Origin: Amycolatopsis methanolica 239
GTDB lineage: Bacteria; Actinomycetota; Actinomycetes; Mycobacteriales; Pseudonocardiaceae
Direction of reading: 5' to 3'
DNA length: 64,000 nucleotides
Assembly: GCF_000739085.1 (NCBI RefSeq)
Contig: NZ_CP009110.1
Coordinates: 3,038,001 to 3,102,000 of the forward strand
Shown: positions 1 through 64,000 of the stretch, piece by piece
Layout: each line of letters starts with the position of its first letter
Position numbering within the stretch: position 1 is the first letter of the stretch
Position numbers and translations under genes: made by a program
Notes under the pieces: generated by a model
The model's database searches: none
The model's input: the letters and a program-made list of their open reading frames with translations, nothing else
Told to the model about the DNA's origin: nothing

Positions 1-636
1 TTCGGCGCGTGTGCCTTCGAGACCGGGCAGCTGCCGCCGGAGGTGTGCGCCGAGTTCTCCGGGGCGCCACTGGATGTGTTGCTGCGCCAGCACTCCGTGC
101 CGTTGCGGATCGCCGCGCTGGACGCCTACCTGTCGGCGGCCGCGCCACACGAGGCGCAGCCCGCGGCGGAGCCGGTCGTCCTGCCCGCCGGCACCCCCGA
201 GGTCCGGGCACACGCCAGGGACGCGGCGATCGCCCGGCTGCTGGACATCGCCCCCGGCGCGCGGGTCGCCCTCATCGGCGTGGTGAACCCGCTCGTCGCG
301 GCGATCCGCGACCGCGGCGGGACCTGCCTGCCGTGCGACCTCAACCTGCGCCGCACCCAGTGGGGCGATCCGGTGACGCCGGAGATGGGGGAGGTGCTCG
401 GTGTGGCGGACGCGGTCGTGGCGACCGGGATGACCCTGGGCAACGGGACCTTCGACGAGATCGTCCGCCGGTGCCGGGAGCGGTCCGTGCCGCTGGTCGT
501 CTACGCGCAGACCGGCAGCGCGGTGGCCCGCGCGTTCCTCGGCCACGGGGTCAGCGCGCTGTCCGCCGAGCCGTTCCCGTTCTCGCAGTTCAGCGCGGCG
601 CCCACCACGCTGTACCGGTACCGGGCGGCGGTGTGA
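1..636 (+). CDS. DUF364-like Rossmann protein (5' end outside window)
   Basis: The reading frame is open from base 1 to a TGA at 634-636, so this is the C-terminal ~211 residues. The visible part has a glycine-containing beta-alpha-beta segment (VALIGVVNPLVAAIRDRGG), a VVATGMTLGNGTFDEI segment and a late Rossmann-like half. This resembles the DUF364/'putative heavy-metal chelation' C-terminal domain. It is followed at once by a GHMP kinase (overlapping GTGTGA) and a PLP-dependent synthase, so the three are probably one transcript. Family assignment is by motif only. The substrate is unknown, and metal or metallophore handling is inference from the family name and neighbours. Confidence 0.6.
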   Translation, partial: FGACAFETGQLPPEVCAEFSGAPLDVLLRQHSVPLRIAALDAYLSAAAPHEAQPAAEPVVLPAGTPEVRAHARDAAIARLLDIAPGARVALIGVVNPLVAAIRDRGGTCLPCDLNLRRTQWGDPVTPEMGEVLGVADAVVATGMTLGNGTFDEIVRRCRERSVPLVVYAQTGSAVARAFLGHGVSALSAEPFPFSQFSAAPTTLYRYRAAV

Positions 637-1568
637 CCGGTGTGGGGCACGCGCCCGGGCACCACGGCGAGATCCTGCAGGGCGTCTTCCGCGACCGCGG
701 CCGCCGCTGCCGCGGGCTGGTCACGCTGCCGGTGCCCGGCGCGGTGACGCGTGCCGAGTTCGTGCCGGGGCCGGGTCCGGTGACGGTGACCCCGCCGGAC
801 CGCGCGAAGGCGCGGCGCGCCGCCGAACTGGCCGCCGCCGCGTGCGGCCGCCCGGCGGGCGGATCCCTCCGGCTGGACAGCGGTCTGCCGGTCGGGCTCG
901 GGCTCGGATCGTCCACCAGCGACATCCTGGCGACCGTGCGCGCCGTGTCGGCCGCGTTCGGCGTGGTGCTCGCGCCGGAGGCCGTCGCGCGGATCGCGGT
1001 GCGGGCCGAGCGCGCCTGCGACCCCATCATGCTCGGCGGCGGCGCGGTGCTGTTCGCGCAGCGGGAAGGCCGGGTGCTGGAACGGCTCGGCCCGCGGCTC
1101 CCGCCCGTCGTCGTGATCGGGTGCGTGACCGGCGGCGGGGCGCCGGTGGACACGCTCGCGCTGGGCGCCGTCGCCGACGTGGCCGCCTTCGAGCGGCTGC
1201 GGCGGATGCTGCGGCTGGCGATCGTGACCGGTGACGTCGCGCTGCTCGGCCGCGTGAGCACCGAAAGCGCCCGGCTGAACCAGCGCGTGCTCGTCAAGGA
1301 CGAACTGCCGGAACTGGAACGGATCGCGGCCGTCACCGGCGCGGCCGGGGTGCAGGTCGCGCACAGCGGCAACGTGGCCGGCCTGCTGTTCGACCCCGGC
1401 GGCGACCCCGATCGCGTGCGCCGGTGCTTCCGCGCGCTGCGGGCCGCCGGACTGCCCGCGACCCGCCTGTTCACCACGGAAGGGACGGATGCACAACCAC
1501 ATCGCGGAGGCGATCGCGCGGCCGGACCTGGTCCGGACCGGCGAGCGGCTGGTCTGCCTGCGGTTTGA
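633..1568 (+). CDS. GHMP-superfamily kinase, PduX/L-threonine-kinase-like
   Basis: The start is GTG 633, which overlaps the previous stop (GTGTGA). The N-terminus APGHHGEILQG matches the PduX-type 'PxxxGExxQG' opening, and PVGLGLGSSTSD around residue 90 is the GHMP phosphate-binding motif 2. A C-terminal AHSGNVAGLLFDP segment fits GHMP motif 3. Length (~311 aa) fits free-amino-acid GHMP kinases such as L-threonine kinase. The last ~27 codons run inside the next gene in another frame, an unusually long 80-nt overlap, so the true C-terminus may be shorter (frameshift or read error). Context with a cysteine-synthase-like enzyme suggests it phosphorylates Ser, Thr or a related amino acid to create a leaving group. 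That is inference. Confidence 0.7.
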   Translation: MTGVGHAPGHHGEILQGVFRDRGRRCRGLVTLPVPGAVTRAEFVPGPGPVTVTPPDRAKARRAAELAAAACGRPAGGSLRLDSGLPVGLGLGSSTSDILATVRAVSAAFGVVLAPEAVARIAVRAERACDPIMLGGGAVLFAQREGRVLERLGPRLPPVVVIGCVTGGGAPVDTLALGAVADVAAFERLRRMLRLAIVTGDVALLGRVSTESARLNQRVLVKDELPELERIAAVTGAAGVQVAHSGNVAGLLFDPGGDPDRVRRCFRALRAAGLPATRLFTTEGTDAQPHRGGDRAAGPGPDRRAAGLPAV

Positions 1569-2475
1569 GACGATGAAGGTGGTCTCCGCGCTGGAGGCCG
1601 TGCGGCACCTGCTGCGCACCGGCGTGATCGCCCCCGGCGACACCCTGGTGGACAGCTCCAGCGGGATCTACGCCTACGCGCTCGCGCTGGCGTGCCACCG
1701 GTTCGGCCTGCGCTGCCACATCGTCGGTTCGACCACAGTGGACCACACGCTGCGCACGCAGCTGGCGGTGCTGGGCGCGACGCTCGAGCAGATGCCGCCG
1801 GAGGCCGACCTCAAGCTCGACCAGAACCGGCGGGTGCGGCGGATCGGGGAGATCCTGCACGCGCACCCGGACTGGCACTGGATGCGGCAGTACCACGACC
1901 GCGTCCACTACCTCGGGTACCGGGCGGTGGCCCGGCAGATCGCGCGGGAGCTGGATCCGTCCCGGCTGATCGTGGTGGGCGGCGTCGGATCGGGCGCCTC
2001 CACCGGGGCGCTCGCGACGTGGCTGCGGACCGCCGCGCCCGGGGTCGGGTTGGTCGGGGTGCAGCCGTTCGGCAGCGTCACCTTCGGCAGCGAGCACGTC
2101 GCCGATCCGGACATCATCATCGCCGGGATCGGCAGTTCCATCCCGTTCGGCAACGTCGCGCACGAGCTGTACGACACGATCCACTGGGTCGGGTTCGGCG
2201 CGGCGCTGTCCGGGAGCGTCGACCTGCTGCGCAGGCACGCGATCTTCGCCGGGCTCTCCACCGGAGCCGCCTACCTCGCCGCGCGCTGGGAACGCGACCG
2301 GTGCGACCGCACGGTGCTGTTCATCGGCGCGGACACCGGGCACCGGTACGTGGACACGGTGTTCGCGCGCCACGCCGAAGCGGTCCCGGTGACGTCACTG
2401 GCGCCGGTCGAGCCGGCGACCCGGGCGGGCCTGGCGCTGCCGTGGTCCCGCATGGCGTGGCCGGCGCCCGCCTGA
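1489..2475 (+). CDS. PLP-dependent cysteine-synthase-like (fold type II) enzyme
   Basis: 328 aa, ATG start inside the end of the kinase gene. It has the fold-type-II layout. A candidate Schiff-base lysine lies in RFETMKVVSALEAV (K30). A substrate-loop motif DSSSGIYAYALA replaces the usual SSGNTG, and the glycine-rich phosphate loop GGVGSGASTG lies near residue 165. The family catalyses beta-replacement or elimination on O-acetyl- or O-phospho-amino acids. The Asn of the classical SxGN loop is missing, so it is unlikely to be an ordinary CysK. With the upstream kinase it could make a beta-substituted (for example diamino) amino acid, as SbnA does from O-phosphoserine; this analogy is inference. 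Confidence 0.7.
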   Translation: MHNHIAEAIARPDLVRTGERLVCLRFETMKVVSALEAVRHLLRTGVIAPGDTLVDSSSGIYAYALALACHRFGLRCHIVGSTTVDHTLRTQLAVLGATLEQMPPEADLKLDQNRRVRRIGEILHAHPDWHWMRQYHDRVHYLGYRAVARQIARELDPSRLIVVGGVGSGASTGALATWLRTAAPGVGLVGVQPFGSVTFGSEHVADPDIIIAGIGSSIPFGNVAHELYDTIHWVGFGAALSGSVDLLRRHAIFAGLSTGAAYLAARWERDRCDRTVLFIGADTGHRYVDTVFARHAEAVPVTSLAPVEPATRAGLALPWSRMAWPAPA

Positions 2476-2477
2476 GG

Positions 2478-3155
2478 TCAGGCCGGCACCCGCACCCCGA
2501 CGAAGTCGATCTCGCGGCGCAGCCGGAAGCCCAGTGCGGTGTAGAGCCGGATGGCGCTGGTGTTGTCCGCCGCCGCGTGCAGGAACGGCGTTTCGCCGCG
2601 CTCGCGGATCCCGTGCGCCACCGCGAGCACCAGCCGCGTGCCCAGCCCCTGCCCGCGGAACTCCGCATCCGTGCAGACCGCGCTGATCTCGGTGTAGCCG
2701 GGCGGGTGCATGCGCTCCCCGGCCATCGCGACCAGCCGCCCCTCGTGGCGGAAGCCGAGGTAGGTGCCCAGTTCGACGGTGCGCGGCAGGAACGGGCCCG
2801 GCCGGGTCCGCTCCGCCAGCGCGAGCATTTCGGGCACGTCGGCCGCGGTCAGCCGCACCGCCTCCGGATCCGGTGCGGTGTCGGCCGAGTCGGCGACCAT
2901 CTGCACGCCCGGCACGCCGAACTCCACGGCCCAGTCCGCGGGCGGTGGCAGCGGCGGCCCCGGCAGCGCCAGCACGCCGCCCGGCCCGGCCAGCTCGGCC
3001 AGGTCCTTCCAGGCCGTTTCGTCCGCGTCGTCCGGCATGCCCGCCCACGGCGAGACTTCCGGGTCGTACCGCACGGCTGTCCCGTGCGTTTCGGCGAACC
3101 GGGCGTGCGGACCGGTCAGCGACGCGAAGGCCGGGTTGTCCAGAACAGAACTCAC
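2478..3155 (-). CDS. GNAT-family N-acetyltransferase
   Basis: 225 aa on the minus strand, converging with the PLP enzyme with a 2-bp gap. The C-terminal half carries the acetyl-CoA-binding motif A (AEFRGQGLGTRLVLAV, the R/Q-x-x-G-x-G/A signature) followed by the typical AADNTSAIRLYTALGFRLR motif B. The N-terminal ~100 residues are a poorly conserved extension with a proline-rich stretch (GPPLPPPADW). This layout is common in stand-alone actinobacterial GNAT proteins. The acceptor substrate cannot be read from the sequence. No operon partner: the next minus-strand gene upstream is the truncated oxidoreductase. Confidence 0.8.
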   Translation of the reverse strand: MSSVLDNPAFASLTGPHARFAETHGTAVRYDPEVSPWAGMPDDADETAWKDLAELAGPGGVLALPGPPLPPPADWAVEFGVPGVQMVADSADTAPDPEAVRLTAADVPEMLALAERTRPGPFLPRTVELGTYLGFRHEGRLVAMAGERMHPPGYTEISAVCTDAEFRGQGLGTRLVLAVAHGIRERGETPFLHAAADNTSAIRLYTALGFRLRREIDFVGVRVPA

Positions 3156-3171
3156 GACCCGACGTTACCGG

Positions 3172-3906
3172 TCAGGCGCCCGTCACCGGTTCCACACGTG
3201 AGCGGGGACGCACCGGGAAGCCGGCGGCGCGGTAGCACTCGTCGATCAACGCCATCGTGTCGACCGCGTCGGCGAGGTCGTTGCGCAGCAGCGCGCCCTC
3301 GCGGACGTGCGACGCGAAGGCCTCCAGCTGGTAGGAGTACGACGGGCGGCGGCCGAGGTGCTCGACCCGGTCGCCGACCAGGGCCCGGTCGTCGATGTCC
3401 GGACGCACGAAGTTCACCGCGGTCGCCTCGCCGCGCGTGCCGGTCAGCCGCAGGCAGAAGCGGACCTCCGCGGCGGCCATGTCGCACCGCACGATGCCGG
3501 CCGCGCCGCCGGGGAACGCCAGCCGCGCGTCCACCGCCTGATCCACGCCGGGCCGCCGCGCTGTCCCGGTCGCCGACTCCAGCACCGGCGCGCCGCCCGC
3601 CCACGGCGCGAGACCACGCGGCGCGTGCAACCCGTAGCAGCCCACGTCCATCAGCGCCCCGCCCGCCAGCTCGAACGACCACCGCGGAGCGCTGTCCGCG
3701 GGCGCGGGGATGCGCAGTTCGGCCTCGGCGGCGCGCAGTTCGCCCAGCTTGCCGGAGTCCAGGATTTCGTGCAGCCGCAGCAGGACCGGGTGGTAGAGGT
3801 AGTGGAAGGCCTCCATGACCCGCACCCCGGCCGCCTCTGCCGCGGCGGCCACCTCGCGGGCCTACTCGGCGTTGGCGGCGAACGGTTTCTCGCTCAGCAC
3901 GTGCTT
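3172..3906 (-). pseudogene. Truncated Gfo/Idh/MocA-type oxidoreductase
   Basis: The minus strand encodes the second half of a Gfo/Idh/MocA dehydrogenase: KHVLSEKPFAANAE at the end of the NAD domain, then EAFHYLYHPVLLRLHEIL and the C-terminal beta-sheet domain with GGALMDVGCYGLH. An in-frame TAG at 3862-3864 (between NAE and AREVAAAAEAAG) interrupts it. The whole N-terminal nucleotide-binding half, including GxGxxG, is absent; homology stops at about 3906, just before the divergent corA. An open frame of 226 codons remains from 3852 down, but it cannot bind NAD(P). I read this as a decayed gene. Confidence 0.8.
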
Positions 3907-3955
3907 CCAGATCCTCTGCTGCGCCGTCGTCCGTCGCACAGCCTAGCGTTGGGGC

Positions 3956-4927
3956 ATGGCCCGTACCCGCGTGTACCGCCACGGAGTTCTCGAAGCCGAG
4001 AACTTCCCGGCGGCCGAACTGTCCGACCACCTCCAGGACCCGGCGGCGGTGGTGTGGCTCGACTTCGTCAAGCCCACCGAAGCCGACCTCGCCACGATCA
4101 GCGAGGAGCTCGGCCTGCACCGCCTGGCCGTCGAGGACGCGGTGCATGAGCACCAGCGGCCCAAGGTCGACCGGTACGACAGCCACGCGTTCCTCACCGC
4201 CTACGCCGTGCGGCTGGACACCGCGACCGGCGTGCTGTCCGACAGCGAGCTGGCGGCGTTCCTCACCGACCGCGCGCTGGTGACGGTCCGCAAGGACGAG
4301 CACTTCGACATCGAGGCGGTGGTGCAGCGCTGGGACGCCTCCGCCGACCTCGCCAAGGGCGGGACCGGCTACCTCGTGCACGGCCTGCTCGACTACATCG
4401 TGGACACCCACTTCGACGCGGTGCAGGCGATGGACGACCAGATCGAGTCCCTCGAGGACGGGGTGTTCGCCGATCACGTCGACCACACCGACATGCAGCG
4501 CCGGTCGCTGCGGCTGCGCAAGAGCCTGGTGGCGCTGCGCCGGGTCGTGCTGCCGATGCGTGAGGTGGTGAACTCGCTGATGCGCCGCGACCACCACCTG
4601 GTCGACGAGACGCTGATGCCGTACTTCCAGGACGTCTACGACCACGTGCTGCGCGCGTCGGAGTGGACGGAGTCGTTGCGGGACCTCGTCACCACGATCC
4701 GCGAGACCCAGCTGAGCCTGCAGGCCAACCGGCTCAACCTGATCATGAAGAAGGTGACCAGCTGGGCGGCGATCATCGCGGTGCCGACGGCGATCACCGG
4801 CTTCTACGGGCAGAACGTGCCCTACCCGGGATTCGAGCGGCCGTGGGGGTTCTGGCTGTCCACCGCGGTGATCGTGGCGTTGTCGGGCGCGCTGTACACG
4901 ATGTTCAAACGGCGCGACTGGCTGTGA
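3956..4927 (+). CDS. corA: CorA-family magnesium/cobalt transporter
   Basis: 323 aa. The large N-terminal cytoplasmic domain contains the CorA-typical LGLHRLAVEDAVHEHQRPKVDRY segment (about residues 55-75). A long helical stalk follows, then two C-terminal membrane segments (about 262-282 and 292-313) ending in a basic tail (KRRDWL). The signature loop after TM1 reads YGQN rather than the classical YGMN. GxN variants occur in this superfamily, so transport is still likely but ion preference is uncertain. ATG 3956 gives a normal full-length protein. It is monocistronic, facing a STAS gene 3 bp away on the other strand. Confidence 0.9.
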   Translation: MARTRVYRHGVLEAENFPAAELSDHLQDPAAVVWLDFVKPTEADLATISEELGLHRLAVEDAVHEHQRPKVDRYDSHAFLTAYAVRLDTATGVLSDSELAAFLTDRALVTVRKDEHFDIEAVVQRWDASADLAKGGTGYLVHGLLDYIVDTHFDAVQAMDDQIESLEDGVFADHVDHTDMQRRSLRLRKSLVALRRVVLPMREVVNSLMRRDHHLVDETLMPYFQDVYDHVLRASEWTESLRDLVTTIRETQLSLQANRLNLIMKKVTSWAAIIAVPTAITGFYGQNVPYPGFERPWGFWLSTAVIVALSGALYTMFKRRDWL

Positions 4928-4930
4928 TCG

Positions 4931-5308
4931 TCATGCCGGGCGCAGCGCCTGCGCGAGGGTGGGGTAGACGTCGAGCACGTCAACGAGCCTGGTGAGGCAC
5001 AACGGTTTCACGGTGCCGTGCGCCTCCGCGACGACGCGCAGTTCGGTGTTCCCGGCGAGGTCCTGGATCTCCAGCAGCACGTGCATCCCCGCCGAGCCGA
5101 GGAAGGTCACGCCGGACAGGTCGACGACCAGCACCGCGGGCGCGCCGCTCAGGACGCCACGCATGATCGCGCGCAGCCGCGGCACGGTGGAGGCGTCGAG
5201 CTCGCCGGAGGTGTGCACGACGACGGCGGCCTCCCGCTCCTGCACCGTGACGGCGAAGGGAGCGCCGGGGCCGGGCTGGGGGCCGCCGCTGGACTGCATC
5301 GCCTTCAT
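4931..5308 (-). CDS. STAS-domain anti-sigma-factor antagonist
   Basis: 125 aa when started at ATG 5308 (MKAMQSS), which leaves a compact STAS domain. The core VLVVDLSGVTFLGSAGMHVLLEI matches SpoIIAA-type antagonists. The Ser in FLGSAG is the expected phosphorylation site, although the preceding Asp of the usual 'DSSG' is Gly here. Such proteins bind anti-sigma kinases and release a sigma factor in a partner-switching cascade. No anti-sigma partner lies beside it, but an HATPase-like gene occurs at 56.5 kb in this window. An upstream in-frame extension to 5401 looks non-conserved. Confidence 0.85.
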   Translation of the reverse strand: MKAMQSSGGPQPGPGAPFAVTVQEREAAVVVHTSGELDASTVPRLRAIMRGVLSGAPAVLVVDLSGVTFLGSAGMHVLLEIQDLAGNTELRVVAEAHGTVKPLCLTRLVDVLDVYPTLAQALRPA

Positions 5309-5345
5309 GATGACACGGCCGCACCGGGAAATCGATCCGGTCGTT

Positions 5346-5894
5346 TCAGACCACGGCGGTCTCGGCGCCGACCGGCAGGGCGTCGTAGAAGAGGGCGGCA
5401 TCCCTGGCCGACCAGTGGACGCACCCGTGCGACGGGGCGTCGAGGCTGCCCTCGTGCAGAGCGATCCCGCGCGGGGCGAGGAACACCGAGTGGTTCATCG
5501 GGTCGCCGAACTGGGCGCTGGTGTGCTCGGCGTCCTTCCACTCCACGCGGAAGACGCCGCGCGGGGTGGCGACGGAGTCCGGGGTGTCCGTGGCACCGGG
5601 CATGATCGGGACGGGGCCGTGGGTGATCTCACCGTCGTGCTGGAGCCAGCTCACGCGCCGTTCCTCGGCGACGCAGGCGCGGGCGGTGTCCGGGCAGAGT
5701 TCGGTGCGCGGGGCGGGCGCGGCGGCGATGGACAACGGCATCGGCGGCGGAACCGGGCGGGGCGCGGGCGCGGCGGCCGTCTCGGCGGGCGCGGCCTCCA
5801 GAACGGCCCACCCGGCGACCAGGGTGAGCGCGGCGAGGGTGGTCCAGCAGGCCTGGCGATGAAGACCGGAGGAAGTGGAGCGGTGCGGTGCCAC
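5346..5894 (-). CDS. L,D-transpeptidase (YkuD domain), membrane-anchored
   Basis: 182 aa. The N-terminus has a single hydrophobic segment (about residues 17-36) followed by an Ala/Pro-rich linker, so the catalytic domain should be outside the membrane. The YkuD signature is clear: HEGSLDAP, then SHGCVHWS, with catalytic Cys158 and preceding His156. The family forms 3-3 peptidoglycan cross-links or attaches proteins to peptidoglycan. TPRGVFRVEWKD is the typical substrate-groove strand. It is shorter than Mtb-type LDTs and lacks Ig-like domains. Monocistronic, 37 bp upstream of the STAS gene on the same strand. Confidence 0.9.
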   Translation of the reverse strand: MAPHRSTSSGLHRQACWTTLAALTLVAGWAVLEAAPAETAAAPAPRPVPPPMPLSIAAAPAPRTELCPDTARACVAEERRVSWLQHDGEITHGPVPIMPGATDTPDSVATPRGVFRVEWKDAEHTSAQFGDPMNHSVFLAPRGIALHEGSLDAPSHGCVHWSARDAALFYDALPVGAETAVV

Positions 5895-6085
5895 GGCCGC
5901 ACCCTAGCGGTGCTGAACCGGTCCGGTCGCCCGAATCCGGCGGGTTTCCACGACTTCGGGTGAATGATCGCCGACGCGGGTTTGAGCCGGTACGGCCACA
6001 GTTCCGGGCGCTCGCACTGACCGACCTGTCCAACCGGATCCACGTGACGATCGGGAGCGGGCGGGAACTCGGTGGTGCGGCGGCG

Positions 6086-6115
6086 AGGCCCGGCACTGCC
6101 GGCGGTGCCGGGCCT
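6086..6115 (-). terminator. Hairpin downstream of the ArsR-SRPBCC pair
   Basis: An 11-bp perfect inverted repeat (AGGCCCGGCAC / GTGCCGGGCCT) around an 8-nt loop lies 60 bp past the end of the SRPBCC gene. No strong T-tract is visible, as is usual in high-GC actinobacteria. It could serve transcripts from either side. Confidence 0.6.
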
Positions 6116-6174
6116 GGCGGCCCTGCCAGCTCCCGGCGAGCGTCGCCGAGGCGGCCAGGTGCGCACCGGCGCCG

Positions 6175-6804
6175 CTACTCGGTGTCTCCGGTCAGGTCGG
6201 GTGCGAACTGCGCCATCGAGATCTGCGCGGCGCCGGCGATTTCCTCCGCGGTGGCCGTGCCGGAGTCCTCGACCACAGTGCTCCACTCGGTCACCGAACC
6301 GGCGCAGAACTCCTGCACCTCGCGGGAATTCGCGGCCGCCACCGGGTCCTCGGCGATGTCCCCGGCGAAGTACTGTGCCAGGGCCATCAGCGCGCTGTCC
6401 CAGCCGGGGCCCACGAACAGCGCGCCCGCGCCGCTCTGCGCGATCTCGATCGGCACCGTGTGCTCCAGCTCGAGCTCGGTGCTGTCGCCGTCGCCGGCCA
6501 GGCGCACCTGCACCACGCTGGTCGGCCCGCCGAAGGTCACCTTCAGTAGCCGGGGCGGGTCGCAGGTGAGGATGTCGCCACCGGCGTTGCCCTCCAGCTG
6601 GAACGAGCCGCCCTCGCGCAGGTCGCCGGTCAGCGGCAGGAACCAGCGGCGCACCCGCGCCGGGTCGGTCACCGCGTCCCACACGTCCTCGGCGGTGGCG
6701 TCGTAGCGTCGCCGCACCAGGACCGTGACCGTCTCGCCCTCGGTCGTCGTGCCGCGGCGGACCTCACGGTGGATCGCCTTCAGGTGGTTCGCGATGTCGA
6801 GCAT
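6175..6804 (-). CDS. SRPBCC / AHSA1-like lipid-binding-fold protein
   Basis: 209 aa. The N-terminal half has the AHSA1 pattern: VLVRRRYDATAEDVWDAVTDPARVRRWFLPLTGDLREGGSF condenses to 'xDAxxxVWxAxTDPxRVxRWF' and a G-G-F strand. ELELEHTVP and GPGWDSALMAL follow. Proteins of this type are usually encoded directly after an ArsR-family repressor, as here (overlapping by 41 nt). They are thought to bind small hydrophobic ligands; the ligand is unknown. The C-terminal ~60 residues extend beyond the usual domain length. Confidence 0.8.
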   Translation of the reverse strand: MLDIANHLKAIHREVRRGTTTEGETVTVLVRRRYDATAEDVWDAVTDPARVRRWFLPLTGDLREGGSFQLEGNAGGDILTCDPPRLLKVTFGGPTSVVQVRLAGDGDSTELELEHTVPIEIAQSGAGALFVGPGWDSALMALAQYFAGDIAEDPVAAANSREVQEFCAGSVTEWSTVVEDSGTATAEEIAGAAQISMAQFAPDLTGDTE

Positions 6805-7147
6805 TGTCCTTCTCCTGCCTGAGTCGTCGTTCCCGCTTACCGCGGGCCAGTTCGGTGGCGAGCGCGTCGAGGGGCTGGTCCCAGATGTGGCGGAACCGCT
6901 CCAGCCACTCCCCGGCCTCCCGCAGCGGCGCGGAGTTCACCGCGTAGAGCCGGCGGGTCCCTGCCACGCGCACGGTCGTGAAACCGGTTTCCCGCAACAC
7001 GCGCAGGTGCTGGGAGACGCCCGGCTGGGAGATGCCGAACTCCTCCCGGATGACCGCGGCGATCGCCCCCGACGACTGTTCCCCGTCGGCCAGCAGCTCC
7101 AGGATCCGCCGGCGAACCGGGTCGCCGAGCACATCGAACGCGTGCAC
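6764..7147 (-). CDS. ArsR-family transcriptional regulator
   Basis: 127 aa winged-helix protein: MHAFDVLGDPVRRRILELLADGEQ at the N-terminus, the recognition helix ISQPGVSQHLRVLRETG, and the wing RVAGTRRLYAVN. It lacks the Cys pairs of metal-sensing ArsR proteins, so it belongs to the ArsR subgroup co-transcribed with SRPBCC proteins (41-nt overlap). Upstream (7165-7195) is an AT-rich stretch with a tandem AAGTC repeat inside TTATATAAGTCAAGTC that could hold the promoter/operator. Autoregulation is expected for the family but not shown. Confidence 0.88.
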   Translation of the reverse strand: MHAFDVLGDPVRRRILELLADGEQSSGAIAAVIREEFGISQPGVSQHLRVLRETGFTTVRVAGTRRLYAVNSAPLREAGEWLERFRHIWDQPLDALATELARGKRERRLRQEKDNARHREPPEGDPP

Positions 7148-7294
7148 GTGCCCAGTGTGTCAGTCGCAGGTTATATAAGTCAAGTCTTAAATTCCTGCTC
7201 CAGGGGCCCGCGCGCAGGGGACCTTCGGCTCTAGGCGGCCGCGGCCGGGGTTCGCTATACCGCTGCGGAGGCCCTCGACGGGGAGGACGGCCAA

Positions 7295-8845
7295 ATGTCC
7301 AGAAGGCTGATCGTGTGCTGCGACGGCACCTGGTGCGACCCCGAACTGGACGCGGTCACCAACGTGCGCCGCCTGCACAACGCGCTCGCCGCGGCCGACA
7401 GCAGCGGCCGCGAGCAGGTGTCGAGCTACCGGCGCGGCGTCGGCACGCGGGGCGGGCTGCTGAGCAGGCTCGCCGCGGGCGCGATCGGCGCCGGGCTGCC
7501 GAAGGACATCGTGGCCGCCTACCTGTGGCTGTGCACCACCTACCGGCCCGGCGACCAGATCGCGTTGTTCGGGTTCAGCCGCGGCGCGTTCACCGCCCGA
7601 AGCCTCGCCGGGCTGGTGAAGGAATCCGGCCTGCTCGACCTGCGCGAGATCGACTCGCGCACCAGCGGGCTGCTGGCCGCCCGCGCCTACCGCCACTACC
7701 GCACCCGCTCACCCGGCGACACGTGGCGCGCCGGCCTGCGGTTCCACTTCGACCCGGAGCGGGCCGCGGACATCCCGATCGACTTCATCGGCGTGTGGGA
7801 CACCGTGGGCGCGCTCGGCGTGCCGGGCTACTTCGCCGGGCTGAGCGAACTGACCCCGGGCTCGCGTTACCGGTTCCACGACGTCGAGCTGAACCCGCAC
7901 ATCCCGTACGCCCGGCACGCGCTGGCGCTGGACGAGTGGCGACGGCCCTTCACCCCGGCGCGGTGGACGCCCAACGGCAGCACCGACATGGCGGAACGCT
8001 GGTTCCCCGGCAGCCACATGGACGTCGGCGGCGGCCACCGGGAGACCGGGCTGAGCGACATCTCGCTGCAGTGGATGACCGACGAGGCGGCGAAGTGCGC
8101 GGGCATCGCGTTCCACCCGCCCGCGCTGGCCGGCCTCGCGCCGGACCCGGCCGGCCTGCTGCACGACGACGACCGCGGCGTGTTCGGGGTCGCGCCGCCG
8201 CTGGTGGACCCGCTGCTGCAGCCGCTGCTGGAGGCCGGTCTGCACTACCGGCCGCGGGCGGTGCCCGCCGTCGTGCCCGGCGGCCAGGGCGGTGTGCTGG
8301 ACCCGTCGGCGCTGGAACGGCAGCAGGCGCAGCCGATCACCGGCGGCCCGTACCGGCGGACGCGCATCCTGGGCAGCGGCCAGCAGGCGACGATCGAGGT
8401 TCCGGCGGAGGAGCTGTGGACCGGCACCGGGCTCTACCTGGAACCCGGCCGGTACACCTTCACCGCGGCCGGGCAGTGGTCGGATGGGGTGGACTGGTGC
8501 GGGCCAGGCGGAATCCCGCTGCTGCGCGGGCTGAGCCCGCGGCGCCTGGCAGGCACGGTGGTCGGCGAGGCGGTCGGACTGTACCGGCTCGTGCGGCGCG
8601 CACGCGGCGCGCACGCCCCGCTCGCGCCGCGCGAGCTGGACCTGCCGTGGCTGTTCCTCGTCGGCTACGTCGCCAACGACAGCGACCGCACCAGCGCGGA
8701 CCCCGAACACGAACGGATCGCGATCGGCACGGGCACCGCCCACGAGGTCACCGAGCCCGGGTATTTCTACGCCTTCGCCAACGACGCGTGGGGTTTCTAC
8801 GGCCGTAACTCCGGCGCGGTCCGCCTGACGGTGACGCGGCTGTAG
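7295..8845 (+). CDS. DUF2235 / Tle1-type alpha/beta-hydrolase (probable phospholipase/lipase)
   Basis: 516 aa, GGAGGA ribosome site just upstream. It opens with LIVCCDGTWCDP, the DUF2235 hallmark. The catalytic triad is readable: Ser95 in GFSRGAFTARS, Asp169 in GVWDTVGALG, and His241 in GSHMDVGGGH. The family includes T6SS Tle1 phospholipases and many stand-alone bacterial proteins. Here the fold covers about residues 1-320, followed by a C-terminal beta-rich domain (~180 aa) of unknown role. No signal peptide is visible. It converges on the P450 gene. Beside a putative fatty-acid-oxygenase operon it could supply free fatty acid; that link is inference. Confidence 0.8.
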   Translation: MSRRLIVCCDGTWCDPELDAVTNVRRLHNALAAADSSGREQVSSYRRGVGTRGGLLSRLAAGAIGAGLPKDIVAAYLWLCTTYRPGDQIALFGFSRGAFTARSLAGLVKESGLLDLREIDSRTSGLLAARAYRHYRTRSPGDTWRAGLRFHFDPERAADIPIDFIGVWDTVGALGVPGYFAGLSELTPGSRYRFHDVELNPHIPYARHALALDEWRRPFTPARWTPNGSTDMAERWFPGSHMDVGGGHRETGLSDISLQWMTDEAAKCAGIAFHPPALAGLAPDPAGLLHDDDRGVFGVAPPLVDPLLQPLLEAGLHYRPRAVPAVVPGGQGGVLDPSALERQQAQPITGGPYRRTRILGSGQQATIEVPAEELWTGTGLYLEPGRYTFTAAGQWSDGVDWCGPGGIPLLRGLSPRRLAGTVVGEAVGLYRLVRRARGAHAPLAPRELDLPWLFLVGYVANDSDRTSADPEHERIAIGTGTAHEVTEPGYFYAFANDAWGFYGRNSGAVRLTVTRL

Positions 8846-9095
8846 GCCGTGCTGCCCGAGCGGCGAGCCCGTTGCGGTGCGCCGCCGGCCGGCGCGGGGC
8901 CGTTGGTGGCTGTTGGGTGGGGCCGCTACCCGCGGCGGCTCGGGCACAGCACCGGGGGCCGCGGCTGAGGTGGTTCACCCCCGGTGGCGGGCCGTCCAGC
9001 CACCGCCCCGGCACGTGCGCCGGGTCGCGGTGGTCCGCCTGACGATCAGCCGGCTCCAGGTCTTGTTGCCCGAGCGGCGAGCCGGTTGCGGTGGC
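8816..9095. repeat. Imperfect 66-bp direct repeat, 214-bp offset
   Basis: Bases 8816-8881 (3' end of the lipase gene plus spacer) recur with substitutions at 9030-9095. CCGCCTGACG is at 8821 and 9035, and GTTGCGGTG is at 8871 and 9085. The offset is constant at 214, so this is an old tandem duplication. The segment between holds a P450 fragment (8955-9033). Confidence 0.75.
8955..9033 (-). pseudogene. Duplicated fragment of the neighbouring P450 haem region
   Basis: On the minus strand this stretch reads PGRWLDGPPPGVNHLSRGP, nearly identical to the haem-loop entry of the intact P450 at about 9320-9400 (NHFSRGPQRC there). A 21-nt deletion separates the copies, and the frame decays straight after the Arg-Cys. 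It lies inside the tandem duplication that also copied the end of the lipase gene. It is too short to be functional and is debris from an unequal crossover. The whole 8846-9153 gap has no other gene that I can see. Confidence 0.75.
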
Positions 9096-9153
9096 CGGCG
9101 GCCCGCGCGCGGCCGGTGGTGCCGCCGGCGGGCCGGCCGACGGTCACCCGGCG

Positions 9154-10410
9154 TCAGGCGAGTACGGCTTCGATGCGGAAGTAGTCGAGCGCGTGGGGCA
9201 TCGGCGGCTGGGCGGGCAGTCGCGGGGTGCGGATGGTCAGCGTGCGCATCAACGCCGCGCGCAGCGCTTCGCGGCCGGTGAGCAGCGCCAGGTCCACCCC
9301 GGCGCAGCGCTGCGGGCCGCGGCTGAAGTGGTTCACCCCGGGCGGCGGGCCGTCCAGCCAGCGCCCCGGCACGAACGCGTCCGCGTCCGGCACGCGCGGC
9401 GGGTCGCGGTGGAAGAACGTGTTCACCACCAGGATCCGCGTCCCGGCCGGCAGGACCGTCCCGTCGTCCCGCACCACCTCGGCGCGGGTCTGCTTGGACA
9501 GCATCGGCGTGGTCGGCCACAGCCGCATCGTCTCCTGCAGGCACGCCGCCGCATGGTCCGCGTCCGCCAGGGCGCGTTCGGCGTCCCCCGGGCGCTGGCC
9601 GAGCACCGCGAGCGCCCGCAGCGCGTTGGCCGCCAGGGTGTCGCCGAGCGCGAACAGCCAGTGCGTGACCTGCGCGCCCGGCTCGGTGTCCGGACCAGCC
9701 GGCGTGTCCGCGATCGCCGCGGCCAGGCTGACCGGCTCGGCCCGTTCCAGGTGGCCCTCGACGCTCGCGCGGAAGGCGGGCAGACGCCGGGACGGCCGGC
9801 GCGGCAACCGGTTCGCCTCGGCCATCATCCGGCCCAGCGTCACCGACAGCGCGTCGTCGCCGGCGGCTTCGTCGCCCAGCACGACCCGGCGCGCGATCCG
9901 CTGGAACGCCCGGTTCCACGGCCGCCACCCGGTCACCGCGGGCAGCCGGGCGACCTCCTGCGCCACGCACTCCGCCACCCGCGGCACGATGGCGGGTACC
10001 GACGCGAGCACCGCGTCGGTGAACCGGCGCCGCTCCCGCCACGCCTCGCCCCGCGAAATCGTCACCGCGCCGGGCTGGAAGTGCGCCATGCCCCGGCGTT
10101 TCGGGTCCGGGTCACCGGCGTAGACGTCGACCGGCCCCTCGAGCACCCGGTCGGCGTCGCGCGGGTCGAGCAGGAGCACCGTCCCGCCGACGCGCACCGG
10201 CCGGGGGTTCCGGCGCGCCATCGCCGACAGGTGCCGCACCGCCGCGACGTCCACCCCGGCGGCCGCCGCGACCCGGACCATGGCGGGCCTGCGGGCGAAC
10301 AGCCCCTGCGCCAGGTTCGGCGCCAGCACCAGCGCGCCGACCGCCAGCGCGTCGGGCAGGGCCGCACGGGGAACCACGGTGCGGGCGGGGAGAGTGGTCG
10401 TGGACATCAT
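9154..10410 (-). CDS. Cytochrome P450
   Basis: About 418 aa from ATG 10410. GGAGG sits 5 nt upstream of this ATG (a second ATG follows immediately), which favours it over an ATG 7 codons earlier. Haem loop FSRGPQRCAG with Cys369; K-helix ETMR. The I-helix reads FALGDTLAAN and lacks the acidic-Thr pair of the usual AGxxT. An altered I-helix is typical of P450s that rearrange hydroperoxides or endoperoxides (CYP74, Ppo C-domains) rather than activate O2, but it can also occur elsewhere. It is divergent from the haem-peroxidase operon across a 253-bp spacer and probably co-regulated. Soluble: no membrane anchor. Confidence 0.88.
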   Translation of the reverse strand: MMSTTTLPARTVVPRAALPDALAVGALVLAPNLAQGLFARRPAMVRVAAAAGVDVAAVRHLSAMARRNPRPVRVGGTVLLLDPRDADRVLEGPVDVYAGDPDPKRRGMAHFQPGAVTISRGEAWRERRRFTDAVLASVPAIVPRVAECVAQEVARLPAVTGWRPWNRAFQRIARRVVLGDEAAGDDALSVTLGRMMAEANRLPRRPSRRLPAFRASVEGHLERAEPVSLAAAIADTPAGPDTEPGAQVTHWLFALGDTLAANALRALAVLGQRPGDAERALADADHAAACLQETMRLWPTTPMLSKQTRAEVVRDDGTVLPAGTRILVVNTFFHRDPPRVPDADAFVPGRWLDGPPPGVNHFSRGPQRCAGVDLALLTGREALRAALMRTLTIRTPRLPAQPPMPHALDYFRIEAVLA

Positions 10411-10663
10411 TTCCACCTCCGGCGAGGACAATTCCGCGGAGATTCGATTCCGGCCTTTTCCAGGCTACCCGGGAAATGCGCGATCGCCCGGCTGCCGGTG
10501 TTGGTGAAATTCTCGCAGCGGCGCCGCGCACTTGGGCCATCCGGGTACTGGACAGGGCGCGTGATCCGGTGCCACGCTGGGCATTTCGCGACGCACGCTG
10601 GCAGGCAAGGCGCCGATCTTCGCACGTCCATTCGCGCAACCGACGAATACGGGGGAACCCGCG
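10411..10663. promoter_or_regulatory. Divergent promoter region, P450 / haem-peroxidase operon
   Basis: The 253-bp spacer is clearly less GC-rich than its surroundings, with several AT stretches (for example GAAATTCTCGC near 10506 and AATTCCGCGGAGATTCG near 10430), as expected for two back-to-back promoters. The P450 ribosome site (GGAGG) lies at its left end. I cannot place exact -10/-35 boxes or an operator with confidence. Confidence 0.45.
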
Positions 10664-12484
10664 ATGGCCGATCAAGAAAACACCACCCGGACATATCGCA
10701 CCAGCCTGCCCTGGCGGGCGTTCACCATGATCACCGGAATCGTCGACCGGGTGGTGGGCTGGGACCGGCTGCCGGTCCCGCTCGGCCTGCTCGACCTGAT
10801 CGGGCTGCGCACCAGGCTGCGCCAGGAGAACCTGCACGACATGAGCCACCTGCCGGCGACGGGCACGCCGCCGGTGCCGCCGCTCACGCCGGACCGGCTG
10901 GTGAGCCGGTCCGTGGACGGCAGCCACAACGACCTGACCGAGCCCGCGATGGGCATGGCGGGCTCGCGGTTTGGCCGCAACATCCCGCTCGACAAGATCA
11001 CCCCGGCCACCGAGGACGCGGTCCTGAAGCCGAGCCCGCGCGAGATCAGCCGGAAACTGCTGACCCGGACCACGTTCGTGCCGGCCACCTCGGTGAACTC
11101 GCTGGTGGCCGCGTGGCTGCAGTTCATGATCCGCGACTGGTTCAGCCACGGCACCAGCCCGCAGGAGAACCCGTGGGTGGTGCCGCTGGCCGACGACGAC
11201 ACGTGGCCGGACAAGCCCATGCGCATCATGCGCACGCCGGACGACCCGACCCGCCCGCCGGGCGCGTCGATGCCCCAGACCCGCGTCAACGTGCTCACCC
11301 ACTGGTGGGACGGTTCGCAGATCTACGGCGTCACCGGCGAGGATCAGGGCTGGCTGCGCAGCGGCGAGCAGGGCAAGCTGCGGGTGCTCGACAACGGCCT
11401 GCTGCCGATCCCCGACGACCCATCCCGCGACCCCGCGCTGGTCCCCGGCTTCTGGCTCGGCACCGAGATGCTGCGCACCCTGTTCACGTTGGAGCACAAC
11501 GCGATCTGCGACCGGCTGCACGCCGAGTACCCGTCGTGGCCGGACGAGGAGCTGTTCCAGCGCGCCCGCCTGGTCACCTCGGCGCTGCTGGCGAAGATCC
11601 ACACCGTGGAGTGGACGCCCGCGGTGATCAGTCACCCGACTACGAAGGCCGCGCTGCGGGCCAACTGGTTCGGCCTGGCGGGGGAGCGGGTGCACCGGCT
11701 GTTCGGCCGCATCAGCGGCAGCGAGGTGGTCAGCGGGATCCCGGGCGGCGCGACCGACCACTATGGGGTGCCCTTCGGGCTGACCGAGGAGTTCGTCGCG
11801 GTGTACCGGATGCACCCGCTGGTGCGCGACACCTGGAGCCTGCGCTCCGCCGGGGACGACGGCACGATCCTCGACTGCGAATTCCCCGACATCTCCGGCG
11901 CCAACGCGCTCAAGGTCCTCAACAGCATCGCGATGACCGACCTGCTGTACTCCTTCGGCACCCTGCCGCCGGGCCTGGTCACGCTGCACAATTTCCCGAA
12001 GCACCTGCAGCAGTTCCAGCGCCCGGACGGGCACCTGCAGGACCTGGCGGCCACCGACATCCTGCGCTCGCGGGAGCTCGGCGTGCCGCGGTACAACGAG
12101 TTCCGCCGCCTGCTGCACCTGCCGCCGGCGGGGGACTTCCGCGACCTGACCGCCGACCCGGAGTGGGCCGAGGAGATCCGCCGCGCCTACGACGGGGACA
12201 TCGAGCAGGTCGACCTCACGGTCGGCATGTTCGCCGAGCGCCGCCCGGAGGGCTTCGCGTTCAGCGACACGGCGTTCCGCATCTTCGTCCTGATGGCGTC
12301 TCGGCGGCTCAACAGCGACCGGTTCTTCACCGAGTACTACACACCGCGGGTCTACTCCGACGCCGGGCTGGCGTGGATCCGGGACAACTCGATGGCGACC
12401 GTCCTCACCCGGCACTACCCGGGCCTGCGGCCGGTGCTCGCGACGGTGGACAACGCGTTCGCCGCCTGGGAGGTGCGGGCATGA
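10664..12484 (+). CDS. Animal-type haem peroxidase (alpha-dioxygenase/COX-like)
   Basis: 606 aa. It shows the PGHS/alpha-DOX architecture: FMIRDWFSHG around residue 157, THWWDGSQIYG, LFTLEHNAICDRL, then VAVYRMHPLV with the radical-type Tyr381 and proximal haem His384. Their spacing matches COX Tyr385/His388. In the dioxygenase family the residue before Asp in the first motif is the distal haem His; here it is Arg157 (CGC). Such enzymes add O2 to fatty acids. Fungal Ppo proteins fuse this domain to a P450, and here a P450 is encoded divergently. It is the first gene of an operon linked by overlapping stops and starts. No signal peptide. Confidence 0.85.
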   Translation: MADQENTTRTYRTSLPWRAFTMITGIVDRVVGWDRLPVPLGLLDLIGLRTRLRQENLHDMSHLPATGTPPVPPLTPDRLVSRSVDGSHNDLTEPAMGMAGSRFGRNIPLDKITPATEDAVLKPSPREISRKLLTRTTFVPATSVNSLVAAWLQFMIRDWFSHGTSPQENPWVVPLADDDTWPDKPMRIMRTPDDPTRPPGASMPQTRVNVLTHWWDGSQIYGVTGEDQGWLRSGEQGKLRVLDNGLLPIPDDPSRDPALVPGFWLGTEMLRTLFTLEHNAICDRLHAEYPSWPDEELFQRARLVTSALLAKIHTVEWTPAVISHPTTKAALRANWFGLAGERVHRLFGRISGSEVVSGIPGGATDHYGVPFGLTEEFVAVYRMHPLVRDTWSLRSAGDDGTILDCEFPDISGANALKVLNSIAMTDLLYSFGTLPPGLVTLHNFPKHLQQFQRPDGHLQDLAATDILRSRELGVPRYNEFRRLLHLPPAGDFRDLTADPEWAEEIRRAYDGDIEQVDLTVGMFAERRPEGFAFSDTAFRIFVLMASRRLNSDRFFTEYYTPRVYSDAGLAWIRDNSMATVLTRHYPGLRPVLATVDNAFAAWEVRA

Positions 12485-14175
12485 CCGTCGTGGACGAGGC
12501 CGCGCTGCTGCGCGCGACCCACGACGAGCTGGACCGGCTGTTCCGGGCCAGCCCGCCCGGGGAGGTGCCGCACGGCCCGATGGACGGCACCGCGGTGCTC
12601 GCGCCGGGCACGCCGGTGAACCGGCTGGTCGCCTCGCTCGCCCGGTCGGTGGCCTGGCGCGGCAAGGTCTTCGACCCCGCGGGCCGGACCCTGGCGAACC
12701 GCATCGGCCCGGTCGGCGTGACCGCGATCAAGGCGGTCGTCGCGCCCGGGCACAGCTGGGTGGACGGCCGGGAGTGCGTCGTCATCGACTACTCCAAGAC
12801 CTCGCTGGTGGCCCACGGGGTGCGGGACGAGATCCGGCTGGTGGCCAAGGACCTCTACCTCGGCGTCGTGTGGCTGTGGCGGCGCCGGGTCGGCTGGTTC
12901 CTGCTGCGCAGGCCCGGCACCGGCGCCGCGGCCAGCCCGTCGCCGCACCAGATCCCGCTCACGATCCGGGCGCCGCTGCGGCAGGGCCACGAGGGCGACG
13001 TGCCCGGGCTGCTCGACGAGCTGCGCAAGGGCGTCGACTCCGACGGCGGCCCGTTCCGCGACATGGCCGGAGTGCACTTCGCGCGGGTGTTCGTCCTCCC
13101 GCCCGACGGTGACGGCCGCGAGTCGCTGATCTACATGGCCGAGCTGGACACGCCCGTGCTGGCCCACCTGCACGACCTCGCCGCCGCCCGCGGCGACGCG
13201 CTGTCCGCGTTGCTCGGATTGTGCGAGGAGTACCCGGAAACCCGCACCGCGGGCGGCCGGGTGCGGTGGCTGCGCGACCACGAGATCCCGCCCGCCGCGA
13301 CCTATGTGCACCGCACCGGGCGAAGCCTCGCGCGGATCCGGGACGAGGCGAGGCTGCGGGAACGCATCGAGCAGTTCCTCGACGAGAAACCGGAGTGGAC
13401 GGGCACCGGCGAGGTGGCCGTGCACCGTGCGATCCGGGACTTCGTCGCGCAGCAGCCGGACCTGTCGTGGGCGCTGCGGCCCGCGGCCCCCACCGCGGTG
13501 GGGCACCGCCTGCGCGAGGCCGCGCACCTGGTCGCGGTCCCCGCGGTCGCGCCGCTGCTGCTGCCGGCCGTCCCGGCGCTGGCCGCGCTGATCCGCCTCA
13601 AGGAGCTGCGCGACGAGCCCGAGCACGCGACCGTGTCCCGGGCGCGGCTCGCGGAGCTGACGCAGCAGGAGGACACCCGGGTGCAGAACCCGTTCACCGC
13701 CACCGGTTACGTCAAACCGGGGCCGGTGCGGCACTTCACCCTGCGCACCGTCCTCTACGGACTGGACTGGTTCAACCGGCACGTCTACGCCACCGGCGGG
13801 CTGGCCGGCGTGCGGACCATCCACTTCGCCCGGTGGGTCTACCTCGACGGCGGCCGCAGGCTGGTCTTCGCCAGCAACTACGACGGCAGCCTGGAAAGCT
13901 ACATGGACGACTTCATCGACAAGTTGTCCGCCGGGCTCAACGCGGTGTTCAGCAACGGCGCCGGCTACCCGCGCACCCGGTGGCTGCTGTGGGGCGGGGC
14001 GCGGGACGAGCAGGCCTTCAAGTCCTACCTGCGCGCCCACCAGCTGCCCGCCGTCTGGTACTCCGCCTACGGCGACCTGTCGGCCCGCAACATCGACGAC
14101 AACTCCGCCCTCCGGGACGGCCTCACCCGCGACCTCGACGCGGAGGCGGCGCGGTCCTGGCTGGCTCTGCTGTGA
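12481..14175 (+). CDS. Unrecognised two-domain protein of the haem-peroxidase operon
   Basis: 564 aa, ATG overlapping the previous stop (ATGA). The N-terminal ~110 residues form a compact domain (VPHGPMDGTA, ANRIGPVGVT, WVDGRECVVIDYSKTS, VRDEIRLV, YLGVVWL). The C-terminal ~160 residues (LYGLDWFNRHVY, GVRTIHFARWVYLDGGRRLVF, SNYDGSLESYMDDFID) look like an alpha+beta ferredoxin-type domain of the kind in DyP/EthD-like proteins. An alanine/leucine-rich hydrophobic stretch (AVAPLLLPAVPALAAL) near residue 355 may touch membrane or lipid. I do not recognise a named family. Position between two peroxidases suggests an accessory or substrate-handling role. Confidence 0.7.
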   Translation: MTVVDEAALLRATHDELDRLFRASPPGEVPHGPMDGTAVLAPGTPVNRLVASLARSVAWRGKVFDPAGRTLANRIGPVGVTAIKAVVAPGHSWVDGRECVVIDYSKTSLVAHGVRDEIRLVAKDLYLGVVWLWRRRVGWFLLRRPGTGAAASPSPHQIPLTIRAPLRQGHEGDVPGLLDELRKGVDSDGGPFRDMAGVHFARVFVLPPDGDGRESLIYMAELDTPVLAHLHDLAAARGDALSALLGLCEEYPETRTAGGRVRWLRDHEIPPAATYVHRTGRSLARIRDEARLRERIEQFLDEKPEWTGTGEVAVHRAIRDFVAQQPDLSWALRPAAPTAVGHRLREAAHLVAVPAVAPLLLPAVPALAALIRLKELRDEPEHATVSRARLAELTQQEDTRVQNPFTATGYVKPGPVRHFTLRTVLYGLDWFNRHVYATGGLAGVRTIHFARWVYLDGGRRLVFASNYDGSLESYMDDFIDKLSAGLNAVFSNGAGYPRTRWLLWGGARDEQAFKSYLRAHQLPAVWYSAYGDLSARNIDDNSALRDGLTRDLDAEAARSWLALL

Positions 14176-14181
14176 GGTGCG

Positions 14182-15525
14182 ATGACCCTCGACTTCAGCG
14201 ACACCCAGGGCCTGCTCGTCCGCGGCTACGGCGGGCTGCGGCACGCCACGTTCCTGGTGTTCGCGGTCACCGACGAGCGGGCGGCCCGCGCGACGCTGCG
14301 AAACCTCGCCGGCCAGGTGTCCACGGCGGCGGCCAAGCCGGCCGAGACCGCGGTCAACGTGGCCCTCACCGCCGCCGGGATGCGCGCGCTCGGCGTCCCC
14401 GCGGCGGTCGTCGACTCGTTTTCGGCGCCCTTCGCCGAGGGCATGACCACCGAGCACCGCAGCCGCCTGCTCGGCGACTCCGGCGACGCCGACCCGCGAC
14501 GGTGGGCGTGGGGCGGGCCGTCCACCGCGCCGGTGCACCTGCTGGTCCTGGTGTACGCGGCGACCGTGACCGAGCTGCGGCGGCGGGAGGCCCAGATCAA
14601 GCGGGAGAGCGAGGGACTGTCCCTGACCGTCGCGCTGCCCACCGACGAGCTCACCACGACCGAGCCGTTCGGCTTCCGCGACGGCCTGTCCCAGCCGAAG
14701 CTGTCCGGCCTGGGGGAGGAGGCCGTGCCCGGCGACGTCGAGCTGGGCGAGTTCGTCCTCGGCTACCGCAACGCCTACGGGCGGCTCACCGAACGGCCGC
14801 TGCTGCCCGCCGACGCCGATCCGCGCGGCCTGCTGCCGCGCACCCCCGACGGCGCCGCCGACCTCGGCCGCAACGGCAGCTACCTGGTGTTCCGCCAGCT
14901 CCGCCAGGACGTCGACGGGTTCTGGGCGCACCTGCGCGAGCGGGCCGGCGGCGAGCAGCCCGCCCGGCGGCTCGCGGCGAAGATGGTGGGCCGGTGGCCC
15001 AGCGGCGCGCCGCTCGTCCTCGCCCCGGAGCGGGACGAGCCCGCGCTCGCCGAACAGGGCTTCGCCTACCAGGCCGAAGATCCGCACGGCCTGTCCTGCC
15101 CGCTGGGCGCACACGTGCGCCGTGCGAACCCGCGCGACTCGCTCGACCCCGACCCGGGCTCGGCGAAGTCGGTGGCGGTCAACAACCGGCACCGGCTGCT
15201 GCGCCGCGGCCGCAGCTACACGATCGCCCGCGCGGACGGTTCCGGCCCGGACGAACGCGGGCTGCACTTCCTGTGCCTGAGCGCCAACCTGGCCCGGCAG
15301 TACGAGTTCGTGCAGCACACCTGGGTCAACAGCCCGGTGTTCGACGGTCTGCACGACGACGCCGACCCGCTGGTCGCGCCGAAGAACGGGCGGGGCGCGC
15401 TGTTCACCGAACAGGCCACGCCGGTGCGGCGGCGGCACGGCGGGTTGCCGTCCTTCGTGCGGGTCCGCGGCGGCGCGTACTGCTTCCTGCCCGGCGTGGC
15501 GGCACTGCGGTACCTGGCGGCGTGA
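14182..15525 (+). CDS. DyP-type haem peroxidase
   Basis: 447 aa. The distal GxxDG motif is intact (FGFRDG, Asp167) and the proximal haem ligand is His311 in CPLGAHVRRANPRDS. FLCLSANLARQYEFVQ carries the distal Arg region. Size and insertions fit the longer (C/D-type) DyP class. No Tat signal, so it should be cytoplasmic. Starts 6 bp after the preceding gene, with the next gene overlapping its stop (TGATG), so it is translationally coupled. DyP enzymes use H2O2 or organic hydroperoxides; fatty-acid hydroperoxide as substrate here is inference from the operon. Confidence 0.92.
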   Translation: MTLDFSDTQGLLVRGYGGLRHATFLVFAVTDERAARATLRNLAGQVSTAAAKPAETAVNVALTAAGMRALGVPAAVVDSFSAPFAEGMTTEHRSRLLGDSGDADPRRWAWGGPSTAPVHLLVLVYAATVTELRRREAQIKRESEGLSLTVALPTDELTTTEPFGFRDGLSQPKLSGLGEEAVPGDVELGEFVLGYRNAYGRLTERPLLPADADPRGLLPRTPDGAADLGRNGSYLVFRQLRQDVDGFWAHLRERAGGEQPARRLAAKMVGRWPSGAPLVLAPERDEPALAEQGFAYQAEDPHGLSCPLGAHVRRANPRDSLDPDPGSAKSVAVNNRHRLLRRGRSYTIARADGSGPDERGLHFLCLSANLARQYEFVQHTWVNSPVFDGLHDDADPLVAPKNGRGALFTEQATPVRRRHGGLPSFVRVRGGAYCFLPGVAALRYLAA

Positions 15526-16709
15526 TGAACTGGCTGAAACTGCTCAACGACGCGGTGCTCGGGCTGGTCGCGGCGGAACGGCGGGTCGACCCGTGGGTCC
15601 GGCCCGCCTTCGACGCCCTGGTCCGGCCGCCGGTCCAGGCGCTCGTGCAGGCCGCGCTCGTCCGCAGCCGGGTGCCCGGCTCGCCGGTGCCCGCCGAGGA
15701 GACGCCGCTGCCCGGTGAGGCCGCCGCCACCGACGAGATCGTCGACCTGATGAGCCGGTTCCTGCACCGGCACTACCCGCACGGGCACGCGCTGCGGGCG
15801 GGCAACACGAAGACCTACGGCGTGGTGCGCGGTTCGCTGCGGATCCACGACGGCCTGCCGTTCCCGGTGCGGCACGGGCTGTTCGCGCGCCCGGCGACTT
15901 ACCCGGCCTGGGTGCGGTTCGCCGGCCCCGGGCCGTTCGCCCCGCCGGATTTGAAGGACAACGGGGTGCTCAGCATCGGCGTCAAGCTCGTCGGGGTGCC
16001 AGGGCCGAAGCTTCTCGACGACGAGCGGCACACGCTGGACCTCACCGGCATCAGCGCGCCGACGTTCACCACGCCGGACGTGGTGGAGAACGCGAAGCTG
16101 CAGCGGCAGATCGGGCACGACTCGCCGCTGTGGTACTTCGTGAACCCGCGGGACAGCCACCTCGCCGACCTCGTGATGCAGGGCCTCTACGCCCGCACGC
16201 ACAGCAGCCCGCTGGACACGCCGTACTGGAGCTGCGCGGCGTACCTGCTCGGCGGGGGCCGGGCGATGCAGTACCGGTTCGTGCCGCGGGGCGCGCGCGG
16301 GCGGGCGCCGTGGAACCCGTCCGACGATTACCTGTCCGAGGCGCTGCGGGCCACGCTCGCGCAGCGCCAGGCCGGGTTCGACCTGTGCCTGCAGGTGCAG
16401 ACCGAGCCGCGGCGGATGCCGGTCGAGGACGCCTCGATCGTGTGGCCGGAGCGGCTGTCGCCGCCGGTGCGGGTCGCCACGCTGGTCCTGGACCGGCAGG
16501 AGCTTGACCCGGCAGAGCAGCGCGCCCGGGCGGACAGCCTGTCGATCAACCCGTGGCACACCATCGCCGAGCACCGGCCGCTGGGCAGCCAGAACCGGGC
16601 GCGGCGGGAGGTCTACCAGCAGCTGTCCCGGCTGCGGCAGGACATGAACGCGGTCAAGCACGTTGAACCGGGCGCCGAGCGGTTCTTCCCGGAGGACGGC
16701 CGTGGTTGA
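15525..16709 (+). CDS. Catalase-family (catalase-like/AOS-like) haem protein
   Basis: 394 aa, start ATG 15525 overlapping the DyP stop. The catalase-like core is seen in RAGNTKTYGVVRGSL, FPVRHGLFARPATYPAWVRFAG and GVLSIGVKLVGVPG. The 'RxxHxK' position that carries the distal catalytic His in catalases holds Asn94 (AAC). This family also contains allene oxide synthases that convert fatty-acid hydroperoxides. Residues 290-350 (PPVRVATLVLDRQ, INPWHTIAEHRPLGSQNRAR) match the C-terminal end of small catalase-related proteins. I could not identify the proximal Tyr. In this operon a hydroperoxide-rearranging role is more likely than H2O2 dismutation (inference). Confidence 0.75.
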   Translation: MNWLKLLNDAVLGLVAAERRVDPWVRPAFDALVRPPVQALVQAALVRSRVPGSPVPAEETPLPGEAAATDEIVDLMSRFLHRHYPHGHALRAGNTKTYGVVRGSLRIHDGLPFPVRHGLFARPATYPAWVRFAGPGPFAPPDLKDNGVLSIGVKLVGVPGPKLLDDERHTLDLTGISAPTFTTPDVVENAKLQRQIGHDSPLWYFVNPRDSHLADLVMQGLYARTHSSPLDTPYWSCAAYLLGGGRAMQYRFVPRGARGRAPWNPSDDYLSEALRATLAQRQAGFDLCLQVQTEPRRMPVEDASIVWPERLSPPVRVATLVLDRQELDPAEQRARADSLSINPWHTIAEHRPLGSQNRARREVYQQLSRLRQDMNAVKHVEPGAERFFPEDGRG

Positions 16710-17589
16710 GCACCTGCGGGTCACCGCGAACGGGCTGGACTTCCACGTGCTGGCCGACGGCCCGCGCGACGCCCCGCCGGTCCTGCTGCTGCACGGATTC
16801 CCGGAGGGCGCGGCCGGGTGGCGGCCGACGATGGCCGCGCTGGACGGCCTGCGGGTGTACGCGCCCGACCTGCGCGGCTACCCGTGCAGCGACCGGCCGC
16901 GGCGGGGCTACGACGTGTTCACGCTCACCGACGACGTCCGGCTGCTCATCGAGGCGCTCGGGCTGGACCGGCCCGCGCTGGTGGCGCACGACTGGGGTGG
17001 CGCGCTGGGGTGGATCTTCGCCCACCGGTTCGGCCCGGTGATCAGCAAACTGGTCGTGGTGAACTGCACCCACCCGCGCACGCTGGTGCGGGCCGCGCTG
17101 ACGTTCCGGGAGCTGCAGCCGCTGCGGATCCCCTGGGTGCTGCCGTTCCAGGTGCCGTTCGCGCCGGAGTTCCTGCTGACGACCCGGTTGGGCCGTGCCG
17201 GGCTGCGGCTGTCGTTCACGCTGCGGGAGGGCTCCCGGGGCCGGATGGACCGGGCGCTGGTGGACGAGCTGGTCGGCCGGTTCCGGTCGGCGGCCGATCT
17301 GGGCCCGCCGATCGACTACTACCGTGCGATCCTCGCGACGCTGGTGTTCCCGCTGTCCCGCGCGCGGCTGTACGCCACCTACGACCGCCCGATCCCGGTG
17401 CCGGTGACGCTGGTGTGGGGGCTGGAGGACGAGGCGCTGCCGTCGGCCGTGGCGCGGGACAGCTTCCGCGACGCGGGCTGCGACGTGGAGTGGCGGCCGC
17501 TGGAGGGCATCGGGCACTTCGTGGACCTGGAGGCGCCCTCGTTGCTGGCGGCGGAGATCGAGCGGGCGGTACTCGTCAAATCGGCTTGA
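16702..17589 (+). CDS. Alpha/beta hydrolase, epoxide-hydrolase type
   Basis: 295 aa from GTG 16702, chosen because GGAGGA lies 6 nt upstream; it overlaps the catalase-like stop. Oxyanion motif HGFPEG, nucleophile Asp97 in VAHDWGG (Asp rather than Ser marks epoxide hydrolases/haloalkane dehalogenases), acid residue around Asp243 (WGLEDEALP) and His272 in GIGHFVD. A cap domain with paired Tyr candidates (IDYYRAIL, YATYDRP) fits epoxide opening. As last gene of the haem-peroxidase operon it would hydrolyse an epoxy fatty acid to a diol. The chemistry class is well supported; the substrate is inference. Confidence 0.85.
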   Translation: MVEHLRVTANGLDFHVLADGPRDAPPVLLLHGFPEGAAGWRPTMAALDGLRVYAPDLRGYPCSDRPRRGYDVFTLTDDVRLLIEALGLDRPALVAHDWGGALGWIFAHRFGPVISKLVVVNCTHPRTLVRAALTFRELQPLRIPWVLPFQVPFAPEFLLTTRLGRAGLRLSFTLREGSRGRMDRALVDELVGRFRSAADLGPPIDYYRAILATLVFPLSRARLYATYDRPIPVPVTLVWGLEDEALPSAVARDSFRDAGCDVEWRPLEGIGHFVDLEAPSLLAAEIERAVLVKSA

Positions 17590-17608
17590 TGTATCAAGGC
17601 GGTTTGAT
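17585..17608 (+). promoter_or_regulatory. ArsR-type operator over the start of the fusion gene
   Basis: Two overlapping inverted repeats: CTTGAT-GT-ATCAAG (17585-17598, perfect) and ATCAA-N6-TTGAT (17593-17608). The second is the spacing used by actinobacterial ArsR repressors. It abuts the candidate ATG at 17607, so the downstream ArsR fusion probably represses itself. Confidence 0.65.
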
Positions 17609-18317
17609 GCACCATGGGGAGATGGTCCCGGATTTCGTCCGGCTCGCCGCCCACCCGCTGCGGTGGCAGCTGCTCGGCCTGCTCGCGGGCGGGGACCTGC
17701 GCGTCCGCGAACTGGTCGCGCTGACCGGTGAGCCGCAGAACCTGGTGTCCTACCACTTGCGGCTGCTGCGCGAGGCGGGTCTGGTGACCGCGGCGCGCAG
17801 CACCTTCGACGGCCGGGACAGCTACTACCATCTCGACCTGCGCCGGTGCGGGGAGGGACTCGCGGCGGCGGGCGCCGCGCTGCACCCGTCGCTGGGCCCG
17901 GGCGCGGTGCCGGTGCGGCGGGGGATCGCCGTGTTGTTCGTGTGCACCGGGAACAGCGTGCGGTCGCCGATTGCCGAGGCGCTGCTGCGGCACCACACCG
18001 AGGGGCGCGTGCGGGCGGCGAGCGCCGGGGTGCGGCCGGCGGAGCGCCTGCACCCGTCCGCCGTGCGCGTGTTGCGCGAGCTGGGCGTGGCGGTTTCGGG
18101 GAGGACCCGCGACGTCCGCACGATGACGCGGCGCCGGTTCGACCACGTGATCACGTTGTGCGACAAGGCGCGGGAGGTCTGCCCGGACCTGGGGGCGCGG
18201 CGGGCGCACTGGAGCATTCCCGAGCCCGAGGGGTACGAGGGTTTCCGCGCGACGGCCGCGGAGATCGATGTCCGTGTCCGGCACCTGGTGCCGGCCCTGA
18301 CCGGAGGAGCGGTGTGA
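17607..18317 (+). CDS. ArsR regulator fused to low-MW phosphatase/arsenate-reductase domain
   Basis: About 236 aa. Residues ~5-85 are an ArsR winged helix (FVRLAAHPLRWQLLGLLAGG, EPQNLVSYHLRLLREAGL). Residues ~105-235 are a low-molecular-weight phosphatase/ArsC domain with the CX5R loop CTGNSVRS (Cys113) and the later LCDKAREVCPDLG Cys pair and HWSIPEPEG. The CX5R loop plus downstream Cys fits thioredoxin-type arsenate reductases. Starts at 17589, 17607 and 17622 are possible; 17607 sits just after a palindromic operator and after AAGGCGG. No arsenite pump gene is adjacent, so arsenate may not be the substrate. VOC gene downstream is coupled (TGATG). Confidence 0.82.
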   Translation: MHHGEMVPDFVRLAAHPLRWQLLGLLAGGDLRVRELVALTGEPQNLVSYHLRLLREAGLVTAARSTFDGRDSYYHLDLRRCGEGLAAAGAALHPSLGPGAVPVRRGIAVLFVCTGNSVRSPIAEALLRHHTEGRVRAASAGVRPAERLHPSAVRVLRELGVAVSGRTRDVRTMTRRRFDHVITLCDKAREVCPDLGARRAHWSIPEPEGYEGFRATAAEIDVRVRHLVPALTGGAV

Positions 18318-18688
18318 TGACCGAACACGCCTCGGTCCGCTACCTGGTCGACGACGTCCAGGCGGCGGTCGACTTCTACACCGGGCACCTGGGGTTCACG
18401 GTGAACACCAGTGCGGCCCCCGCGTTCGCCGACGTGGTCCGCGGACCCCTGCGGCTGCTGCTGTCCGGTCCGGCGAGCTCCGGCGCGCGAGCCACCCCGT
18501 CCGGATTGGACGGTGGCGGCAACCGGATCCACCTGGTGGTCCCGGAACTGGACGCGGAGATCGAGCGCCTGCGCGCCGAAGGGGTGTCCTTCGTCGGCGA
18601 GCCGGTCACCGGACCGGGCGGACGGCAGATCCTGCTCACCGACCCGGCCGGCAACCTGGTCGAGCTGTTCCAGCCCGCGGCCCGATGA
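18317..18688 (+). CDS. VOC-family (glyoxalase/bleomycin-resistance fold) protein
   Basis: 123 aa, one betaalphabetabetabeta repeat pair: SVRYLVDDVQAAVDFYTGHLGF opens it, GGNRIHLVVPELDAEI is mid, DPAGNLVELFQP closes it with the metal-binding Glu. ATG overlaps the fusion gene stop and GGAGGA lies just upstream, so it is translationally coupled to the ArsR-phosphatase. VOC proteins often accompany ars genes, but substrate cannot be read here. Confidence 0.85.
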   Translation: MTEHASVRYLVDDVQAAVDFYTGHLGFTVNTSAAPAFADVVRGPLRLLLSGPASSGARATPSGLDGGGNRIHLVVPELDAEIERLRAEGVSFVGEPVTGPGGRQILLTDPAGNLVELFQPAAR

Positions 18689-19053
18689 GCGAAGCCGGCG
18701 TCTGGCGCGCCATTCTGACCGGCGCGCGCCCGTGGGTCCTGTTCGAACACGGAACGTGCGTGGTTCTGACCGAGCCCGAGGGCGACCTCGCCCACCAGGC
18801 GACGGAGCTCCTGCGGACGTTCGGCCCGGTCCGCGGCGGTGGCGCCGCCGGGGACTTCGGGGTGATCACCCTCGACGAGGGTGGCGGCTGGCTGGTCACT
18901 TCGTACCGCCCGGACGTCCTGACGCACGTGGCCCCCGGCGAGCCGCCCGCGGAGTCCGACGTCACGATCGGACTCTTCGGACGGTCGAAACGCCACCGCG
19001 ACGCCACGGAACTCCACGTCGTCCACGTCGAAGACGTCGCCGGCCCGGCTTGA
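18685..19053 (+). CDS. Small conserved-looking hypothetical protein
   Basis: 122 aa, ATGA overlap with the VOC gene, so it is the third member of this operon. It has a cytoplasmic mixed alpha/beta composition: WVLFEHGTCVVLTEPEGDL, a Gly-rich GGGAAGDFGVITLDEGGGWLVTSY segment and an acidic-histidine C-terminus (LHVVHVEDVAG). I do not recognise the family and see no catalytic motif. Codon use matches its neighbours, so it is probably real. Confidence 0.65.
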   Translation: MSEAGVWRAILTGARPWVLFEHGTCVVLTEPEGDLAHQATELLRTFGPVRGGGAAGDFGVITLDEGGGWLVTSYRPDVLTHVAPGEPPAESDVTIGLFGRSKRHRDATELHVVHVEDVAGPA

Positions 19054-19100
19054 AGCGGCGGCCCGTGAATCGTCACCGGCGGGCGGTGCGCACGACAACG

Positions 19101-20242
19101 TCAGGGCGAACGCGCGCGTCCGCGTTCGCTGACCGCCCAGGCGCCGAGCGCGGCCAGGGCGAACGCCGCGCCCAGGAGGGCGCAGCCCGTCCAGCCGACG
19201 GCCTCGAACAGGGCGGTCGTCGCGGTGGCGCCGAGTGCGGAGCCGAGCGAGTAGAAGACCATGTAGCCGCCGATGGAAGGCGCTCGTGAGGACGTGCTGG
19301 TTGCCGACGTGCACGGCCTGGACGGCGAAGTCGAGCACGACCACCCCCGCGATCAGCCGCACCAGCGACCAGCCGAGCTGCCCGATGGCGGCCCACGAGC
19401 CGAGCAGGAGGACGAGCGCGACGCCGCTGCCCCGGGCGCCGTGCCCGGCGTCGGCGCAGCGGCCGGATCGCGCGGCGCACAGCCCGGCGACCCCGAACAG
19501 CCCGATCTGCGCCTCGCTCAGCCGCCACGGCTCACCGGCCAGCGGCAGCGCCAGCCCGCTCCACAGCGTGCCGAACGAGGCGAACAGGAAGAACGCGATC
19601 AGCCCGCGCCCGAGGAACACCGGCCGCGTGAACAGTCCACCCAGCGAGCGGAGCACCTGTCCGTACGGTTCCGCGCCGGCCCGGACGTCCGCGGGGAGTG
19701 CGACCAGGCTGAGCACGCACAGGGCGGCCGCGAGGGCCGCGAGGGCGAGGTAGCTGCTCCGCCAGCCCCACAGTTCCGCCAGGCTCCCGGTGACCCCCCG
19801 CGCGCCGAGGATGCCGGCGACCACGCCGGAGGTGACGACGCCGAGGTTCCGGCCGCGCTCGCCGGGCGGAGAGATCGACGCGGCGAACGCGACCGCGGTC
19901 TGCACGACCACCGCGAACGCGCCCGCCAGGAGGAGACCCGCGAACGCCAGCCACGCGACTGGCGCGGTCGCGGTGACCGCCACCCCTGCGGCCACCAGTG
20001 GCGATCAGCAGCCTGCGGTCGAGCATGCCGCCGAGCGGCACCAGCAGCACCAGCCCGGCTAGGTACCCCAGCTGCGCGGCGGCAACCAGCCAGCCGGCCG
20101 AATCGCGGGCGACGCCGAGATCCTGCCCCATCTGGACGAGCACCGGCTGCCCGGCGTACACCCCCGCGACCGCCACCCCGCACACCGCCGCCAGCAGCAG
20201 CCTCGTCCCGCGCCCCACCCGTGGCCTCCCATTTGGTTTCAA
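19101..20242 (-). pseudogene. MFS transporter, frameshifted and internally deleted
   Basis: Three minus-strand frames together make one MFS drug-exporter-like protein. From TTG 20242: GRGTRLLLAAVCGVAVAGVYAGQ to LIATGG. A frameshift near 19998 leads to AAGVAVTATAPVAWLAFAG and QVLRSLGGLFTRPVFLGRG up to GNQHVLTSAF. A second shift near 19275, with loss of about 10 codons, leads to SIGGYMVFYSLGSALGA and the final helix, ending at a TGA (19101-19103). About 12 membrane segments would be present if repaired. Divergent HxlR gene and shared repeats indicate it was once a regulated efflux pump. Sequencing error could explain single shifts but not the missing codons. Confidence 0.75.
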
Positions 20243-20298
20243 ATTGCAACTCTTTGGAGGTTAGGGCAGAATGGTTTCATTACGCAACTCAGTGGAGG
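20235..20298. promoter_or_regulatory. 38-bp-spaced direct repeat between MFS and hxlR starts (likely operator)
   Basis: GGTTTCA-N5-GCAACTC-N2-TGGAGG-like half sites occur at 20235-20260 and 20273-20298, exactly 38 bp apart. They cover both divergent start regions, and the second includes the GGAGG of the regulator. HxlR proteins usually bind such repeats beside their own gene. Confidence 0.6.
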
Positions 20299-20303
20299 AC
20301 GGC

Positions 20304-20723
20304 GTGTGGACGGACCCGGAGTGCCCGGTCGCGCGGGCGGCGGACGTGGTCGGGGACCGGTGGAGCCTGCTGATCATCCGGGACGCGATGGACGGCGCCC
20401 GCTCGTTCACCGACTTCCAGCAGCGCACCGGCATCGCCCGCAACATCCTCGCCGACCGGCTCCGCAAGCTCGCCGCGCACGGCCTGATCACCCAGGTCGA
20501 GGCGCCGTCGGGCAGGCGGAAGGTGTACGCGCTCACCCCGGCGGGCAAGGACCTGTTCCCGGTGATCGTCACGCTCCGGCAGTGGGGCGAGCGCCATGCC
20601 TACGCGAGCGGTGAACGGCATTCGGTGCTGGTCGACGACCGCGGCGAGGTCGTCCCGCCGATCGTGCCCGCCGATGCGGGCGGGCGTCCGCTGACGAGTG
20701 ACACCACGTCGGTGCGCAAGTAG
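20304..20723 (+). CDS. HxlR-family transcriptional regulator
   Basis: 139 aa from GTG 20304, preferred because GGAGG lies ~6 nt upstream and because HxlR proteins begin close to the CPVARAADVVGDRWSLLIIRD motif. An ATG at 20271 would add 11 residues but falls within the operator repeat. The winged helix (RSFTDFQQRTGIARNILADRLRKL, YALTPAGKDL) is complete. The motif Cys is the possible redox sensor. It is divergent from the decayed MFS pump, its likely former target. Confidence 0.88.
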   Translation: MWTDPECPVARAADVVGDRWSLLIIRDAMDGARSFTDFQQRTGIARNILADRLRKLAAHGLITQVEAPSGRRKVYALTPAGKDLFPVIVTLRQWGERHAYASGERHSVLVDDRGEVVPPIVPADAGGRPLTSDTTSVRK

Positions 20724-20733
20724 TGTGCGAAGC

Positions 20734-20979
20734 GTGCGGCGGGTCGGCGTGACGGACGAGGAACTGCTGGTGGAGGTCGCCCTGACGCGGCTGGACCACC
20801 CGGACCTCGACCTGGAGGAGATCGCCGAACTCCTGGTGCGCAAGGCGGGGCCGGACGCCGTGCTCGAGTTCGCCTCGCGCAACCTCGCCGAGCGGGGCGA
20901 GCTGCGGGGCGCCATGTTCGCGGCGGCCGTCGAGCACGTGATCCGCGTGGTGCTGACCCTGCGCGGCCCTTCGGACTAG
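20734..20979 (+). CDS. Small hypothetical protein
   Basis: Up to 81 aa; GTG 20734 or GTG 20749 (VTDEELLVEV) are both possible and neither has a clear ribosome site. The protein is mostly amphipathic helix with many Leu/Glu/Asp (LDHPDLDLEEIAELLVRKAG, ERGELRGAMFAAAVEHVIRVVL). No known domain. Followed directly by a strong hairpin, which supports a transcribed unit with the hxlR gene. Confidence 0.5.
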   Translation: MRRVGVTDEELLVEVALTRLDHPDLDLEEIAELLVRKAGPDAVLEFASRNLAERGELRGAMFAAAVEHVIRVVLTLRGPSD

Positions 20980-20981
20980 CC

Positions 20982-21015
20982 GGTGGGGCTGCCCGCGGCC
21001 GCGGACAGCCCCACC
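20982..21015. terminator. Bidirectional hairpin terminator
   Basis: A 10-bp perfect stem (GGTGGGGCTG / CAGCCCCACC) encloses a loop that itself contains the palindrome CCGCGGCCGCGG. It sits between the plus-strand small gene and the minus-strand dehydrogenase remnant and marks the left edge of the accessory region. Confidence 0.75.
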
Positions 21016-21019
21016 GAGC

Positions 21020-21311
21020 TCACGCGCCGATCGTGGCGGTGTCGATGACGAAACGGTACCGCACGTCGCTGTTCTCGACGCGCTCGTAGGCCTCGTTGAC
21101 CTGGTCGGCGGAGATCGTCTCGATCTCGGCGCCGATGCCGTGCTCGGCGCAGAAGTCGAGCATCTCCTGGGGCTCGGCGATCCCGCCGATCATCGACCCG
21201 GCCAGCACCTTGTTGCCGCCGAGCAGGGAGAACGCGTTGTAGGACAGCGGCTCGCCGGGCGCGCTGACGTTGACCATCGCGCCCCCGACGCGGAGCAGGC
21301 CGAGGTAGTGA
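21020..21311 (-). pseudogene. C-terminal fragment of NADP-dependent alcohol dehydrogenase (MDR)
   Basis: The minus strand encodes only the last ~95 residues of a zinc-type (AdhC/YahK-like) dehydrogenase: LLRVGGAMVNVSAPGEPL, FSLLGGNKVLAGSMIGG, EMLDFCAEHGIGAEIE, and VRYRFVID at the end. The catalytic domain and GxGGxG are missing. At about 21311 homology switches to an acyl-CoA ligase on the other strand, a recombination junction. It keeps its natural stop codon. Confidence 0.8.
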
Positions 21312-21669
21312 TCGCGCCGGGCGGCTTCGGCTTCGGGCCCGAGGACATGGTGCTGGCGATCGTGCCGCTGTTCCACGCCAACGCCTGGGGGCTTCGGTAC
21401 GCGGTGCTCATGGCGGGCAGCGATCTGCTGTTGCCGGACCGGTTCCTGCAGCCGGAGCCCCTGCCGCGGATGATGGCCGCTGTCCGGCCGACCTTCGCCG
21501 CCGCCGTGCCCACGATCTGGAGCGGTCTGCTGTCCACATTGGAGAAGAATCCGCAGGACATCTCGCACCTGCGCACCTGTGTCGTGGGTGGCGCGGCGCT
21601 GCCGCCGTCGGTCATGCGGACGTTCGCGGACAAGTACGGTGTGCAGCTGCTGCACGGGTGGGGCATGAC
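21312..21669 (+). pseudogene. Internal fragment of acyl-CoA synthetase (AMP-ligase)
   Basis: About 118 codons from the middle of a fatty-acyl-CoA ligase: GPEDMVLAIVPLFHANAWG, LMAGSDLLLPDRFLQP, VPTIWSGLLSTLE, CVVGGAALPPSVM and HGWGMT. It begins at the dehydrogenase junction and is cut by the IS3 left end at 21670, within the conserved GMTE motif. Both the N-terminal P-loop and the C-terminal domain are lost, so it is non-functional. Confidence 0.85.
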
Positions 21670-21695
21670 TGAGCTTGTCCCCGTGGCTCGGACAC
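21670..21695 (+). repeat. IS3 left terminal inverted repeat
   Basis: Pairs with 22939-22964. The outer 14 and inner 8 positions are identical; the 4-bp centre (TGGC versus TTCG) differs. Confidence 0.9.
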
Positions 21696-21736
21696 CGGTC
21701 TTGAGGTGGCCTTGGGTCACCAGGAAGGATGTTGCG

Positions 21737-22035
21737 GTGCCTGCACCACACCCGCCTGAGTTTCGTCGTCGTGCCGTCGGGTTGGCCCGTCAGGGCTCCA
21801 AACCGGTCTCTGGGCTGGCCACAGAGTTGGGCATCAGCGAGTCATGCTTGCGCAACTGGATGGCCCAGGCCGAGACCGACGAGAACGGCTCAGCGAGCCG
21901 GTTGACGAGCGCGGAGAAGAAAGAACTTGCCGAGCTGCGGAAGAAAAGAAGAAAACCCGCCAGCTTGAGATGGAGAATGAGATTCTCAAACGCGCGGCTG
22001 CCTACTTCGCACGGGAGAACATCCTCCCAAAGTAA
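21737..22035 (+). pseudogene. IS3 orfA (HTH transposase subunit), frameshifted
   Basis: GTG 21737, with AGGAAGGA upstream, starts a typical IS3 OrfA: PPEFRRRAVGLARQGSKPV, LGISESCLRNWMAQAE, KKELAELRK. In the purine run near 21942-21958 the frame is lost. The expected leucine-zipper tail RQLEMENEILKRAAAYFARE continues in the next frame to a TAA at 22033-22035. Intact IS3 OrfA proteins read straight through this point, so an insertion in the A/G-rich tract is likely. The normal programmed slip site (CCCAAAG) lies further on at about 22027. Confidence 0.75.
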
Positions 22036-22061
22036 TTTACCCGCTGGTCCGTGAACTCGCC

Positions 22062-22925
22062 GTGGACGGTATCGACGTCGCGGTGGCCTGCCGGGTATTG
22101 AAGGTGTCACGGTCGGGCTATTACGACTGGCGTGACCGGCCGCCCTCATCTCGAGAGCAGGACAACACGTTGCTGCTCAAGCACATCGAGGCCATTCACG
22201 CCGAATCTCGCGGCACTTATGGTTGGCCGCGAGTGCATGCCGAACTTGTCCTCGGGATGGGCGTCGGCGTCAACCATAAACGGGTGGCCCGGCTCATGCG
22301 CGAGGCCGGCATCCAGGGTCTCTACCGACGTCGCCGCCGTGGCTGCACCGTCCGCAACCCCGCCGAGGAAACCGCCGAGGACCTGGTCAACCGCACGTTC
22401 ACCAGCAAGGGCCCGAATCGGCTGTGGCTGACTGACATCACCGAACATCCCACGAAAGAAGGGAAATTGTACTGCGCTGCCGTTATGGACGCCTATTCAC
22501 GACGCATCATCGGATGGTCCATCGACAACCACATGCGCACCGAGCTGGTGATCGACGCACTCGGCATGGCCACGCTCCGCCGCAAACCCGAACCTGGCAA
22601 CACTATCCTCCATTCTGACCACGGATCCCAATTCACCTCCTGGGCATTCGGGCAACGACTCCGCGCCGCCGAACTCCTGCCCTCCATGGGCAGCGTCGGC
22701 GATTGTTACGACAACTCCATGATGGAATCCTTCTGGGGCACACTCCAACTCGAAGTACTCGACACGCAAACGTGGGAAACACGCGACGAGCTTGCCGCCG
22801 CGATCTTCGAATGGATAGAATGCTGGTATAATCCGCAACGGCGGCACTCCAGCCTGGGAATGCTCAGCCCCGTCCAGTTCGAAGCCCACACCCCCGAGCG
22901 ACCGTCACCACAACACGATCGCTGA
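22062..22925 (+). CDS. IS3-family transposase OrfB (DDE integrase)
   Basis: 287 aa. An HTH_21-type region ([19 protein letters not shown]), then the rve integrase core with the DDE triad: Asp in WLTDITEH, Asp in [10 protein letters not shown], and Glu in [14 protein letters not shown], then [12 protein letters not shown]. In life it is probably made as an OrfAB fusion by -1 slippage at CCCAAAGTAA, since the upstream frame reads VIYPLVRELA straight into GTG 22062. The catalytic part looks intact. It catalyses cut-and-copy transposition of its own element. Confidence 0.92.
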
Positions 22926-22938
22926 CACCACACCCCAC

Positions 22939-22964
22939 GTGTCCGACGAACGGGGACAAGCTCA
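22939..22964 (-). repeat. IS3 right terminal inverted repeat
   Basis: Inverted partner of 21670-21695, ending in ...GACAAGCTCA, followed directly by GAC, the putative 3-bp target duplicate. Confidence 0.9.
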
Positions 22965-23112
22965 GACACGCGGTCGAGTGCGGGATCAACCGCCTCAAAC
23001 GTCACCGAGCCCTCGCCACCCGATACGACAAGCTCGCCGTCCGCTACGAAGCCACAATCCACATCGCCGCGATCAACGAGTGGCTACCTCGCTTATGAAA
23101 CAGGCCCTAGGG
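22964..23112 (+). mobile_element. Remnant of an IS5-type (IS112-like) transposase, 3' end
   Basis: The plus strand reads [20 protein letters not shown], then [21 protein letters not shown] and a stop at 23096-23098. This is the conserved end of actinobacterial IS5-group DDE transposases. Right after it TATGAAACAGGCCC resembles the terminal repeat of such elements. The rest of the element is missing on the left, where the IS3 copy now abuts. An old IS end was thus the landing site for, or was deleted up to, the IS3. Confidence 0.7.
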
Positions 23113-23174
23113 GGCGGCCCACCCGCACGGGGCTGCGGGCTTCCACGGCTGGCCACCTCGAACGGAGTGCCATC

Positions 23175-23518
23175 GTGGCGGCCGCACCGCACCTCGAGCC
23201 TAGGCACACCGGCGGCATCACGGTCGCGATGGTGGATCCGGTTCCGGTTCACCGCGAGGGCCTGCGCGGGCTGGTGCAGGCATGTTCTTGGCCGGGCACG
23301 CCCTCGATCCGCACAGCGCGCTGCAGCTGGCCGACAAGGTCCGCGCCGACCTGATCGCCCTCGACTCCTGGCTCGACCCCCGCGGTCACCTGAGCAGGTT
23401 CCTCATCACCGCAGATCCCGCCCATCGCGTGATCGCCCTGGTCCGCCGCGCCCACCGCACTCCGCGTTCCCGTCGGCCAGGGGTCGCCGCGGGCGTGCGC
23501 GTGGTGAGCCGCACTTGA
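23175..23518 (+). pseudogene. Response-regulator receiver domain, frameshifted
   Basis: GTG 23175 opens a frame reading ITVAMVDPVPVHREGLRGLV, the N-terminus of a NarL-type receiver domain (with DP instead of the acidic DD pair). Near 23281 the frame changes and continues as GHALDPHSALQLADKVRAD, LIALDSWLDPRGHLSRFL and ADPAHRVIALVRRAHR to a stop at 23518. No LuxR output domain follows. Frameshift plus truncation make it a remnant. Identification is moderate because the receiver match is partial. Confidence 0.5.
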
Positions 23519-23666
23519 ATCTGGGAGTAGTGCACGCGGGTCTGCGGGTCCTCAGGTGGCGCTGCTGAGGGCTGTGAAGCAGCGCGACGGAGCCGAACGG
23601 CACGACGCGGCCAGCTGCTTGCCTCTCAGCAGCGATGCTGCTGCACGTGATCATCGATCGTCATCC

Positions 23667-24302
23667 TCACCCAGCGGCCACGCCGCTGACCGAACTCTCC
23701 TCACGATCTGGCTCGACGGGCGTGACGAGCCCGTGGAGGAGGGCGTCGACGATGCGGGTGGGCAGGTCCGGTTCGAGCGGCTCGCGGGTGAGCACGATCC
23801 TGAAGTGCAACGGCGCGACGAGCATCTCGAGCACGAAGCGGGGTTCGGTGGTGCCGGGCAGCTCGCCGCGCTTGATCGCCCGCTCGGCGATCTGTCCGGA
23901 CTGGGCGTAGCGGGCGTCCCAGTACTGGTCGCGCAGTCGCCGGGTGGCCGGGTCGTCGCCGGCCGAGGCCAGCGCCCGATCGAGGGCGTTACCCCCGGGC
24001 GAGGTCAGGTACCTGGCGAGCGCGGTGGCGTAGGCGATCAGATCGTCACGCAGGCTCCCGGTGTCGGGCACCGGGAGCTGTTCGGCGGCATCGGCGAGCA
24101 GGGCGTCGATGATGAGGTTCTCGCGGGTGCCCCACCGCCGGTAGATCGACGTCTCGTTCACCTGCGCGCGCCGGGCGACCTCGCACACCGTCAGGCCCGC
24201 CAGGCCCTGCTCCAGCAGCAGCTGGTTGGTGGCCTCGATGACAGCGGCGCGCACGCGCGCCGACCGTCCACCCGGCCGTCGCCGGACGTCCACGTCACTC
24301 AC
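23667..24302 (-). CDS. TetR-family transcriptional regulator
   Basis: 211 aa from GTG 24302. N-terminal HTH: RVRAAVIEATNQLLLEQG, LTVCEVARRAQVNETSIYRRWG, then an all-helical ligand domain (TetR_C type: AIKRGELPG, FVLEMLVAPLHFRIVL). It is divergent from the CocE-cyclase-FAH-ligase operon across a 156-bp spacer that contains a small inverted repeat. It is the likely repressor of that operon (inference). Confidence 0.88.
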   Translation of the reverse strand: MSDVDVRRRPGGRSARVRAAVIEATNQLLLEQGLAGLTVCEVARRAQVNETSIYRRWGTRENLIIDALLADAAEQLPVPDTGSLRDDLIAYATALARYLTSPGGNALDRALASAGDDPATRRLRDQYWDARYAQSGQIAERAIKRGELPGTTEPRFVLEMLVAPLHFRIVLTREPLEPDLPTRIVDALLHGLVTPVEPDREESSVSGVAAG

Positions 24303-24319
24303 AGGACAACATCCTAATA

Positions 24320-24331
24320 CAAGTCCTCTTG
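24320..24331. promoter_or_regulatory. Candidate TetR operator
   Basis: CAAG-TCCT-CTTG inverted repeat within an AT-rich patch (24311-24338), between the TetR start and the catabolic operon. Short, so only suggestive. Confidence 0.3.
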
Positions 24332-24458
24332 CTTTAGTGCTGGCGACCCGACATACTCCTGACGCAAGCCGACTGGCCTTAACGGCGAGCGTCGGCTGCC
24401 GGGTCGCCGCGGCGGCGCTCGGACCCGGCCCGCCTGCCCCACTCACAGGAGTACTGAA

Positions 24459-25970
24459 ATGCGCATCGAACGGGACATCGAGGTCCCCACCCGCACGGGC
24501 TCGCCGATCCTGGCTGACGTGTTCCTGCCCGATGGCGACGGCGCCTTTCCCGTGCTGGCGTCGATCAGCCCGTACGGCAAGGACGTGCACTGGCCGGACC
24601 GCTACCCGCTCTACGAACTCGTTCCGCAGAACGAGCACATGGTCTGGGAGACCCCGGATCCCGAGTGGTGGACGGCCCGTGGCTACGCGGTACTGCGCGC
24701 CGACACCCGGGGCACCGGGAAGGCACCCGGCCGGATGGACCTGCTGAGCCCGGCTGATTCCGAGGACTTCTACGACGTCGTCGAGTGGGCGGCCGAACAG
24801 ACGTGGTCCAACGGCAAGGTGGCTTCCAGCGGCATCTCCTGGCTCGCGATCATGGGCTGGAGGGTGGCGGAGCTGCAGCCGCCGCACCTCGCCGCGATCG
24901 TGATCTGGGAAGGCGCGTCCGACTTCTACCGCGACTTCATCTACCAGGGCGGCCTGTACGCCCACGGGTTCGTCGAGTTCTGGTGGAACCGCCAGATCAC
25001 ACCGCAGCGCAACGGCAGCGACGGCGACGACTGGCGCGAGGTGCTCCCGCAGCATCCCGTGCTCGACGAGTACCACCAAGCGCGCATCGTCGATCTCGAC
25101 CGGGTCACGGTTCCGGTGCTGTCGGCCGCCAACTGGGGCGCCCTGCATGTGCACCTGCGCGGCAACATCGAAGGCTGGGCCCGCGCGGCGTCGCAGGACA
25201 AGTGGCTCGTGGTGCACACCGGCACCCACATCGACCCCTACTACTCCGAGTGGGCACTGGATCTGCAGTTGCGCTTCCTCGACCGCTTCCTCAAAGACCA
25301 GCCCGACCGCATGGACGGCGTGGCCCCGGTGCGATTGGCGATCCGGCGCGGACGCGAGGTGGGCTGGCGGGACGCCACGGATTTCCCGCTCCCGCAGACG
25401 CAGTGGCGCGAACTCCACCTCGGCGACGGCGTCCTCGACTGGGACCCGCCCGCAGACGCCACGACGGTGGCCTACCCCGCCAGCTTCGACACCGCACCGG
25501 TGTCCGAACCACTCGAGCTGACCGGTCCCGTCGCGCTGCGCCTGTGGCTCAGCGCCGAGCAGGACGACCTCGACATCTTCGCGCGGGTGCAGCACATCGG
25601 CGTCGACGGCGAGCCGATCCCGGCTGTCGGCCCGCAGGGCGACCCGATCCCGATGGCCATGGGCTGGCTCAGGGCGTCACACCGCGAGACCGACCCGGAG
25701 CGGTCACTGCCCTACCGGCCGTGGCACACCCACGCCCGCGAGATCCCCCTCGTGCACGGCGAGCCGACCCTGCTCGAAGTCGAGATCTGGCCCACCAGCA
25801 TCACACTCGCACCAGGCGAGCGGCTGCGCCTCGAACTGGTCACCGGGGACAGCGACCTCGGCTTCATGACCCACGACCACCCCGATCTGCGCCGCCCGGC
25901 GACCACCGCCACCATCCACCTCGGCGGTGACCACGCCTCCCACCTGCTCGTTCCCGTCATCCCGCGATAG
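24459..25970 (+). CDS. CocE/NonD-family alpha/beta hydrolase
   Basis: 503 aa. X-Pro dipeptidyl-peptidase/CocE architecture: N-terminal hydrolase with RADTRGTGKAPG and nucleophile Ser127 in SSGISWLA, the His region HTGTHIDPYY, then a C-terminal jelly-roll (residues ~330-500: LELTGPVALRLWLSAEQDDLDIF, APGERLRLELVTGD). Members hydrolyse ester or amide bonds such as cocaine or acylated drugs. First gene of a four-gene operon with a cyclase, FAH enzyme and acyl-CoA ligase, so it may open an ester or lactone at the pathway entry. The substrate is not known. Confidence 0.88.
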   Translation: MRIERDIEVPTRTGSPILADVFLPDGDGAFPVLASISPYGKDVHWPDRYPLYELVPQNEHMVWETPDPEWWTARGYAVLRADTRGTGKAPGRMDLLSPADSEDFYDVVEWAAEQTWSNGKVASSGISWLAIMGWRVAELQPPHLAAIVIWEGASDFYRDFIYQGGLYAHGFVEFWWNRQITPQRNGSDGDDWREVLPQHPVLDEYHQARIVDLDRVTVPVLSAANWGALHVHLRGNIEGWARAASQDKWLVVHTGTHIDPYYSEWALDLQLRFLDRFLKDQPDRMDGVAPVRLAIRRGREVGWRDATDFPLPQTQWRELHLGDGVLDWDPPADATTVAYPASFDTAPVSEPLELTGPVALRLWLSAEQDDLDIFARVQHIGVDGEPIPAVGPQGDPIPMAMGWLRASHRETDPERSLPYRPWHTHAREIPLVHGEPTLLEVEIWPTSITLAPGERLRLELVTGDSDLGFMTHDHPDLRRPATTATIHLGGDHASHLLVPVIPR

Positions 25971-26021
25971 GGCCAGCCACGCCCGGGTCCTGCGCCCGTG
26001 AGCCCCGGAAAGGGATTCGCC

Positions 26022-26804
26022 ATGCGACAACTCGTGGACATCTCGGTCCCGCTGCAGAGCGGGATCGCCTCCGACCCACCCGGCCACCGGCCCTCGATCA
26101 CCTACATCGACCACCAGCAGTCAGTCCCGGACATGCTCCGCTTCTTCCCGGACGCGACGGCCGAGGACCTGCCCGACGGCGACGGCTGGGCGATCGAGCG
26201 GATCGAGGCCACCACCCACACCGGCACCCACCTCGACGCCCCCTACCACTACGCGTCCACCATGGACGGAGGAAGCCGGGCCATCACGATCGACGAGGTC
26301 CCCCTGCACTGGTGCTTCCAGCCCGGGGTCAAGCTGGACTTCCGCCACCTCCCCGACGGCCACGTCGTCACCCCCGCCGACATCGACGCCGAGCTCGACC
26401 GGATCGGCCACCAGCTGCGCCCGCTCGACATCGTGCTGATCAACACCCGCGCCGGCACCCGGTACGGCCAGGACGACTACGTCACCTCCGGCTGCGGGGT
26501 CGGCCGCGCCGCCACCCTGCACCTGCTCGAACAAGGGGTTCGGGTGACCGGCACCGACGCCTGGAGCTGGGACGCCCCGTTCGTGTTCACCGCCGAACGC
26601 TACGCCCGGGACCACGACGCCTCCATCATCTGGGAGGGCCACCGGGCGGGACGTGAGATCGGCTATTGCCACATCGAGAAGCTGCACAACCTGGAGAACC
26701 TCCCGGCACACGGCTTTCAGGTCGCCTGCTTCCCGGTCAAGATCCATCGAGCCTCCGCCGGCTGGACCCGCGCCGTGGCGATCTTCGACGAGGACGTGGC
26801 ATGA
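26022..26804 (+). CDS. Cyclase-family (kynurenine-formamidase-like) metal hydrolase
   Basis: 260 aa from ATG 26022, which has GGAAAGG at a normal distance; the in-frame upstream GTG 25998 adds non-conserved residues. Metal-binding motif HTGTHLDAPYHY (HxGTHxDxPxH) is intact, with the later TGTDAWSWDAPF and HIEKLHNLENLP segments typical of bacterial cyclase-family proteins. These hydrolyse formamides, imides or lactams. The gene's stop overlaps the next start (ATGA). Confidence 0.88.
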   Translation: MRQLVDISVPLQSGIASDPPGHRPSITYIDHQQSVPDMLRFFPDATAEDLPDGDGWAIERIEATTHTGTHLDAPYHYASTMDGGSRAITIDEVPLHWCFQPGVKLDFRHLPDGHVVTPADIDAELDRIGHQLRPLDIVLINTRAGTRYGQDDYVTSGCGVGRAATLHLLEQGVRVTGTDAWSWDAPFVFTAERYARDHDASIIWEGHRAGREIGYCHIEKLHNLENLPAHGFQVACFPVKIHRASAGWTRAVAIFDEDVA

Positions 26805-27721
26805 AACTCGGTTCCCTGCTCGTCGATGGTGTGCGGCGCTATGGCGTCGTCGACGGTGATCGCATCGCTCTGCTCGACGAGACCGCCGACGTCTTCGAGG
26901 TGCTCGCGACTGGGGATCCCGCGGCGGCTGGTCAGCGGTTGCCTTGGGACGAGACCGCGTCGATCGCCGTCCCGGTGCCGATCGCCAGCATCCGCGACTT
27001 CATCACCTTCGAACAGCACACGGCCGGCTCGCTCCGCGCGATCACCGGGAGCAGCGAGGTCCCGGACGCCTGGTACGAAGCACCCGCCTTCTACTTCACC
27101 AACCCGCACGCGGCGATCGGCTCCGGCACACCGGTCCCGATCCCGCCCGGGTGCGAGGTGCTGGACTTCGAACTGGAAGTCGCGGTCGTGATCGGCACGG
27201 CGGGCTTCAACCTGTCCGTGGCCGAGGCCGTGGACCACATCGCCGGGTTCACCATCCTCAACGACTGGTCGGCCCGCGACCTGCAGAGCCGGGAAATGCG
27301 CGTCGGGCTCGGACCGGCCAAGGGCAAGGACACCGCCACCACACTCGGCCCCGTGCTGGTCACCCCGGACGAACTCGCCGACTACGAGAGCGACGGCCGC
27401 TACGACCTCGCCATGGAGGTGTTCGTGAACGACACCCGCATCGGCGGCGACACGCTCGCGCACATGGCCTGGACCTTCGCCGAGCTGATCGCCTACGCCA
27501 GCCGCGGCACCTGGGTGCGGCCCGGTGACGTGCTCGGGTCCGGAACGTGCGGCAGTGGCTGCCTCGCCGAACTGTGGGGATGGCACGGTGACCGGCAACC
27601 ACCGCCACTGCGCATCGGCGACACCGTGCGCATGACGGTGCAAGGGATCGGCACCATCCACAACACCGTGGTCGCCGGCCCACCGCTGCACAACGTTCCA
27701 CCGGCTCGCCGCTCACGCTGA
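26801..27721 (+). CDS. Fumarylacetoacetate-hydrolase-family enzyme
   Basis: 306 aa, ATG overlapping the cyclase stop. The FAH domain occupies residues ~95-300: FYFTNPHAAIGSGTPVPIP, the metal-binding Glu pair in LDFELEVAVVIG, the catalytic-loop NDWSARDLQSREM, and a Gly-rich GDVLGSGTCGSGC. The N-terminal ~80 residues are the usual small lid domain. The family hydrolyses C-C bonds of acylpyruvates or isomerises/decarboxylates 2-oxo-dienoates. In this operon it probably cleaves a ring-opened intermediate. Confidence 0.9.
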   Translation: MKLGSLLVDGVRRYGVVDGDRIALLDETADVFEVLATGDPAAAGQRLPWDETASIAVPVPIASIRDFITFEQHTAGSLRAITGSSEVPDAWYEAPAFYFTNPHAAIGSGTPVPIPPGCEVLDFELEVAVVIGTAGFNLSVAEAVDHIAGFTILNDWSARDLQSREMRVGLGPAKGKDTATTLGPVLVTPDELADYESDGRYDLAMEVFVNDTRIGGDTLAHMAWTFAELIAYASRGTWVRPGDVLGSGTCGSGCLAELWGWHGDRQPPPLRIGDTVRMTVQGIGTIHNTVVAGPPLHNVPPARRSR

Positions 27722-27735
27722 AGGAGAAACCCGCC

Positions 27736-29277
27736 ATGACCGTTGATCCGCGCTCGAGTACCGTGGATGGAGTGCTGCGCCGAAGCGCAGCTCGGTTCCC
27801 TGATCGCCGTGCGCTCGCCTTCGCCGATCGAACGTGGACCTATCGCGAACTCGACGACGCGGTAAGCCGGGCCGCGACGCATCTGCAACAGCTCGGCCTG
27901 CAGCACGGCGACCGGGTCGCCGCCTACGGCCGCAATTCCGACGCCTACGCCATCGCGTTCCTGGCCTGCGCGCGCGCCGGCTTCGTGCACGTCCCGGTGA
28001 ACTACGCACTCACCGGAGAAGAGCTGGTGTACCTGATTGGTCAGTCCGGCAGCCGGGTTGTGCTCATCGACCCGGCGCTGGCATCCGAGGTTGACAAGGT
28101 GCAGGACCAGCTGCAGATCGAGCACCTCGTCACGTTGCGCGGAAATGACCGATCATTGCTCACCATCGCGTCCGTCGACCCGGGCCCGGCGAGCGAATCG
28201 GCGGCCTCCGACACCGATCTGGTGCAGCTGCTCTACACCTCCGGGACGACGTCCAAGCCGAAAGGCGCGATGATGACCCATCGCGCGCTGCTGCACGAAT
28301 ACGTCTCGTGCATCGTCGCGCTGCGGCTCACCGACACCGACAACCCGCTGATCTGCATGCCGCTCTACCACTCGGCAGGCATGTACGTGTTCTTCATGCC
28401 CTACCTCGCGGTGGGCGCCACCATCACCTTGATGGAAGCACCGGACGTGCCCGAGATCCTGCGGCGGATCGAGGAGGAGCGGATCGGGTCGCTGTTCCTG
28501 GCACCGACCGTGTGGGTGCCGCTGTCGAACCATCCCGATCTGGAAACGCGGGATCTGTCCTCGTTGCGGAAGGCCCAGTACGGAGCGTCGATCATGCCGG
28601 TGACCGTGCTCAACCGGTTGCGCGAACGCTACCCGGACCTGGAGTTCTACAACTGCTTCGGCCAATCCGAAATCGGCCCGCTCGCCACGGTGCTCGGGCC
28701 GGACGAACACGCCGAGCGGCCCTCCTCGTGTGGGCGTGCAGTGCTGTTCGTGCAGACCCGGGTCGTCGACGAGAACGGCGACGACGTGCCGCCCGGTACG
28801 CCCGGCGAAATCCTCTACCGATCTCCGCAGTTGTGCCTGGGGTACTGGAACAACCCCGACGCGACCGCCGAAGCGTTCGACGGGGACTGGTTCCACTCCG
28901 GCGATCTCGTCACCGCGGACGAGCAGGGCTACATCACGGTCGTTGACAGAATCAAAGACGTCATCAACACCGGCGGCGTGCTTGTCGCCTCCCGTGAAGT
29001 CGAAGACGCCATCTACACCCACCACGCCGTCGCCGAGGTCGCCGTCGTCGGCGCCCCCGACGACAAATGGATCGAAGCCGTCACCGCATACGTGGTCACC
29101 AAACCCGGCCACGGCGACGTGACCGACCGGGACATCATCGACCACGTCAAAGCCAGGCTCGCCCCGTTCAAGGTGCCCAAACGTGTCGTCTTCATCGACG
29201 AACTCCCACGCAACCAGAGCGGCAAAATCCTCAAGCGATCACTACGCACCCAGCACGACGCGGCCCCGGTGTCCTAG
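27736..29277 (+). CDS. AMP-dependent acyl-CoA synthetase (ligase)
   Basis: 513 aa, full ANL-superfamily enzyme. P-loop YTSGTTSKPKGA, A5 YNCFGQSEIGPL, A7 HSGDLVTADEQGY, and the A10 lysine in NQSGKILKRSL are all present. It starts 14 bp after the FAH gene with GGAG upstream. It activates a carboxylic acid to the CoA thioester; the specificity pocket cannot be assigned by eye. Last gene of the catabolic operon, so the pathway product likely enters beta-oxidation. Confidence 0.92.
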   Translation: MTVDPRSSTVDGVLRRSAARFPDRRALAFADRTWTYRELDDAVSRAATHLQQLGLQHGDRVAAYGRNSDAYAIAFLACARAGFVHVPVNYALTGEELVYLIGQSGSRVVLIDPALASEVDKVQDQLQIEHLVTLRGNDRSLLTIASVDPGPASESAASDTDLVQLLYTSGTTSKPKGAMMTHRALLHEYVSCIVALRLTDTDNPLICMPLYHSAGMYVFFMPYLAVGATITLMEAPDVPEILRRIEEERIGSLFLAPTVWVPLSNHPDLETRDLSSLRKAQYGASIMPVTVLNRLRERYPDLEFYNCFGQSEIGPLATVLGPDEHAERPSSCGRAVLFVQTRVVDENGDDVPPGTPGEILYRSPQLCLGYWNNPDATAEAFDGDWFHSGDLVTADEQGYITVVDRIKDVINTGGVLVASREVEDAIYTHHAVAEVAVVGAPDDKWIEAVTAYVVTKPGHGDVTDRDIIDHVKARLAPFKVPKRVVFIDELPRNQSGKILKRSLRTQHDAAPVS

Positions 29278-29384
29278 CTCGGACAACAGTCGCAAAGTAG
29301 CGACGTGATCACGTGCTTGTCGAGCCGTGTCGTCGCGGTGGATCACGACGGGCGGGAGCTGGGCCGCCCGGGCGGGTCGCACAT

Positions 29385-29665
29385 CTAAGGGTGACGGGGG
29401 CGAGTGCGGCGTCCGTCGTTGCTGGTGATGGTCTGCGGTTGCTTCTGCGCTTCGGCCCAGGTCGCCAGCAGGGTGAGTGCGTCGGCGCTGGGTGTGCCGG
29501 GCTCTGCGGTGTAGGTGGTGATGGAGACGTGCGGGTCGCCGGGCAGGGCGAAGTCGTCGTACGCGAGGTCCGTGGTTCCCACGGCCGGGTGGTTGACGAC
29601 CTTGCGCCCGCGTAAGTGGCGGCGCACGTTGCGCTCGGCCGAGCGGGTCCTGAAATCGGCGCTGC
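29385..29665 (-). pseudogene. C-terminal fragment of an MmyB-like XRE regulator
   Basis: The minus strand reads TRSAERNVRRHLRGRKVVNH, then GTTDLAYDDFALPGD and ITTYTAEPGTPSADALTLLA. These are the diagnostic end of the MmyB-like ligand-binding domain that follows an N-terminal HTH in actinobacterial regulators. The HTH and first ~170 residues are absent. The frame upstream of 29665 is unrelated. It is therefore a remnant at the left edge of the integrase-linked region. Confidence 0.65.
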
Positions 29666-29690
29666 AGGGCGGTAAGGCCGAGCGTGACGC

Positions 29691-30263
29691 TCATGGTGCC
29701 CACCAGCCCTCGGGGTTCTCGAGCACGCCGGGGTCGAACCCAGCGTCGACCAGGTCGTCGAGCGTGTCGCTGCGCAGGGCGCCGGCAACAGGGCGAGCGC
29801 GCCGGTCCGGACCCGGCCGGTAGATCTCGTTCGAGATGATCTGCGGCCCGTCGAAGTGGAACGCCGACGTCTTGTCCGCCCATTCGCCCTTCAGCAGGTC
29901 GTCGACGGACTTCTTGATCTTGGTTGCGGTCAGCGTTTCGATCCGCCGAGATTGCAAGGTGATGTAGTCCCGCCCGCCGGACTCGCCGTGCATCAGATCG
30001 AGCGGGAGCCGAGCGTAGGCGTCGATCCCGGCTTGGGCTTGACCTGGAACACCGAAAAGCTTTGCGTACTGGACAGGCCGGACGGTGTGCAGCAGCCTCA
30101 GGAACAGACGCTCGGCGTCGGGCCATTCCAGTTCGCCGATAGGCAGCAGCCGAGCCCTGGTGTCGATCGGTGGTGCCGGCAGCGCTCCTGTAGGGGCAGA
30201 CCACAGGAGCGCTTCGGTGCGGTCCCGGCCACCCGCCTCATCCGCGAACGCGATCATCGTCAT
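29691..30263 (-). CDS. Truncated REase-like domain protein (defence-type N-terminus)
   Basis: 190 aa. Residues ~40-125 (LPIGELEWPDAERLFLRLL, LFGVPGQAQAGIDAYARLPL, DYITLQSRRIETLTATKI, LKGEWADKTSAFHF) match the N-terminal nuclease-like module of large actinobacterial NTPase/effector proteins. That module usually reads GQxQxGIDxYAR...YxxxQCKR, a PD-(D/E)xK-type core. Here QCKR is QSRR, so the catalytic Lys appears lost. After residue ~135 homology ends and the remaining 50 residues (DTLDDLVDAGFDPGVLENP) look unrelated. Most likely a broken defence gene, though the frame is still open. Confidence 0.45.
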   Translation of the reverse strand: MTMIAFADEAGGRDRTEALLWSAPTGALPAPPIDTRARLLPIGELEWPDAERLFLRLLHTVRPVQYAKLFGVPGQAQAGIDAYARLPLDLMHGESGGRDYITLQSRRIETLTATKIKKSVDDLLKGEWADKTSAFHFDGPQIISNEIYRPGPDRRARPVAGALRSDTLDDLVDAGFDPGVLENPEGWWAP

Positions 30264-30722
30264 CCTTCGCTGCCTCCCGCGTCGGCTCCGGCCGCCAAAC
30301 CAAGCACAATAGACTCACCCAAACATCAGCAACCGAGAGGAGTGAGCCCTCCGCCTGGAGCGCCTTCGGCAGCTACCCATGCGACCGCGCTTGCTGGTAA
30401 GGATCAGCGCGTTCGGCCCGGCAACCCGACATGTTGAGAAGGGCCGTCCGCGCCGCAGCATGCACATCGCCGTTGCTGACCCACGGGCGGATCGCAGACG
30501 CACACAACCGCGCCCGCCCCGCAGTGCGGCCGGTGGGTCGCACGCAACATGTCCCCGCCAGGCGCAACTGCGGACCTGCCTGCACCGACCGACCGCGGTA
30601 ACGTCACGAACTCTTGGTGACAGTTGCAGCTCACAGAGGAACGTCGGTGGGTGAGGAGGTCGTGACGTTCGGTGACTGTGCGGCGCTCGGAACGATTCGA
30701 CGGAGACTGTCGTGATGTAGGC
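30264..30722. other. 459-bp gap without a supported gene
   Basis: Both strands have short open frames, but none with a convincing start, ribosome site or family motif. GC is lower and more variable than in the core genes. I see nothing else in it. Confidence 0.5.
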
Positions 30723-30977
30723 ATGACCCAGATCGACGAGCGGACAGGTGAGCGCACGGAGCAGCGAACGGCGGAGGATGAGGGGAGCGAGGATCGCGAA
30801 CCGACGGCGGCCGAGGTACTGGCGCGGCGCCGCGATGACGTGTTCCTCCCCAAGGCCGAGGCTATTCCGGAGGAGTTCCCGTCGCTGCGGAACATCTCGG
30901 CCGGATTCATCTTCGGCGGCGTCCAGCACTTGGTCGGGCCATCTGAAGTCCGCTCGCGCCGGTCGGACAAGATCTAA
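30723..30977 (+). CDS. Small hypothetical protein
   Basis: 84 aa from ATG 30723. The first 45 residues are highly charged (TGERTEQRTAEDEGSEDREP), followed by VLARRRDDVFLPKAEAIPEE and a short hydrophobic NISAGFIFGGVQHLVGPSE. It could be the N-terminus of a broken larger protein. No family recognised; the weak ribosome site (GATGTAGGC) lowers confidence. Confidence 0.35.
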   Translation: MTQIDERTGERTEQRTAEDEGSEDREPTAAEVLARRRDDVFLPKAEAIPEEFPSLRNISAGFIFGGVQHLVGPSEVRSRRSDKI

Positions 30978-31092
30978 CCGTCAACCTGCGGATACTCGTA
31001 TTCCATGCGCGGCCAGTGACGTAGAACGTCTGTTCGAGAACCGTGTAACGAGGCGCCGGCTCGACAGGTGATGGCCCCTCAATCTCGGCGTA

Positions 31093-31520
31093 TCAGCCGG
31101 CGCGTCGAACCTGTTCCGGGTCGGGGTCCGGGCGGAGACCACGCCAAGATGGATGCCGGAGCCGGTTGTCGCCGGTCCACTGCCGGTGCTCGACCTCGCC
31201 GACGAGCACGGGTTTGACCCAGCGGCGTGTCGCGCGAACTCGCGCGGCACCAGAACAACGAACGGGCTCGCCTGTCGAACGAGTGACACCAGCCGGTCTC
31301 GCGTCTCGTCGAGCGCCTGGTCGGTGAAGCCCGTGCCGACGTGGCCTGCGTAGATGAGCTGACCGTGCTCGTTCTGGACGCTGAGCAGCAATGCGCCGAG
31401 CGTTCCAGCTCGCCGCCCCTCGCCCGGTATCCATCCGCAGATGATCACCTCCTGCGTCTGCCTCAGAGGCGTCTTGACCCAGTCCCGGGAGCGGCGACCG
31501 GGCGCGTATGGCGAGCTGTT
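31093..31520 (-). pseudogene. C-terminal fragment of ATP-dependent DNA ligase (LigC/LigD type)
   Basis: The minus strand encodes SPYAPGRRSRDWVKTPLRQT, then IICGWIPGEGRRAGTLGALL, LIYAGHVGTGFTDQAL and SPFVVLVPREFARHA. A one-base loss near 31222 follows, and WVKPVLVGEVEHRQWTGD, LRHPSWRGLRPD continues in the other frame to the natural stop. This is the OB-fold half of an actinobacterial NHEJ-type DNA ligase. The nucleotidyl-transferase half with the AMP-lysine is missing. Upstream (31520-31620) the frame is unrelated. Confidence 0.75.
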
Positions 31521-32093
31521 TCGTGTCCGTCGGCGTAGGGGGCTTCGAAGTCGACGACTGCAAGCCAGTCGCCGTTGACCCGGAGCGCCGGTTCGCCCCG
31601 TCCGACCAGGTTCTCCTCAGTTCCACACCTGCTCAGCCACGACGGGGGGCGAAGGGGCTGGATCCGAAGACTCCTTTACTCGGACTGGTTATGCTGGGAG
31701 CTGACCTGGAAGAACAGGCCGGAGCATGCCGCTCAGTCGTCCCGCGACTGGGGGGTCACGATCGGGTTCGGCCGGTTCGGTTCGCGCCGCTCTAGGGTGT
31801 CACCCGCTGAGAGGATTTTGCCTGCCCGGCTGTCCCCGCAGCGTTCCTGGCTCGGATTTTAGGGCGTCAGGTCTTGTCGGCGCGATGGTCACGTCGGGCT
31901 ATCGGTCCACACCGTGGAAGGCCGGCGCTGCCTGGCGATTGTCCTTGACGTCGGTGTAGTGGCGGAGCGTAAATCCGATCGTGTCGGAACGATATTCGAA
32001 TCGCGTGTTTCCACTAGGCGTGCCTCGATCCGGATTCGGTTGGCGTCGATCACGTCTGTGCGTTGTGGGAAAAGGATCGGGAAAGGTGTCGTC
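31521..32093. other. 573-bp region without a supported gene, upstream of the integrase
   Basis: Short frames only; one minus-strand stretch (about 31525-31610, reading GRGEPALRVNGDWLAVVDFE) looks protein-like, but I cannot place it. Bases 31970-32035 are AT-richer with a CGATAT/ATTCGAATCG patch that could hold the promoter, or an attachment half, for the integrase genes. Nothing firm. Confidence 0.35.
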
Positions 32094-32357
32094 GTGCCTC
32101 CTGTGAATCGTCCTAAAGGGCGGACCGACGCGCGGCGGCCAACGACCCGTGGTGCTGGTGATTCCCATCGTCGGCAGCCGTTCGTGTCCGACGCAAAGCG
32201 GTTCCGGCTCGACGTGCGGTTGATCGAGGGCGTGGAGGGTGACTGGCTGAAGGGTGAGATCGGGATGGTCGTGCGTGATCTTTTGTTGTGGGCCTTGCAG
32301 GATCGGTCCACTTGGGAGGTCGTGCGCACGTCGGCGGACGAGGAGCGTGCGCTGTGA
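32094..32357 (+). CDS. Small basic protein coupled to the serine integrase
   Basis: 87 aa from GTG 32094 with GGAAAGG upstream. The N-terminus is basic (NRPKGRTDARRPTTR), followed by FVSDAKRFRLDVRLIEGVEG, DWLKGEIGMVVRDLLLWAL and a charged tail. Its stop overlaps the integrase GTG (GTGTGA-type), so the two are translationally coupled. No family is recognised. Small proteins next to large serine integrases can be recombination directionality factors or regulators, but that is a guess here. Confidence 0.55.
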   Translation: MPPVNRPKGRTDARRPTTRGAGDSHRRQPFVSDAKRFRLDVRLIEGVEGDWLKGEIGMVVRDLLLWALQDRSTWEVVRTSADEERAL

Positions 32358-34240
32358 GTGTCTCCGGTACGAACCCTCCGTCGCCTGCGGCTAACCGGTT
32401 GAGCGATCTGGCTGTGTCGCCGTTCGGGTTGCCGTTGTCGTTGCATGCGAAGGAGGTTCGGGTTGCTTGGGTGGGCCGGACGTCCACCGAGGAGCATCAG
32501 GATCCGCGGCAGTCGTTGTTGCGTCAGCTGGAGCGTTGCAAGGTGGTGCTGCCCGAGTCGTGGGTCATCGTCTGCCACTTCTACGACGTCGAGTCGGGGC
32601 GGATGGAGCTGGAGCGGCGGGGGAGGGGCACCGGGTACGACCGGTTCGACATCCCTATCGCCCGGGACGGTGGCATCGCCGACCTACTGGGGGAAGCACC
32701 GAAGGACAGTCGCCGGTTCGATGTCGTGATCTGTGAGTCGATGTCGCGGATCGCGCGGAAGATGTATGAGACGTTGTCGGTGGAGCGGGAGCTCGAGCGC
32801 GCGGATGTCCCGGTGTTCGCGTCGAACGAGCCGATCATGCTCACCGGGGGCCGGGCTCAGCAGATTCTGCAGCGGCGGATCAATCAGTCGGTCGCTGAGT
32901 ATGAAGTGCTCAACATGCTCGAACTGTCCTGGGGTGGAACCTGCACCCACATCCGGGAGGGTTACAACATCGGCAAGCCGCCACACGGGTATGTCGCGAA
33001 AATACTGCGCCACCCGAACGCGGCGAAAGCGGAGAAAGGTCTGACCAGATCTCGGCTCGAACCGGACGGTGTTCGTGGTGAGACGGTCACGTTGATCGCC
33101 AAGTGGCGCTACTACGAACAGCTGGGCACGGACACGATCGCGGAGCGGCTGAACCAGGATCTCGATCGGCATCCGCCGCCGGAGCCGCCGGGTGGCTTGC
33201 GGGCGCGCAACGCCTGGTCGAAGTCGAGCGTCCGTGACATCCTCCGCAATCCGAAGTACACCGGGTATCAGGTCTACAACCGCCGGGCGCGGCGCAGCCG
33301 GGGAGGGCGCAACCGGCACAACCCGCCGGAGTTGTGGGTGTGGTCGGCCGAACCGGTGCATGAGCCGCTGATCCCGAGGTGGATGTGGGAAGCGATCAAC
33401 GAGAAGCCCGGTCTGCGTGAACGGTCGCGCGACGGGGTCGGCCTCAAGAACGATCCGCGGGCGAAGCGGACCTACCGGTTCCGCCGCCGCGTGCTGTGCG
33501 ATTGCGGCCGCCGGATGATGGGCCACACCCGCCCAGGCGGCGTCTACTACCGCTGCTACCCGGCGGGCAACAACCGTGGCCGTCCGGACAAGCACGAGGG
33601 CCACCCGCCGACCGTGTACATGCGGGAAGACTTGATCATGGCCGAAGTCAGCCGGTTCTTCGCCGAGCGGGTCTTCGGGCCGAACCGTCGGGAGTTGTTC
33701 CTGGCCGCGCTCGACACTGCGGACGACGCCGCCAGCCGGGACCGCGAGGAGCAGCGTCAGCGGCTGCGTCGCAGGCTCGCCGATATCGCCAGTAAGCAGG
33801 ACAACGTTCTCGGGCAGGCCGAGTCGGCTGATCCCACTGACCCGTTTGTGCAGGGGCTCAGGCAGCGTTACAACGCACTGGAGACCGAACGGCTAGCGCT
33901 CGTCGGCACGCTTGACGGCCTGGACGAGATCGAGCGCGACCAGCCGGACCGGCCGCACGCCAGTCAGGCCGATCTCCTCGACGCGCTGCCGCACCTGGCC
34001 CTCAACCTCCACCGGGCGCCGGCCGAGCTGCTCGACCGGCTGTTCGACCTCACTCAACTAACTATCCAGGTGCACTACGCGGCCGACGAGGCAACGCTGA
34101 AGGTGGTTCTGCCCGCCGAGAACGTGACCGCGATAGGGCACCTTGGCGCGGCAACGAGCGATGTGTCGCGGCAGGCTGGCGATGAATGCCGTGAAGCCCC
34201 AGGTCAGGGGCTGTGTGCATCTGGTGAGTGCCCCCGGTGA
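32354..34240 (+). CDS. Large serine recombinase (integrase)
   Basis: 628 aa from GTG 32354. The resolvase-like catalytic domain starts late (about residue 37) with AWVGRTSTEEHQDP (nucleophile Ser44) and SMSRIARKMYE. The recombinase domain follows (ARNAWSKSSVRDILRNPKYTGYQ region), then a zinc ribbon with CDCGRRMMGHTRPGGVYYRC (the Cys pair before the YRC, later ligands less clear), a coiled coil (~455-520) and a C-terminal tail. This is the phage/ICE-type integrase. The ~36-residue N-terminal extension is unusual. Its last codons overlap the 3' end of a tRNA gene on the other strand, which suggests the element is inserted at that tRNA. Confidence 0.9.
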   Translation: MSVSGTNPPSPAANRLSDLAVSPFGLPLSLHAKEVRVAWVGRTSTEEHQDPRQSLLRQLERCKVVLPESWVIVCHFYDVESGRMELERRGRGTGYDRFDIPIARDGGIADLLGEAPKDSRRFDVVICESMSRIARKMYETLSVERELERADVPVFASNEPIMLTGGRAQQILQRRINQSVAEYEVLNMLELSWGGTCTHIREGYNIGKPPHGYVAKILRHPNAAKAEKGLTRSRLEPDGVRGETVTLIAKWRYYEQLGTDTIAERLNQDLDRHPPPEPPGGLRARNAWSKSSVRDILRNPKYTGYQVYNRRARRSRGGRNRHNPPELWVWSAEPVHEPLIPRWMWEAINEKPGLRERSRDGVGLKNDPRAKRTYRFRRRVLCDCGRRMMGHTRPGGVYYRCYPAGNNRGRPDKHEGHPPTVYMREDLIMAEVSRFFAERVFGPNRRELFLAALDTADDAASRDREEQRQRLRRRLADIASKQDNVLGQAESADPTDPFVQGLRQRYNALETERLALVGTLDGLDEIERDQPDRPHASQADLLDALPHLALNLHRAPAELLDRLFDLTQLTIQVHYAADEATLKVVLPAENVTAIGHLGAATSDVSRQAGDECREAPGQGLCASGECPR

Positions 34241-34302
34241 GATTCGAACTCACACTGGACGGGTTTTGAATCCGTTGCCTCTGCCAGTTGGGCTACGGGG
34301 GC
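34229..34302 (-). tRNA. tRNA with CAA anticodon (Leu by anticodon), class-I shape
   Basis: On the minus strand: 7-bp acceptor GCCCCCG/CGGGGGC, discriminator A, D-arm, anticodon loop TTCAAAA (anticodon CAA), a 5-nt variable loop, and T-arm GTGAG-TTCGAAT-CTCAC. All 74 positions can be assigned. Oddities: leucine tRNAs normally have a long variable arm, which is absent; and pair 31-39 is an A.C mismatch. CCA is not encoded. The 3' end overlaps the serine integrase ORF by 12 nt. Confidence 0.85.
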
Positions 34303-34528
34303 GGCGCAGCCAGACTTTACGCGCCCCGCCTGCCGCCGCGGCAGTGGGGGTAGCCCTGCGTGACGACTGGTCACAGGCGGGCCGATCAACGCGACACGCC
34401 GTGCCACGACGTGGTGAACACCATGCCCGCCACGTGGTCCGCGTCATCCACCGACTGGATCGTTCCGGGTAGGCTCGTCCTGCGGTTAGCCGCATTCCAC
34501 ATTCCGTCGAGCACGCAGGAGGACCCCG

Positions 34529-35146
34529 GTGACCGAAGAGGCTACCGAGGCCAGCGGTGTGGCCACCGCTCCGCAGCGTCGGGTGCTCGTCGCCGAAGAC
34601 GAAGCACTGATCCGGCTTGACCTCGTCGAGATGTTGCGCGAAGAGGGATACCAGGTGGTCGGCGAGGCGGGCGACGGCGAAGAGGCCATCAAGCTGGCAG
34701 CCGAGCTCAAGCCCGACCTGGTGATCCTGGACGTCAAGATGCCCAAGCTGGACGGCATCGAGGCGGCGTCCCAGATCACCACCGATCGCATCGCCCCCGT
34801 GGTCATCCTGACCGCGTTCAGCCAGCGCGAGCTGGTGGAGCGCGCCCGTGACGCGGGCACGATGGCGTACCTGGTCAAGCCGTTCAACAAGCGGGACCTC
34901 GTTCCCGCGATCGAGCTGGCCGTCAGCCGGTTCTCGGAGATGCAGGCACTGGAGGCCGAGGTCGCCAGCCTGTCCGACCGGCTGGAGACCCGCAAGGTCA
35001 TCGACCGGGCCAAGGGCCTGCTGATGACCCACCAGGGGCTGACCGAGCCGGACGCGTTCCGGTGGATCCAGCGCACCGCCATGGACCGGCGCACGACCAT
35101 GAAGGCCGTTGCCCAGGCGGTCGTCGAGAGCATCGGTCAGAAGTAA
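34529..35146 (+). CDS. pdtaR: ANTAR-domain response regulator PdtaR
   Basis: 205 aa from GTG 34529 (GGAGGA upstream). Receiver domain (~18-135): acidic pair in RVLVAEDEALIRLD, phospho-acceptor Asp68 in LVILDVKMPKLDG, Thr in ILTAFS, and Lys in YLVKPF. ANTAR domain (~150-203): RKVIDRAKGLLMTHQGLTE. ANTAR proteins bind paired hairpins in nascent RNA and block termination; the partner kinase PdtaS is not in the window. This gene beside polA/rpsA matches the order in mycobacteria. Immediately downstream lies a hairpin and the liv operon. Confidence 0.95.
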   Translation: MTEEATEASGVATAPQRRVLVAEDEALIRLDLVEMLREEGYQVVGEAGDGEEAIKLAAELKPDLVILDVKMPKLDGIEAASQITTDRIAPVVILTAFSQRELVERARDAGTMAYLVKPFNKRDLVPAIELAVSRFSEMQALEAEVASLSDRLETRKVIDRAKGLLMTHQGLTEPDAFRWIQRTAMDRRTTMKAVAQAVVESIGQK

Positions 35147-35241
35147 CCCCCCGCGATCGCGTGGGAGGTCAAAAGCTCCGACATCACTCCAATGAGGGCG
35201 TGACGGCGCTGCTCATCTGAGCAAAGGTCACTGGTTGTTAT

Positions 35242-35272
35242 CACCCGGTTGTTGCAATGCAGCAACCGGGTG
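35242..35272 (+). promoter_or_regulatory. Strong hairpin between pdtaR and livK
   Basis: A 14-bp stem (CACCCGGTTG outer arm with CAACCGGGTG, one G.T pair, inner TGC/GCA) closes a 3-nt loop. It could terminate pdtaR or act in the livK leader. The loop is too small for a classical ANTAR hexaloop. A TATAGT box at 35289-35294 follows and may be the livK -10. Confidence 0.55.
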
Positions 35273-35429
35273 TAAATCATGGGTGAACTATAGTGACCCC
35301 CGTCACGATGTGGAAACAAGACAGCGCGTACCGCTGTGCTTGACCTCACCGGGCGGCTACGTTCAGCGCCCGATAGGTCCCATCCCGGGACGGCCGCAGT
35401 CCGCGGCCGGGTGGATATTGGAGGAACGA

Positions 35430-36632
35430 GTGTCAGGAGCACGACTCACGCGAGTTCTCGTGCTGGCAGCGGCGGCGACGCTGGCGCTTGGTGCGTGCGC
35501 GGCGCGTGACGAGGGGAGTACGTCGGGCAACACCACTGGCTCGGCGGCGGCGCCTTCGCAGGCGGCTGACGCGGCCAACCCGCGCGGCGACGGCAAGGCG
35601 GTGTGCTCGGGAGTCTCGATCGCGTACGCGGGCACCATCAACGGCGCCAGCGCGGCGCTCGGCCAGAACATCCTGCGCGGCGCCGACCTCGCGGTGAAGC
35701 AGCACAACGAGGCGAACCCGAACTGCCAGGTCACGCTGAAGCAGTTCGACACCGAGGGCAAGCCGGACAGGGCCCCGGGCATCGTCACCCAGGTCATCAG
35801 CGAACCCGACATCATCGGCGTCGTGGGCCTGCCCTTCTCCGGTGAGTCCAAGGCGGCGGGCAACCTGTTCAACCAGGCCGGCCTGGTGACCATCACCCCC
35901 TCGGCGACCAACCCGGCGCTGGCCACCAACGGCTGGAAGACCTTCTTCCGCGGCATGGGCAACGACTCGGTTCAGGGCCCGGCCGCGGCCAAGTTCCTCA
36001 CCGACACGCTCAAGGCCAACAAGGTCTGCGTCATCGAGGACGACTCCGAGTACGGCATCGGCCTGGCCAACGCCGTGAAGCAGGCGCTGGGCTCGAAGGC
36101 TTCGTGCAGCGACAAGGTGAAGACCGGCCAGACCGACTTCTCCGCGGTGGTCAACAAGATCTCCACCGAGAGCCCGGACGCCATCTTCTACTCCGGCTAC
36201 TACCCCGAAGCGGGCCCGTTCGCGCAGCAGCTCAACGACAAGGGCGTCACCGCCAAGTTCGTCGGGCCGGACGGCGTGAAGGACAACGAGTTCCTCAAGG
36301 GCGCCGGCGGCGGCGCGACCAACGCCTACTTCACCTGCCCGTGCGTCCCGGAGGACAACTTCAAGGACTTCACGGCGGCGTTCAAGTCGGTCGAGGGCGC
36401 CGACCCGGGCACGTACTCGCCCGAGGGCTACGACGTCACGACCATCTTCCTCAAGGGCATCGACAGCGGCATCAAGGACCGCGCGGCGATGCTGAACTAC
36501 GTCAAGAACTACGACGGTCAGGGACTGACGAAGAAGTTCAAGTGGAACGACAAGGGCGAGCTCTCCGACACTCCGGTGTGGAGCTACCGCGTCGAGAACG
36601 GCAGGATCGTCAACAACGGCCAGATCAGCTAA
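35430..36632 (+). CDS. livK: Branched-chain amino-acid ABC transporter, substrate-binding lipoprotein
   Basis: 400 aa from GTG 35430, fixed by GGAGGA at 35420. A lipoprotein signal peptide ends in the lipobox LGAC (Cys23). The mature part is a type-I periplasmic-binding fold: VSIAYAGTINGASAALGQNI, IGVVGLPFSGESKAAGNLF, TFFRGMGNDSVQGPAAAKFL, and FVGPDGVKDNEFLKG. It binds Leu/Ile/Val or a related amino acid outside the membrane and delivers it to LivHM. First gene of livKHMGF, separated from livH by a hairpin that would keep its expression higher than the rest. Confidence 0.93.
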   Translation: MSGARLTRVLVLAAAATLALGACAARDEGSTSGNTTGSAAAPSQAADAANPRGDGKAVCSGVSIAYAGTINGASAALGQNILRGADLAVKQHNEANPNCQVTLKQFDTEGKPDRAPGIVTQVISEPDIIGVVGLPFSGESKAAGNLFNQAGLVTITPSATNPALATNGWKTFFRGMGNDSVQGPAAAKFLTDTLKANKVCVIEDDSEYGIGLANAVKQALGSKASCSDKVKTGQTDFSAVVNKISTESPDAIFYSGYYPEAGPFAQQLNDKGVTAKFVGPDGVKDNEFLKGAGGGATNAYFTCPCVPEDNFKDFTAAFKSVEGADPGTYSPEGYDVTTIFLKGIDSGIKDRAAMLNYVKNYDGQGLTKKFKWNDKGELSDTPVWSYRVENGRIVNNGQIS

Positions 36633-36643
36633 CGACCTGGCCT

Positions 36644-36684
36644 ATCGGGCATGCACGCGGCCGACCGTCGCGTGCATGCCCGAT
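36644..36684 (+). terminator. Intra-operon hairpin after livK
   Basis: A 16-bp perfect stem (ATCGGGCATGCACGCG / CGCGTGCATGCCCGAT) with a 9-nt loop lies 12 bp after livK. As in many binding-protein operons it probably gives partial termination or protects the livK mRNA. Confidence 0.75.
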
Positions 36685-36709
36685 CCGTACCCGGGAATAG
36701 AGTGAACCC

Positions 36710-37717
36710 TTGTACCCCGCGATGACCCCATTTCTCGCGCAGTCCGAGCCATGGATCTCCTTCGACGTGGCCGGCCTGGCGGAGCAGTTCTGGAACAACA
36801 CCGTCGACGGCCTCGCGCTCGGCGGCATCTACGCCCTCGTGGCACTGGGCTACACGCTCGTCTACGGCGTGCTCAAACTCATCAACTTCGCGCACTCCGA
36901 GGTCTTCGTCGTCGGCGCGTTCGCCACCTGGCTGACGTTCTACGGCCTCGGGTTCCGCTCCGGCGCCACTCCGGCGCTGTCGGTCTTCGAGATCATTCTC
37001 TTCCTCGCCATCGCCTGCCTCGCCGCGATGGCGGTCTCCGGCGGCACCGCGGTGCTGCTGGAACGCGTGGCCTACCGGCCGCTGAGAAAGCGCAACGCGC
37101 CGCGCCTGGTCTTCCTGATCACCGCGATCGGCGCCTCGTTCGCCATCCAGCAGACCCTGCGGCTGATCTTCGGTCTCAACCAGCAGCCCCAGATCCGCCT
37201 GCTGCAGCCGGAACCGTTGTTCCGGCTCTTCGGCGCGACGGTGACGAACATCCATATCATCCTGTTCGTGGCCGCTGTCCTGTTGTGGTTCGTGGCCGAC
37301 TACTTCGTCAACCGGACCCGACTCGGGCGCGGCATCCGCGCGGTCGCCCAGGACCCGGACACCGCCACGCTGATGGGCGTCAACAAGGAACGGGTCATCG
37401 TCATCACGTTCCTCGTCGGCGGGCTGCTCGCCGGCGCCGCCGCGCTGTTCTACATGATGCGGATCCCGCAGGGCGCCATCTACAACGGCGGCTTCCTGCT
37501 CGGCATCAAGGCGTTCACCGCGGCCGTGCTCGGCGGGATCGGCAACCTGCGCGGCGCGCTGCTCGGCGGGTTCCTGCTCGGTCTCGTGGAGAACTACGGG
37601 CAGTCGCTGTTCGGCGGCGAGTGGAAGGACATCGTGGCGTTCGTCGTGCTGATCGTCGTCCTGATGTTCCGTCCCACCGGCATCCTCGGCGAGTCCCTCG
37701 GGAAGGCACGCGTATGA
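36710..37717 (+). CDS. livH: Branched-chain amino-acid ABC transporter permease LivH
   Basis: 335 aa from TTG 36710; ATG 36722 is an equally possible start, and neither has a clear ribosome site. About eight membrane segments. LivH signature residues: GLALGGIYALVALGYTLVYG, INFAHSEVFVVGA, RGIRAVAQDPDTATLMGV (the EAA-like loop that docks the ATPase), and FTAAVLGGIGNLRGALLGG. It forms the pore with LivM. ATGA overlap with livM. Confidence 0.93.
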   Translation: MYPAMTPFLAQSEPWISFDVAGLAEQFWNNTVDGLALGGIYALVALGYTLVYGVLKLINFAHSEVFVVGAFATWLTFYGLGFRSGATPALSVFEIILFLAIACLAAMAVSGGTAVLLERVAYRPLRKRNAPRLVFLITAIGASFAIQQTLRLIFGLNQQPQIRLLQPEPLFRLFGATVTNIHIILFVAAVLLWFVADYFVNRTRLGRGIRAVAQDPDTATLMGVNKERVIVITFLVGGLLAGAAALFYMMRIPQGAIYNGGFLLGIKAFTAAVLGGIGNLRGALLGGFLLGLVENYGQSLFGGEWKDIVAFVVLIVVLMFRPTGILGESLGKARV

Positions 37718-38826
37718 CGACCCAGACGGTGAGCGCGCCGCCGAAGCGCCGCTCCATCCGCGAGCAGTGGAACAACCTGTCCCGGCCGGCCCAGTGGGCG
37801 TTCCTCATCCCGGTCGTGGTGCTGATCTACTTCCTGCCGGTGCTCAACCCGCCGCTGATCGCGACGACCGGCACCGACTTCCCGACCGCGATGTTCGACG
37901 TGGCCCGCTACGCGCTGGTCGCGATCGGGCTCAACGTGGTCGTCGGCCAGGCGGGCCTGCTGGACCTGGGCTACGTCGGCTTCTTCGCCGTCGGCGCCTA
38001 CGTCGCGGCGCTGTTCACCAGCCCGAACTCCAGCCTGCACCACCTGCCCTACCTGTGGACGCTGCCGCTGGCGATGGTGGTCACGATGATCTTCGGGATC
38101 ATCCTGGGCACCCCGACCCTGCGGCTGCGCGGTGACTACCTGGCGATCGTCACGCTCGGGTTCGGCGAGATCATCCGCCTGGTGGCGGACAACGTCGACC
38201 CGCTGCGCGGCCAGTCCGGTTTCGAGCGGGTCGGCACCGACGCGAACGGCACGCCGTTCTTCGCCAACGCCACCGCCTGGTACTGGCTGACGGTCACGAT
38301 CATCATCGCGGTCCTGCTGCTGGTCGGGAACCTGGAACGCAGCCGGGTCGGCCGCGCCTGGGTGTCGATCCGCGAGGACGAGGACGTCGCCGAGATCATG
38401 GGCGTCCCGGTGTTCAAGTTCAAGATCTGGGCGTTCGTCATCGGCGCCGCGATCGGCGGCCTGTCCGGCGCGCTCTACGCGGGCAAGCTCGGGTTCGTGA
38501 ACAACCAGTCGTTCGACGTCATCACCTCGATGCTGTTCCTGGCCGCGGTGGTGCTCGGCGGCGCGGGCAACAAGGTGGGCGTGCTGCTCGGCGCCGCCGT
38601 GGTGGCCTACCTGCCGCTGCGGTTCGTGCAGCTGGCCGAGTACAACTACCTCATCTTCGGCATCGCGCTGATCATCCTGATGATCTTCCGCCCGCAGGGC
38701 CTGCTCGGCGCCCGGCAGCGGCTGCTGGCCCGGGGCCGCCAGGCCTACCAGCGGCTGCTCGGCCGCGGTGAGCAGATCAGCGGGGAGAGCGCACTGGCCG
38801 CCGACACGACGGGAGGTCCCCGATGA
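37714..38826 (+). CDS. livM: Branched-chain amino-acid ABC transporter permease LivM
   Basis: 370 aa. Hydrophilic N-terminal ~25 residues, then around ten membrane segments. Typical LivM motifs: [57 protein letters not shown] (ATPase-docking loop), and [18 protein letters not shown]. The C-terminus has a basic, cytoplasmic tail. Overlaps both livH (ATGA) and livG (ATGA), so the four genes are translationally coupled. Confidence 0.93.
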
Positions 38827-39740
38827 GCCACCCCACCGAGGACGCCCCGGTCGAGGGCGGCCTGGTCGCCGAGGTCGCCCGGATGACCCCGGAGCAGCGT
38901 GCCGAGCACGACGCCGAGGTCGCCGAGGCGGTCGCCGTCGACCGGGACATCCAGGTCGAGGTCGGCGAGACCCTGCTCGAGCTCCGCGACGTCACGCTGA
39001 AGTTCGGCGGCCTCACCGCTCTGGATTCGGTGTCGTTCGGCATCCGCCGCGGCGAGATCCTGGGCCTGATCGGGCCCAACGGTGCGGGCAAGACCACCTG
39101 CTTCAACGCGATGACCGGGGTCTACCGGCCCACGTCGGGGCAGGTGCTGCTGGAGGGCAAGCCGCTGGGCAAGGCCACCCGGCATCAGATCACCCAGCGC
39201 GGCATCGCCCGCACCTTCCAGAACATCCGGCTCTTCGGCGAGATGACCGCGCTGGAGAACGTGGTGGTCGGCACCGACGCCCGCCACAAGACCAGTGTCC
39301 TCGGCGCGCTGCTGCGGCTCCCGCGGCACCACCGCGAGGAGAAGACGGCGGTCGAGCGGGCGATGGCGCTGCTGGAGTTCGTCGGCATCGCCGACCGGGC
39401 CGCGGACAAGGCCAAGAACCTCCCGTACGGCTACCAGCGCCGCCTGGAGATCGCGCGGGCGATGGCCACCGAGCCGAAGCTGCTGTGCCTCGACGAGCCT
39501 GCCGCCGGGTTCAACCCGGCGGAGAAGGAAGAGCTCATGGGGCTGATCCGGAAGATCCGCGACGACGGCTTCACCGTCCTGCTGATCGAGCACGACATGA
39601 AGCTGGTCATGGGCGTGACCGACCGGATCGTCGTACTGGAGTTCGGCAAGAAGATCGCCGAAGGACTGCCGGCCGAGATCAGGGAGAACCCCGCTGTGAT
39701 CGCCGCCTACCTGGGAGTGCCTGACGATGACGCTGCTTGA
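38823..39740 (+). CDS. livG: Branched-chain amino-acid ABC transporter ATPase LivG
   Basis: 305 aa. Walker [10 protein letters not shown] (about residue 85), Q-loop [10 protein letters not shown], a [12 protein letters not shown] signature in place of LSGGQ (usual for LivG), Walker [11 protein letters not shown] and the H-loop [10 protein letters not shown]. The first ~50 residues are an acidic, non-conserved extension ([20 protein letters not shown]) not found in typical ~255-aa LivG proteins. Powers LivHM with LivF. Confidence 0.93.
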
Positions 39741-40440
39741 GCTTGACGGGGTCTCCGTCCACTACGGACGGATCCAGGCGGTCTCGGAGCTGACGCTGCG
39801 GGTCGACGAGGGCGAGGTCGTCGCTCTCATCGGCGCGAACGGCGCCGGCAAGAGCACCACGATGCGCGCCATCTCCGGCATCCGCCCGCTGTCGGCGGGC
39901 CGGATCACCTTCGCCGGCGAGGACATCACGAAGCTGCGCGCCGACCTGCGGGTCGTCCGTGGCATCTCGCAGGTGCCCGAGGGGCGCGGGGTGTTCCCGG
40001 GGATGACGGTCGCGGAGAACCTGGACATGGGCGCCTACGCGCGCAAGGACCGGAAGAACCTGCAGCCCGACCTGGACCGCGTGTTCGACCTGTTCCCGCG
40101 GCTGGCGGAGCGGCGCAACCAGGCCGGCGGCACCCTGTCCGGCGGTGAGCAGCAGATGCTGGCCATGGGCCGGGCGCTGATGGCCAAGCCGCGGCTGTTG
40201 CTGCTCGACGAGCCCTCGATGGGGCTCGCGCCGCAGTTCATCCAGCAGATCTTCCGGATCGTCACGGAGATCAACAAGCAGGGCACCACCGTGCTGCTGG
40301 TGGAGCAGAACGCGCAGCAGGCGCTGTCCCGCGCCCACCGGGCGTACGTGCTGGAGACCGGCCGGATCACCAAGACCGGCACCGGCACCGAGCTGCTGGC
40401 GGACTCCGCGATCAAGGAGGCCTACCTGGGCGTCGCCTGA
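39727..40440 (+). CDS. livF: Branched-chain amino-acid ABC transporter ATPase LivF
   Basis: 237 aa, normal LivF size. Walker A GANGAGKST, Q-loop SQVPEGRGVFPGMTV, signature LSGGEQQMLAMGRAL, Walker B LLLLDEPSMGLAP, H-loop VEQNAQQAL. Starts 14 nt inside livG and ends just before a perfect 14-bp terminator, so livF closes the operon. Confidence 0.95.
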   Translation: MTLLELDGVSVHYGRIQAVSELTLRVDEGEVVALIGANGAGKSTTMRAISGIRPLSAGRITFAGEDITKLRADLRVVRGISQVPEGRGVFPGMTVAENLDMGAYARKDRKNLQPDLDRVFDLFPRLAERRNQAGGTLSGGEQQMLAMGRALMAKPRLLLLDEPSMGLAPQFIQQIFRIVTEINKQGTTVLLVEQNAQQALSRAHRAYVLETGRITKTGTGTELLADSAIKEAYLGVA

Positions 40441-40460
40441 TCGGGTGGATCTGGAACGAC

Positions 40461-40492
40461 AAGGGCCCCGGCGCTCGTGCGCCGGGGCCCTT
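40461..40492. terminator. Terminator of the liv operon
   Basis: A perfect 14-bp stem (AAGGGCCCCGGCGC / GCGCCGGGGCCCTT) with a TCGT tetraloop and a T-rich tail (CTTCG). Can serve the convergent thioesterase gene too, since the stem ends are A/T-rich in both directions. Confidence 0.9.
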
Positions 40493-40503
40493 CTTCGTCC
40501 GGG

Positions 40504-40947
40504 TCAGCGGCTGCCGGGGGCGGCGTCCCGCACCAGGCAGGACAGCCGCGCGGTGCAGGTGCGGCGGCCCTGGTCGTCGGTCAGCACGATCTCTGCGGTG
40601 ATGGTGCCCCGCCCGACGTGCAGTGGCGTCGCCACACCGGTGACCAGGCCTTCCCGCGCCGCGCGGTGGTGGGTGCAGGAGAGCTCGAACCCGAGCGTGG
40701 CCTTGTCCGCCCCCGCGTTGAGCGCTGCCACGGTCGAGCCCAGCGCCTCCGCGAGCACGGCGTTCGCGCCGCCGTGCAGGAGGCCGTAGGGCTGCAGGTT
40801 GCCCTCAACGGGCATCGTGCCGACCACCCGCTCCGCCGTGAGCTCGACGAACTCGATGCCGAGCTTGTCGTTGAGCTGCTGCTCCGCGACGCGCGGATCG
40901 ATGCCCGCGAGCTGCTCGCGGATGGCTTCGGAGAGGTTCTCGGACAA
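40504..40947 (-). CDS. PaaI-type hotdog thioesterase
   Basis: 147 aa from TTG 40947, favoured because GAGGAG lies ~8 nt upstream and the longer frame adds a Trp-rich non-conserved leader. Hotdog motif LQPYGLLHGGANAVLAEAL (HGGxxxxLxE), then GFELSCTHHRAAREGLVTG and RRTCTARLSCLVRD. Family members hydrolyse phenylacetyl- or other acyl-CoA. Divergent from polA with 85 bp between starts; this pairing is common in actinobacteria. Confidence 0.9.
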   Translation of the reverse strand: MSENLSEAIREQLAGIDPRVAEQQLNDKLGIEFVELTAERVVGTMPVEGNLQPYGLLHGGANAVLAEALGSTVAALNAGADKATLGFELSCTHHRAAREGLVTGVATPLHVGRGTITAEIVLTDDQGRRTCTARLSCLVRDAAPGSR

Positions 40948-41032
40948 CGCGGGTGACTCCTCGGTGAGACGACGGCAGGGCGGAACGACCGCTCGCGCGG
41001 TTCTGTCGGTGCCCCACCCTAGACTCGCACCC

Positions 41033-43768
41033 GTGAGCCCCAGCCAGAACCAGCCAGTAGCCAACACCACAGCGACGGCGCCCGCGGAAGGACGGCCGCG
41101 GCTGTTGCTGATCGACGGCCACTCGATGGCCTACCGCGCCTTCTTCGCCGTGCCTGCCGACCGGTTCAAGACCTCCACCGGCCAGGTCACCAACGCGGTG
41201 TTCGGGTTCACCTCGATGCTCATCAACCTGCTGCGCGACGAGCAGCCCACGCACCTCGCGGTGGCGTTCGACGTGTCGCGGCAGACGTTCCGCTCGGCGA
41301 CGTTCGCCGACTACAAGGCGACCCGGACGTCGACGCCGGACGAGTTCAAGGGGCAGGTCGACCTGGTCAAGGACGTGCTCGGGGTGCTCGGCATCCCGGC
41401 GCTGACCAAGGAGAACTACGAGGCCGACGACATCATCGCCACGCTCACCACGCAGGCGACGGCCGAGGGCTACCAGGTCCTGATCTGCACCGGCGACCGT
41501 GACGCGCTGCAGCTGGTGGACGACTCGACGACGGTGCTGTACCCGCGCAAGGGCGTGTCCGACCTGGTCCGCTACGACCCGGCCGGGGTCGCCGAGAAGT
41601 ACGGGCTCACGCCGTCGCAGTACCCGGACTTCGCGGCGCTGCGCGGCGACCCGTCGGACAACCTGCCGGGCATCCCGGGCGTGGGGGAGAAGACCGCCAC
41701 CAAGTGGATCCAGCAGTTCGGGTCGCTGGACGCGCTGATCGACCGGGTCGACGAGGTCAAGGGCAAGGTCGGGGACGCGCTGCGCGCACACCTGAGCTCG
41801 GTGACGCTCAACCGCCAGCTCACCGAGCTGGTGCGGGACGTGCCGCTGGACGCCACGCCCGGCGACCTCGCGCTCAGGCCGTGGGACCGGGACGCGGTCC
41901 ACCGGCTGTTCGACGAGCTCGAGTTCCGGGTGCTGCGCGACCGGCTGTTCCAGACGCTGTCCAGCGCCGAGCCGGAGGCCGAGTCCGGGTTCGAGGTGGA
42001 GGGCGCCGCGGTGCCCTCCGGCGGTCTCGCGGCGTGGCTGTCGAAGCACACCAAGGCAGGCCAGACCGTGGGCCTGTCCTTCCGCACCACCGGTTCGTCG
42101 GTGCGGTCCGACATCCAGTCGATCAGCCTGGCCGCGCCGGGCGGGGAGGCCGGGTACGTCGACGTCACCGCCCTGGACGAGGCCGACGAGCAGGCGCTGG
42201 CCGCGTGGCTGGCCGACCCGGCGATCGCCAAGGCCGGGCACGCGCTGAAGGTGCCGCTGCACGCGTTGCGAGCGCGCGGCTGGAAGCTCGCGGGCCTGGC
42301 GATGGACACCGAGCTGGCCGCGTACCTGGTCCGGCCGGGGCAACGGTCGTTCGAGCTGGACGACCTGGTGCTGCGGTACCTGCAGCGCGAGCTGCGCAAC
42401 GACAGCGACTCCGGCGACGGCCAGCTGTCCCTGCTCGACGGCGACGACGGCGACAAGAAGCTGGTGCAGGGCGAGCTGGTCCGCGCCAGCGCCGTCGCTG
42501 AGCTGGCCGGCGCGCTCTCCAGCGAGCTGGAGAAGATCAGCGGCACCAGGCTGCTCGGCGACATCGAGCTGCCGTTGCTGCAGGTCATCGCCGAGGTCGA
42601 GGCCGCGGGCGTGGCCGTCGACATCGAGCAGCTGACCGCGCTGGAGGCGCACTACGGTGCCCGCGTGAAGCAGGCCGCCGAGGCCGCCTACGGCGTGATC
42701 GGCAAGCAGGTCAACCTGGGCTCGCCCAAGCAGCTGCAGGTGGTGCTGTTCGACGAGCTGGGCATGCCGAAGACCAAGCGCACCAAGACCGGCTACACCA
42801 CCGACGCCGAGGCGCTGCAGACGCTGTACGAGAAGACCGAGCACCCGTTCCTGCAGCACCTGCTGGAGCACCGTGACGCCACCCGGCTCAAGAGCACCGT
42901 CGAGGGCCTGCTCAAGTCGGTCGCCGACGACGGCCGGATCCACACCACGCTGCACCAGACCATCGCGGCCACCGGACGGCTGTCCTCTGTGGACCCGAAC
43001 CTGCAGAACATCCCGATCCGCACCGAGGAGGGCCGCCGCATCCGCGACGCCTTCGTCGTCGGCGACGGGTACGCGGAGCTGCTCACCGCGGACTACAGCC
43101 AGATCGAGATGCGGATCATGGCGCACCTGTCCGAGGACGCGGCCCTGATCGAGGCGTTCCAGTCCGGGTTCGACTTCCACGCCGCCACCGCGGCGCGCGT
43201 GTTCGGCGTCGACCCGGCCGAGGTCACCGGGCCGCAGCGGGCGAAAATCAAGGCGATGAACTACGGCCTGGCCTACGGGCTGTCGGCCTACGGGCTGTCG
43301 CAGCAGCTGCGGATCTCCACCGAGGAGGCCCGCGGGCTGATGGACGAGTACTTCGCCCGGTTCGGCGGGGTGCGCGACTACCTGCACAGCGTCGTGGTCG
43401 AGGCGGGCAAGGTCGGCTACACCGAGACGATCTTCGGCCGCCGCCGCTACCTGCCCGACCTCAACAGCGACAACCGGCAGCGGCGCGAGATGGCCGAGCG
43501 GATGGCGCTCAACGCGCCGATCCAGGGCAGCGCCGCCGACATCATCAAGGTCGCGATGATCGGCGTGCACCGCGCGATCGCCGAGGCCGGCCTGCGGTCG
43601 CGGGTGCTGCTGCAGGTGCACGACGAACTGATCGTCGAGGTCAGCGAGGGCGAGCGCGACCAGGTCGAGGAGCTGGTGCGGCGCGAGATGGGCGCGGCTT
43701 ACGAGCTGGCCGTCCCGCTGGAGGTGTCGGTCGGGTTCGGCCGATCCTGGAACGAGGCGGCGCACTGA
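41033..43768 (+). CDS. polA: DNA polymerase I
   Basis: 911 aa from GTG 41033. 5'-3' exonuclease domain ~23-310 (LLLIDGHSMAYRAFFA, AVAFDVSRQTFRS, GDPSDNLPGIPGVGEKTA); a 3'-5'-exo-like domain ~330-500 that lacks the DEDD residues, as in other actinobacteria; polymerase domain ~530-911 with motif A DYSQIEMR (Asp687), motif B RAKIKAMNYGLAYG and motif C QVHDELIVE (Asp864). Fills gaps in repair and removes Okazaki primers. Non-proofreading by sequence. Downstream AraC gene starts 4 bp after. Confidence 0.96.
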   Translation: MSPSQNQPVANTTATAPAEGRPRLLLIDGHSMAYRAFFAVPADRFKTSTGQVTNAVFGFTSMLINLLRDEQPTHLAVAFDVSRQTFRSATFADYKATRTSTPDEFKGQVDLVKDVLGVLGIPALTKENYEADDIIATLTTQATAEGYQVLICTGDRDALQLVDDSTTVLYPRKGVSDLVRYDPAGVAEKYGLTPSQYPDFAALRGDPSDNLPGIPGVGEKTATKWIQQFGSLDALIDRVDEVKGKVGDALRAHLSSVTLNRQLTELVRDVPLDATPGDLALRPWDRDAVHRLFDELEFRVLRDRLFQTLSSAEPEAESGFEVEGAAVPSGGLAAWLSKHTKAGQTVGLSFRTTGSSVRSDIQSISLAAPGGEAGYVDVTALDEADEQALAAWLADPAIAKAGHALKVPLHALRARGWKLAGLAMDTELAAYLVRPGQRSFELDDLVLRYLQRELRNDSDSGDGQLSLLDGDDGDKKLVQGELVRASAVAELAGALSSELEKISGTRLLGDIELPLLQVIAEVEAAGVAVDIEQLTALEAHYGARVKQAAEAAYGVIGKQVNLGSPKQLQVVLFDELGMPKTKRTKTGYTTDAEALQTLYEKTEHPFLQHLLEHRDATRLKSTVEGLLKSVADDGRIHTTLHQTIAATGRLSSVDPNLQNIPIRTEEGRRIRDAFVVGDGYAELLTADYSQIEMRIMAHLSEDAALIEAFQSGFDFHAATAARVFGVDPAEVTGPQRAKIKAMNYGLAYGLSAYGLSQQLRISTEEARGLMDEYFARFGGVRDYLHSVVVEAGKVGYTETIFGRRRYLPDLNSDNRQRREMAERMALNAPIQGSAADIIKVAMIGVHRAIAEAGLRSRVLLQVHDELIVEVSEGERDQVEELVRREMGAAYELAVPLEVSVGFGRSWNEAAH

Positions 43769-43772
43769 CGGC

Positions 43773-44213
43773 ATGACAGACCGGGCGGCGGTGGTGGCGC
43801 AGGTGCGCCGCGCCAAGGACTGGATGGACGCGCACTACGCCGAACCCCTTGACGTGGACGCGCTCGCCGCCGTCGCCTGCTGTTCGCGCTACCACTTCAT
43901 GCGCTCGTTCGCCGCCGCGTACGGGGAAAGCCCGAAGGCCTACCTGACGCGGCGGCGCATCGAGCGGGCGCAGGACCTGTTGCGGTCGGTGAACCTGACG
44001 GTCACCGAGGTGTGCCTGGCGGTCGGGTTCACCAGCCTCGGCACGTTCAGCCGGCGCTTCGCCGAGATCACCGGCTCCTCGCCGAGCGAGTACCGGGCGC
44101 GGGTGCGCTCGGACGCCCCGCCGCCGGTGCCCGGGTGTTACCTGATGATGTGGACCCGGCCCACGGCGGGAACAGCACATTCGGAGAAGCCCGGGGACGC
44201 CCCAGGTCAGTAG
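43773..44213 (+). CDS. AraC-family transcriptional regulator (HTH only)
   Basis: 146 aa. Two HTH motifs of the AraC DNA-binding domain fill residues ~10-110: LDVDALAAVACCSRYHFMRSFAA and VTEVCLAVGFTSLGTFSRRF, ending SPSEYRAR. No ligand domain precedes it; the C-terminal ~35 residues are Pro-rich. Directly upstream of a VOC gene (31-bp gap), a common regulator-target pairing. Confidence 0.9.
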   Translation: MTDRAAVVAQVRRAKDWMDAHYAEPLDVDALAAVACCSRYHFMRSFAAAYGESPKAYLTRRRIERAQDLLRSVNLTVTEVCLAVGFTSLGTFSRRFAEITGSSPSEYRARVRSDAPPPVPGCYLMMWTRPTAGTAHSEKPGDAPGQ

Positions 44214-44244
44214 CGTTCCTCCCATCGACCACAGGAGGTTCGCG

Positions 44245-44676
44245 ATGATCAAGGGGCTGTCCCACTCCAGCGTCTACGTGCTGGACCAGGACTCGGCGAA
44301 GGCGTTCTACACCGAGAAGCTGGGTTTCGAGGTGCGGCAGGATCTGCGGATCGGCGAGTTCCGCTGGCTCACGGTCGGCCCGGCCGACCAGCCGGACCTC
44401 GACTTCATCCTCATGAAGCCGGGGCCGCCGCAGCACGACGCGGAGACCGAGAAGCAGATCCGGGAACTGGTGGCCAAGGGCGCGCTCGGCGGGGGTGTGT
44501 GGAAGACCGCCGACTGCCGCGGGACGCACGCCGAACTGGCCGCCCGCGGCGTCACGTTCCTGCAGGAGCCTGCCGAACGGCCGTACGGGATCGAGGCCGT
44601 GTTCCGCGACGACTCCGGCAATTGGTTCAGCCTCACCCAGCCGCACGCGTTCGACCCGGGCAAGGACTGGGGCTGA
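44245..44676 (+). CDS. VOC-family (glyoxalase-like) protein
   Basis: 143 aa, AGGAGG ribosome site. Opening SVYVLDQDSAKAFYTEKLGF, middle RWLTVGPADQPDLDFILMKP and closing FRDDSGNWFSLTQP define two VOC half-modules. Likely controlled by the AraC gene just upstream. No substrate can be assigned. Confidence 0.9.
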   Translation: MIKGLSHSSVYVLDQDSAKAFYTEKLGFEVRQDLRIGEFRWLTVGPADQPDLDFILMKPGPPQHDAETEKQIRELVAKGALGGGVWKTADCRGTHAELAARGVTFLQEPAERPYGIEAVFRDDSGNWFSLTQPHAFDPGKDWG

Positions 44677-44796
44677 TCTTCGCCGGTTTCCGGCCGGACC
44701 GGGCGTTTCGGCGTGGGAAGTTTCCGGCGCGTTGCTGGCGGGAGAACGCCACGTCGAGAGGCTGCCCGTGCCGGGAGCAGCAGGTAGCGTGGGGTC

Positions 44797-45414
44797 ATGG
44801 CTGGCCGGAAAGCGCTGATCCTGGCGGGTACGGGGATGCTGGCCGGGCTCGCCGAAGTCCTGACCCGGGAGGGCTGGCACGTGGTGCTGCCGTCCCGGCG
44901 ATACCACCCGCTCGACTGCGAGGTGCGGCCGGGGGAGGCGGCGCGGCGGTCGATGCGGCCGCCGGGGCACCGGCCCTTCCGCGACGGCACGATCCGTCCG
45001 TGGGGCGGTGGGAAGGCGATCTGGGTCGAGGCGCACTGGGACCGGCCGCGGGAGCTCGGGGCGAAGGCGGAGCTGGCGCTGCGCGGGCAGGCGGACCTGC
45101 TGGTCGCGTGGATCCACGAGCAGTACCGGCGGTCGGTGATGGGCGCGGTGGAGTCCCTGCTCGCCGACGGCGCGCCGGTGGTGGAGGTGCGGGGCGGCCT
45201 CAGCGGCACCGGGGCGGTCGAGCCGCCCGACCCGCTGCTGCCCCTGCACCCGACCCAGGTGGTGCAACTGGGCACGGTCTCCGCCTACGACGCCCACCGG
45301 TCACTGGCGCAGGCCGAGATCGGGGAGGGAGTCCTCGAAGCGGTGCGCCGGGCCCTGAACGGCCACGCGACGTCCACCCACCAGATCGGCCAGCTGCGGC
45401 CCATGGTGCGCTAG
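44797..45414 (+). CDS. Short Rossmann-fold (SDR-like) hypothetical protein
   Basis: 205 aa. N-terminal ALILAGTGMLAGLAEVL fits the nucleotide loop of the short 'GTGML' SDR-like family; KAELALRGQADLLVAWIHE and LHPTQVVQLGTVSAYD follow. The catalytic YxxxK is absent. Related short proteins are found as conserved single genes in actinobacteria and firmicutes with unknown role. A clean hairpin follows at 45427. Confidence 0.65.
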   Translation: MAGRKALILAGTGMLAGLAEVLTREGWHVVLPSRRYHPLDCEVRPGEAARRSMRPPGHRPFRDGTIRPWGGGKAIWVEAHWDRPRELGAKAELALRGQADLLVAWIHEQYRRSVMGAVESLLADGAPVVEVRGGLSGTGAVEPPDPLLPLHPTQVVQLGTVSAYDAHRSLAQAEIGEGVLEAVRRALNGHATSTHQIGQLRPMVR

Positions 45415-45426
45415 CCCCGCGGCAGG

Positions 45427-45452
45427 TGCCTCCGGCCGACGGCCCGGAGGCA
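45427..45452 (+). terminator. Terminator hairpin
   Basis: 9-bp stem TGCCTCCGG / CCGGAGGCA with an 8-nt loop, 12 bp after the SDR-like gene. No T-tract. Confidence 0.7.
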
Positions 45453-45459
45453 TCGCCGA

Positions 45460-45865
45460 TGCCGGATGGGACCTGCCTTGATGGCGTGACGATGCCGGGC
45501 GGGGAGCCGCCTTGATAGCGGGCTGGCGGGATCTGCCTTGATGGTGGTCGGCCGCCGCTGCGCTGGACCGCTCGCTCGGCGCCCGCCTGGCAGCGGGAAT
45601 CATGTGCCGCCGGGATTGGCGGAGGTTTGCCGCCGCCGGGCGGGGGATCGGCCTCGATGGCGGCGCGGCCGCTGGTGCGCTCGGCGCGCGCCCCGGCACG
45701 GGACTGTGTGCCGGCGGAGTTCGCGGTGGTTTGCCGGTGCCGGGCGGGGCCGCTTTGTTGGCGGGCGGGCGTGGCCGCTGCTGCGCTGGACCGTCCACTC
45801 GGCGCGCGCCCTGACAGCCGGGACAGCATGCCCCGGGGAGCGCCCTGGCGGCGGGCGCCGCGCGC
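45460..45865. repeat. Degenerate tandem-repeat block, no gene
   Basis: Diverged repeat units. A CTCGGCGCSCGCC-type core recurs near 45574, 45680 and 45799 (period roughly 105-120 bp), each followed by a GGGA/GGACA and a TGTGCCG/CATGCC segment. CCTTGATGG/CCTTGATAG/CCTCGATGG boxes occur near 45477, 45511, 45534 and 45651. Extremely GC-rich. Open frames cross it in all phases only because stops are rare. I see no gene in 45453-45871. Confidence 0.55.
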
Positions 45866-45871
45866 GGCGCG

Positions 45872-47030
45872 TCAACCCACCGAGCCCGTTTCCCGCATCT
45901 CCGCGAGGCGTTCGGCCAGGAATGCGAGTTCGACCTCGTTGTCCGTCAGGCGCAGTGCTTCCTCGTAACATCCGGCCGCCTCGGCGAACCGGCCTGAGCG
46001 CCGCAACAGATCGGCCTTGATCGCGGGCAGGTAGTGGTACCCGGACAGCCTCGGGTCGGCTTCCAGCTCCGTCACCTCGGCCAGGGCCTGCGCCGGGCCG
46101 TCCACCATCGCCACCGCCACCGTCCGGTTCAGCGCCACCACCGGCGACGGCCACACCTTCGCCAGTTCGTCGTACAGCACCAGGATCTGCGGCCAGTCCG
46201 TCTCCTCGTACGACGGCGCGCTCGCGTGCGGCATCGCGATCGCCACCTGCAGCGCGAACCGTCCTGGCGGGCCGCCCCGCAGGGCCGATACCACCAGCTC
46301 GTCCGCCTCCGCCAGCGCGGCGCGGTCCCAGCGGGAACGGTCCTGTTCGGACAGCAGCAGGAGCCGCCCCGTCCCGTCCGTGCGCGTGGCCTGGCGCGCG
46401 TGCCCCATCGGCAGCAACGCCAGCAACCCGCGCACCTCCCGCGAGTCGGGCACCAGCTCCCGCAGCAGCCGCGCCAGTTCCAGCGCCCGCTCGGCGCACG
46501 ACACCCGCGTCAGCGACTCGCCCGACGGCGCCGTGTGCCCGGTCGTGAACAGCAGGTGGATCGTGGTCCGCACCGCGTCCAGCTGCTCCGGCAGCTCGGC
46601 CGGCGCCGGCATCCGGAACGAGATCCGCGCGGCCGCGACGTCCGGCGTCGGCACGCCGCACACCAGCCGCAAGGTCAGCGCCACCTGCGCCTCGGGCGAC
46701 AGCGCGGGGTGGCAGCACAGGAACACAAGCCGCAGCGGGTCGTCGGCCACCGGCCGTCCGGCGCGGGCTCGACCAGCAACGGCGGCTTCGCGCGCAGCGT
46801 CGCCGCGCGCCGCAGAACGTCCAGCGCGTTGTGCCGCGCCGCCGTGGTCAGCCAGGCGGCCGGTCGGTCCGGGACGCCGTCGCGTGCCCACTCGGTGAGC
46901 GCGGCGGCGTAGGCGTCCTGGACGCACTCCTCCGCCAGGTCGAGATCACGCGTGACGCGCACCGTCGCGGCGAGCACCTGGCCCACTCGCGGCGGTGCGC
47001 GACGGCGACGGCGTCCCGGACCCCGGTCAC
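45872..47030 (-). pseudogene. ECF sigma factor (DUF6596/SigJ-like class), broken and lacking region 4
   Basis: GTG 47030 overlaps the YCII stop, the usual order for this sigma class. Three frames are needed: VRDAVAVAHRREW, then (shift ~46980) VRVTRDLDLAEECVQDAYAA and WLTTAARHNALDVLRR, then (shift ~46755) DDPLRLVFLCCHPALSPEAQ and the long C-terminal extension to 45872. After TLRLVCGVPTPDVAAA the sequence jumps to RISFRMPAPAELPEQLD. The ~28 residues that normally form the sigma-4 helix-turn-helix are missing, so promoter -35 recognition is gone. Frameshifts could be errors; the in-frame loss is not. Treated as a pseudogene. Confidence 0.75.
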
Positions 47031-47362
47031 ACCTCGATCAGCGGCCGCACCTCGACCGCCCCGTCCATGATCGGCAGCAGCTTCCCGATCGCCACCGCCT
47101 GGTCGAGGTCGGCCGCCTCGACCACGAGGAACCCGGCGATGACCTCCTTGCTCTCCAGGAACGGGCCGTCGGTCACCGCGCCGCCCTTGTGGATCGTGCG
47201 GGCCCGCGCCACCGGCTGCAGTCCCTGCTCGTGCACCACCCGCGCCCCCATGGCCTCGATCTTCGGCCCGACGGCCAGGTTGGCCTCCATGACCTCGGGC
47301 GCAATGTCGGCCGCGCCGCCGGGGAGTTCCTTCTCGTAGATCAGGATCGCGTACTGCGGCAT
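47027..47362 (-). CDS. YCII/DGPF-domain protein
   Basis: 111 aa from ATG 47362 (MPQYAILIYE). The DGPF motif (VTDGPFLESKEVIAGF) is intact, with the C-terminal VEVRPLIEV strand. Proteins of this fold are co-transcribed with ECF sigma factors of the SigJ-like class, as here (GTGTGA overlap), and may sense a small molecule. The sigma partner is broken, so this gene is orphaned. An upstream GTG at 47380 adds six residues. Confidence 0.88.
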   Translation of the reverse strand: MPQYAILIYEKELPGGAADIAPEVMEANLAVGPKIEAMGARVVHEQGLQPVARARTIHKGGAVTDGPFLESKEVIAGFLVVEAADLDQAVAIGKLLPIMDGAVEVRPLIEV

Positions 47363-47404
47363 CGTCTCGTCCCCGCTCACCAGTTCCCCGTTTCCGGGCC
47401 CATC

Positions 47405-47851
47405 GCCACAATCGAGCCCGCCCGCGCGCCGGTAACGGTGGAGCAGCCCGCCCCGCGGCAGCCGCTCCGAGTGGGTCAGCTCCAGCGAGCCCGGCCCGGC
47501 GCCGGCGCCGAACAGCCGCGCTTGAGCTCAGCCACCGCCGCGGCGGCGTCCGCGCACCAATGTGCAGTTGCGCCAGCCCACCCCGGTCAGCGTCCGCGAG
47601 GCGACGAACTTCGGCAGGCCGTTCACCACGTCGACGAACGGGTCGTCGGCCAGCGGCCACGCCGCGGCGAACTCCTCATAGGTCTTCCGGCCGAGCAGCA
47701 GCGCGCCTGCCCCGCGGTCGAACTCGAGCGTCAGCTCCAGCACCCGCTCGCCGGTGAACGGCACCGCCCAGCCGCCGTGCGCGAAACCGCCGTCGCGGTC
47801 CTCGTCCGGGCCGCCCGGCGCCTGCATCACGCCGTCGGCCCTCTCCTCGGG
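47405..47851 (-). pseudogene. RibD-C/dihydrofolate-reductase-family protein, deleted
   Basis: The frame reads DGVMQAPGGPDEDRDGGFAHG, GALLLGRKTYEEFAAAWP and LPKFVASRTLTGVGW. The frame is then lost after CTLVRG, while the next frame gives DAAAAVAELKRG, and without the expected central strand-helix (~40 residues) the end of the domain appears as RLFGAGAGPGSLEL and SERLPRGGLLHRYRRAG. Missing start region, internal deletion and frameshift make it non-functional. It sits between the broken sigma operon and a TetR gene, in a locally decayed patch. Confidence 0.72.
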
Positions 47852-47917
47852 GGCGCCCTGGTGACGCCCGCGCCCTGACAGCGAACGAGCGGCCCCGGAA
47901 TCGACAACCAGCGGGAA

Positions 47918-48502
47918 CTAATCTGCGCGGGCCACACCCCGGACGAGGAGCATGATGCCTTCACGCACCTCCGCACGGGAGCGCTGCGGCTGGAACACCT
48001 GCCAGTCCAGCGCGACGACCAGCAGTGTGCCGAACAGCCCGGCCGCCGCGGTCGGCACCTCGATGCCCGGCGGCAGACGCCCGGCGTCGGCCACCCGCTG
48101 CAGCTGTTCCTTCACGATGGAGACGATGTCCTCGCGCAGCAGCGACAGCGTCTCCTGCCACTGGCCCGGCGTTCGCCACAGCTCGCTCACCAGGATCTGC
48201 GAGAACCCGCGGTGCCCCGCGATGAACTCCAGCCCGGTGTCCACCAGGGACTCCAGCGCGGCCACCGGGTCCGGCTCGGCCGCGTGCGCCCGCAGCCGCT
48301 CGGCGAGCTGACCGACGCCGTAGCGCAGCAGCGCGTCGATCAGCCCGTCCTTGCTGCCGAAGTTGTAGTACACCGTGCCCTTCGCGACCCCGGCCGCCGC
48401 CGCGATCTCGTCCACCGTCAGCCCGGCCAGCCCCTTCTCGGTGGCCAGCCGCAGCGTCGCCTCGAACAGCTTCTGCTTGGTGTTCTCGCCGCGCGGGCTC
48501 AC
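47918..48502 (-). CDS. TetR-family repressor of the YhgE/Pip exporter operon
   Basis: 194 aa from GTG 48502, overlapping the exporter's stop (GTGA). HTH: TKQKLFEATLRLATEKG, LTVDEIAAAAGVAKGTVYYNFG. Ligand domain TetR_C-like (FIAGHRGFSQILVSELWRT). Last gene of the operon ATPase-YhgE/Pip-TetR, whose promoter carries a perfect 26-bp palindrome at 51042-51067, so autoregulatory repression is very likely (inference from position). Confidence 0.92.
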   Translation of the reverse strand: MSPRGENTKQKLFEATLRLATEKGLAGLTVDEIAAAAGVAKGTVYYNFGSKDGLIDALLRYGVGQLAERLRAHAAEPDPVAALESLVDTGLEFIAGHRGFSQILVSELWRTPGQWQETLSLLREDIVSIVKEQLQRVADAGRLPPGIEVPTAAAGLFGTLLVVALDWQVFQPQRSRAEVREGIMLLVRGVARAD

Positions 48503-50379
48503 AGCGACAGCTCCGGCTGCAGCTTCGACACCGTCCACACCCGTTGCCTGCGCGCCGCCAGCGCCGACACCGCGAGCGCGCCTGCCAGATAGGCGACCAG
48601 CACCCCGATGTCCAGCAGGTTCCGCAGCGACGCGCCGGTGTAGAGCAGGTGCCGCAGCCCGTCGACCACGTACCCCATCGGCAGCACGACATGCAGCGGG
48701 TACAGCGCGTCCGGCAGGGTCTGCCACGGGAACGTGCCGCCCGCGCTGACCAACTGGAGCACCAGCAGCACCAGCCCGAGGAACTTGCCGACGGCGCCGA
48801 AGAACGCGTTGAGCGCGTGCACGATCGCGGTGAACGTCAGCGACGCCAGGATCGCGAACGCCAGCGCGCCCACCGGGTTCGCGATGTGGATGCCGACGAA
48901 CCAGGTCACCGCGGCGAACAACACGACGACCTGCGCGATGCCCAGCAGAGCCGCGGGCAGCCACCCGCCGAGCGCGACCCGCAGCGGCGCGGTGCCCGCC
49001 GCGATCGCCCGCGACGACAGCGGCCGGATCAGCAGGAACAGCACGAACGCGCCGATCCAGGTGGCCAGGGCGAGGAAGAACGGGGCCAGCCCGGCGCCGT
49101 AGGTGCCCGCGGAGGCGACGCCGACCGAGTTGACCTCGACCGGGTCGGCGATCGTGTCCGCCGTCGCGGTCCGCGTCGGGTCGCTGGGGTTGGGGATCTG
49201 CTGCAGCCCGTTGTTGAGACCGTCCCGCAGCTGCCCGGCGCCGGTCGCCAGTTCCTGCGTGCCGGACAGGGCGGTCTTTTCACCGTCGTTGAGCTGGTTC
49301 GCCCCGGCCGAGAGCGTGCTCGCGCCGTCGGCGGCCTGCGCGATCCCGCCGGACAGTGCGGGCGCCGAGTTCGCGAGCGTGGCGGCGCCGGCCGCGACCT
49401 GCCGTGCCCCGTCGGCGAGCTGGTTCAGCTGGGCCGACGTCTGCTGGACCTTCGCGTTGGCCTGGTCGACCGGGGCCCGCAGGTCGCCCAGCACGCCCTG
49501 CACCCGCTCGATGTCGGTCTCGGACAGCCCGGCCGCGCGCAGCCGGTCGGTGAGCTGGTTGTTCACGTTGTCGAGGTTGCGCACGAGCTGGGCGGAACCG
49601 CTCGCGACGGTGGACCCGGCCGCGGCGACCTGGCTGTTGCCGTCGGCGACCTGCTGCGCGCCGTCGGCCAGCTGCCGCGTGCTCTGCGGCAGGGTCGCGG
49701 TGCTCGACCGGAGCGTGGACAGCCCGGACGACAGCTGGGCGCTGCCGGTGGCCAGCTGCTGCGCCCCGTCCGCGAGCTGCTGCTGGCCGGTGAGCAGGCG
49801 GTTCGCGCCGTCGGCGAGCTGGGTCGCGCCGGTCGCGGCCTGCTGGGTCTGCTGGTAGATGGTCGAAAAGCCCATCAGGAACCGGTTCGCGGCCTCGCTG
49901 CTCACCTTCTCCGCGATCGTGTCGCGGATCTGCTCGGCGACCTGGTTGGCGATGGTGTGCGAGAGGTAGTTGTTCGCGTCGTTCGTGGTCAGCTGGATCG
50001 TGGCGCGCTGCGGGGTGAAGTTGCCGCTGGAGAGCAGCGCGGCGGAGAAGTCGCGCGGGACGGTGATCGCGAACGCGTAGCGGTCGTCGCGCACCCCGGC
50101 GTCGGCCTCGGCCGCGGAGACCTCGTGCCACTGGAACGTGCCCGACCCGACCACCGTGGACGTGACCTCGTCGCCGACGTTGCGGTCGGCGGTGCCCGCG
50201 TCCTCGTTGACGATCGCCGCGGGCAGCTTGCCGAGGCGGCCGTAGGGGTCGAAGTTGGCGTAGAGGTAGAACGACGCGTACAGCAGGGGGACGAGCACCA
50301 GCGCGGCCACGGCGAGCTTGGGCAGCTTGCCGGAGGTCAGGCGGCGCAGTTCCCCGGCGGCGAGCCGGAGGCCGGTCAC
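48499..50379 (-). CDS. YhgE/Pip-domain ABC-2-type membrane protein
   Basis: 626 aa from GTG 50379 (AAGGAG upstream). One N-terminal membrane segment (LAVAALVLVPLLYASFYLYA), a long extracellular region (~45-420) with many repeats of the LADGAxQLAxGxxQL type forming a coiled coil, then about five C-terminal membrane segments (APFFLALATWIGAFVLFLLI through LGLVLLVLQLVSAGG). This is the YhgE/Pip phage-infection-protein family, related to ABC-2 permeases and to type VII associated EsaA. The upstream partner is an ABC ATPase-like protein with degenerate motifs. Confidence 0.9.
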   Translation of the reverse strand: MTGLRLAAGELRRLTSGKLPKLAVAALVLVPLLYASFYLYANFDPYGRLGKLPAAIVNEDAGTADRNVGDEVTSTVVGSGTFQWHEVSAAEADAGVRDDRYAFAITVPRDFSAALLSSGNFTPQRATIQLTTNDANNYLSHTIANQVAEQIRDTIAEKVSSEAANRFLMGFSTIYQQTQQAATGATQLADGANRLLTGQQQLADGAQQLATGSAQLSSGLSTLRSSTATLPQSTRQLADGAQQVADGNSQVAAAGSTVASGSAQLVRNLDNVNNQLTDRLRAAGLSETDIERVQGVLGDLRAPVDQANAKVQQTSAQLNQLADGARQVAAGAATLANSAPALSGGIAQAADGASTLSAGANQLNDGEKTALSGTQELATGAGQLRDGLNNGLQQIPNPSDPTRTATADTIADPVEVNSVGVASAGTYGAGLAPFFLALATWIGAFVLFLLIRPLSSRAIAAGTAPLRVALGGWLPAALLGIAQVVVLFAAVTWFVGIHIANPVGALAFAILASLTFTAIVHALNAFFGAVGKFLGLVLLVLQLVSAGGTFPWQTLPDALYPLHVVLPMGYVVDGLRHLLYTGASLRNLLDIGVLVAYLAGALAVSALAARRQRVWTVSKLQPELSL

Positions 50380-51029
50380 TGCGGATCTCCTTGCACGAGT
50401 TCGGGTTCGGGCTGTTCGGTGCGGCCGAGCAGCGCCGGAGGAGCGGGCAGCACCCCGGGTGGGGCGGTGGCGGTCAGCACGACGACGGCGAAGCCGCGCT
50501 CGGCGTGTTCGCGGGCGAGGCCGGCCCAGCTCCCGACGTCGCTGGTATGCCGGTCCGGGGCGTCGAGCACGAGCAGCCGCACACCGGGCCGCGCGGCGGC
50601 CAGCGCGGTGAGCAGCCGGGTGCGCTCGGCGGGGGACAGGTGCTCGAACCGGACGTCCGCGCGCCCGGCGAGGTCGTGCTCGGACAGCCACCGCGCGACG
50701 GCGTCCTTGCCCGCGGGCAGCTTCCCGATCGACAGCTCCTCGGCGACGACCATCCGCACCGGCAGCGAGCCCTCCGGCGCGGTGATCTCCGGCGCGTCCA
50801 CCACGGCGCTGACGCGGCGCAGTTTCGCCGCGTCCGTCTTGCCGTCGATCGTCACGAGCCCGGTCGTCGGCCGCATCCGCCCGGTCAGGGCGAGACCGAA
50901 CGCGGTCACCCCGGCGCCCGGCTCGCCGTGCGCGAAGACGAGTTCGCCCTCGGCGACGGTGAGCGAGGTCGGCGGCAGCACCGTGCCGTGCGGACCTTCG
51001 ACGGTGACCCGGTCGGCGTGCACCCGCAC
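50376..51029 (-). CDS. ABC-ATPase-like protein with degenerate nucleotide motifs
   Basis: 217 aa, GTGA overlap with the YhgE/Pip gene. It keeps the ABC order: GEPGAGVTAFGLALTG at the Walker A position, EHLSPAERTRLLTALAAARP at the signature, and LLVLDAPDRHT at Walker B. Yet the Walker A Lys-Ser/Thr is Val-Thr, and the catalytic Glu of Walker B is Ala, so ATP hydrolysis should be impaired. I read it as a structural or regulatory ABC pseudo-enzyme paired with the membrane protein. Promoter palindrome directly upstream. Confidence 0.72.
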   Translation of the reverse strand: MRVHADRVTVEGPHGTVLPPTSLTVAEGELVFAHGEPGAGVTAFGLALTGRMRPTTGLVTIDGKTDAAKLRRVSAVVDAPEITAPEGSLPVRMVVAEELSIGKLPAGKDAVARWLSEHDLAGRADVRFEHLSPAERTRLLTALAAARPGVRLLVLDAPDRHTSDVGSWAGLAREHAERGFAVVVLTATAPPGVLPAPPALLGRTEQPEPELVQGDPQ

Positions 51030-51041
51030 AGGATCCCCTTC

Positions 51042-51067
51042 TTTTGAACTGACTGGTCAGTTCAAAA
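51042..51067. promoter_or_regulatory. Perfect 26-bp palindrome, TetR operator
   Basis: Arms TTTTGAACTGAC and GTCAGTTCAAAA around TG. The TGACTGGTCA core is typical of TetR/AcrR sites. Located 13 bp upstream of the ATPase-like gene, so it controls the ATPase-YhgE/Pip-TetR operon. Confidence 0.85.
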
Positions 51068-51102
51068 CCTACGCCCGTCCCCGGGAGCCCGCAACTCGGG
51101 GG

Positions 51103-52020
51103 TCACCGCAGTGCGGACGCCGGCCGGACCTCCCAGTACGACCACAGCGGCCGGTACCCCTGGCGCGGCCAGAACACCGAGGACAGCGGGTTGGCCGGGT
51201 TGTAGTAGAGGTAGGTCGCGCGGGCGCCGAGGTCGGCGAACTCGCGGTGCACCCGGCTCAGCAGCGCCCTGCCGATGCCTTCGCCGCGCGCGTGCTCGCT
51301 GGTCGCCACGTTGTTGACGTAACCCCACTGTCCGGCGGGCAGCAACTCGGCGGCCCACGACCCGGGCGCCGACTCGACCCAGCCGCAGTCGGCCAGCGCG
51401 ACGGCGACGCCGTCCCGTTCGGCGAGCCAGACCGGCGCGCCCGCGGCGAGGTTGCGCTCCAGCCGCGGGGTGATCAGCTCCGCGGTGCCCGGCCGCCACG
51501 GCCCGGCGACCAGGCTGGAGTAGCGGAACGTGACCAGCGACAGCGCCACGACCTCCTCGAGGTCCTCCGGCCGCGCGCGGCGGATCGTCACCCCCGGCGG
51601 GGGCGGGTGCTCCGCCGGCCGGCCGGTGCGCACGGCGAGCACGGACAGCGGGACCAGGCCGTGGTCGAGAAACGCGCGCACCGCCTCGGCGTCCCGGCTC
51701 GGCCAGGTCACCGTGCACGACGAGTCCGCGCCGGGCGACTCCTGGTCCATCCGGCGCCGCCAGGCCCGCAGCAGCGCGTCCATGCCCGCGGTCCCGGTGT
51801 CCCCGACGCACGGGAACAGCTGCCACACCTGCTCGGCCGACCACAGCAGGTCGAACGCGCCCGGCTGGTGCCGCTGCACCTGGACCACCCCGGTGACGCG
51901 GGTGCCGTCCGCGGTCGCCGCGACCAGCACCTCGCCCTCCGGCTGCGGCGCGGCGGGCGGCAGCAGCGGGTCCAGCGCGCTGAACCGGGCCCGCTGCGCG
52001 GACAGCAGCGCCGCGCTCAC
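51103..52020 (-). CDS. Tandem-GNAT acetyltransferase
   Basis: 305 aa from GTG 52020, overlapping the methyltransferase stop. Residues ~1-145 form a degenerate GNAT-like half (LVAATADGTRVTGVVQVQRH). Residues ~150-305 are a complete GNAT domain with motif A ATSEHARGEGIGRALLSRVH and LYYNPANPLSSVFWPRQGYR. The two-domain plan resembles mycothiol synthase-like proteins but is too diverged to claim that. Substrate unknown. Confidence 0.82.
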   Translation of the reverse strand: MSAALLSAQRARFSALDPLLPPAAPQPEGEVLVAATADGTRVTGVVQVQRHQPGAFDLLWSAEQVWQLFPCVGDTGTAGMDALLRAWRRRMDQESPGADSSCTVTWPSRDAEAVRAFLDHGLVPLSVLAVRTGRPAEHPPPPGVTIRRARPEDLEEVVALSLVTFRYSSLVAGPWRPGTAELITPRLERNLAAGAPVWLAERDGVAVALADCGWVESAPGSWAAELLPAGQWGYVNNVATSEHARGEGIGRALLSRVHREFADLGARATYLYYNPANPLSSVFWPRQGYRPLWSYWEVRPASALR

Positions 52021-52886
52021 GGGCACGCGCGCGCCCGGAAGATCGCCGTGCCCGGGAAGAGCTTGCCCCGCAACGGGCTCCACTGGCCCCACACCCGGGT
52101 GTGCCCGGCCGGCCACTCCGGCTCGACCAGGTCCTCCAGTGCGAACCCGGTGGCCGCCAGCGCCCGCACGTAGTCGCCCACCGTGCGGTGGTACTCGACG
52201 TAGGTCGCGTGCCCGTCCCCGTCGACCTCCACGTAGGGGGTGCGGTCGAAGTACGGCTGGCTCGCGGTCAGCCCGGCCGGCCCCGGGTCGTCCGGGAAGA
52301 TCCACCGGATCGGGTGGGTCACCGCGAACACCCACGGCCCGCCCGGCCGCAACACTCGGCGCACCTCGGCGAACACGGTCTCGATCGAGGCCACGAAGGG
52401 CAGTGCGCCGAAGGCCGAGCAGGCCACGTCGACGCTGCCGTCCGCCAGCGGCAGCCGCTCGGCCGTCGCCTGGACCAGCGGCACCTCGATCCCGGTGCGC
52501 GCCGCGCCCGCGCGGGCGTGCCGGAGCATCCCGGGCGACAGGTCGAGGCCGACCGGGTGCGCGCCCGCCGTGGCCAGCCAGCGCGAGCACGCCGCCTGGC
52601 CGCACCCGATCTCGGCCACGCGGCGGCCGCGCACGTCGCCGAGCAGCCGGGCGTCGGCCTCCCGCACGCCCTCCGGGCACCACACGAAGTCCGCGTCGCC
52701 GAGGAAGCCGCCGTGGGCCGCCTGGTAGTCGTCGGCGTCCGCGTCCCACCAGGCCAGGTTGGCCGCCGTCGCCTCGTCCGCGGTCACCTGCCGGTGCGCC
52801 ACGCCGACCGTGCCGAGCCGGTGTTCGGCGCGGGCGTGCCGGTCCGGGTCGAGCTCGCCGCCGTTGTCGTCTGCCGCCGTCGTCAC
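52017..52886 (-). CDS. Class-I SAM-dependent methyltransferase
   Basis: 289 aa, GTG start. Motif I VAEIGCGQAACSRWLA (about residues 92-107), motif II PVGLDLSPGM, LPLADGSVDVACSAFGALPF and FAEVRRVLRPGGPWVFAVTH are all classical Methyltransf_11 features. The AHGGFLGDADFVWCPEGVRE segment is shared by a widespread actinobacterial group encoded beside rpsA. The acceptor is unknown. Divergent from rpsA, with a 273-bp spacer. Confidence 0.9.
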   Translation of the reverse strand: MTTAADDNGGELDPDRHARAEHRLGTVGVAHRQVTADEATAANLAWWDADADDYQAAHGGFLGDADFVWCPEGVREADARLLGDVRGRRVAEIGCGQAACSRWLATAGAHPVGLDLSPGMLRHARAGAARTGIEVPLVQATAERLPLADGSVDVACSAFGALPFVASIETVFAEVRRVLRPGGPWVFAVTHPIRWIFPDDPGPAGLTASQPYFDRTPYVEVDGDGHATYVEYHRTVGDYVRALAATGFALEDLVEPEWPAGHTRVWGQWSPLRGKLFPGTAIFRARACP

Positions 52887-52936
52887 ACCGGTATTCTCAC
52901 CGGTCAGCCCCGCCGCGTCCGTGCGGGCGACCCTGT

Positions 52937-52966
52937 TTGTGCCGCGCGCGGGCGGCCGCGTACGAT
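52937..52966 (+). promoter_or_regulatory. Candidate vegetative promoter of rpsA
   Basis: TTGTGC (52937-52942) and TACGAT (52961-52966) spaced by 18 bp, about 190 bp upstream of the rpsA ATG. It matches the actinobacterial HrdB/SigA pattern and leaves a long leader, which is common for rpsA. Confidence 0.5.
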
Positions 52967-53159
52967 ATCTCTAGCGCAGTGGGTTCGCGCTACCTTCCAC
53001 TCGGCAGAGCTGAGCCGGGTTCCGGGTCGCGCACCGTCGGCGGTGATGCTCCGCGGCCGTTCCGTTGTGAACGTTTGCTCATGGTTGCCGTCGCACGCTC
53101 ACCGCGCGCGCAAACTGCAAACCTACTCGAGCCGTAAACCAACCGGAGCAACCCACCTA

Positions 53160-54656
53160 ATGACCACCGACACCACCACCGCCCCGACGTCCGGCGCCGC
53201 CCAGGTCGCCGTCAACGACATCGGGTCGGAGGAAGACTTCCTCGCCGCGATCGACAAGACGATCAAGTACTTCAACGACGGCGATATCGTTGAGGGCACC
53301 ATCGTCAAGGTCGACCGCGACGAGGTGCTGCTCGACATCGGTTACAAGACCGAGGGCGTCATCCCCTCGCGTGAGCTGTCCATCAAGCACGATGTCGATC
53401 CCGGCGAGGTCGTCAGCGTCGGTGACGAGGTCGAGGCCCTCGTTCTCCAGAAGGAGGACAAGGAAGGCCGGCTGATCCTGTCCAAGAAGCGCGCCCAGTA
53501 CGAGCGCGCCTGGGGCACGATCGAGGAGCTCAAGGAGAAGGACGAGCCCGTCAAGGGCACCGTCATCGAGGTCGTCAAGGGCGGCCTGATCCTCGACATC
53601 GGCCTGCGGGGCTTCCTGCCCGCCTCCCTGGTGGAGATGCGCCGCGTGCGCGACCTGCAGCCCTACGTCGGCCGCGAGCTCGAGGCGAAGATCATCGAGC
53701 TGGACAAGAACCGCAACAACGTGGTCCTGTCCCGCCGGGCCTACCTCGAGCAGACCCAGTCCGAGGTCCGCAGCGAGTTCCTCAACGCGCTCGCCAAGGG
53801 CCAGGTCCGCAAGGGCGTCGTGTCCTCGATCGTCAACTTCGGCGCGTTCGTCGACCTCGGCGGCGTCGACGGTCTGGTGCACGTCTCGGAGCTGTCCTGG
53901 AAGCACATCGACCACCCGTCCGAGGTCGTCGAGGTCGGCCAGGAGGTCACCGTCGAGGTGCTGGACGTCGACATGGACCGCGAGCGCGTGTCCCTGTCGC
54001 TGAAGGCGACCCAGGAAGACCCGTGGCGCCAGTTCGCCCGCACCCACGCGATCGGCCAGATCGTGCCGGGCAAGGTCACCAAGCTCGTCCCGTTCGGCGC
54101 GTTCGTCCGCGTCGAGGAGGGCATCGAGGGCCTGGTGCACATCTCCGAGCTGGCCGAGCGCCACGTGGAGATCCCGGAGCAGGTCGTGCAGGTCGGCACC
54201 GAGGTCATGGTCAAGGTCATCGACATCGACCTGGAGCGCCGCCGGATCTCGCTGTCGCTGAAGCAGGCGAACGAGGGCTTCACCACCGACACCGAGTTCG
54301 ACCCGACGCAGTACGGCATGGCCGCCGAGTACGACGACCAGGGCAACTACATCTACCCCGAGGGCTTCGACCCCGACACGCAGGAGTGGCAGGAAGGCTA
54401 CGACAAGCAGCGTGAGGAGTGGGAGCGCCAGTACGCCGAGGCGCACGCCCGCTACGAGGCCCACATGCGGCAGATCGCCAAGGCTGCCGAGGCCAGCGCC
54501 CAGGCGGCGGCCGAGGAGGCCACCGGTGGTCCGGTCGGCGGCGGCGAGCAGAACTACAGCTCGACCGGCGGTGGCTCGGAGCAGCGGAGCGGCGGCACCC
54601 TCGCCAGCGACGAGCAGCTCGCGGCTCTGCGCGAAAAGCTCTCGGGCGGTGCGTGA
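53160..54656 (+). CDS. rpsA: 30S ribosomal protein S1
   Basis: 498 aa from ATG 53160. Four S1 RNA-binding domains: ~42-112 (GDIVEGTIVKVDRDEVLLDI), ~130-195 (VKGTVIEVVKGGLILDIG), ~215-285 (VRKGVVSSIVNFGAFVDLGG) and ~300-372 (VPGKVTKLVPFGAFVRVEEG). A long acidic, Glu/Gln/Ala-rich tail follows. Four domains plus unstructured tail is the actinobacterial form. Binds mRNA during initiation. The ribosome site is GGAG (53143-53146) some 12 bp before the ATG. Confidence 0.97.
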   Translation: MTTDTTTAPTSGAAQVAVNDIGSEEDFLAAIDKTIKYFNDGDIVEGTIVKVDRDEVLLDIGYKTEGVIPSRELSIKHDVDPGEVVSVGDEVEALVLQKEDKEGRLILSKKRAQYERAWGTIEELKEKDEPVKGTVIEVVKGGLILDIGLRGFLPASLVEMRRVRDLQPYVGRELEAKIIELDKNRNNVVLSRRAYLEQTQSEVRSEFLNALAKGQVRKGVVSSIVNFGAFVDLGGVDGLVHVSELSWKHIDHPSEVVEVGQEVTVEVLDVDMDRERVSLSLKATQEDPWRQFARTHAIGQIVPGKVTKLVPFGAFVRVEEGIEGLVHISELAERHVEIPEQVVQVGTEVMVKVIDIDLERRRISLSLKQANEGFTTDTEFDPTQYGMAAEYDDQGNYIYPEGFDPDTQEWQEGYDKQREEWERQYAEAHARYEAHMRQIAKAAEASAQAAAEEATGGPVGGGEQNYSSTGGGSEQRSGGTLASDEQLAALREKLSGGA

Positions 54657-54680
54657 GCCCTCCCGGCTGAGTGACTGATC

Positions 54681-54715
54681 CGTGGCCCCCGGTCCTGCTT
54701 GGACCGGGGGCCACG
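54681..54715. terminator. rpsA terminator
   Basis: A 15-bp perfect stem (CGTGGCCCCCGGTCC / GGACCGGGGGCCACG) with TGCTT loop, 24 bp after the rpsA stop. No U-tract. Confidence 0.88.
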
Positions 54716-54906
54716 GTCGTTGCCGGGGGCGACCGGCGGGGCCGGCGCTGCAGGACGGCGAAGCCGGATCGGGGGGCCGTGGCCGAGGGCGGGCGCTGCG
54801 GGGCGGCCCGGATCGGCGCTCCGATGCGTGCGGCGGCGCGCTGTGCCTTCGTGCGGGGGTGAATGCCGCGTCGCGGGACCGCGGCGGGGGAGGGGGCGGG
54901 AGTGGT

Positions 54907-55533
54907 TCAGGCGAGTTCGAGGTCCAGCCCGTTGATCATCGCGCGGATGCCGGCGCCGAACACCTCGTCGTAGGCGTCGTCGGTGGTCTCGATGAACCAC
55001 TTCGGCGGCGGGTTGCGTGCGCGGTGGGTCAGCTCGACGCTCACCAGCCCGTGCATCGTGGTCCAGATCAGGTACCCGGTGACGTTCGGGTCCCGGCCGG
55101 ACGGCGTCACCGGCGCCACCCGGTCCACGAGCAGGTCGAAGCTGCTGCGCTGCGCGAACGCCCGCAGGTCCGGGTCCGGGTCGAACCCGGGCACCGACTG
55201 CTCGAACATGAACGCGTACCGCGCCGGGCTGTCCAGCGCGAACCGGCGGTAGGCGTGGGCCAGCGCGAGGATCCCCGTGGCCGGATCGCCGGAAACCGGC
55301 GGCACCGCCCGGATCTTCTCGTGCAGCATCTCGAAAGTGCGCTCGTACAACGCGTCCAGAACCCCGTTGCGGCCGCCGAAGCGCGTGTAGACCCCGATCG
55401 TCGACGTGCCGGCCGCCTCGGCGACGCTGCGCACCGTCAGCCCGGAAACACCCTGCTTGAGGAGAACCGTCAGCGCGGCCTGCAGGAAGCGTTCCCTGCT
55501 GTGGTTGTCGCCGTGGCCGTGTCGGGTGGCCAT
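54907..55533 (-). CDS. TetR-family transcriptional regulator
   Basis: 208 aa from ATG 55533. HTH: RERFLQAALTVLLKQGVSG, LTVRSVAEAAGTSTIGVYTRFG; the C-terminal domain (WHG-type) has RRFALDSPARYAFMFEQSVP. An inverted repeat in the 88-bp divergent spacer with the FolP2-like gene suggests it controls itself and possibly that gene. Confidence 0.9.
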   Translation of the reverse strand: MATRHGHGDNHSRERFLQAALTVLLKQGVSGLTVRSVAEAAGTSTIGVYTRFGGRNGVLDALYERTFEMLHEKIRAVPPVSGDPATGILALAHAYRRFALDSPARYAFMFEQSVPGFDPDPDLRAFAQRSSFDLLVDRVAPVTPSGRDPNVTGYLIWTTMHGLVSVELTHRARNPPPKWFIETTDDAYDEVFGAGIRAMINGLDLELA

Positions 55534-55570
55534 CCGCCGCGCACCCCCTTCGCTCTCCTGGAAGCAACTT

Positions 55571-55597
55571 AGGGCATAACGCGTGTTATCGTGCCCC
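55571..55597. promoter_or_regulatory. Inverted repeat between TetR and FolP2-like genes
   Basis: ATAAC-GCGT-GTTAT (55576-55589) inside an outer GGGCA...TGCCC frame. Probable TetR operator, since it lies 38 bp upstream of the repressor's start. Confidence 0.6.
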
Positions 55598-55621
55598 CGC
55601 CACGGCAGGCATGATGAACTC

Positions 55622-56491
55622 GTGGCAGTCGACTTGGTCTTCCGCGGGCGGCGCGTCGTCGCCGACCGCGCGCTCGTGATGGCGATCGTGAACCGCACGC
55701 CCGACTCGTTCTACGACCGGGGCGCGTCCTTCGCGGACCCGGACGCGCTGGCGGCGGTCGACCGCGCCGTCGCGGAGGGCGCGGACATCGTGGACATCGG
55801 CGGGGTCAAGGCCGGCCCCGGCAGCGACGTCGGGGTCGACGAGGAGACCCGCCGGGTGGTGCCGTTCGTCGCGGAGATCCGCCGGCGGCACCCGGACCTG
55901 GTGATCAGCGTGGACACCTGGCGGCACGAGGTCGGACGGCTGGCCTGCGAGGCCGGGGCGGACCTGCTCAACGACACCTGGGCGGGCGCCGACCCGCGGC
56001 TGGCGGAGGTCGCGGCCGAGTTCGGCGCCGGGTACGTGTGCTCGCACACCGGGGGAGCGGTGCCGCGCACGCGCCCGTTCCGCGTCCGCTACGAGGACGT
56101 CGTCGGCCAGGTGATCGAGGAGATCACCCGCCGGGCCGAGGAGGTCGTGGCGCTCGGCGTGCCCCGCGGCGGGGTCCTGATCGACCCGACGCACGACTTC
56201 GGCAAGAACACCTGGCACAGCCTCGCCCTGCTGCGGCACGCGAGCGAGCTGACCGCGACCGGCTGGCCGGTCCTCATGGCACTGTCCAACAAGGACTTCG
56301 TGGGCGAGACCCTCGGCGCGGGCGTCACGGAACGGCTGGACGGCACCCTGGCCGCCACCGCGCTCGCGGCCAGGGACGGCGCGCAGGTGTTCCGGGTGCA
56401 CGAGGTCCAGCAGACGCGCCGCGTGCTGGAGATGGTGGCGACGATCGCCGGGGACCGGCCACCGGCCCAGGCGGTGCGCGGCCTGGCCTGA
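55622..56491 (+). CDS. folP2: Dihydropteroate-synthase-like protein (FolP2 type)
   Basis: 289 aa from GTG 55622. DHPS TIM-barrel motifs: [13 protein letters not shown] (normally NxTPDSFSDGG), [31 protein letters not shown], and [18 protein letters not shown]. The extra Tyr and the altered G-G loop match FolP2 paralogues of mycobacteria, which are reported to lack DHPS activity. No other folate genes are adjacent, so the role is probably not folate synthesis. Confidence 0.82.
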
Positions 56492-56525
56492 GCCGGACGG
56501 CGCCTCCGCCAGCTTTGGGAAAGCG

Positions 56526-57029
56526 CTATCGCGAGGAGCCGTTGAGCCCGTGCAGCACGCGCTGCAGGATCTGCGAGTCCAGGAAGTCCGGCTCCGGCAA
56601 CGGCTCCTCGGCCGGGTATTCGGTCGCCGGGCTGGGCATGCGGTGCGGGGAGCGCGTCGGGAGGGCCCCGGTCAGGCCGGGCGGCAGCGGCAGCTCGCAC
56701 CACGCCGTGCGGTGCCCGCCGGGCAGGGCGACGGTGTTGATGGTCCAGCCGGGGAGCTCGGGGGGTTCGCCGGGGCGGTCGTCGTCGAGTTCGACGACCA
56801 CGACGTCGCGGTGCAGGCGCAACCGGACGGTCAGGAAGCGGGGCGATCGCCGGTCCGCCCCTTCCACCGAGGACCGCACCAGGTGCCGGATGACGGCCGC
56901 CGCGTCGTCGGCCAGTGGCCGCAGTTTCCACTCCAGGAGGGCGAAACGGACGAACATCTCGGCGCAGCTGACGGCGGTCGGTGCAGCCACGAGCCGAAGG
57001 TCGTCTACCTGGGTGGTCGCGGTGGTCAC
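56526..57029 (-). CDS. HATPase_c-like regulatory protein (anti-sigma-type, degenerate)
   Basis: 167 aa from GTG 57029 (GGGAGG 6 nt upstream). [34 protein letters not shown] and [12 protein letters not shown]-like strands echo the small GHKL ATPases that pair with STAS antagonists. The N-box and G-box residues are poorly kept, and [10 protein letters not shown] replaces the usual end. The C-terminal ~45 residues are Pro/Glu-rich. Such degenerate forms are common single genes in Pseudonocardiaceae. A partner may be the STAS protein at 4.9 kb, but nothing links them directly. Confidence 0.6.
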
Positions 57030-57111
57030 GCCAATCCTCCCTAACATCCCCGTGGCCCGGCGAGCGCTACGGGACCGTACATGTCGATCTTCCCCGCTGG
57101 TGCGCGAGACC

Positions 57112-57858
57112 CTACGGCAAGGCTCGCGACAAAGCGAGAGCCGCCGTGCGCACCGCTGGAGAGACGCGCTCGACCCGGACCCGGTTGCTCCAGCCCGAGA
57201 TCGAAATCGCCGCCCGTGCCCGGCCGGTCGCGCCGAGCACTGGACTGGCTGCACAGGTTACGCCCACCCCGGACTCCTCCCGCTCGTAGGCGACCCCCTC
57301 GTCGCGGATCCTGGTCAGCTGCCGCCGCAGCAGCCCGGGCGCGGTGATCGTGCGCGGGCCGACCCTGGTCAGGCCGGCCGCCAGCACGGTGTCCAGCACG
57401 GACGCGGGGGAGTGCGCCAGGATCGCCTTGCCCACCGCGGTGGCGTGCGCGGGGAAGCGGCCGCCGATGCGCGAGGGCAGGGCCGGCGCGTCCGGACCGC
57501 GCACGATGTCGAGGTACACCACCTCAGTGCCCTCCAGCACCGCGAGGTGCACCGTGTTGCGGGTGGCTTCCCGCAGATCGGCCAGGTAGGGGCGGGCGGC
57601 GTCGACGAGCCCGCGCTCGCGGCCGGCGAGCTGCCCGATCTCGAACAGCCGCAGCCCGAGCCGCACCGCGGTGCCGTCCCGCTCCAGCAGTCCCTGCGTG
57701 ACCAGGTGCCCGGTCAGCCGGTGCACCGACGACTTCGGCAGGCCGGTGCGGCGGGCGAGTTCGGACGCGCCCAGCGCCTGATCGCCCGGCCGGAACGCGC
57801 CGAGCAGCGCGGCGATCCTGGCGGCGGTCATCCCGTCGTCCCGCTCAGCGGCACACAT
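57112..57858 (-). CDS. IclR-family transcriptional regulator
   Basis: 248 aa from ATG 57858. Winged [28 protein letters not shown], then the IclR effector domain ([58 protein letters not shown]). Divergent by 58 bp from the acetaldehyde dehydrogenase/aldolase pair and thus its likely regulator. IclR proteins often control aromatic-acid catabolism. Confidence 0.93.
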
Positions 57859-57916
57859 GCGTTGAGTGTGCCGCACTCCGGGGCGCACCGTGGAGCCGAC
57901 CCCGGAAGGAGGGCGC

Positions 57917-58828
57917 ATGAGCACCCGGAAGGCACGGGCCGCGATCGTCGGACCCGGCAACATCGGCACCGATCTGCTCGTCAAGCTGCGGCGCAGCGAG
58001 CACATCGAGGTCGCGTACATGGTCGGGGTGGACCCGGCATCGGACGGCCTGAAGCGCGCGGCCGCGCTGGGCGTGGAGACCTCGGCCGAGGGCGTGGACT
58101 GGCTGCTGTCCCGCGACGAGCTGCCGGACATCGTCTTCGAGGCCACGTCCGCCAAGGCCCACCTGGCCAACGCGCCGCGCTACGCCGAGGCCGGCATCCA
58201 GGCCGTCGACCTGACCCCGGCCGCCGTCGGCCCGTTCACCTGCCCCGCGGTGGACCTGCCGGAGCAGCTGGGCGCCGCGAACTTCAACATGATCACCTGC
58301 GGTGGCCAGGCCACGATCCCGATCGTGCACGCCGTCGCCCGCGTCACCGAGGTGCCCTACGCCGAGATCGTCGCGTCGGTGTCGTCGCGGTCGGCTGGGC
58401 CGGGCACGCGCGCCAACATCGACGAGTTCACCCAGACCACCGCGCGCGGGCTGGAGATCGTCGGCGGCGCCGCGAAGGGCAAGGCGATCATCATCATCAA
58501 CCCGGTCGAACCGCCGCTCATCATGCGCGACACGGTGTTCTGCGCGATCCGGCCGGACGCCGACCGCGACGCGATCACCGCCTCGATCGAGCGGATGGTC
58601 GCCGACGTGCAGGAGTACGTGCCCGGCTACACGCTCAAGGCGGCGCCGCAGTTCGACGACCCGCGGCCGGGCTGGCAGGGCCGCGCCAGGGTGGCGGTGT
58701 TCCTCGAGGTCGCCGGCAACGGCGACTACCTGCCGCCCTACGCCGGGAATCTGGACATCATGACCGCCGCTGCCGCCCGCGTCGGCGAGCTGCTGGCCGC
58801 GAACCGGACTCAGGAGGTGCCGGCATGA
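57917..58828 (+). CDS. mhpF: Acetaldehyde dehydrogenase (acylating)
   Basis: 303 aa from ATG 57917 with GGAAGGAGG upstream. NAD motif [19 protein letters not shown], catalytic Cys128 in [33 protein letters not shown], and [13 protein letters not shown]. This is the MhpF/DmpF/HsaG family that turns acetaldehyde (or propanal) into acyl-CoA and works channelled with the aldolase encoded next (ATGA overlap). Last steps of meta-cleavage catabolism of aromatics or steroids. Confidence 0.95.
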
Positions 58829-59847
58829 CCGAGCGGGAGGTGCGGCTCGTCGACACGAGCCTGCGCGACGGCAGCCACGCCATGGCGCACCAGTTCACCG
58901 AGGAGAACGTGCGGGACACCGTGCGCGCGCTCGACACAGCCGGGATCTCGCTGATCGAGGTGACCCACGGCGACGGGCTCGGCGGGTCGACCTTCAACTA
59001 CGGCTTCTCACTGGTGGACGAGCGGAAGCTGATCGCCACGGCCGTCGAGGAGGCCAAGCAGGCCAAGATCGCGGTGCTGCTGCTGCCCGGCCTCGGCACG
59101 GTCGCCGACCTGGAGGCCGCCGCCGACCTCGGCGCCGGCGCGGTGCGGATCGCCACGCACTGCACCGAAGCGGACGTGTCCATCCAGCACTTCACCGAGG
59201 CGCGCAGGCTCGGACTGGAGACCGTCGGGTTCCTCATGCTGTCGCACATGGCCACGCCGGAGACGCTGGCGAAGCAGGGCCGGATCATGGTCGACGCGGG
59301 TTGCCAGTGCGTGTACGTCGTCGACTCGGCCGGGGCGCTGATCCTGGAGGAGGCCGCCGAACGGGTGGCCGCGCTGGTGGCGGAGTTCGGCGACGCGGCG
59401 CAGGTGGGCTACCACGGCCACCAGAACCTCAGCTTCGGCGTCGCGAACTCGGTGCTCGCCCACCGGGCCGGTGCGAAGCAGATCGACGGTTCGCTCGTCG
59501 CGCTCGGTGCGGGCGCGGGCAACTCGCCGACCGAGGTGCTGGCCGCGGTGTTCGAACGGCTCGGCGTCGAGACCGGTGTGGACAAGGACGTGCTGATGGA
59601 CGCCGCGGAGAACGTGGTGAAGCCGTTCATCACGCGGCTGCCGGTGATGGACCGGTCGTCGATCGTGCAGGGCTTCGCCGGGGTGTACTCCAGCTTCCTG
59701 CTGCACGCCGAGCGCGCCGCGGAGCGCTACCAGGTGCCGGCGCACGAAATCCTTTACCGCGTCGGGGAGAAGCGCTACGTCGGCGGTCAGGAAGACATGA
59801 TCATCGACATCGCGTTGCAGCTGGTGGCGGAGCGCGAGTCCGCTTAG
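58825..59847 (+). CDS. mhpE: 4-hydroxy-2-oxovalerate aldolase
   Basis: 340 aa. HMGL-like TIM barrel: [18 protein letters not shown] (metal Asp, catalytic Arg), [45 protein letters not shown], and [15 protein letters not shown] (metal His pair). The C-terminal communication domain ([19 protein letters not shown]) contacts the dehydrogenase. Cleaves 4-hydroxy-2-oxoacids to pyruvate and an aldehyde. The hydratase that normally precedes it is not in this window. Confidence 0.96.
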
Positions 59848-60434
59848 GACGACCGCACCAGCAGGCGCACGCAGTGCTCGACCAGGCGTTCCCGGGGCAT
59901 CTCGGGCGTGCCGGACAGGTAGGCGGTGAACAGGTGGGTCAGCGCGCCGACGAGGCCGATCGCGGTCAGCTGCTTCTCCAGCGCGTCCATGCGCGCGGGC
60001 AGCTGCTCGCGGATCAGCCCGGCGAAGGCGGGCAGCAGCGCCATCCCGCGCGCGGACAGGGCCGGGTCGGTGATCGGCGCCAGCAGCAGGACCCGGCCCT
60101 TGCGCGGATCGTCCAGCATCAGCTCGACGAACGCGGTGACCGCCGCCTCGGCGCGCTGGGCCGGGTCGCGGCGGGTGTCCGGCACCGCGCCGGCGATGGC
60201 GCGGTGGGCCTCGGCGGCGACCTGCTCGTAGACCGCGACCACCAGCTCCTCGCGGTCGGCGAAGCTCTCGTAGAAGTACCGCTCGGTGAGCTTCGCGTGC
60301 CGGCACACCGCGCGCACGGTGACCGCCGCGCTGCCCTCGGTGCCGAGCAGGTCGAGCCCGGCGTCGAGCAGCTGGGCGCGCCGGGCCGCCCGGCGGTCGC
60401 TCAGGGTGGTCCCCGCCCAGGTCTTCTCCGCCAT
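59844..60434 (-). CDS. TetR-family transcriptional regulator
   Basis: 196 aa from ATG 60434. [41 protein letters not shown], with the TERYFYESF recognition helix frequent in the KstR/lipid group of regulators. Divergent from the MpaB-LLM operon with a strong palindrome between them. Its end overlaps the aldolase stop by 4 nt on the opposite strand. Confidence 0.92.
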
Positions 60435-60442
60435 CCGCCCTC

Positions 60443-60470
60443 ACAATTGACTACAGATGTTGTCAATTGT
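60443..60470. promoter_or_regulatory. TetR operator between TetR and the MpaB-LLM operon
   Basis: Perfect 9-bp arms ACAATTGAC and GTCAATTGT with a 10-nt spacer, starting 9 bp upstream of the TetR ATG and ending 13 bp before the MpaB ATG. It should control both divergent genes. Confidence 0.82.
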
Positions 60471-60482
60471 AGCGTTCGGATC

Positions 60483-61406
60483 ATGGCACCGCAGCCCCTG
60501 GGCCCCGATTCCCTGACGTGGAAGTACTTCGGCGACTGGCGGACCCTGCTCATGGCACTGTGGGCGGGCTCGCTGCAGAACATGCACCCGGAACTCGGCG
60601 CGGGGGTGGAGGAGCACTCGCGGTTCTTCGCCGAACGGTGGGAGCGGTTGTTCCGCTCGCTCTACCCGATCGGCGGCGTGGTCTACGACGGTCCGCGCGC
60701 GGCCGAGACCGCCCGCGCGGTGCGCGGCTACCACGAGACGATCCACGGCGTGGACTCCCGCGGCCGGCGCTACCACGCGCTGAACCCGGGCACGTTCTAC
60801 TGGGCGCACTCGACGTTCTTCATGCTCACCGTGGTCGCCGCGGAGCGGATGATGGGTGGGCTGGGCGAGGCGGACAAGCGGCGGCTGTTCGACGAGCACG
60901 TCCAGTGGTACCGGCTCTACGGGCTGAGCATGCGGCCGGTGCCGGGATCGTGGGAGGAGTTCCAGGCCTACTGGGACCACATGTGCACCGGGGTCCTGGA
61001 GGACAACAAGGCCACCAGGGATGTGCTGGACATCGCCGGCATCGCCAAGCCGCCGTTCGTGTCGTGGATGCCGGACCCGGTCTGGCGCGTGCTGCGCGTG
61101 GTGATCGCGAAGTCGTTCGTGTGGTGGACCGTCGGTCTGTACCACCCGGCGGTGCGCGAGCGGCTGGGCTACTCCTGGTCGCGCCGGAACGAGGTGCTGC
61201 ACCGGCTGGCCGGCCGAGCGATCGGGCTCGCGTTCCGGTTCGTGCCGCACGACCGCCGCTACCACCCGCGCGCCAGGGCGGCGTGGCGGCGGGTACGCGG
61301 CGAGGTCCCGGCGGACGCCCCGCTGGTGGAGACGCCGGCCCGCAACCTGCCGCCGCTGTCCGAACGGGACAGTCCCACCCATTACGTTCCCCGGGAGGTG
61401 TCGTGA
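60483..61406 (+). CDS. MpaB-family (DUF2236) oxygenase
   Basis: 307 aa. The latex-clearing/MpaB fold is seen in SLYPIGGVVYDGPRAAETAR, ALNPGTFYWAHSTFFMLTVV (the N-P-xxxxW-x-H-xT signature with haem-contacting His), VQWYRLYGLSMRPVPGSWEEF and YHPAVRERLGYSW. The fungal MpaB cleaves a farnesyl chain; actinobacterial paralogues are mostly uncharacterised. GTGA overlap with the LLM gene. TetR operator in front. Confidence 0.88.
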   Translation: MAPQPLGPDSLTWKYFGDWRTLLMALWAGSLQNMHPELGAGVEEHSRFFAERWERLFRSLYPIGGVVYDGPRAAETARAVRGYHETIHGVDSRGRRYHALNPGTFYWAHSTFFMLTVVAAERMMGGLGEADKRRLFDEHVQWYRLYGLSMRPVPGSWEEFQAYWDHMCTGVLEDNKATRDVLDIAGIAKPPFVSWMPDPVWRVLRVVIAKSFVWWTVGLYHPAVRERLGYSWSRRNEVLHRLAGRAIGLAFRFVPHDRRYHPRARAAWRRVRGEVPADAPLVETPARNLPPLSERDSPTHYVPREVS

Positions 61407-62428
61407 AGCTCGGCTATCACATCGGTTACTGGTCCTCCGGTCCACCGGAGGGTGCGCTCGACGCGATCCGCGCGGCGGAGGAGCTGGGGTTCGATTCGGT
61501 GTGGACGGCCGAGGGGTACGGCTCGGACGCGCTGACCCCGCTGGCCTGGTGGGGCGCGGCGACCTCGCGGGTCAAGCTCGGCACCAACATCATCCAGATG
61601 TCGGCGCGCACCCCGACCGCCACCGCGATGGCCGCGATGACCCTGGACCACCTCTCCGGCGGCCGGTTCATCCTCGGTCTCGGCGCGTCCGGGCCGCAGG
61701 TGGTGGAGGGCTGGTACGGGCAGCCCTACCCGCGGCCGCTGGTCCGGACGCGGGAGTACGTGGAGATCGTGCGGCGGGTGGTGGCCCGGCGGGAGCCGGT
61801 GACCTTCGACGGCGAGCAGTACCAGCTGCCGCTGAAGGACGGCACCGGGCTGGGCAAGCCGCTGAAGTCCACAGTGCACCCGCTGCGCCCGGAAATCCCC
61901 ATCTACCTGGCGGCGGAGGGGCCGAAGAACGTCGCGCTGGCGGCCGAGATCTGCGACGGCTGGCTGCCGCTGTTCTTCTCCCCGAAGAGCGACGCGTTCT
62001 ACCGGGAAGCGCTCGCCGAGGGCTTCGCGCGCCCGGGCGCCCGGCACACGCAGGCCGACTTCGAGGTGGCCGCCTCGGTGCCGGTCATCGTGCACGACGA
62101 CGTGGAGACCGCGGCCGGGTTCATCAAGCCGTCGCTGGCGCTCTACATCGGCGGCATGGGCGCCAAGCAGGTCAACTTCCACAAGGACGTGTTCGCCCGG
62201 CTCGGGTACGCCGACGTCGCGGAGAAGGTGCAGGAGCTCTACCTCGCCGGGCGCAAGGACGAAGCCACCGCGGCGATCCCCACGTCGCTGGTCGAGGACA
62301 CCTCGCTGATCGGGCCGCCGGAGAAGATCCGCGCGGAGCTCGGGGCTTGGGAGGAGACCGTGGTGACGACGCTGCTGCTGCGTGGGGATGCGGGGACATT
62401 GCGGCGGGTTGCCGAGGTGTTGTCTTAG
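61403..62428 (+). CDS. LLM-class F420-dependent oxidoreductase
   Basis: 341 aa from GTG 61403 (GGAGG 7 nt upstream), overlapping the MpaB stop. Bacterial-luciferase-like barrel: KLGYHIGYWSSGPPEG, LGFDSVWTAEGYGSDALTPL, KLGTNIIQMSARTPTATAM, GGRFILGLGASGPQVVEGW, and PIYLAAEGPKNVALAAEICDG. The ASGPQVVEGWYG loop is the MSMEG_/Rv-type F420 group. Reduces or oxidises an unknown substrate, presumably in the same pathway as MpaB. Confidence 0.93.
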   Translation: MKLGYHIGYWSSGPPEGALDAIRAAEELGFDSVWTAEGYGSDALTPLAWWGAATSRVKLGTNIIQMSARTPTATAMAAMTLDHLSGGRFILGLGASGPQVVEGWYGQPYPRPLVRTREYVEIVRRVVARREPVTFDGEQYQLPLKDGTGLGKPLKSTVHPLRPEIPIYLAAEGPKNVALAAEICDGWLPLFFSPKSDAFYREALAEGFARPGARHTQADFEVAASVPVIVHDDVETAAGFIKPSLALYIGGMGAKQVNFHKDVFARLGYADVAEKVQELYLAGRKDEATAAIPTSLVEDTSLIGPPEKIRAELGAWEETVVTTLLLRGDAGTLRRVAEVLS

Positions 62429-62643
62429 GTTTTCGCTACGCGGGTTTCTACTGCGCCGGCTTCGCTTCGCTACGCCCGGATGAAAAGAAGCCCTTCCGAA
62501 CCGGATCTTTGAGTGTTTGGCTGGGGATCGGGTTGCGGGAGAGGGGTGGTTCGGGGGATTGGTTGCGGTTCGTTGCCGGGTGACGGTGGGGGAACCGCCC
62601 GATGGAGGGTTGGCAGGGCTGGGTGACCTCCTTTAGTCTTCGG

Positions 62644-62668
62644 CAAACATGAAAGGGCTTCATGTTTG
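62644..62668. promoter_or_regulatory. 25-bp palindrome upstream of the ceramidase gene
   Basis: Arms CAAACATGAA and TTCATGTTTG with AGGGC between, 16 bp before the ATG and just before its ribosome site (GGAGGGAGG). Probable repressor site, or an mRNA hairpin that occludes the ribosome site. The rest of 62429-62684 holds no gene. Confidence 0.7.
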
Positions 62669-62684
62669 GAGGGAGGGCCGCCGA

Positions 62685-64000
62685 ATGCCGGTGAGTCGCA
62701 GGAGTGTTCTCGCCGGGGTGGCCGCCGCGCCGCTCGCCGCGGGTCTGGTGTCCACCCGCGCCGCGGCGGACCAGGGCTATCTCGTCGGCGTCGGCATCTC
62801 CGACGTCACCGGGCCCGCGGCCGAGTGCGGCATGATGGGCTACTCCATGCCGCAGCAGCAGACCGCCGGCATCCACCAGCGCACCCGCGCCCGCGCCTAT
62901 ATCGTCGCGGAATCCGGTGGCCGCCGGATCGTGTTCGTCAACGCCGACGTCGGCGCGTTGTTCCAGTCCGTGCACCAGGGCGTGCTCGCCCGGCTCGCCC
63001 AGCGGTACGGCGACCTCTACACCGAGCAGAACGTGCTGCTCAACGCCACGCACACGCACGCGGGCTGCGGCGGATCGTCCTGGTACGCCGCGTACAACCT
63101 GTCCATCCTGGGCTTCCAGCGGCAGGCCTACGACGCCCAGGTCGACGGCATCACCGAGGCCATCCAGCAAGCGCACGACAACCTCGCGCCGGGCACGATC
63201 AGCCTCGGCCGGACCGAGCTCACCGACGCCAGCGTCAACCGCTCCCGCACCGCCTTCGAGCTCAACCCGCAGGCCGACAAGGACCACTTCCCGCTCGCCA
63301 TCGACCCGGCCGTCACCGTGCTGCGGTTCCGGCAGGGCGGCCGCGACATCGGCGCCATCGCCTGGTTCGCCACCCACGGCACCTCGATGACCAACGCGAA
63401 CAAGCTGATCAGCGGCGACAACAAGGGCTACGCCGCCTACGCGTGGGAACACGGCCGCGGCACCCGCTACCTCGACGGCGCACCGGAGTTCGTCGCCTGC
63501 TTCCCGCAGACCAACTCCGGCGACATGTCCCCGAACCTCAACCTCAAGCCCGGCTCCGGCCCCACCGAGGACGAGTTCGAGAACACCCGCATCATCGGCG
63601 AACGCCAGTTCACCGCCGCGAAGGCCGCCTTCGACAACGCCACCACAGCCGTCACGGGACCGCTCGACTTCCGCTTCTGCTACGTGGACATGTCCCGCGT
63701 GACCGTGGACGGCCGGTACACCCCGGACGGACGGCAGCGCACCACGGCCACCGCCGCGATCGGCGTGTCGATGCTCGCCGGCAGCACCGAGGACGGCCCC
63801 GGGCTCCCGCTGCCCGAGGGTGTCCGCAACCCCTTCATCGACGCGCTCGGCGGCATGGACGCGCCGATCCCGCAGGCGCTGGCCGACGCGCACGCGCCGA
63901 AGGTGATCGCGGTGCCGTTCGGCGCCATGAAGCCCTACCCGTGGGCGCCTGAGGTGCTGCCGCTGCAGATCCTGCGGCTCGGGCAGCTCCACCTCGTCGC
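62685..64000 (+). CDS. Neutral/alkaline non-lysosomal ceramidase (3' end outside window)
   Basis: The first 438 codons of a Tat-exported hydrolase. Signal: SRRSVLAGVAAAPLAAGL, a twin-arginine leader with cleavage after a Ala-rich region near residue 27. Ceramidase-fold motifs: GISDVTGPAAECGMMGYS, LLNATHTHAGCGGSS (zinc-binding HTH), WFATHGTSM, and the nucleophile region TNSGDMSPNLN (Ser282). The family hydrolyses the N-acyl bond of ceramide and related lipids outside the cell. The frame is open to the end of the window. A palindrome directly upstream suggests regulation. Confidence 0.9.
   Translation, partial: MPVSRRSVLAGVAAAPLAAGLVSTRAAADQGYLVGVGISDVTGPAAECGMMGYSMPQQQTAGIHQRTRARAYIVAESGGRRIVFVNADVGALFQSVHQGVLARLAQRYGDLYTEQNVLLNATHTHAGCGGSSWYAAYNLSILGFQRQAYDAQVDGITEAIQQAHDNLAPGTISLGRTELTDASVNRSRTAFELNPQADKDHFPLAIDPAVTVLRFRQGGRDIGAIAWFATHGTSMTNANKLISGDNKGYAAYAWEHGRGTRYLDGAPEFVACFPQTNSGDMSPNLNLKPGSGPTEDEFENTRIIGERQFTAAKAAFDNATTAVTGPLDFRFCYVDMSRVTVDGRYTPDGRQRTTATAAIGVSMLAGSTEDGPGLPLPEGVRNPFIDALGGMDAPIPQALADAHAPKVIAVPFGAMKPYPWAPEVLPLQILRLGQLHLV

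What the first reader, a model, noticed from the sequence alone, without database searches (positions are those of the whole stretch)
7295..17589. Candidate bacterial oxylipin pathway: lipase, dioxygenase-like peroxidase, P450, DyP, catalase-like protein and epoxide hydrolase
Seen: an alpha-DOX/COX-like haem peroxidase starts an operon with overlapping starts, followed by an unknown protein, a DyP peroxidase, a catalase-like protein and an Asp-nucleophile hydrolase. A P450 with an altered I-helix is divergent, and a Tle1-type lipase converges on it. Known: fungal Ppo enzymes fuse a haem dioxygenase with a P450 to make oxylipins; coral allene oxide synthase is catalase-like; epoxide hydrolases give fatty-acid diols. 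Inference: lipase frees the fatty acid, the peroxidase oxygenates it, P450 and/or catalase-like protein rearrange the hydroperoxide, and the hydrolase opens the epoxide. Four haem proteins in one unit with no transporter or regulator is unusual.
Basis: partly seen in the sequence, partly recalled or inferred. Interest (0 to 1): 0.8.

Follow-up and report, generated by a model that had tools for sequence, protein, structure and literature searches.

The report
Bacterial fatty-acid alpha-oxidation gene cluster
A soil bacterium carries a cluster of haem enzymes built around a relative of the plant enzyme that adds oxygen next to the acid end of a fatty acid, and related clusters with swapped or fused partners occur in several bacterial groups, pointing to a little-studied way in which bacteria may oxidise lipids.

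Summary
The peroxidase is a full-length alpha-dioxygenase homologue. The catalase-like protein has a catalase fold, best matched by coral allene oxide synthase. The unknown protein models as a calycin-like domain plus two ABM/SchA-like halves. The core is conserved: of 36 loci found with the unknown protein, DyP is adjacent in 36, alpha-DOX near in 28, catalase-like in 26. Other bacterial alpha-DOXs sit with P450, lipase, GlcD-like oxidase and ThDP decarboxylase (6 of 6 P450-lipase loci) or are fused to the catalase-like protein, in both orders. This supports lipid oxidation, more simply at C2 (alpha-oxidation) than by an allene-oxide route. In the DyP-linked class alpha-DOX has Arg/Lys for the distal His (33 of 34 unique loci) and the catalase-like protein Asn (26 of 26 unique loci that have it). 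That is about one clade, and Arg-type alpha-DOXs without nearby partners exist, so a link to DyP is not independently shown. The window's P450, lipase and hydrolase are not part of the wide core. No activity was tested.

The parts
7295..8845 (+). Tle1-like alpha/beta hydrolase (candidate phospholipase), GFSRG nucleophile elbow
   Evidence: PF09994 245.8 bits, residues 3-264; weak PDB match to a Tle1 phospholipase, E 2.2e-4; present in 4 of the 5 genus genomes that have the core
9154..10410 (-). cytochrome P450, divergent; Cys motif FSRGPQRCAG, I-helix ALGDTLAAN
   Evidence: PF00067 58 bits; P450s of the same type stand beside other bacterial alpha-DOXs
10664..12484 (+). alpha-dioxygenase homologue; Tyr and proximal His kept (YRMH), distal His replaced by Arg157
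   Evidence: phmmer E 4.7e-112 to fatty acid alpha-oxidase 4kvj over residues 28-603; residues across 75 loci
12481..14175 (+). unknown protein: calycin-like N-domain (about 1-146), two ABM/SchA-like halves (154-530), hydrophobic helical hairpin (340-377 of the model)
14182..15525 (+). DyP-type peroxidase with GFRDG, AHVRR, LLRRGRSY
   Evidence: TIGR01413 100.8 vs 100.5; best PDB 8re3 E 5.4e-53, residues 3-446; GFxDG in 41 of 41 and [AS]HxRR in 40 of 41 rows, one gap
15525..16709 (+). catalase-fold protein with RxxxY proximal motif and Asn94 at the distal His position
16702..17589 (+). alpha/beta hydrolase, epoxide-hydrolase-like (HGFPE, HDWGG; motif meaning recalled)
   Evidence: best PDB match epoxide hydrolase 5ng7 E 1.9e-31, residues 14-304; no NCBIfam cut-off reached

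Best explanation
The cluster is a bacterial fatty-acid oxidation unit centred on an alpha-dioxygenase. Most likely steps: a lipase (Tle1-like here; patatin-like or class-3-like elsewhere) frees a fatty acid; alpha-DOX puts O2 on C2 to give a 2-hydroperoxy fatty acid; a second haem protein (catalase-like and/or P450) turns the hydroperoxide into the 2-hydroxy or 2-oxo acid or the one-carbon-shorter aldehyde; the epoxide-hydrolase-like enzyme is a local tailoring step. In this clade DyP and the calycin-bearing, probably membrane-attached unknown protein are constant partners: I infer that DyP supplies peroxide chemistry (starting the alpha-DOX tyrosyl radical or reducing the hydroperoxide), since alpha-DOX and catalase-like protein both lack the distal His, and that the unknown protein holds the lipid. 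Shown: genes, families, predicted folds, conservation, fusions, residue changes. Inferred: every reaction, the C2 position, and who passes what to whom.
For: Full-length alpha-DOX homology; catalytic Tyr and proximal His, and the His of HTVEWT, kept in all 73 of 75 rows with letters there. Core in Actinomycetota, Chloroflexota, Dormibacterota and other MAGs: DyP 36, alpha-DOX 28, D129 28, catalase-like 26 of 36 loci. Six of six P450-lipase loci also carry a ThDP enzyme and a GlcD-like FAD oxidase in one row with alpha-DOX; the L156 ThDP enzyme passes the benzoylformate decarboxylase model (649 vs 493), the L156 FAD oxidase is below the GlcD cut-off (414.9 vs 567.9). Catalase-like/alpha-DOX single ORFs in Actinomycetota and in Rhizobium and Phyllobacterium. 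P450-unknown-DyP single proteins on alphaproteobacterial plasmids.
Confidence: 0.55

Rival explanations
1. One reading: unsaturated fatty acid is oxygenated in the chain, the hydroperoxide is rearranged by a catalase-like AOS or a P450 to an (allene) epoxide, and the epoxide hydrolase makes a diol.
For: Coral AOS is the best fold match of the catalase-like protein; epoxide hydrolases are the best PDB match of the hydrolase; a COX relative working with a catalase-related hydroperoxide lyase is known from Nostoc (one sentence and reference 55 of PMC13049297).
Against: The distal His that cAOS uses (PMC5617202) is Asn; the P450 keeps D-T; the hydrolase is near only 2 of 36 core loci; the dioxygenase matches alpha-DOX far better than COX chains.
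Confidence: 0.15
2. The cluster is a peroxide or lipid-hydroperoxide defence unit: DyP, catalase-like protein and alpha-DOX homologue detoxify peroxides and oxidised lipids rather than make a product.
For: Three of the core proteins belong to peroxide-handling superfamilies; DyP keeps its catalytic motifs.
Against: The catalase-like and alpha-DOX proteins lack the distal His yet alpha-DOX keeps the oxygenase Tyr; lipases recur; full-length unknown protein only in the own genome of 396 phylum genomes (three candidates per genome scored), sparse for a general defence.
Confidence: 0.15
3. Biosynthesis of a secreted lipid or fatty-aldehyde metabolite (volatile or antibiotic-like), with the ABM/SchA-like protein as a tailoring enzyme.
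For: The closest folds of the unknown protein's C-part are the polyketide-pathway proteins WhiE-ORFI and Abx(+)O; patchy occurrence, on plasmids too.
Against: Among recurring neighbour clusters I recognised no carrier protein or synthase; an ABC-transporter-like cluster (N5) occurs in 4 loci. Most neighbours were not annotated, so this is weak.
Confidence: 0.15

Closest known systems
Plant and cyanobacterial alpha-dioxygenases (4kvj; CalDOX/LepDOX, PMC8720084: start of abstract and passages seen)
   Same: Full-length homology, catalytic Tyr, proximal His; the paper reports alpha-DOX in five bacterial phyla including Actinobacteria and an only partly conserved distal His
   Different: The paper's main text holds none of the words catalase, operon or gene cluster. 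Here alpha-DOX lies in a multi-haem cluster and has Arg at the distal position
Nostoc 10S-dioxygenase with a catalase-related 10S-hydroperoxide lyase (Brash 2014; seen only as a sentence and a reference in PMC13049297)
   Same: COX-family dioxygenase paired with a catalase-related hydroperoxide enzyme in a bacterium
   Different: There separate genes and C10 oxygenation; here alpha-DOX type, fused in relatives, plus DyP, unknown protein, P450 and lipases
Coral AOS-LOX fusion (3dy5, 1u5u; PMC5617202 passages seen)
   Same: Catalase-fold domain fused to a fatty-acid dioxygenase (in relatives of the window's cluster); best fold match of the window protein
   Different: The coral dioxygenase is a lipoxygenase; the window protein lacks the distal His and is a separate gene
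Fungal DOX-P450 fusions (PMC13049297, abstract and passages seen)
   Same: COX-family dioxygenase with a P450 partner that acts on the hydroperoxide
   Different: Here the P450 is a separate, divergent gene with the D-T pair; P450s of the lipase operon lack that pair in the alignment

Membership tests
alpha-dioxygenase | full-length homology to a characterised alpha-DOX | tested here: met
   E 4.7e-112, residues 28-603 to 4kvj
alpha-dioxygenase | catalytic Tyr and proximal haem His | tested here: met
   YRMH in the window; Tyr and His in 73 of 73 rows that have letters there, of 75
alpha-dioxygenase | distal His | tested here: not met
   Arg157; PMC8720084 calls this residue only partly conserved in the family, so I do not treat it as defining
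alpha-dioxygenase | C2 oxygenation of fatty acids | not testable with these tools
   no assay
catalase-related allene oxide synthase | catalase fold | tested here: met
catalase-related allene oxide synthase | proximal Tyr in RxxxY | tested here: met
   R360 and Y364 invariant in 25 rows; that this Tyr is the ligand is inferred from the catalase motif
catalase-related allene oxide synthase | distal His and Asn (H67, N137 in cAOS) | tested here: not met
   Asn94 for His; Ile-Ser for Asn-Asn in MAFFT alignment with the own catalase, and the Asn is also missing in His-type relatives L097, L100, L103; not filed as AOS
monofunctional catalase | PF00199 match and distal His | tested here: not met
   no PF00199 hit, distal Asn; two fused relatives pass PF00199 (28.1 and 26.5 vs 25), L103 does not
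DyP-type peroxidase | family model and GxxDG, His, Arg motifs | tested here: met
   TIGR01413 100.8 vs 100.5; GFRDG/AHVRR/LLRRG; role of the last two motifs recalled; Pfam DyP models below cut-off
cytochrome P450 | family model and FxxGxxxCxG | tested here: met
   PF00067 58 vs 22.8; FSRGPQRCAG
epoxide hydrolase | curated family cut-off | tested here: inconclusive
   best PDB matches are epoxide hydrolases, no NCBIfam cut-off reached
T6SS phospholipase effector Tle1 | catalytic domain | tested here: met
   PF09994 245.8 vs 27
T6SS phospholipase effector Tle1 | linked type VI secretion genes | not tested
   not searched for; not filed as an effector

The most novel reading that the evidence does not exclude
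A division-of-labour haem system: in this clade alpha-DOX has given up the distal His by which such enzymes start their own tyrosyl radical, and the catalase-like partner has likewise given up peroxide chemistry; a dedicated DyP, held at the membrane by the calycin/ABM protein, fires the radical and so gates fatty-acid alpha-oxidation. It would be a haem-dioxygenase pathway whose ignition is outsourced to another peroxidase.
Probability: 0.2. Interest if true: 0.85.

Novelty: new variant of a known kind. Interest (0 to 1): 0.7.

Why it matters
Pairing a COX-family dioxygenase with a second haem enzyme that works on its hydroperoxide is the logic of prostaglandin-type, fungal and cyanobacterial lipid oxidation. 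Here that logic recurs in bacteria around alpha-DOX in several gene arrangements, with fusions in both orders, and with a conserved, unnamed protein. It turns an open question (what bacterial alpha-DOXs do) into a set of short, testable operons, and offers a natural experiment on what the distal His of haem dioxygenases is for. Aldehyde-forming alpha-DOXs are also of commercial interest (start of the PMC8720084 abstract).

Tried and rejected
Rejected: that the unknown protein is itself a haem peroxidase (best folds are calycin and ABM/SchA-like; DyP was not among the listed matches, which does not exclude a distant tie). Rejected: that Arg-type alpha-DOX always comes with DyP nearby (9 of 13 loci without partners found are non-His). 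Rejected as independent evidence: the His-to-Arg/DyP correlation; on the tree of 75 rows the residue needs 3 changes and independent pairs mostly do not differ (with 45 rows likewise). Tried without use: hhalign of the catalase-like profile against the genome's own catalase gave no usable alignment, so distal positions rest on MAFFT and on the R-x-x-H spacing of cAOS in PMC5617202. By sequence profile the catalase-like family matched the PDB only at E 0.48 (1u5u) and 1.1 (3e4w). A gene caller by GC3 gave antisense shadows; named partners were therefore placed by tblastn or blastp. A first classification script misassigned frames and was replaced (superseded). In Nonomuraea (L175) catalase-like and alpha-DOX matches abut, but the ORF picked was in a wrong frame, so fusion there is open. 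Six partial alpha-DOX matches (G361, G367, G420, G506, G524, G548) were not fetched. Literature: ten searches; none of the listed papers, judged by title and start of abstract, is on an alpha-DOX/DyP/catalase-like cluster or an alpha-DOX/catalase-like fusion. The library lacks most subscription journals; the two alpha-DOX structure papers were not held and Brash 2014 was not read.
Full report
What is there. The window lies in a 7.24 Mb single-contig genome whose nearest named relative at this locus is Amycolatopsis tucumanensis, 98% identical in the unknown protein. The seven ORFs of the finding are real. Five form a tight unit: alpha-DOX 10664-12484, unknown 12481-14175, DyP 14182-15525, catalase-like 15525-16709, hydrolase 16702-17589, with overlaps of 4, 1 and 8 nt and one 6-nt gap. 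The P450 is divergent and the Tle1-like gene convergent to it.

The dioxygenase. It aligns over residues 28-603 with fatty acid alpha-oxidase 4kvj (E 4.7e-112; a plant enzyme, recalled); other peroxidases and COX chains come at 2e-21 or weaker. It keeps the Tyr and proximal His (YRMH) and the His and Arg (HTVEWT, ASRRL) that I recall as carboxylate-binding in plant alpha-DOX, but the distal His of VHDW is Arg157. PMC8720084 (start of abstract and five passages seen) reports alpha-DOX in five bacterial phyla and an only partly conserved distal His.

Conservation. A genome scan seeded with the unknown protein gave 36 loci. Within 7 kb: DyP 36 of 36, same strand, match gaps 9-138 nt; alpha-DOX 28; D129, a small protein like DUF4267 but below the Pfam cut-off, 28; catalase-like 26; patatin-like 10; P450 2; hydrolase 2; Tle1-like 1. 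Five of the 36 stretches are under 6 kb. The seed is the unknown protein, so this is not a random sample. Hosts include Amycolatopsis, Streptomyces, Kitasatospora, Actinomadura, Geodermatophilus, and Chloroflexota, Dormibacterota, Acidimicrobiia and Vicinamibacteria MAGs. The system is patchy: full-length in 5 of 19 genus genomes and only in the own genome of 396 in the phylum sample, where three candidates per genome were scored. In those five genomes the P450 stands beside the core in 5, Tle1-like in 4, the hydrolase in 3.

Other arrangements of bacterial alpha-DOX. From two overlapping genome samples (31 of 396 and 46 of 394 genomes with any match, distant peroxidases included) I fetched the full-length loci and classified 75 loci in all, 72 after removing three repeats: with unknown+DyP 37; fused to catalase-like 6; catalase-like beside 3; P450 beside 5; P450 plus lipase 5; lipase only 1; D129 with or without others 5; none found 13. 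Fusions are single ORFs: catalase-like first (L103, 971 aa; L104, 992 aa; L165-L167) or alpha-DOX first (L097, 970 aa). Plasmids of Rhizobium phaseoli, R. jaguaris and Phyllobacterium add three more fused proteins, catalase-like first. On a tree of 75 rows fusion needs two changes, which fits two origins in opposite orders. All six P450-lipase loci (five genomes and Streptomyces sp. NBC_00069) also carry a ThDP enzyme and a GlcD-like FAD oxidase; of these proteins the L156 pair was scanned: benzoylformate decarboxylase 649 vs 493, GlcD 414.9 vs 567.9, below cut-off. ThDP enzymes also stand beside fused proteins (L104, L172, L174; the L174 one reaches no NCBIfam cut-off among those shown) and near a P450-unknown-DyP protein in Sulfitobacter. 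Enzymes that oxidise 2-hydroxy acids and decarboxylate 2-oxo acids beside a lipase and alpha-DOX fit alpha-oxidation; I give this more weight than the allene-oxide reading.

Fusion of the other half. On alphaproteobacterial plasmids the C-part of the unknown protein lies in one polypeptide with DyP and, at the N-terminus, a P450 (L085, L086, L088; PF00067 37.8, 20.2 and 27.4 bits vs 22.8, so one is below cut-off); in Skermanella the same three are neighbours; a Rhizobium protein has unknown and DyP parts only. So P450, unknown protein and DyP are linked by fusion, and alpha-DOX and catalase-like protein by other fusions.

The distal residues. In the unknown+DyP class 36 of 37 loci (33 of 34 unique) have Arg (32) or Lys (4) for the distal His; in the fused, catalase-beside and P450 classes all 18 readable loci of 19 have His. 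Catalase-like proteins of the first class have Asn in 29 of 29 loci that have one (26 unique); outside it eight of nine have His, and L168, whose alpha-DOX is cut short, has Asn. The two changes are not strictly coupled: L069 has His in alpha-DOX and Asn in the catalase-like protein. The pattern is clade-wide: 3 changes on the tree, and independent pairs do not show it; nine of 13 partnerless alpha-DOXs are also non-His, and G184, one of them, had no match to the unknown protein.

Mechanism. My best reading is given in Best explanation: lipid release, C2 oxygenation, processing of the 2-hydroperoxide by haem partners, with DyP and the unknown protein as constant partners in this clade. The roles of DyP and unknown protein are inference. 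The epoxide hydrolase and Tle1-like protein are local additions.

Novelty. A COX-family dioxygenase with a catalase-related or P450 partner is a known kind (Nostoc 10S-DOX with a catalase-related lyase, fungal DOX-P450; coral AOS-LOX with a lipoxygenase). What I did not find in the listings of ten searches (named in Tried and rejected) is the alpha-DOX version with DyP and unknown protein, the alpha-DOX/catalase-like fusions, or the ThDP-GlcD-P450-lipase-alpha-DOX operon. Hence new variant of a known kind.

Noticed in passing
Looks like a complete alpha-oxidation pathway.
   Followed up: partly
L103:7864-10779, L104:8965-11943, L097:8974-11886, L169:3960-6788, L172:3939-6788, L174:3936-6785: Single proteins that join a catalase-fold domain and an alpha-DOX, in both orders; the L169 and L172 ones are annotated only as 'peroxidase family protein'.
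   Followed up: partly
L085:5880-10151, L086:5817-10148, L088:5793-10655: Proteins of 1423-1620 aa with P450, unknown-protein C-part and DyP, each preceded by members of one protein cluster (C9) annotated as adenylate/guanylate-cyclase-domain protein, SARP regulator and hypothetical protein.
   Followed up: partly
L176:2869-5883: In Rhizobium leguminosarum a match to the catalase-like protein lies inside a CDS annotated as LodA/GoxA CTQ-dependent oxidase: a possible fusion of a catalase-fold domain with an amine/amino-acid oxidase.
   Followed up: no
L090 and L143: Two close alpha-DOXs without partners found have Val for the conserved Arg of ASRRL as well as distal Arg; their substrate binding may differ.
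   Followed up: no
window 17590-18317: Just downstream on the same strand: an ATG (17622) ORF that by eye reads like an ArsR-type regulator joined to a low-molecular-weight phosphatase/arsenate-reductase domain, preceded by ATCAAggcggTTTGAT, which looks like an operator.
   Followed up: no
window 8375-8842: The C-terminal part of the Tle1-like protein reminded me of a PA-IL-type lectin domain (recalled); Pfam and PDB sequence searches did not show it.
   Followed up: partly
L174:6785-8200 and kin in L104, L167, L169, L172, L175: A protein of about 460 aa lies close to the catalase-like/alpha-DOX pair in two phyla; the L174 copy has no Pfam or NCBIfam match.
   Followed up: partly
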